From the NCBI GenBank assembly GCA_030726195.1, contig JANREF010000275.1:7295-18375 (forward strand): a stretch of DNA of 11,081 bases, given 5' to 3'. This document shows positions 1 through 11,081 of the stretch, in pieces. The number at the start of each line of letters is the position of its first letter. Position 1 is the stretch's first letter. This DNA comes from Burkholderiaceae bacterium (lineage in GTDB: Bacteria > Pseudomonadota > Gammaproteobacteria > Burkholderiales > Burkholderiaceae_C). The notes under the pieces were generated by a model that saw only the letters and a list, made by a program, of their open reading frames with translations, had not been told where the DNA came from and searched no databases. The translations under genes were made by a program, and so were the position numbers.

Positions 1-2
1 CC

Positions 3-1574
3 ATGAGCTTGGCACACGTACATACGAGGGCTTTGGCGGGCTTGTCTGCCATGCCTGTCACGGTAGAGGTAGACCTGGCCAATGGCTTGCCCAGCTTCAC
101 GCTGGTCGGGCTGGCCGACACCGAAGTGAAGGAGGCGCGCGAGCGGGTGCGCGCCGCCATTGTGAACAGCGGCTTGGAGTTTCCCAACAACAAGCGCATC
201 ACGGTGAACTTGGCCCCCGCCGACTTGCCCAAAGACTCTGGCCGGTTTGACCTGCCCATTGCGCTGGGGGTTTTGGCCGCCGCAGGCGTGATCGACCATG
301 CGCAACTGGCCCGCTATGAATTTGCCGGCGAATTGTCCCTCAGCGGTGAGCTGCGCCCGGTGCGCGGAGCCTTGGCCATGGGACTGGCCATGCACCACAG
401 CGCCGAGCCCACGCCGCGCACCTTGGTATTGCCGCCTGGCAGTGCCGAAGAGGCGGCCTGGGTGCCAGGGCTTAGAGTGGTGCGCGCCCAGCACTTGAGC
501 GACGTGGTGGCGCAGCTGCAGCCCGACATGGCGGTGGTCACAAGCAAGCAGCGCACCGCTGGCGGACACACCAATGCCGATGGCTGGTGCGTGGTGCACA
601 CACAAACGCCGGTGCCCGTCACCGCCGGCCCCAATATGCGCGATGTATTTGGCCAACAAGGCGTGAAACGCGCACTAGAGATTGCAGCGGCGGGCCAGCA
701 CAGCGTGCTGATGGTTGGGCCACCGGGCGCGGGCAAATCCATGTTGGCCCAGCGCTTTGCAGGCTTGCTGCCCCACATGAGCGCCGAAGAAGCCTTGGCC
801 AGCGCGGCGGTGGCGTCGCTGGTGGGGCGCTTTCGGCCCGAACACTATGCACAGCGCCCGTTTGCCGCGCCACACCACACCGCCAGCGCCGTGGCCTTGG
901 TCGGTGGCGGCTCACCACCCAAGCCAGGCGAAATATCACTGGCGCATCACGGTGTGTTGTTCTTAGATGAGTTCCCAGAATTCAGCCGCGCCAGCCTAGA
1001 GGCTTTGCGCGAGCCGCTGGAAACCGGTGTCATCCGCATTGCCCGCGCCTCATACCAAGCGGAGTTCCCGGCACAGTTCCAACTGATCGCCGCCATGAAC
1101 CCCTGCCCCTGCGGTTTTTTGGGCCACCCCACCAAAACCTGCCGCGACACGCCAGACCAAATCAGCCGCTACCAAGGTAAATTGTCTGGGCCGTTGCTGG
1201 ACCGCATCGACCTGCACATACACGTGCAAGCCGTACCACCTGAACAATTGCTGGCCAAGCAGCCCGTCGAACCCGGCGAAGACAGCCAAGCCATTCAACA
1301 GCGCGCGCAGGCTGCCCGCGAACGGGCTCTCGCCCGCCAGGGCTGCGCCAACAACTTGTTATTGGGCGAGGCGCTCAACACGCACATGCAACTGGCCAAT
1401 GATGCCAAGGCCTTTGTGCAACAAGCGGCCACTCGCTTGCAGTGGTCAGCACGGCGCATGCACCGCGTCATGCGCGTGGCCAGAACCATTGCCGACTTGG
1501 AGGCCAGCGAGCCCGTCACCAGTGGCCACGTGGCAGAGGCGGTGCAGTACCAGCGGGTACTGGCCGGACACTGA
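3..1574 (+). CDS. comM: ComM/YifB family Mg-chelatase-like AAA+ ATPase
   Basis: The 523-residue product is a full-length YifB/ComM protein; family members are a little over 500 residues. ComM is a hexameric DNA helicase that promotes branch migration when incoming single-stranded DNA is integrated during natural transformation. The N-terminus (MSLAHVHTRAL, then VEVDLANGLPSFTLVGL) is the usual YifB start and carries the LonC-like ChlI domain (about 1-170). The AAA+ core has Walker A GPPGAGKS at 239-246 and Walker B GVLFLDE at 317-323. A cysteine cluster (C368, C370, C380) resembles the family's zinc-binding insert, and LLDR at 398-401 supplies the arginine-finger region. The C-terminal Mg-chelatase helical domain (SARRMHRVMRVARTIADLE) is intact. 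Only two bases precede the ATG, so its ribosome binding site is outside the window; the family N-terminus supports the start. It converges with metH. Identification is confident; a role in competence in this organism is inferred from the family. Confidence 0.95.
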   Translation: MSLAHVHTRALAGLSAMPVTVEVDLANGLPSFTLVGLADTEVKEARERVRAAIVNSGLEFPNNKRITVNLAPADLPKDSGRFDLPIALGVLAAAGVIDHAQLARYEFAGELSLSGELRPVRGALAMGLAMHHSAEPTPRTLVLPPGSAEEAAWVPGLRVVRAQHLSDVVAQLQPDMAVVTSKQRTAGGHTNADGWCVVHTQTPVPVTAGPNMRDVFGQQGVKRALEIAAAGQHSVLMVGPPGAGKSMLAQRFAGLLPHMSAEEALASAAVASLVGRFRPEHYAQRPFAAPHHTASAVALVGGGSPPKPGEISLAHHGVLFLDEFPEFSRASLEALREPLETGVIRIARASYQAEFPAQFQLIAAMNPCPCGFLGHPTKTCRDTPDQISRYQGKLSGPLLDRIDLHIHVQAVPPEQLLAKQPVEPGEDSQAIQQRAQAARERALARQGCANNLLLGEALNTHMQLANDAKAFVQQAATRLQWSARRMHRVMRVARTIADLEASEPVTSGHVAEAVQYQRVLAGH

Positions 1575-1617
1575 ACTTGCGCGAGCGGGCTGACGCTCTA
1601 GACCGCAAGACTTTTAA

Positions 1618-1651
1618 GCTCTAGGTGTCTAACGCACTTAAACCCTAGAGC
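1618..1651. terminator. Hairpin between convergent comM and metH
   Basis: GCTCTAGG (1618-1625) and CCTAGAGC (1644-1651) form a perfect 8-bp inverted repeat. The 18-nt interior can extend it: G1627-C1643, U1628-A1642, then UAA (1630-1632) with UUA (1638-1640), leaving a five-base loop. The position, between the 3' ends of two converging genes, suits a shared transcription end. No good U-run follows on either strand (on the minus strand the next bases are TTAAAAG), so it is not a textbook intrinsic terminator. It may act as an RNA 3'-end stabiliser or a weak bidirectional terminator. Confidence 0.45.
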
Positions 1652-1674
1652 CCTAAAGCCCTAAAGCCCTAAAG
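1643..1674. repeat. Four-unit 8-bp tandem repeat, CCCTAAAG
   Basis: One variant unit CCCTAGAG (1643-1650) is followed by three exact CCCTAAAG units (1651-1658, 1659-1666, 1667-1674). The first unit forms most of the 3' arm of the neighbouring hairpin. The array lies just beyond the metH stop codon in the convergent gap. The likely origin is replication slippage. Resemblance to eukaryotic telomere repeats is coincidental, as the period is 8 and not 7. Confidence 0.9.
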
Positions 1675-1680
1675 CACAAG

Positions 1681-4419
1681 CTAAAGATTAGGCCCCAAGA
1701 ACAAGCGCACGCGCTGCTCGTCCACGCCGCTGCGCTGGGCCAAGTCTTTCACTTGGTCGTCGCCGATTTTGCCCACGCTGAAGTAGGTCGCGTCTGGGTG
1801 GGCCAAGTAAAAGCCGCTCACGCTGGCTGCGGGTGTCATGGCCAGGCTATCGGTGAGGCCCATGCCAATGTCGCCGGCTTGGAGCAGCTCAAACATGGCG
1901 GCCTTGGCGCTGTGGTCTGGGCAGGCGGGGTAGCCGGGTGCGGGGCGAATGCCTTGGTAGGCCTCTTTGATAAGCGCTTCGCAATCGAGCTGTTCGTCGG
2001 GCGCATAGCCCCACCAGTCGGTGCGCACACGCTGGTGCATCATCTCGGCCATGGCCTCGGCCAAGCGGTCGGCCAAGGCTTTGACCATGATGGCGTTGTA
2101 GTCGTCTTGCGCGTCTTCAAACCCTTGCGCGCGGGCGTCGGCCCCAATGCCAGCGGTCACGGCAAACAAGCCCACGTAATCGGGGGCTTGGTCGGCGGTG
2201 GCCACAAAGTCGGCCAAGCAACGGCTGGGGCGCATGATGCCTTGCACCATTTGCTTTTCTGTTTGTTGGCGCAGGCCGTGCCACGTCATGGCCACGGTGC
2301 TGCGGCTCTCGTCGGTGTACAGCGCAATATCGTCGTCGTTCACACGCTGAGCAGGGTACAAACCCACCACGGCATTGGCCGTGAGCCAGCGCCCATCGAC
2401 CATGCGCTTGAGCATGGCTTGCGCATCGGCAAACACTTGGCGCGCTTGCTCGCCCACCACGTCGTCGTTCAGGATGGCTGGGTATGGGCCGGCCAAATCC
2501 CAGGTCTGGAAGAACGGGCCCCAGTCTATGAATGGCACCACTTCGTTCAAGTCCAAGCCTTTGAGCACGCGCTTGCCAATGAACTTGGGTCGCGTGGGTG
2601 TGTGCTGCGCGAAGTCTATGGGCGTGGCGTTGGCACGCGCTTGGGCCAGCGTCCACATGGGTGTTTGTTTTTTGTTGGCGTGTTGCGCACGCACGCGCTC
2701 GTAATCTGCATTGAGCTCGGTGATATAGGTGGCCTTGTCGTCACCCAACAAGCCACTGGCCACGCTCACACTGCGCGAGGCGTCGGGCACATACACCACA
2801 GGGCCGCTGTAATGCGGCGCGATTTTGACGGCGGTGTGCACGCGGCTGGTGGTCGCGCCACCGATGAGCAGCGGGATTTGGCGCTCGCGAAACCAAGGGT
2901 CTTTCTCCATCTCGGCGGCCACCACCTGCATCTCTTCCAAACTGGGCGTGATGAGGCCAGACAGGCCCACAATGTCGGCGTTTTCGTCTTTGGCCTTTTG
3001 CAAAATGTCTTGCCAAGGCACCATCACGCCCATGTTCACCACGTCAAAGTTGTTGCACTGAAGCACAACGGTGACGATGTTTTTGCCAATGTCGTGCACG
3101 TCGCCCTTGACAGTGGCAATCACAATTTTGCCCTTGCTGCGCACGTCGTCGCCAGCGGCTTGCATGCGCAGCTTTTCTTCTTCGATGTAGGGCACCAAGT
3201 GCGCAACGGCTTGCTTCATCACGCGCGCGCTTTTCACGACTTGCGGCAAAAACATCTTGCCTTCGCCAAACAAGTCACCCACCACGTTCATGCCGTCCAT
3301 GAGCGGGCCTTCAATCACGTGCAGTGGGCGCCCGCCCCCTGCCGCAATTTCCTGCCACATCTCTTCGGTGTCGGGCACGATGAATTCATTCAGACCGCGC
3401 ACCAAGGCGTGGCTTAAGCGCTCGCGAATAGGCAGCGCACGCCATTCGTATTGCTTGCTGTCGTCTTTGGCTGCGCCTTTGGCCGACTCGGCCACCTCGA
3501 TGAGGCGCTCGCCCGCGTCGGGACGGCGGTTGAGCACCACGTCTTCCACGCGTTCGCGCAGCACGGGTTCCAGCTGGTCGTACACGCCCACCATACCTGC
3601 GTTGACGATACCCATGTCCATGCCAGCCTTGATGGCGTGGTACAGAAACACGGTGTGTATGGCCTCGCGCACCGGGTCATTGCCTCGGAAGCTGAAGCTC
3701 ACGTTGGACACGCCGCCGCTGACCTTGGCGCCGGGCAAGTTGGCCTTGATCCAAGCGGTGGCCTGAATGAAGTCCACCGCATAGTTGTTGTGCTCTTCTA
3801 TGCCGGTGGCAATGGCAAAAATGTTGGGGTCGAAGATGATGTCTTCGGGGGGAAAGCCCACTTGGTCTACCAGCACGCGGTAGGCGCGCTCGCAAATTTG
3901 AATCTTGCGCTCGTACGTGTCGGCCTGGCCCTGCTCGTCAAACGCCATGACCACCGCCGCCGCGCCATAGCGCTGCACCAGCTTGGCTTGGCGACAAAAC
4001 TCGGCCTCGCCCTCTTTCATGCTGATGGAGTTGACGATGCTCTTGCCTTGCACGCACTGCAAGCCGGCTTCAATGACGCTCCACTTGCTGGAGTCAATCA
4101 TCACGGGCACGCGCGCGATATCGGGCTCGCCCGCCATGAGGTTCAAGAATTTCACCATGGCCGCCTTGCTGTCAAGCATGGCCTCGTCCATATTCACGTC
4201 TACCACTTGGGCGCCGTTTTCCACCTGCTGACGCGCCACGGCCAAGGCCTCTTCAAACTGCTCGTTCAGTATGAGGCGGGCAAAGGCTTTAGAGCCGGTC
4301 ACGTTGGTGCGCTCGCCAACGTTGACAAACAAGGTCTGGTCGTCCAAGCGCAGCGGCTCAAGGCCGGACAGCAACATGGCAGGAACAAAGGTGGGCGAAG
4401 GGGTATGGTTTGGATTCAC
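1681..4419 (-). CDS. metH: Cobalamin-dependent methionine synthase, C-terminal three-domain form (split MetH)
   Basis: The product moves the methyl group of 5-methyltetrahydrofolate through cobalamin to homocysteine, making methionine in the cytoplasm. With the start at GTG 4419 it is 912 residues. In order it has: a pterin-binding domain beginning [17 protein letters not shown] near residue 25; a helical cobalamin cap ([14 protein letters not shown]); the B12 Rossmann domain with GDVHDIG, whose His442 should be the lower cobalt ligand; and the AdoMet-binding reactivation domain with [12 protein letters not shown] at 825-836. The roughly 325-residue zinc homocysteine-binding domain of E. coli MetH (1227 residues) is absent, so a separate partner protein is expected; none lies beside it here. 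I chose GTG 4419 because AGGTGA (4433-4428) sits 8 nt upstream and is masked by the SAH-riboswitch platform. ATG 4542 lies inside the aptamer. GTG 4431 overlaps the Shine-Dalgarno, and ATG 4377 has none. Function is certain; the exact start is probable. Confidence 0.93.
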
Positions 4420-4427
4420 AGCGGTCG

Positions 4428-4456
4428 TCACCTGAAGGGCGAAAGAAGTCAGGTGA
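4428..4456 (-). promoter_or_regulatory. Shine-Dalgarno-sequestering hairpin of the metH leader
   Basis: On the minus strand TCACCTGA (4456-4449) and TCAGGTGA (4435-4428) are perfect reverse complements, giving an 8-bp stem with a 13-nt loop. The 3' arm contains AGGTGA, the Shine-Dalgarno of GTG 4419. The first two bases of the 5' arm (4456-4455) are also the last bases of aptamer helix P1. Aptamer folding and Shine-Dalgarno masking therefore compete for the same bases. This is the expected logic of an ON switch, in which SAH binding frees the ribosome binding site. The complementarity is seen directly; the switching is inferred from the riboswitch class. Confidence 0.75.
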
Positions 4457-4575
4457 GCGCCGTTGTCACAAAGGTGTTGCGTGTGGACTGACAGCGCCCG
4501 CCCCGCAAGGCCTCGCCCGCCAAGCCTGACACCCGCGGCCACACAAGTGGCGGGTGATGCAGCGCTCCTCAGCGG
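4455..4575 (-). ncRNA. SAH riboswitch aptamer (ahcY-type) in the metH leader
   Basis: Read on the minus strand, the leader holds the conserved blocks of the SAH riboswitch: GAGGAGCGCTGC (4570-4559), TCAGGCTTGG (4529-4520) and ACAACGGCGCTCACC (about 4466-4452). P1 pairs GAGCGC (4567-4562) with GCGCTC (4460-4455). P2 pairs CACCCGC (4556-4550) with GCGGGTG (4536-4530). CCGCTGAG (4575-4568) pairs over eight positions, two of them wobbles, with CTTGGCGG (4524-4517); this is the conserved long-range helix. The class is known upstream of ahcY, metF and metH in proteobacteria and turns genes on when SAH accumulates. The stretch about 4516-4467 is the variable part. Recognition is by eye from the consensus and pairing; a covariance-model search for the SAH_riboswitch family would settle it. 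Confidence 0.88.
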
Positions 4576-4586
4576 GTACGGGGGCT

Positions 4587-4592
4587 ATTTTA
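4587..4592 (-). promoter_or_regulatory. Candidate -10 box of the metH promoter
   Basis: TAAAAT on the minus strand (4592-4587) lies about 12 nt before the first paired base of the SAH aptamer, where a sigma-70 -10 element would place the transcript start. It is one of few AT-rich hexamers in this stretch. No good -35 hexamer is seen 16-18 bp upstream. The box lies between the arms of a 6-bp inverted repeat (4572-4577 and 4593-4598). Confidence 0.45.
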
Positions 4593-4667
4593 ACCCGCAG
4601 GGCGCGGCTTGGCTTGTTGCGGGCAGGGGCTTGACCCGGGTTTGGCTGGTGTTGGCTGAGGTTGAGA

Positions 4668-5330
4668 CTAGGCCGCCAAGCGCGCGCCAAAGGCAATGAA
4701 CATCATGCCCACCACACTGTTGAGCACGGCGCTCAGGCGTTTGCGCTGTGCAAAGGTTTGGGCCAGCTTCACGCCACCCGCTATCAGCACACTCAGATAC
4801 ACCAAGCTCACGCACTGCACGATGACGCCCAGCAAGGCAAAGGTCAGCCCAGGGTTGGGGTAGGCCGGGTCCACAAACTGCACGAAAAACGAGATGAAAA
4901 AGAAAATGGCCTTGGGGTTGAGCAAACTCACAATCAAGGCCTTGCGGTACACGGCCTTGGGCGTGTGCTCGGGCACAGCCTTGAGCGAATGCACCATGGT
5001 TTTGACCGCGCCCGAGTCACCGCGGGTGGCCTGCCAGCCTTTGTAAGCGCCCGCAATGAGCTTGAGACCCAGCCACGCCAAATACGCCGCGCCTATCCAT
5101 TTGATGGCATGGAACACGGTGGGGTAGGCATTGAGCACGGACGATGCGCCAAAAATGGTGAGCAACATCAAAATCGTGTCGCCCGTAAAAATACCCACCG
5201 CCCCCGCATAGCCCATGCGCAAACCCGAGCGCGTGGCCACCGTGAGCACATACAAGGAGTTGGGGCCAGGCAGCAGCACAATGGCAATGGTGCCTGCTAC
5301 AAATACGCCTAGGTCGGTGATGCCAAACAT
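4668..5330 (-). CDS. leuE: LysE/RhtB family amino-acid exporter, LeuE-like
   Basis: The 220-residue hydrophobic inner-membrane protein belongs to the LysE/RhtB superfamily, which exports amino acids by proton-motive force. The family hallmark PGPN is at 21-24 in the first membrane segment. KWIGAAYLAWLGLKLI is at 77-92, and NPKAIFFFISFFVQFVD begins at 138. The C-terminus (NSVVGMMFIAFGARLA) closely resembles E. coli LeuE (YeaS), as does SFFVQF, so export of leucine or related neutral amino acids is the best guess. Six membrane segments are expected from the family. Length is normal. ATG 5330 follows a GGGGGA Shine-Dalgarno with a short spacer. The gene is divergent from the hydrolase gene at 5418 and upstream of metH on the same strand, separated by 248 nt that carry metH's own promoter and riboswitch. 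Substrate is not certain; methionine or homoserine export is possible. Confidence 0.88.
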   Translation of the reverse strand: MFGITDLGVFVAGTIAIVLLPGPNSLYVLTVATRSGLRMGYAGAVGIFTGDTILMLLTIFGASSVLNAYPTVFHAIKWIGAAYLAWLGLKLIAGAYKGWQATRGDSGAVKTMVHSLKAVPEHTPKAVYRKALIVSLLNPKAIFFFISFFVQFVDPAYPNPGLTFALLGVIVQCVSLVYLSVLIAGGVKLAQTFAQRKRLSAVLNSVVGMMFIAFGARLAA

Positions 5331-5417
5331 GGTGTGTCCCCCGTTGCTAAAAATCTATGCGCAGGAAATCTGTGCAAAGCAAATCCACGCTCTGTGGATG
5401 CGCTTTAGTATGTTGCC
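5331..5417. promoter_or_regulatory. Divergent leuE / hydrolase promoter region with a palindrome
   Basis: This 87-bp gap must hold the start signals of both divergent genes. It contains the inverted repeat ATCCAC-N5-GTGGAT (5383-5399), which may be an operator or a hairpin. TAGTAT (5406-5411) is a -10-like hexamer for the rightward gene, but it ends only 6 nt before the ATG and there is no Shine-Dalgarno. If it is used, the rightward transcript would be leaderless or nearly so. No strong -35 is seen for either gene. Confidence 0.35.
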
Positions 5418-6410
5418 ATGAATGTCACCACTCTAACCGTCGCAACCAGCAATGTGATGAACTTGGCCGCGCCCAACCGCGTGTTCTACCCCAACCAAGA
5501 CCCCTACAGCGCGGCGCAATACCAACGCAAAGTTGAGTGGCTGGGCCAGCGCTTGGCCGCTGTGAATGCCGATGTGGTGGCCGTGCAAGAGGTGTGGGAC
5601 GAGTCGGCACTCAAAGCGGCCGTGCACGCCAGCGCCATGCGCTACAGCACCGTGATCGCGCCCAGTGCCGAGCAAAACGGGCAACTGCAAGGCTCGCCCG
5701 CCGTGGGCTTGGTGACGCGCCTGGATGTCTTGGCCACGCACAGCCTGCGCGATTTGCCCGTACATGCGCAGGTGGACATACCCGACATGGGGCTGGTCAC
5801 CCAATTTGCCCGCCCGCCCTTGGTGGCCAAGCTGCGCATGAAACACGGCCTTGTGTTCACGGTTATCACCGCGCACCTCAAGAGCAAGCGTCCCAAGTAC
5901 TTGATAGACGACCAAGGCAAGCACCTTGAAGACCGCGACGATCCAGCCGTTACGGCACGCGCCACCTTGCGCTCTTTGCTGCTGCGCGCCAGCGAGGCCA
6001 CGGGCCTGCGTTCCACCATTGCACAGCTGCTGGCCAACACCCACGAGCCGCTGGTGCTCATGGGCGACTTCAACGACAGCCCGCACAGCGTGACCACCCA
6101 ACTCATGGCCGCTACCGGCGAGGTGGCCTACAACCGCAGGGCGCGCGACACCGCCTTGTACAACGTGTGGGAGGTGCAAAGCGAATCTGCCCTTAAGCGC
6201 GACGTGAGCTACTCCCACATTTACCAAGGCTGGCCCGAGCTGCTAGACCATATTTTGGTGAGCGAGGAGTTTGTGCCCACCAGCCGCTTCAGCGTGGGCG
6301 ACGTGCGCCGAGTCGACGCCTTCAACGACCACTTGCACGAAGGCCGCCACCGCCACACCAGCGACCACGGCATTGTGCGCGCCCTCTTTAGGGTCCAGTT
6401 GCCCGACTGA
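5418..6410 (+). CDS. Endonuclease/exonuclease/phosphatase (EEP) fold hydrolase
   Basis: The 330-residue protein has the ordered motifs of the Mg2+-dependent EEP superfamily (DNase I, exonuclease III, inositol phosphatases). These are Asn12 in ATSNVMNL, the QE pair Q57-E58 (metal ligand), HLKS at 153-156, GDFND at 216-220 (catalytic Asp and Asn), LDHILV around 276-281, and the terminal SDHG at 315-318 (catalytic Asp-His). All catalytic positions are present, so it should be an active phosphodiesterase or phosphatase. There is no signal peptide or membrane segment, so it is probably cytoplasmic. The substrate cannot be read from sequence; nucleic acid is plausible but unproven. The ATG has no Shine-Dalgarno. 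It stands alone between divergent leuE and the cobalamin riboswitch; a link to B12 metabolism is not indicated. Confidence 0.85.
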   Translation: MNVTTLTVATSNVMNLAAPNRVFYPNQDPYSAAQYQRKVEWLGQRLAAVNADVVAVQEVWDESALKAAVHASAMRYSTVIAPSAEQNGQLQGSPAVGLVTRLDVLATHSLRDLPVHAQVDIPDMGLVTQFARPPLVAKLRMKHGLVFTVITAHLKSKRPKYLIDDQGKHLEDRDDPAVTARATLRSLLLRASEATGLRSTIAQLLANTHEPLVLMGDFNDSPHSVTTQLMAATGEVAYNRRARDTALYNVWEVQSESALKRDVSYSHIYQGWPELLDHILVSEEFVPTSRFSVGDVRRVDAFNDHLHEGRHRHTSDHGIVRALFRVQLPD

Positions 6411-6442
6411 ACTGGCCACGGAGCCCGCGCGCTCGGCGTTAT

Positions 6443-6448
6443 TACAAT
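6443..6448 (+). promoter_or_regulatory. Candidate -10 box of the btu operon
   Basis: TACAAT (6443-6448) matches the sigma-70 -10 consensus at five of six positions. It sits 9 nt before the first paired base of the cobalamin aptamer (6457), so the transcript would start just ahead of helix P1. No clear -35 hexamer lies 16-18 bp upstream. Confidence 0.55.
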
Positions 6449-6456
6449 AGGCCCAT

Positions 6457-6688
6457 GTTGGTGCTCGCACAGCCGGTTCACGGCTGGCAGTTCAACGGGA
6501 AGCAGGCGGGCCGCACACACGGCCTAACCTGCGCTGCCCCCGCAACGGTAAGCAGACAAGCCACAGGTGCACGGCGCACAGGGCTTGGCTTTCATCTCAC
6601 ACGCCACTGGTTGCTCAGCGTTGAACACAACGTGCCGCAACTGGGAAGGTGATGAAGGCAGCGTCTGTCAGCCCGGATACCGGCCAAC
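6457..6688 (+). ncRNA. Cobalamin riboswitch (B12 element)
   Basis: The conserved blocks of the cobalamin aptamer occur in order: GGGAA (6497-6501), GCTGCCCCCGCAACGGTAA (6533-6551), GCCACTG (6603-6609), GGGAAGG (6643-6649), and the B12 box GTCAGCCCGGATACCGGCC (6667-6685). The outer helix P1 can pair GTTGG (6457-6461) with CCAAC (6684-6688), and GCAGG (6502-6506) pairs with CCTGC (6528-6532) inside. The class binds adenosyl- or other cobalamins and lowers expression of the downstream gene when B12 is plentiful. Here it precedes a B12 importer, the classic arrangement. Boundaries are from the P1 pairing. Confidence 0.95.
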
Positions 6689-6841
6689 CAAGTGGCTTGC
6701 TTTCACAATGGTGGGCAAGCTGTTCCGCCCATACTGTCGGGGAAGGCAGTTAGTGCGTTGCATGACACTGCATGAAGGTGCAGGGGTGCATTGAGTCGCA
6801 TCTAGTCGTACCCATTTGCATTCATTTGCATCGGTTTGCCC
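6689..6841 (+). promoter_or_regulatory. Expression platform / long leader of btuF
   Basis: These 153 nt separate the cobalamin aptamer from the btuF ATG. The first part holds a perfect 6-bp hairpin, GCTTGC (6695-6700) with GCAAGC (6715-6720), loop 14 nt. No U-run follows, so it is not an intrinsic terminator. The rest is the 10-bp-periodic repeat listed separately. There is no convincing Shine-Dalgarno directly before ATG 6842, and an in-frame TAG at 6803-6805 rules out an N-terminal extension. Control is therefore probably at translation or by Rho, but the mechanism cannot be read by eye. Confidence 0.5.
6751..6840 (+). repeat. Degenerate 10-bp periodic repeat before btuF
   Basis: Cut into ten-base blocks from 6781, all six blocks to 6840 have G at position 8, five of six have C at 9, five have A at 10 and five have T at 6, so TGCA or a close variant recurs every 10 bp. 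CATTTGCAT is exact at 6813-6821 and 6823-6831. AGTCGCA and AGTCGTA are also 10 bp apart (6794, 6804). In 6751-6780 a shifted phase gives TGCATGA at 6759 and 6769. It ends at the btuF start codon. Confidence 0.7.
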
Positions 6842-7720
6842 ATGGTTCAACACGCTTTACGTTTTGCGCTGGCCTGCGCGCTGTGCCTGTCGCCCCTGTG
6901 GGGTAGCGCTCAAGTGCGTGTGCTGGACGACCGTGGTGACGCACTGGTGCTGCCGCACGCACCGCAGCGTATCGTGAGCTTGCTGCCGTCCATCACCGAA
7001 ACGGTGTGTGCCTTGCAGCAATGCCACCGGCTGGTGGGCGTAGACCGCTATTCGGACTTTCCCCCCAGCGTCAAAACGCTGCCCCAAATGGGCGGCGGCC
7101 TGGATCCCAACATCGAGGCCATCGTGGCCGCACGCCCAGACGTGGTGCTCATGGCCCGCTCATCGCGCGCCACGCCGCGCCTCAAGCAGCTCGGCATACA
7201 GGTGCTGGAGCTGGAGCCACTGAACTACAAAGACATTGAGCGCGTCACCCTCACCTTGGGGCGCTTGCTGCAAGTTGATCACGCCCAGGCCTTGTGGCAG
7301 TCCATCGAGCGCGACTTGGCCGCAGCCGCCCAACAAGTGCCCCCACAAGCGCGCGGCGCGCGGGTGTACTTTGAAGCCAGCTTGGGCGGCTACGCTGCCA
7401 GCGAGTCCTCGTTTATTGGCGAGACGCTGCAGCGTTTGGGGCTGGCCAACGTGGTACCTGCCGCGCTGGGCCAGTTTCCTAAACTCAACCCCGAGTTTGT
7501 AGCCCGCGCCAACCCCGACCTCATCATGACGGGCGAGCACACCGCACAAGAACTGGCCAAACGCCCAGGCTGGCAGTCGTTGCCCGCCGTGCGCGCGGGC
7601 CATGTGTGCGCCTTTGCCAGTGCCGACGCCAACACCTTGGTGCGCCCCGGCCCGCGCATTGCACAGGGCGCGCAAGCAGTGGTCGAGTGCCTGCGCCACA
7701 CCCTGGGAGCCCCTACATGA
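6842..7720 (+). CDS. btuF: Vitamin B12 ABC transporter periplasmic binding protein
   Basis: The 292-residue product is a class III (helical-backbone) periplasmic binding protein that delivers cobalamin to the BtuC2D2 importer. An N-terminal signal peptide (hydrophobic 5-20, AxA-like end near WGSA) precedes the mature protein starting about QVRVLDDRG. The first lobe has RIVSLLPSITETVCAL, then LVGVDRYSDFP, then a PQMGG...DPNIEAIVAARPDVVL stretch typical of BtuF. Length is normal (E. coli BtuF is 266 residues). The start could also be TTG 6836, but ATG 6842 is preferred. The stop overlaps the btuC start as ATGA. It lies downstream of a cobalamin riboswitch, which supports B12 over iron-siderophore or haem as substrate; sequence alone would not fully separate these. 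No btuB outer-membrane receptor is in the window. Confidence 0.9.
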   Translation: MVQHALRFALACALCLSPLWGSAQVRVLDDRGDALVLPHAPQRIVSLLPSITETVCALQQCHRLVGVDRYSDFPPSVKTLPQMGGGLDPNIEAIVAARPDVVLMARSSRATPRLKQLGIQVLELEPLNYKDIERVTLTLGRLLQVDHAQALWQSIERDLAAAAQQVPPQARGARVYFEASLGGYAASESSFIGETLQRLGLANVVPAALGQFPKLNPEFVARANPDLIMTGEHTAQELAKRPGWQSLPAVRAGHVCAFASADANTLVRPGPRIAQGAQAVVECLRHTLGAPT

Positions 7721-8793
7721 CAGGCGCACACGCGGGCATGGCGCACCCACGCTTGCTGCACATGGGCTTGCTGCTGGCCACCGCTTGCTTTGCGGTGCTG
7801 GGCATGTGTGTGGGCAGTACGGGCCTAGACAACTTGGCCGCAGCTTTGCTCAGCCCCGGGCACGACGCCAGCGCCTACGCACTGGCGCAGCAAATCGTGC
7901 TCGACATCCGCTTGCCGCGCACCTTGGGCGCATGGGCTGCGGGTGCTTTGTTGGGCTTGGCCGGTGCCATGGCCCAAGGCTTGTTTCGCAACCCCCTGGC
8001 CGATCCATTTTTGCTGGGCAGCGCCTCAGGTGCGTCCTTGGGTGTGGCGCTGGCGTTGGCGGCCATGTCCAGCATGAGCGGCAGCGCATACATGTTGGTG
8101 AGTTTGTCGGGCGGAGCATCCGCCGGTGGCTGGTTGCTGCGTTTGGGCCTCACGGGCTCGGCTTTTCTGGGTGCGGTGCTGGCCGTGCTGCTCACCATTG
8201 TGTTGTCGCGCGGCGTGCAACACACCATGCGCTTGTTGCTGGCCGGGGTGGTGGTGGGCGTGGTGCTGGGCGCGCTCACGCAACTGGTGTTGCTCATGTG
8301 GCCAGACTCACTGCAAACCATGCAGGCGTTTTTATTGGGCTCGACCAGTTTTGTGGGCTGGGCCTCGTTTGGCCTGATGGCTGTGGTGTGGCTGGTCTGC
8401 GCGGCGCTGGCTGTGATGCTGGCCAAGGTACTGGATGGCTTGAGCCTGGGCGAATCCACCGCCGTGAGTTTGGGCTTGCCGCTGCGCTCCATGCGCGCGG
8501 CACTGGTGGCGGTGCTGGCGCTGGCCACGGCCGCAGCTGTGGCACAAACGGGCTTGATTGCCTTTGTGGGCCTGGCCGCACCGCACTTGGTGCGCAGCAT
8601 GGCCCGCGTGAAACACGCACAGCTCATGCTGCTGTCCAGCTTGGTGGGCGGCTTGTTGCTCATGGCGGCCGACACCGCCGCGCGCTGGCTGGTGGCGCCG
8701 CAAGAGCTGCCCGTGGGCGTACTCACCGCCGTACTCGGTGGCGGCTACTTGCTGTGGCTGATGCGCGGCAACAGCGCGCCAACGCAGGCATAA
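7717..8793 (+). CDS. btuC: Vitamin B12 ABC transporter permease
   Basis: The 358-residue FecCD-family permease forms the inner-membrane channel of the BtuCDF importer as a dimer. It is strongly hydrophobic throughout, with about ten membrane segments expected. The family signatures are RNPLADPFLLGSASGA from residue 91 and GLIAFVGLAAPHLVR at 279-293. The latter includes the cytoplasmic loop that contacts the ATPase. ATG 7717 overlaps the btuF stop (ATGA), with GGGAG at 7705-7709 seven bases upstream, so translation is probably coupled. The same frame stays open upstream to 7606 inside btuF, but that is chance. Substrate is assigned from the upstream cobalamin riboswitch. Confidence 0.92.
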   Translation: MTGAHAGMAHPRLLHMGLLLATACFAVLGMCVGSTGLDNLAAALLSPGHDASAYALAQQIVLDIRLPRTLGAWAAGALLGLAGAMAQGLFRNPLADPFLLGSASGASLGVALALAAMSSMSGSAYMLVSLSGGASAGGWLLRLGLTGSAFLGAVLAVLLTIVLSRGVQHTMRLLLAGVVVGVVLGALTQLVLLMWPDSLQTMQAFLLGSTSFVGWASFGLMAVVWLVCAALAVMLAKVLDGLSLGESTAVSLGLPLRSMRAALVAVLALATAAAVAQTGLIAFVGLAAPHLVRSMARVKHAQLMLLSSLVGGLLLMAADTAARWLVAPQELPVGVLTAVLGGGYLLWLMRGNSAPTQA

Positions 8794-8868
8794 CCAGTCG
8801 TCACCCAACTCACCAGACACACCCAATACAGCACAAGCAGCACATACCGCACACGCTCCACGTCCACC
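8794..8868 (+). promoter_or_regulatory. C-rich, G-poor btuC-btuD spacer
   Basis: The 75-nt spacer has 35 C, 24 A, 9 G and 7 T on the coding strand. It has no Shine-Dalgarno before the btuD ATG and should be nearly unstructured as RNA. A high C-to-G ratio over this length is what Rho utilisation sites look like, and CA-rich unstructured leaders can also be loaded by ribosomal protein S1. Either role is inference. Confidence 0.35.
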
Positions 8869-9660
8869 ATGTCTCAGTCCACCACCAGCCCCCACGCCCT
8901 GTCCGCGCGCCATTTGTGCGTGTCGCTGGGCCACACGCAGGTGCTGCACGACATCAGCTTGTCGCTACCCGCAGGCTGCTGGACCAGCGTGGTCGGGCCC
9001 AACGGCGCGGGCAAGTCCACCTTGCTCAAGGCTCTGGCAGGTGTGCTGCCCAGCCAAGGCGACATGACGCTGCTGGGTCAACCCGCAGCCAGTTGGTCGC
9101 GCCGCGCGCGCGCGCAACAGCTGGCATGGCTGGGGCAAAACCAACACGGCGGCGACGACTTGAGTGTGTACGACGTGGTGCTGCTGGGGCGCCTGCCACA
9201 CCAAGCTTGGCTGAGCGCACCCAGCGAACAAGACGCCGCCGCCGTACGCGACGCTTTACAAGCCACGCAAGCCTGGGAGTGGCGCACGCGCGCACTGGGC
9301 CAGCTGTCGGGTGGTGAGCGCCAGCGCGTGTTGCTGGCGCGCGCACTGGCCGTGAACGCCAGCGTCCTGCTCATGGACGAGCCACTGGCCAATCTCGACC
9401 CACCGCACCAAGCCGACTGGCTGGATGTGGTGCACCGCTTGGTGGCCCGAGGCGTTACCGTGGTGAGCGTGCTGCACGAGCTCACCATGGCGCTGCACGC
9501 CGACCACATGGTCATCATGAACAAAGGCCGCATCACACACCAAGGCAGTTGCGCCAGCCCGGACACGCACGCTGCCCTCACACAAGTATTCGACGAGCGC
9601 ATTGCCATACACGTGCTCAACGGCCAATGGGTGGCCATGCCAAAACGCGCGGGTATGTAA
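8869..9660 (+). CDS. btuD: Vitamin B12 ABC transporter ATP-binding protein
   Basis: The 263-residue ATPase powers the BtuCDF importer from the cytoplasmic face. All ABC motifs are present: Walker A GPNGAGKST at 43-51, Q-loop glutamine near residue 90-92, signature LSGGERQ at 146-152, Walker B VLLMDE at 166-171 with its catalytic Glu, D-loop ANLD at 174-177 and H-loop His203. The segment YDVVLLGRLPHQ after the Q-loop is typical of the FecCD-coupled (iron-siderophore/B12) group. Length is close to E. coli BtuD (249 residues). The ATG lacks a Shine-Dalgarno and follows a 75-nt G-poor spacer, unlike the tight btuF-btuC junction. Last gene of the apparent btuFCD operon. Confidence 0.92.
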   Translation: MSQSTTSPHALSARHLCVSLGHTQVLHDISLSLPAGCWTSVVGPNGAGKSTLLKALAGVLPSQGDMTLLGQPAASWSRRARAQQLAWLGQNQHGGDDLSVYDVVLLGRLPHQAWLSAPSEQDAAAVRDALQATQAWEWRTRALGQLSGGERQRVLLARALAVNASVLLMDEPLANLDPPHQADWLDVVHRLVARGVTVVSVLHELTMALHADHMVIMNKGRITHQGSCASPDTHAALTQVFDERIAIHVLNGQWVAMPKRAGM

Positions 9661-9673
9661 GCCGCGCCCGCGC
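9647..9673 (+). terminator. Possible btu operon terminator hairpin
   Basis: GCGCGGG (9647-9653) and CCCGCGC (9667-9673) form a perfect 7-bp GC stem with a 13-nt loop that includes the btuD stop codon. A pyrimidine-rich stretch with broken T runs (TTGGCCTTCTTC) follows in place of a clean U-tract, so intrinsic termination would be weak. Confidence 0.35.
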
Positions 9674-9887
9674 TTGGCCTTCTTCGCCGCCCCGTTTCAA
9701 ACTCGACCTGTCACCCTTTTCCCAGCCCCTGCGCAGGTTGGCGCTACACAGACGCGGCCCAGTTGTTCACACACTGGCTTACAGGTGGGCCAGCTGCGCT
9801 TGAATACCTAGGCATTACACTGGTGCCATTGCCTCGGGCGTTGATACAAGGCCGTAGCCTTGGGCGCCAATGAGCGGGAGAAGAGTC
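9674..9887. other. Intergenic region between btuD and yccF
   Basis: I see no gene, RNA or clear promoter here. TTGAAT (9800-9805) and TACACT (9816-9821) look like promoter hexamers but are only 10 bp apart, too close to work together. GGGAG (9876-9880) is the Shine-Dalgarno of the next gene. Confidence 0.5.
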
Positions 9888-10289
9888 ATGCTGGCATTGA
9901 TTGGCAACGTGTTGTGGTTTGTATTTGGCGGCCTGATCATGGGCCTCACGTGGTGGTTGTTTGGCCTGCTGGCCGTCATCACCATCGTGGGCATACCGTG
10001 GGCCAAAGCCTGTTTCGTGATGGGCCAATTTGCGTTTTGGCCCTTTGGCAAAGAGGCCGTCAGCCGCACCAGCATCACCGGCCAACAAGACATTGGCACC
10101 GGCGTCTTCGGCACACTGGGCAACATCGTATGGCTGCTGCTCGCCGGCATCTGGCTGGCCATTGGCCACTTGGTTGCGGCACTGTGCCTGTTCATCACCG
10201 TCATCGGCATACCGTTTGGACTGCAGCACATCAAGCTGGCCCAAATTGCACTCATGCCCATCGGCAAGACGGTGGTGGGCAAGCGATAA
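9888..10289 (+). CDS. yccF: YccF domain-containing inner-membrane protein
   Basis: The 133-residue hydrophobic protein matches the YccF (DUF307) family, small inner-membrane proteins of unknown function. It is built from two copies of a YccF unit. GIP at 35-37 followed by PFGK at 52-55 recurs as GIP at 107-109 and PIGK at 124-127, with identical internal spacing and a 72-residue offset. Hydrophobic segments flank each motif. Length is slightly below E. coli YccF (about 148), which has a longer charged tail. ATG 9888 is preferred because GGGAG lies seven bases upstream; ATG 9870, six codons earlier, has no Shine-Dalgarno and would add MSGRRV. It is probably its own transcription unit, 227 nt after btuD, though read-through from btuD is possible. 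Confidence 0.85.
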   Translation: MLALIGNVLWFVFGGLIMGLTWWLFGLLAVITIVGIPWAKACFVMGQFAFWPFGKEAVSRTSITGQQDIGTGVFGTLGNIVWLLLAGIWLAIGHLVAALCLFITVIGIPFGLQHIKLAQIALMPIGKTVVGKR

Positions 10290-10482
10290 ACCGCAGGGCT
10301 TGACGATGCGGGCTGGGCACTCGCGCTTCACTTTCGACAACCGACCCTGGCGCGGTGCGTTGAATAGACTTTCAAGCAGGCCACCAGCAATCAGATCTCC
10401 AGCCTGAGTATCGGGACCCAAATGCCTTCGAAGGATGGTCCCAGCGGCAAGGCAGCCACGCCAACATGATGACAATAGTTTT
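10290..10482. promoter_or_regulatory. Intergenic region with an interrupted hairpin
   Basis: No gene is supported in these 193 nt. GGGACC (10413-10418) and GGTCCC (10437-10442) form a 6-bp inverted repeat enclosing the palindrome CCTTCGAAGG (10425-10434). No T-run follows, so it is not an intrinsic terminator; an operator or leader hairpin is possible. GACAAT (10471-10476) is a -10-like hexamer only 6 nt before the next start codon. Confidence 0.35.
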
Positions 10483-11081
10483 ATGTTCCGACGTCGTTTA
10501 ACTCTCGCCTTAGGATTGCTTGCGACCGCCTCAGTGCTGCAGGGGGCTGCTGCCCTGTGGGCGCTAAAGGTGGCGGATGAGCATGCGCTGCACGGGCGAG
10601 TGACCAACGACATTCACCTCGACTTCGTCGAACTGTCAGCCACCAAGCAGCGCCTGCGAACGTGGGTCTCGCAGACCTTGCTTGGGGCCGGTGCTGATGC
10701 TGCAGAACGCTTACGCCTACAGGGCGAGTTGACGATCAAGATCAGCCACCTAAAAGCTCTTTCTAGGCAAGCCATTGCGCTGGGCACGGGTCTGACGCAA
10801 GACGACCGACAAATACAGCTGCGACGTCTCGAGTCATTGTCAGTGCTCGAGCGCGGTGTTCAGCGCCTTGCTCTGGCCATCGACAACACAAAACCGCTGC
10901 CGCCTGGGGCCAACGCGCAAGAGGCATGGACAGCCGTGACCGCCTTGTTTGAAGAATCAGAAGGACAAAACTTACGCGAACTGATCGCCGAAGGCATCGC
11001 GCGAGCCTCAGCTTCTGTCACGCGGGAGCGCGAGGCTACTGACCGCACACTGCGTTGGATGCGTAGACTCTGGGCAGGCAC
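10483..11081 (+). CDS. N-terminal part of a membrane sensor protein, probably a histidine kinase (runs off the window)
   Basis: The frame stays open for 199 codons from ATG 10483 to the window edge. It begins MFRRR followed by one hydrophobic segment (about 6-28), then about 165 residues of mostly helical, charged sequence with many Leu, Ala, Gln and Arg, ending in TDRTLRWMRRLWAG, which looks like the approach to a second membrane segment. This architecture fits the extracytoplasmic helical sensor domain of a sensor histidine kinase or, less likely, a chemoreceptor; no catalytic domain is inside the window. The gene uses codons rare in its neighbours: TTA four times, CTA three, CGA six, plus AGG, AGA and ATA. 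There is no good Shine-Dalgarno before 10483; ATG 10435 is an in-frame alternative. That this is a coding gene is fairly sure; its class is inference. Confidence 0.6.
   Translation, partial: MFRRRLTLALGLLATASVLQGAAALWALKVADEHALHGRVTNDIHLDFVELSATKQRLRTWVSQTLLGAGADAAERLRLQGELTIKISHLKALSRQAIALGTGLTQDDRQIQLRRLESLSVLERGVQRLALAIDNTKPLPPGANAQEAWTAVTALFEESEGQNLRELIAEGIARASASVTREREATDRTLRWMRRLWAG

Follow-up and report, generated by a model that had tools for sequence, protein, structure and literature searches.

The window analysed here is a stretch of 11,081 nucleotides from a Burkholderiaceae bacterium (contig JANREF010000275.1, assembly GCA_030726195.1). Pfam and NCBIfam profiles identified metH2 on its minus strand (1681..4419, 912 aa), whose product carries a pterin-binding, two B12-binding and an activation domain, the larger C-terminal part of MetH. 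A search of this protein for the homocysteine-binding domain PF02574 gave no match, so metH2 does not encode a full-length MetH; the sole PF02574 match found in the genome is metH1, on a separate contig. A preliminary description of this DNA had named the gene metH. A methionine synthase gene does lie downstream of the aptamer described below, but it is the metH2 of a split enzyme, without the homocysteine domain. Its GTG start codon (4417..4419, minus strand) is in frame and is preceded by a Shine-Dalgarno (SD) sequence, AGGTGA at 4433-4428, eight bases ahead of the GTG at 4419-4417. The metH2 frame also extends upstream without a stop codon, across the riboswitch and as far as a GTG at 4542, and automatic annotation could therefore place the start within the aptamer.

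Upstream of the metH2 unit lies a LysE/LeuE-type exporter gene (4668..5330, minus strand; PF01810, NF008201). The genus of the window contributed seven metH2 leaders from six genomes, its own included, and in all seven (L119-L124 and the window) a LysE/LeuE-type gene adjoins the SAH-metH2 riboswitch. In leader L122, metH1 is found just upstream of this gene, and genome G303 carries two SAH-metH2 leaders with the exporter gene (L119 and L121). Elsewhere in the window, a cobalamin riboswitch on the plus strand (6442-6702; RF00174, 59 bits) precedes a transporter operon at 6836-9660 that encodes a periplasmic binding protein, a FecCD-type permease and an ABC ATPase. These proteins are BtuF/C/D-like, yet fall under the NCBIfam cut-offs for BtuF/C/D. 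The cobalamin riboswitch and the transporter operon thus share the window with the B12-dependent metH2.

A covariance-model search of the minus strand matched the SAH riboswitch family RF01057 at 4576-4448 with 47.2 bits (E = 2.3e-6 for the window), above the gathering score of 37 bits. The alignment spans the full model (1-78), with no non-standard pairs marked. The SAH riboswitch proposed in the preliminary description is thus borne out, and by sequence 4576-4448 is confirmed as a standard SAH aptamer. The Rfam alignment and the sequence together define helix 1, in which CCCGCUGAG (4576-4568) pairs with CUUGGCGGG (4524-4516) over 9 bp with two G-U wobbles. This helix contains the long-range pairing of CCGCTGAG with CTTGGCGG, kept with two wobbles, that had been noticed earlier. 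The P2 hairpin CACCCGC...GCGGGUG (4530..4556) is formed by 4556-4550 and 4536-4530. The pseudoknot helix, named P4 in the excerpted text of PMC5621056, joins GAGCGCUG (4567-4560) to CGGCGCUC (4462-4455) through 8 bp including one wobble, with -14.2 kcal/mol as a duplex; its 3' strand is the contested strand of the proposed switch.

The window has the core blocks, helix 1, P2, the pseudoknot and the SAM-cycle target in common with the RF01057 family, the aptamer being placed before metH2. It differs in a 53-nt insert (4463..4515) that separates helix 1 from the 3' strand of the pseudoknot, and the window scores below the matches listed for its taxonomic family, which are the best ones only. The insert folds at chance level (z = 0.01, 99 of 200 shuffles as low), so that a P3-like hairpin within it is not supported. 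According to the excerpt of PMC7057144, riboswitches of this family bind SAH at 32 nM and discriminate about 1000-fold against SAM.

Downstream of the pseudoknot strand, UCACCUGA (4456-4449) forms a perfect 8-bp stem with UCAGGUGA (4435-4428), which holds the SD AGGUGA (4433-4428). This hairpin has a 13-base loop and a folding energy of -9.5 kcal/mol (z = -3.64, none of 200 shuffles as low). Its stem, the longest Watson-Crick match, compares with a null mean of 4.0, and none of 200 shuffles of the downstream sequence attained 8 bp. The perfect 8-bp anti-SD hairpin reported in the preliminary description is therefore present. The same description held that the hairpin arm begins within the aptamer, so that ligand binding and SD masking exclude each other. 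Two bases, U4456 and C4455, are indeed common to the hairpin arm and an aptamer helix, but that helix is the pseudoknot P4, not P1. Without the two shared pairs, a hairpin of 6 bp and -5.8 kcal/mol remains, which could coexist with the aptamer. The SD-masking hairpin thus overlaps the aptamer, but an overlap of two bases is too small for the 8-bp hairpin by itself to imply strict exclusion, and that claim is too strong.

Exclusion is better based on a longer predicted helix. Folding of 4466-4410 gave -19.4 kcal/mol (z = -3.53, 2 of 200 shuffles as low), with an extended OFF hairpin (4418..4466) that is predicted to take in CGGCG (4462-4458) of the pseudoknot strand as well as the SD and some bases of the start codon. 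Because this helix would reclaim most of the pseudoknot strand together with part of the start codon, the exclusion of SD masking by the aptamer follows from it more readily. When the pseudoknot strand was held, the cost of opening the SD dropped from 11.5 to 5.5 kcal/mol, which is still above zero and comes from folding only, and the local fold lost 10.9 kcal/mol, a value attained by 1 of 100 shuffled downstream sequences. The nearest-neighbour folding used here leaves out the pseudoknot itself. The number of pseudoknot bases pairing downstream was at chance in the window, with 43 of 100 shuffles attaining the same value, and this count was dropped as evidence.

We then compared the leader with its relatives. 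A motif search gave 92 matches in 125 loci, of which 22 were excluded because the next 450 bases lacked any of three gene signatures; the 70 SAH leaders kept comprised 39 metH2, 29 ahcY and 2 metH1 leaders. The metH loci were the best 80 of 592, with the motif before metH2 in 24 and before metH1 in 2, and the remaining 15 metH2 leaders were drawn from Rfam searches. An Rfam check of 20 of the 24 motif-bearing metH2 leaders placed 19 above the cut-off and one, L006, below it. The two genomes with the motif before metH1 rather than metH2 (L005, 1-68; L082, 1839-1897) were found by the motif search only.

In 30 of the 39 metH2 leaders, a possible in-frame start follows the pairing strand GGTGAG by 3-12 nt; the other nine have no start codon at that distance downstream of it. 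Holding the pseudoknot strand cost a median of 10.1 kcal/mol in the metH2 leaders, compared with 4.8 kcal/mol in shuffled sequences (n = 39). At the level of single leaders, no more than 5 of 100 shuffles attained the predicted coupling in 27 of 39; in the other 12 more than 5 did so, and these 12 have a higher downstream G+C content (0.67 vs. 0.58 in the 27). Long stems occur in both groups, the longest Watson-Crick match of the pseudoknot-end arm to the downstream sequence reaching p ≤ 0.05 in 23/39 metH2 and 18/29 ahcY leaders. The two groups could not be told apart by their fold-energy z-scores (median -1.69 for metH2 and -1.66 for ahcY).

Covariation was analysed on 33 distinct metH2 arm pairs, with the 3' arm anchored on GGTGAG, so that conserved columns carry little information. 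In the arm helix, 82.7% of cells pair, compared with 78.8% after shuffling, and none of 500 shuffles attained this value. There were 18 double-change cells against a shuffled mean of 9.1 (0/500 attaining) and at most 8 when the arms were slid. These are confined to three base pairs of the helix, a number no higher than in shuffles (336/500 attaining), and the base pairs concerned are within 8-10 and do not belong to the pseudoknot.

With the register anchored on GGTGAG, the repeat extends into the pseudoknot end by three or four uninterrupted base pairs in 35 of 39 metH2 leaders. The four below three are the window, L093 and L122 with two each and L006 with one, and the short overlap counts against a switch in the window. 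In the window, GGTGA is not followed by the G that supplies the third pair in L120, L123 and L124 of its own genus. These three leaders, of which L123 and L124 are near-identical, keep CCGCTGTGAA at the start, folding back onto the pseudoknot strand, and this fold-back supports the extended OFF helix.

A probable -10 element, TAAAAT, lies at 4592-4587 on the minus strand and was recognized by the conservation of TANAAT. Among the 68 SAH leaders with enough upstream sequence, 63 have TANAAT 10-18 nt upstream of the GAGGAG aptamer core, compared with 0.6% in shuffled upstream sequence; the exceptions are L088, L090, L112, L123 and L124. A sigma-70 scan, which also requires a -35 box, found no sites. 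From the position of TAAAAT, the transcript should start a few bases before helix 1, and across the SAH leaders the aptamer probably sits at the extreme 5' end of the transcript.

The genome, in an assembly that is 87% complete, has two SAH riboswitch matches, one before ahcY and one before metH2. The ahcY leader (L001) has the same aptamer and the same GCTCACC/GGTGAGC repeat as the metH2 leader. As a group, however, ahcY leaders differ from metH2 leaders: the repeat arm is mostly away from the start and the local coupling is weak. Only 6 of 29 ahcY leaders have a possible in-frame start at 3-12 nt from GGTGAG, L001 being one of them by virtue of an ATG located 60 bases ahead of a later in-frame ATG. 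The median coupling of the ahcY leaders was 1.4 kcal/mol, compared with 4.4 kcal/mol in shuffled sequences, and in 3 of 29 no more than 5 of 100 shuffles attained it. In addition, a third downstream segment matches the same 5' arm at an uncorrected p ≤ 0.05 in 11/29 ahcY and 0/39 metH2 leaders; in some ahcY leaders, such as L103, it stands directly before a T-run. We tentatively suggest, at slightly less than even chances, that one aptamer and one repeat entering the pseudoknot strand could serve two read-outs in the same genomes. In metH2 leaders the repeat arm would be the SD, so that the ribosome-binding site competes for the pseudoknot; in ahcY leaders, where this arm is in most cases not close to the start codon, the same 5' arm can find a partner in a different downstream segment, which may form a platform of another type.

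For the window, a SAH riboswitch that switches on translation of metH2 appears to be the best explanation, and we hold it with good confidence. The folding results, through the cost of opening the SD, and the comparison of metH2 leaders, through GGTGAG placement and coupling, make a SAH-activated translational switch likely, while the induction of metH2 by SAH would follow from the riboswitch family and the anatomy of the leader. Transcription would start at the TAAAAT promoter a few bases upstream of the aptamer. Without SAH, the pseudoknot 3' strand (4462-4455) would pair with the region further down that holds the SD and the start codon, and metH2 would be poorly translated. With SAH bound, the pseudoknot would keep 4462-4455, the SD hairpin would retain no more than six pairs and ribosomes would load. 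More MetH2 would then favor homocysteine remethylation, while the genome's other SAH riboswitch, before ahcY, would drive the hydrolysis of SAH. A rough energy balance seems compatible with such a switch: the pseudoknot (-14.2 kcal/mol), an initiation penalty of roughly 7 to 10 kcal/mol and the residual hairpin (-5.8 kcal/mol) would sum to about 5 to 8 kcal/mol above the OFF fold of -17.8 kcal/mol. If SAH is taken to be at 100 micromolar, a 32 nM binder (excerpt of PMC7057144) would contribute about 5 kcal/mol.

Three other readings were weighed against this switch. The aptamer could be real but act on transcription, through intrinsic or Rho-dependent termination in the leader, with SD masking secondary. 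Untranslated leaders are frequently Rho targets, which counts in favor of this reading. So does the use of the metH SAH riboswitch of Dechloromonas aromatica as the starting material for transcription-regulating constructs, as stated in the excerpt of PMC5621056. However, no terminator-like site was found in 4300-4760 by a scan that covers loops of 3-8 bases and is blind to the 13-base loop here, and no U-run follows the SD hairpin; an intrinsic terminator platform was rejected on these two grounds. The 3' arm, moreover, is itself the SD at normal spacing, and we consider control at transcription unlikely.

Somewhat less probable still is that the SD hairpin acts as a constitutive brake or a thermosensor uncoupled from the aptamer. 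Six of its eight pairs lie off the pseudoknot, and the 6-bp remnant persists with both shared bases unpaired. Against such uncoupling stand the entry of the GCTCACC/GGTGAG repeat into the pseudoknot end in most metH2 leaders, the pair-preserving changes in the outer part of the repeat and a cost of holding the pseudoknot strand far above that of shuffles. We regard as highly improbable that the leader is coding, with metH2 read from GTG 4542 and the aptamer inside the gene. The open frame across the aptamer (ORF 1681-4542) would permit it, but similarity to the 80 listed relatives begins at residues 1-17 counted from the 4419 start, where the query itself began, and the region is taken up by the Rfam core and the -10 element. 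An aptamer within the coding region was rejected on the protein start common to these relatives.

SAH riboswitches were present in 293 of the 299 family genomes searched, and their association with metH has precedents. In Comamonadaceae, MetH was assigned to the SAH regulon in 2014 as one of its taxon-specific members (excerpt of PMC4239095), and a metH SAH riboswitch is mentioned in Dechloromonas aromatica (excerpt of PMC5621056). The preliminary description had noted that SAH riboswitches are best known from ahcY; given these two reports, control of metH by them is not surprising. Neither the riboswitch family nor its placement before metH is new, which leaves little surprise, and this is not a new kind of riboswitch. 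Compared with the Comamonadaceae regulon as given in the excerpt of PMC4239095, which is silent on the expression platform, the window has the target in common and, judging by the relatives found, the lineage; it differs in its gene, metH2, which encodes part of a split MetH and has leuE as its immediate upstream neighbor. The D. aromatica riboswitch, in the excerpt of PMC5621056, likewise has a SAH aptamer before metH and a P4 that forms the pseudoknot, but was used for transcription regulation, whereas the anatomy of the window points to translation. Among the matches listed in our literature search, some of them excerpts, we found no description of competition between the SD and the pseudoknot.

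The locus adds a well-supported candidate for a translational SAH switch that would act on the methionine-synthesis half of the SAM cycle. The comparison of leaders indicates its likely wiring, in which the SD would compete directly with the pseudoknot strand. The metH2 leader offers a clean test case for SAH-dependent translation, and its counterpart in this genome is an ahcY riboswitch that is apparently built differently.
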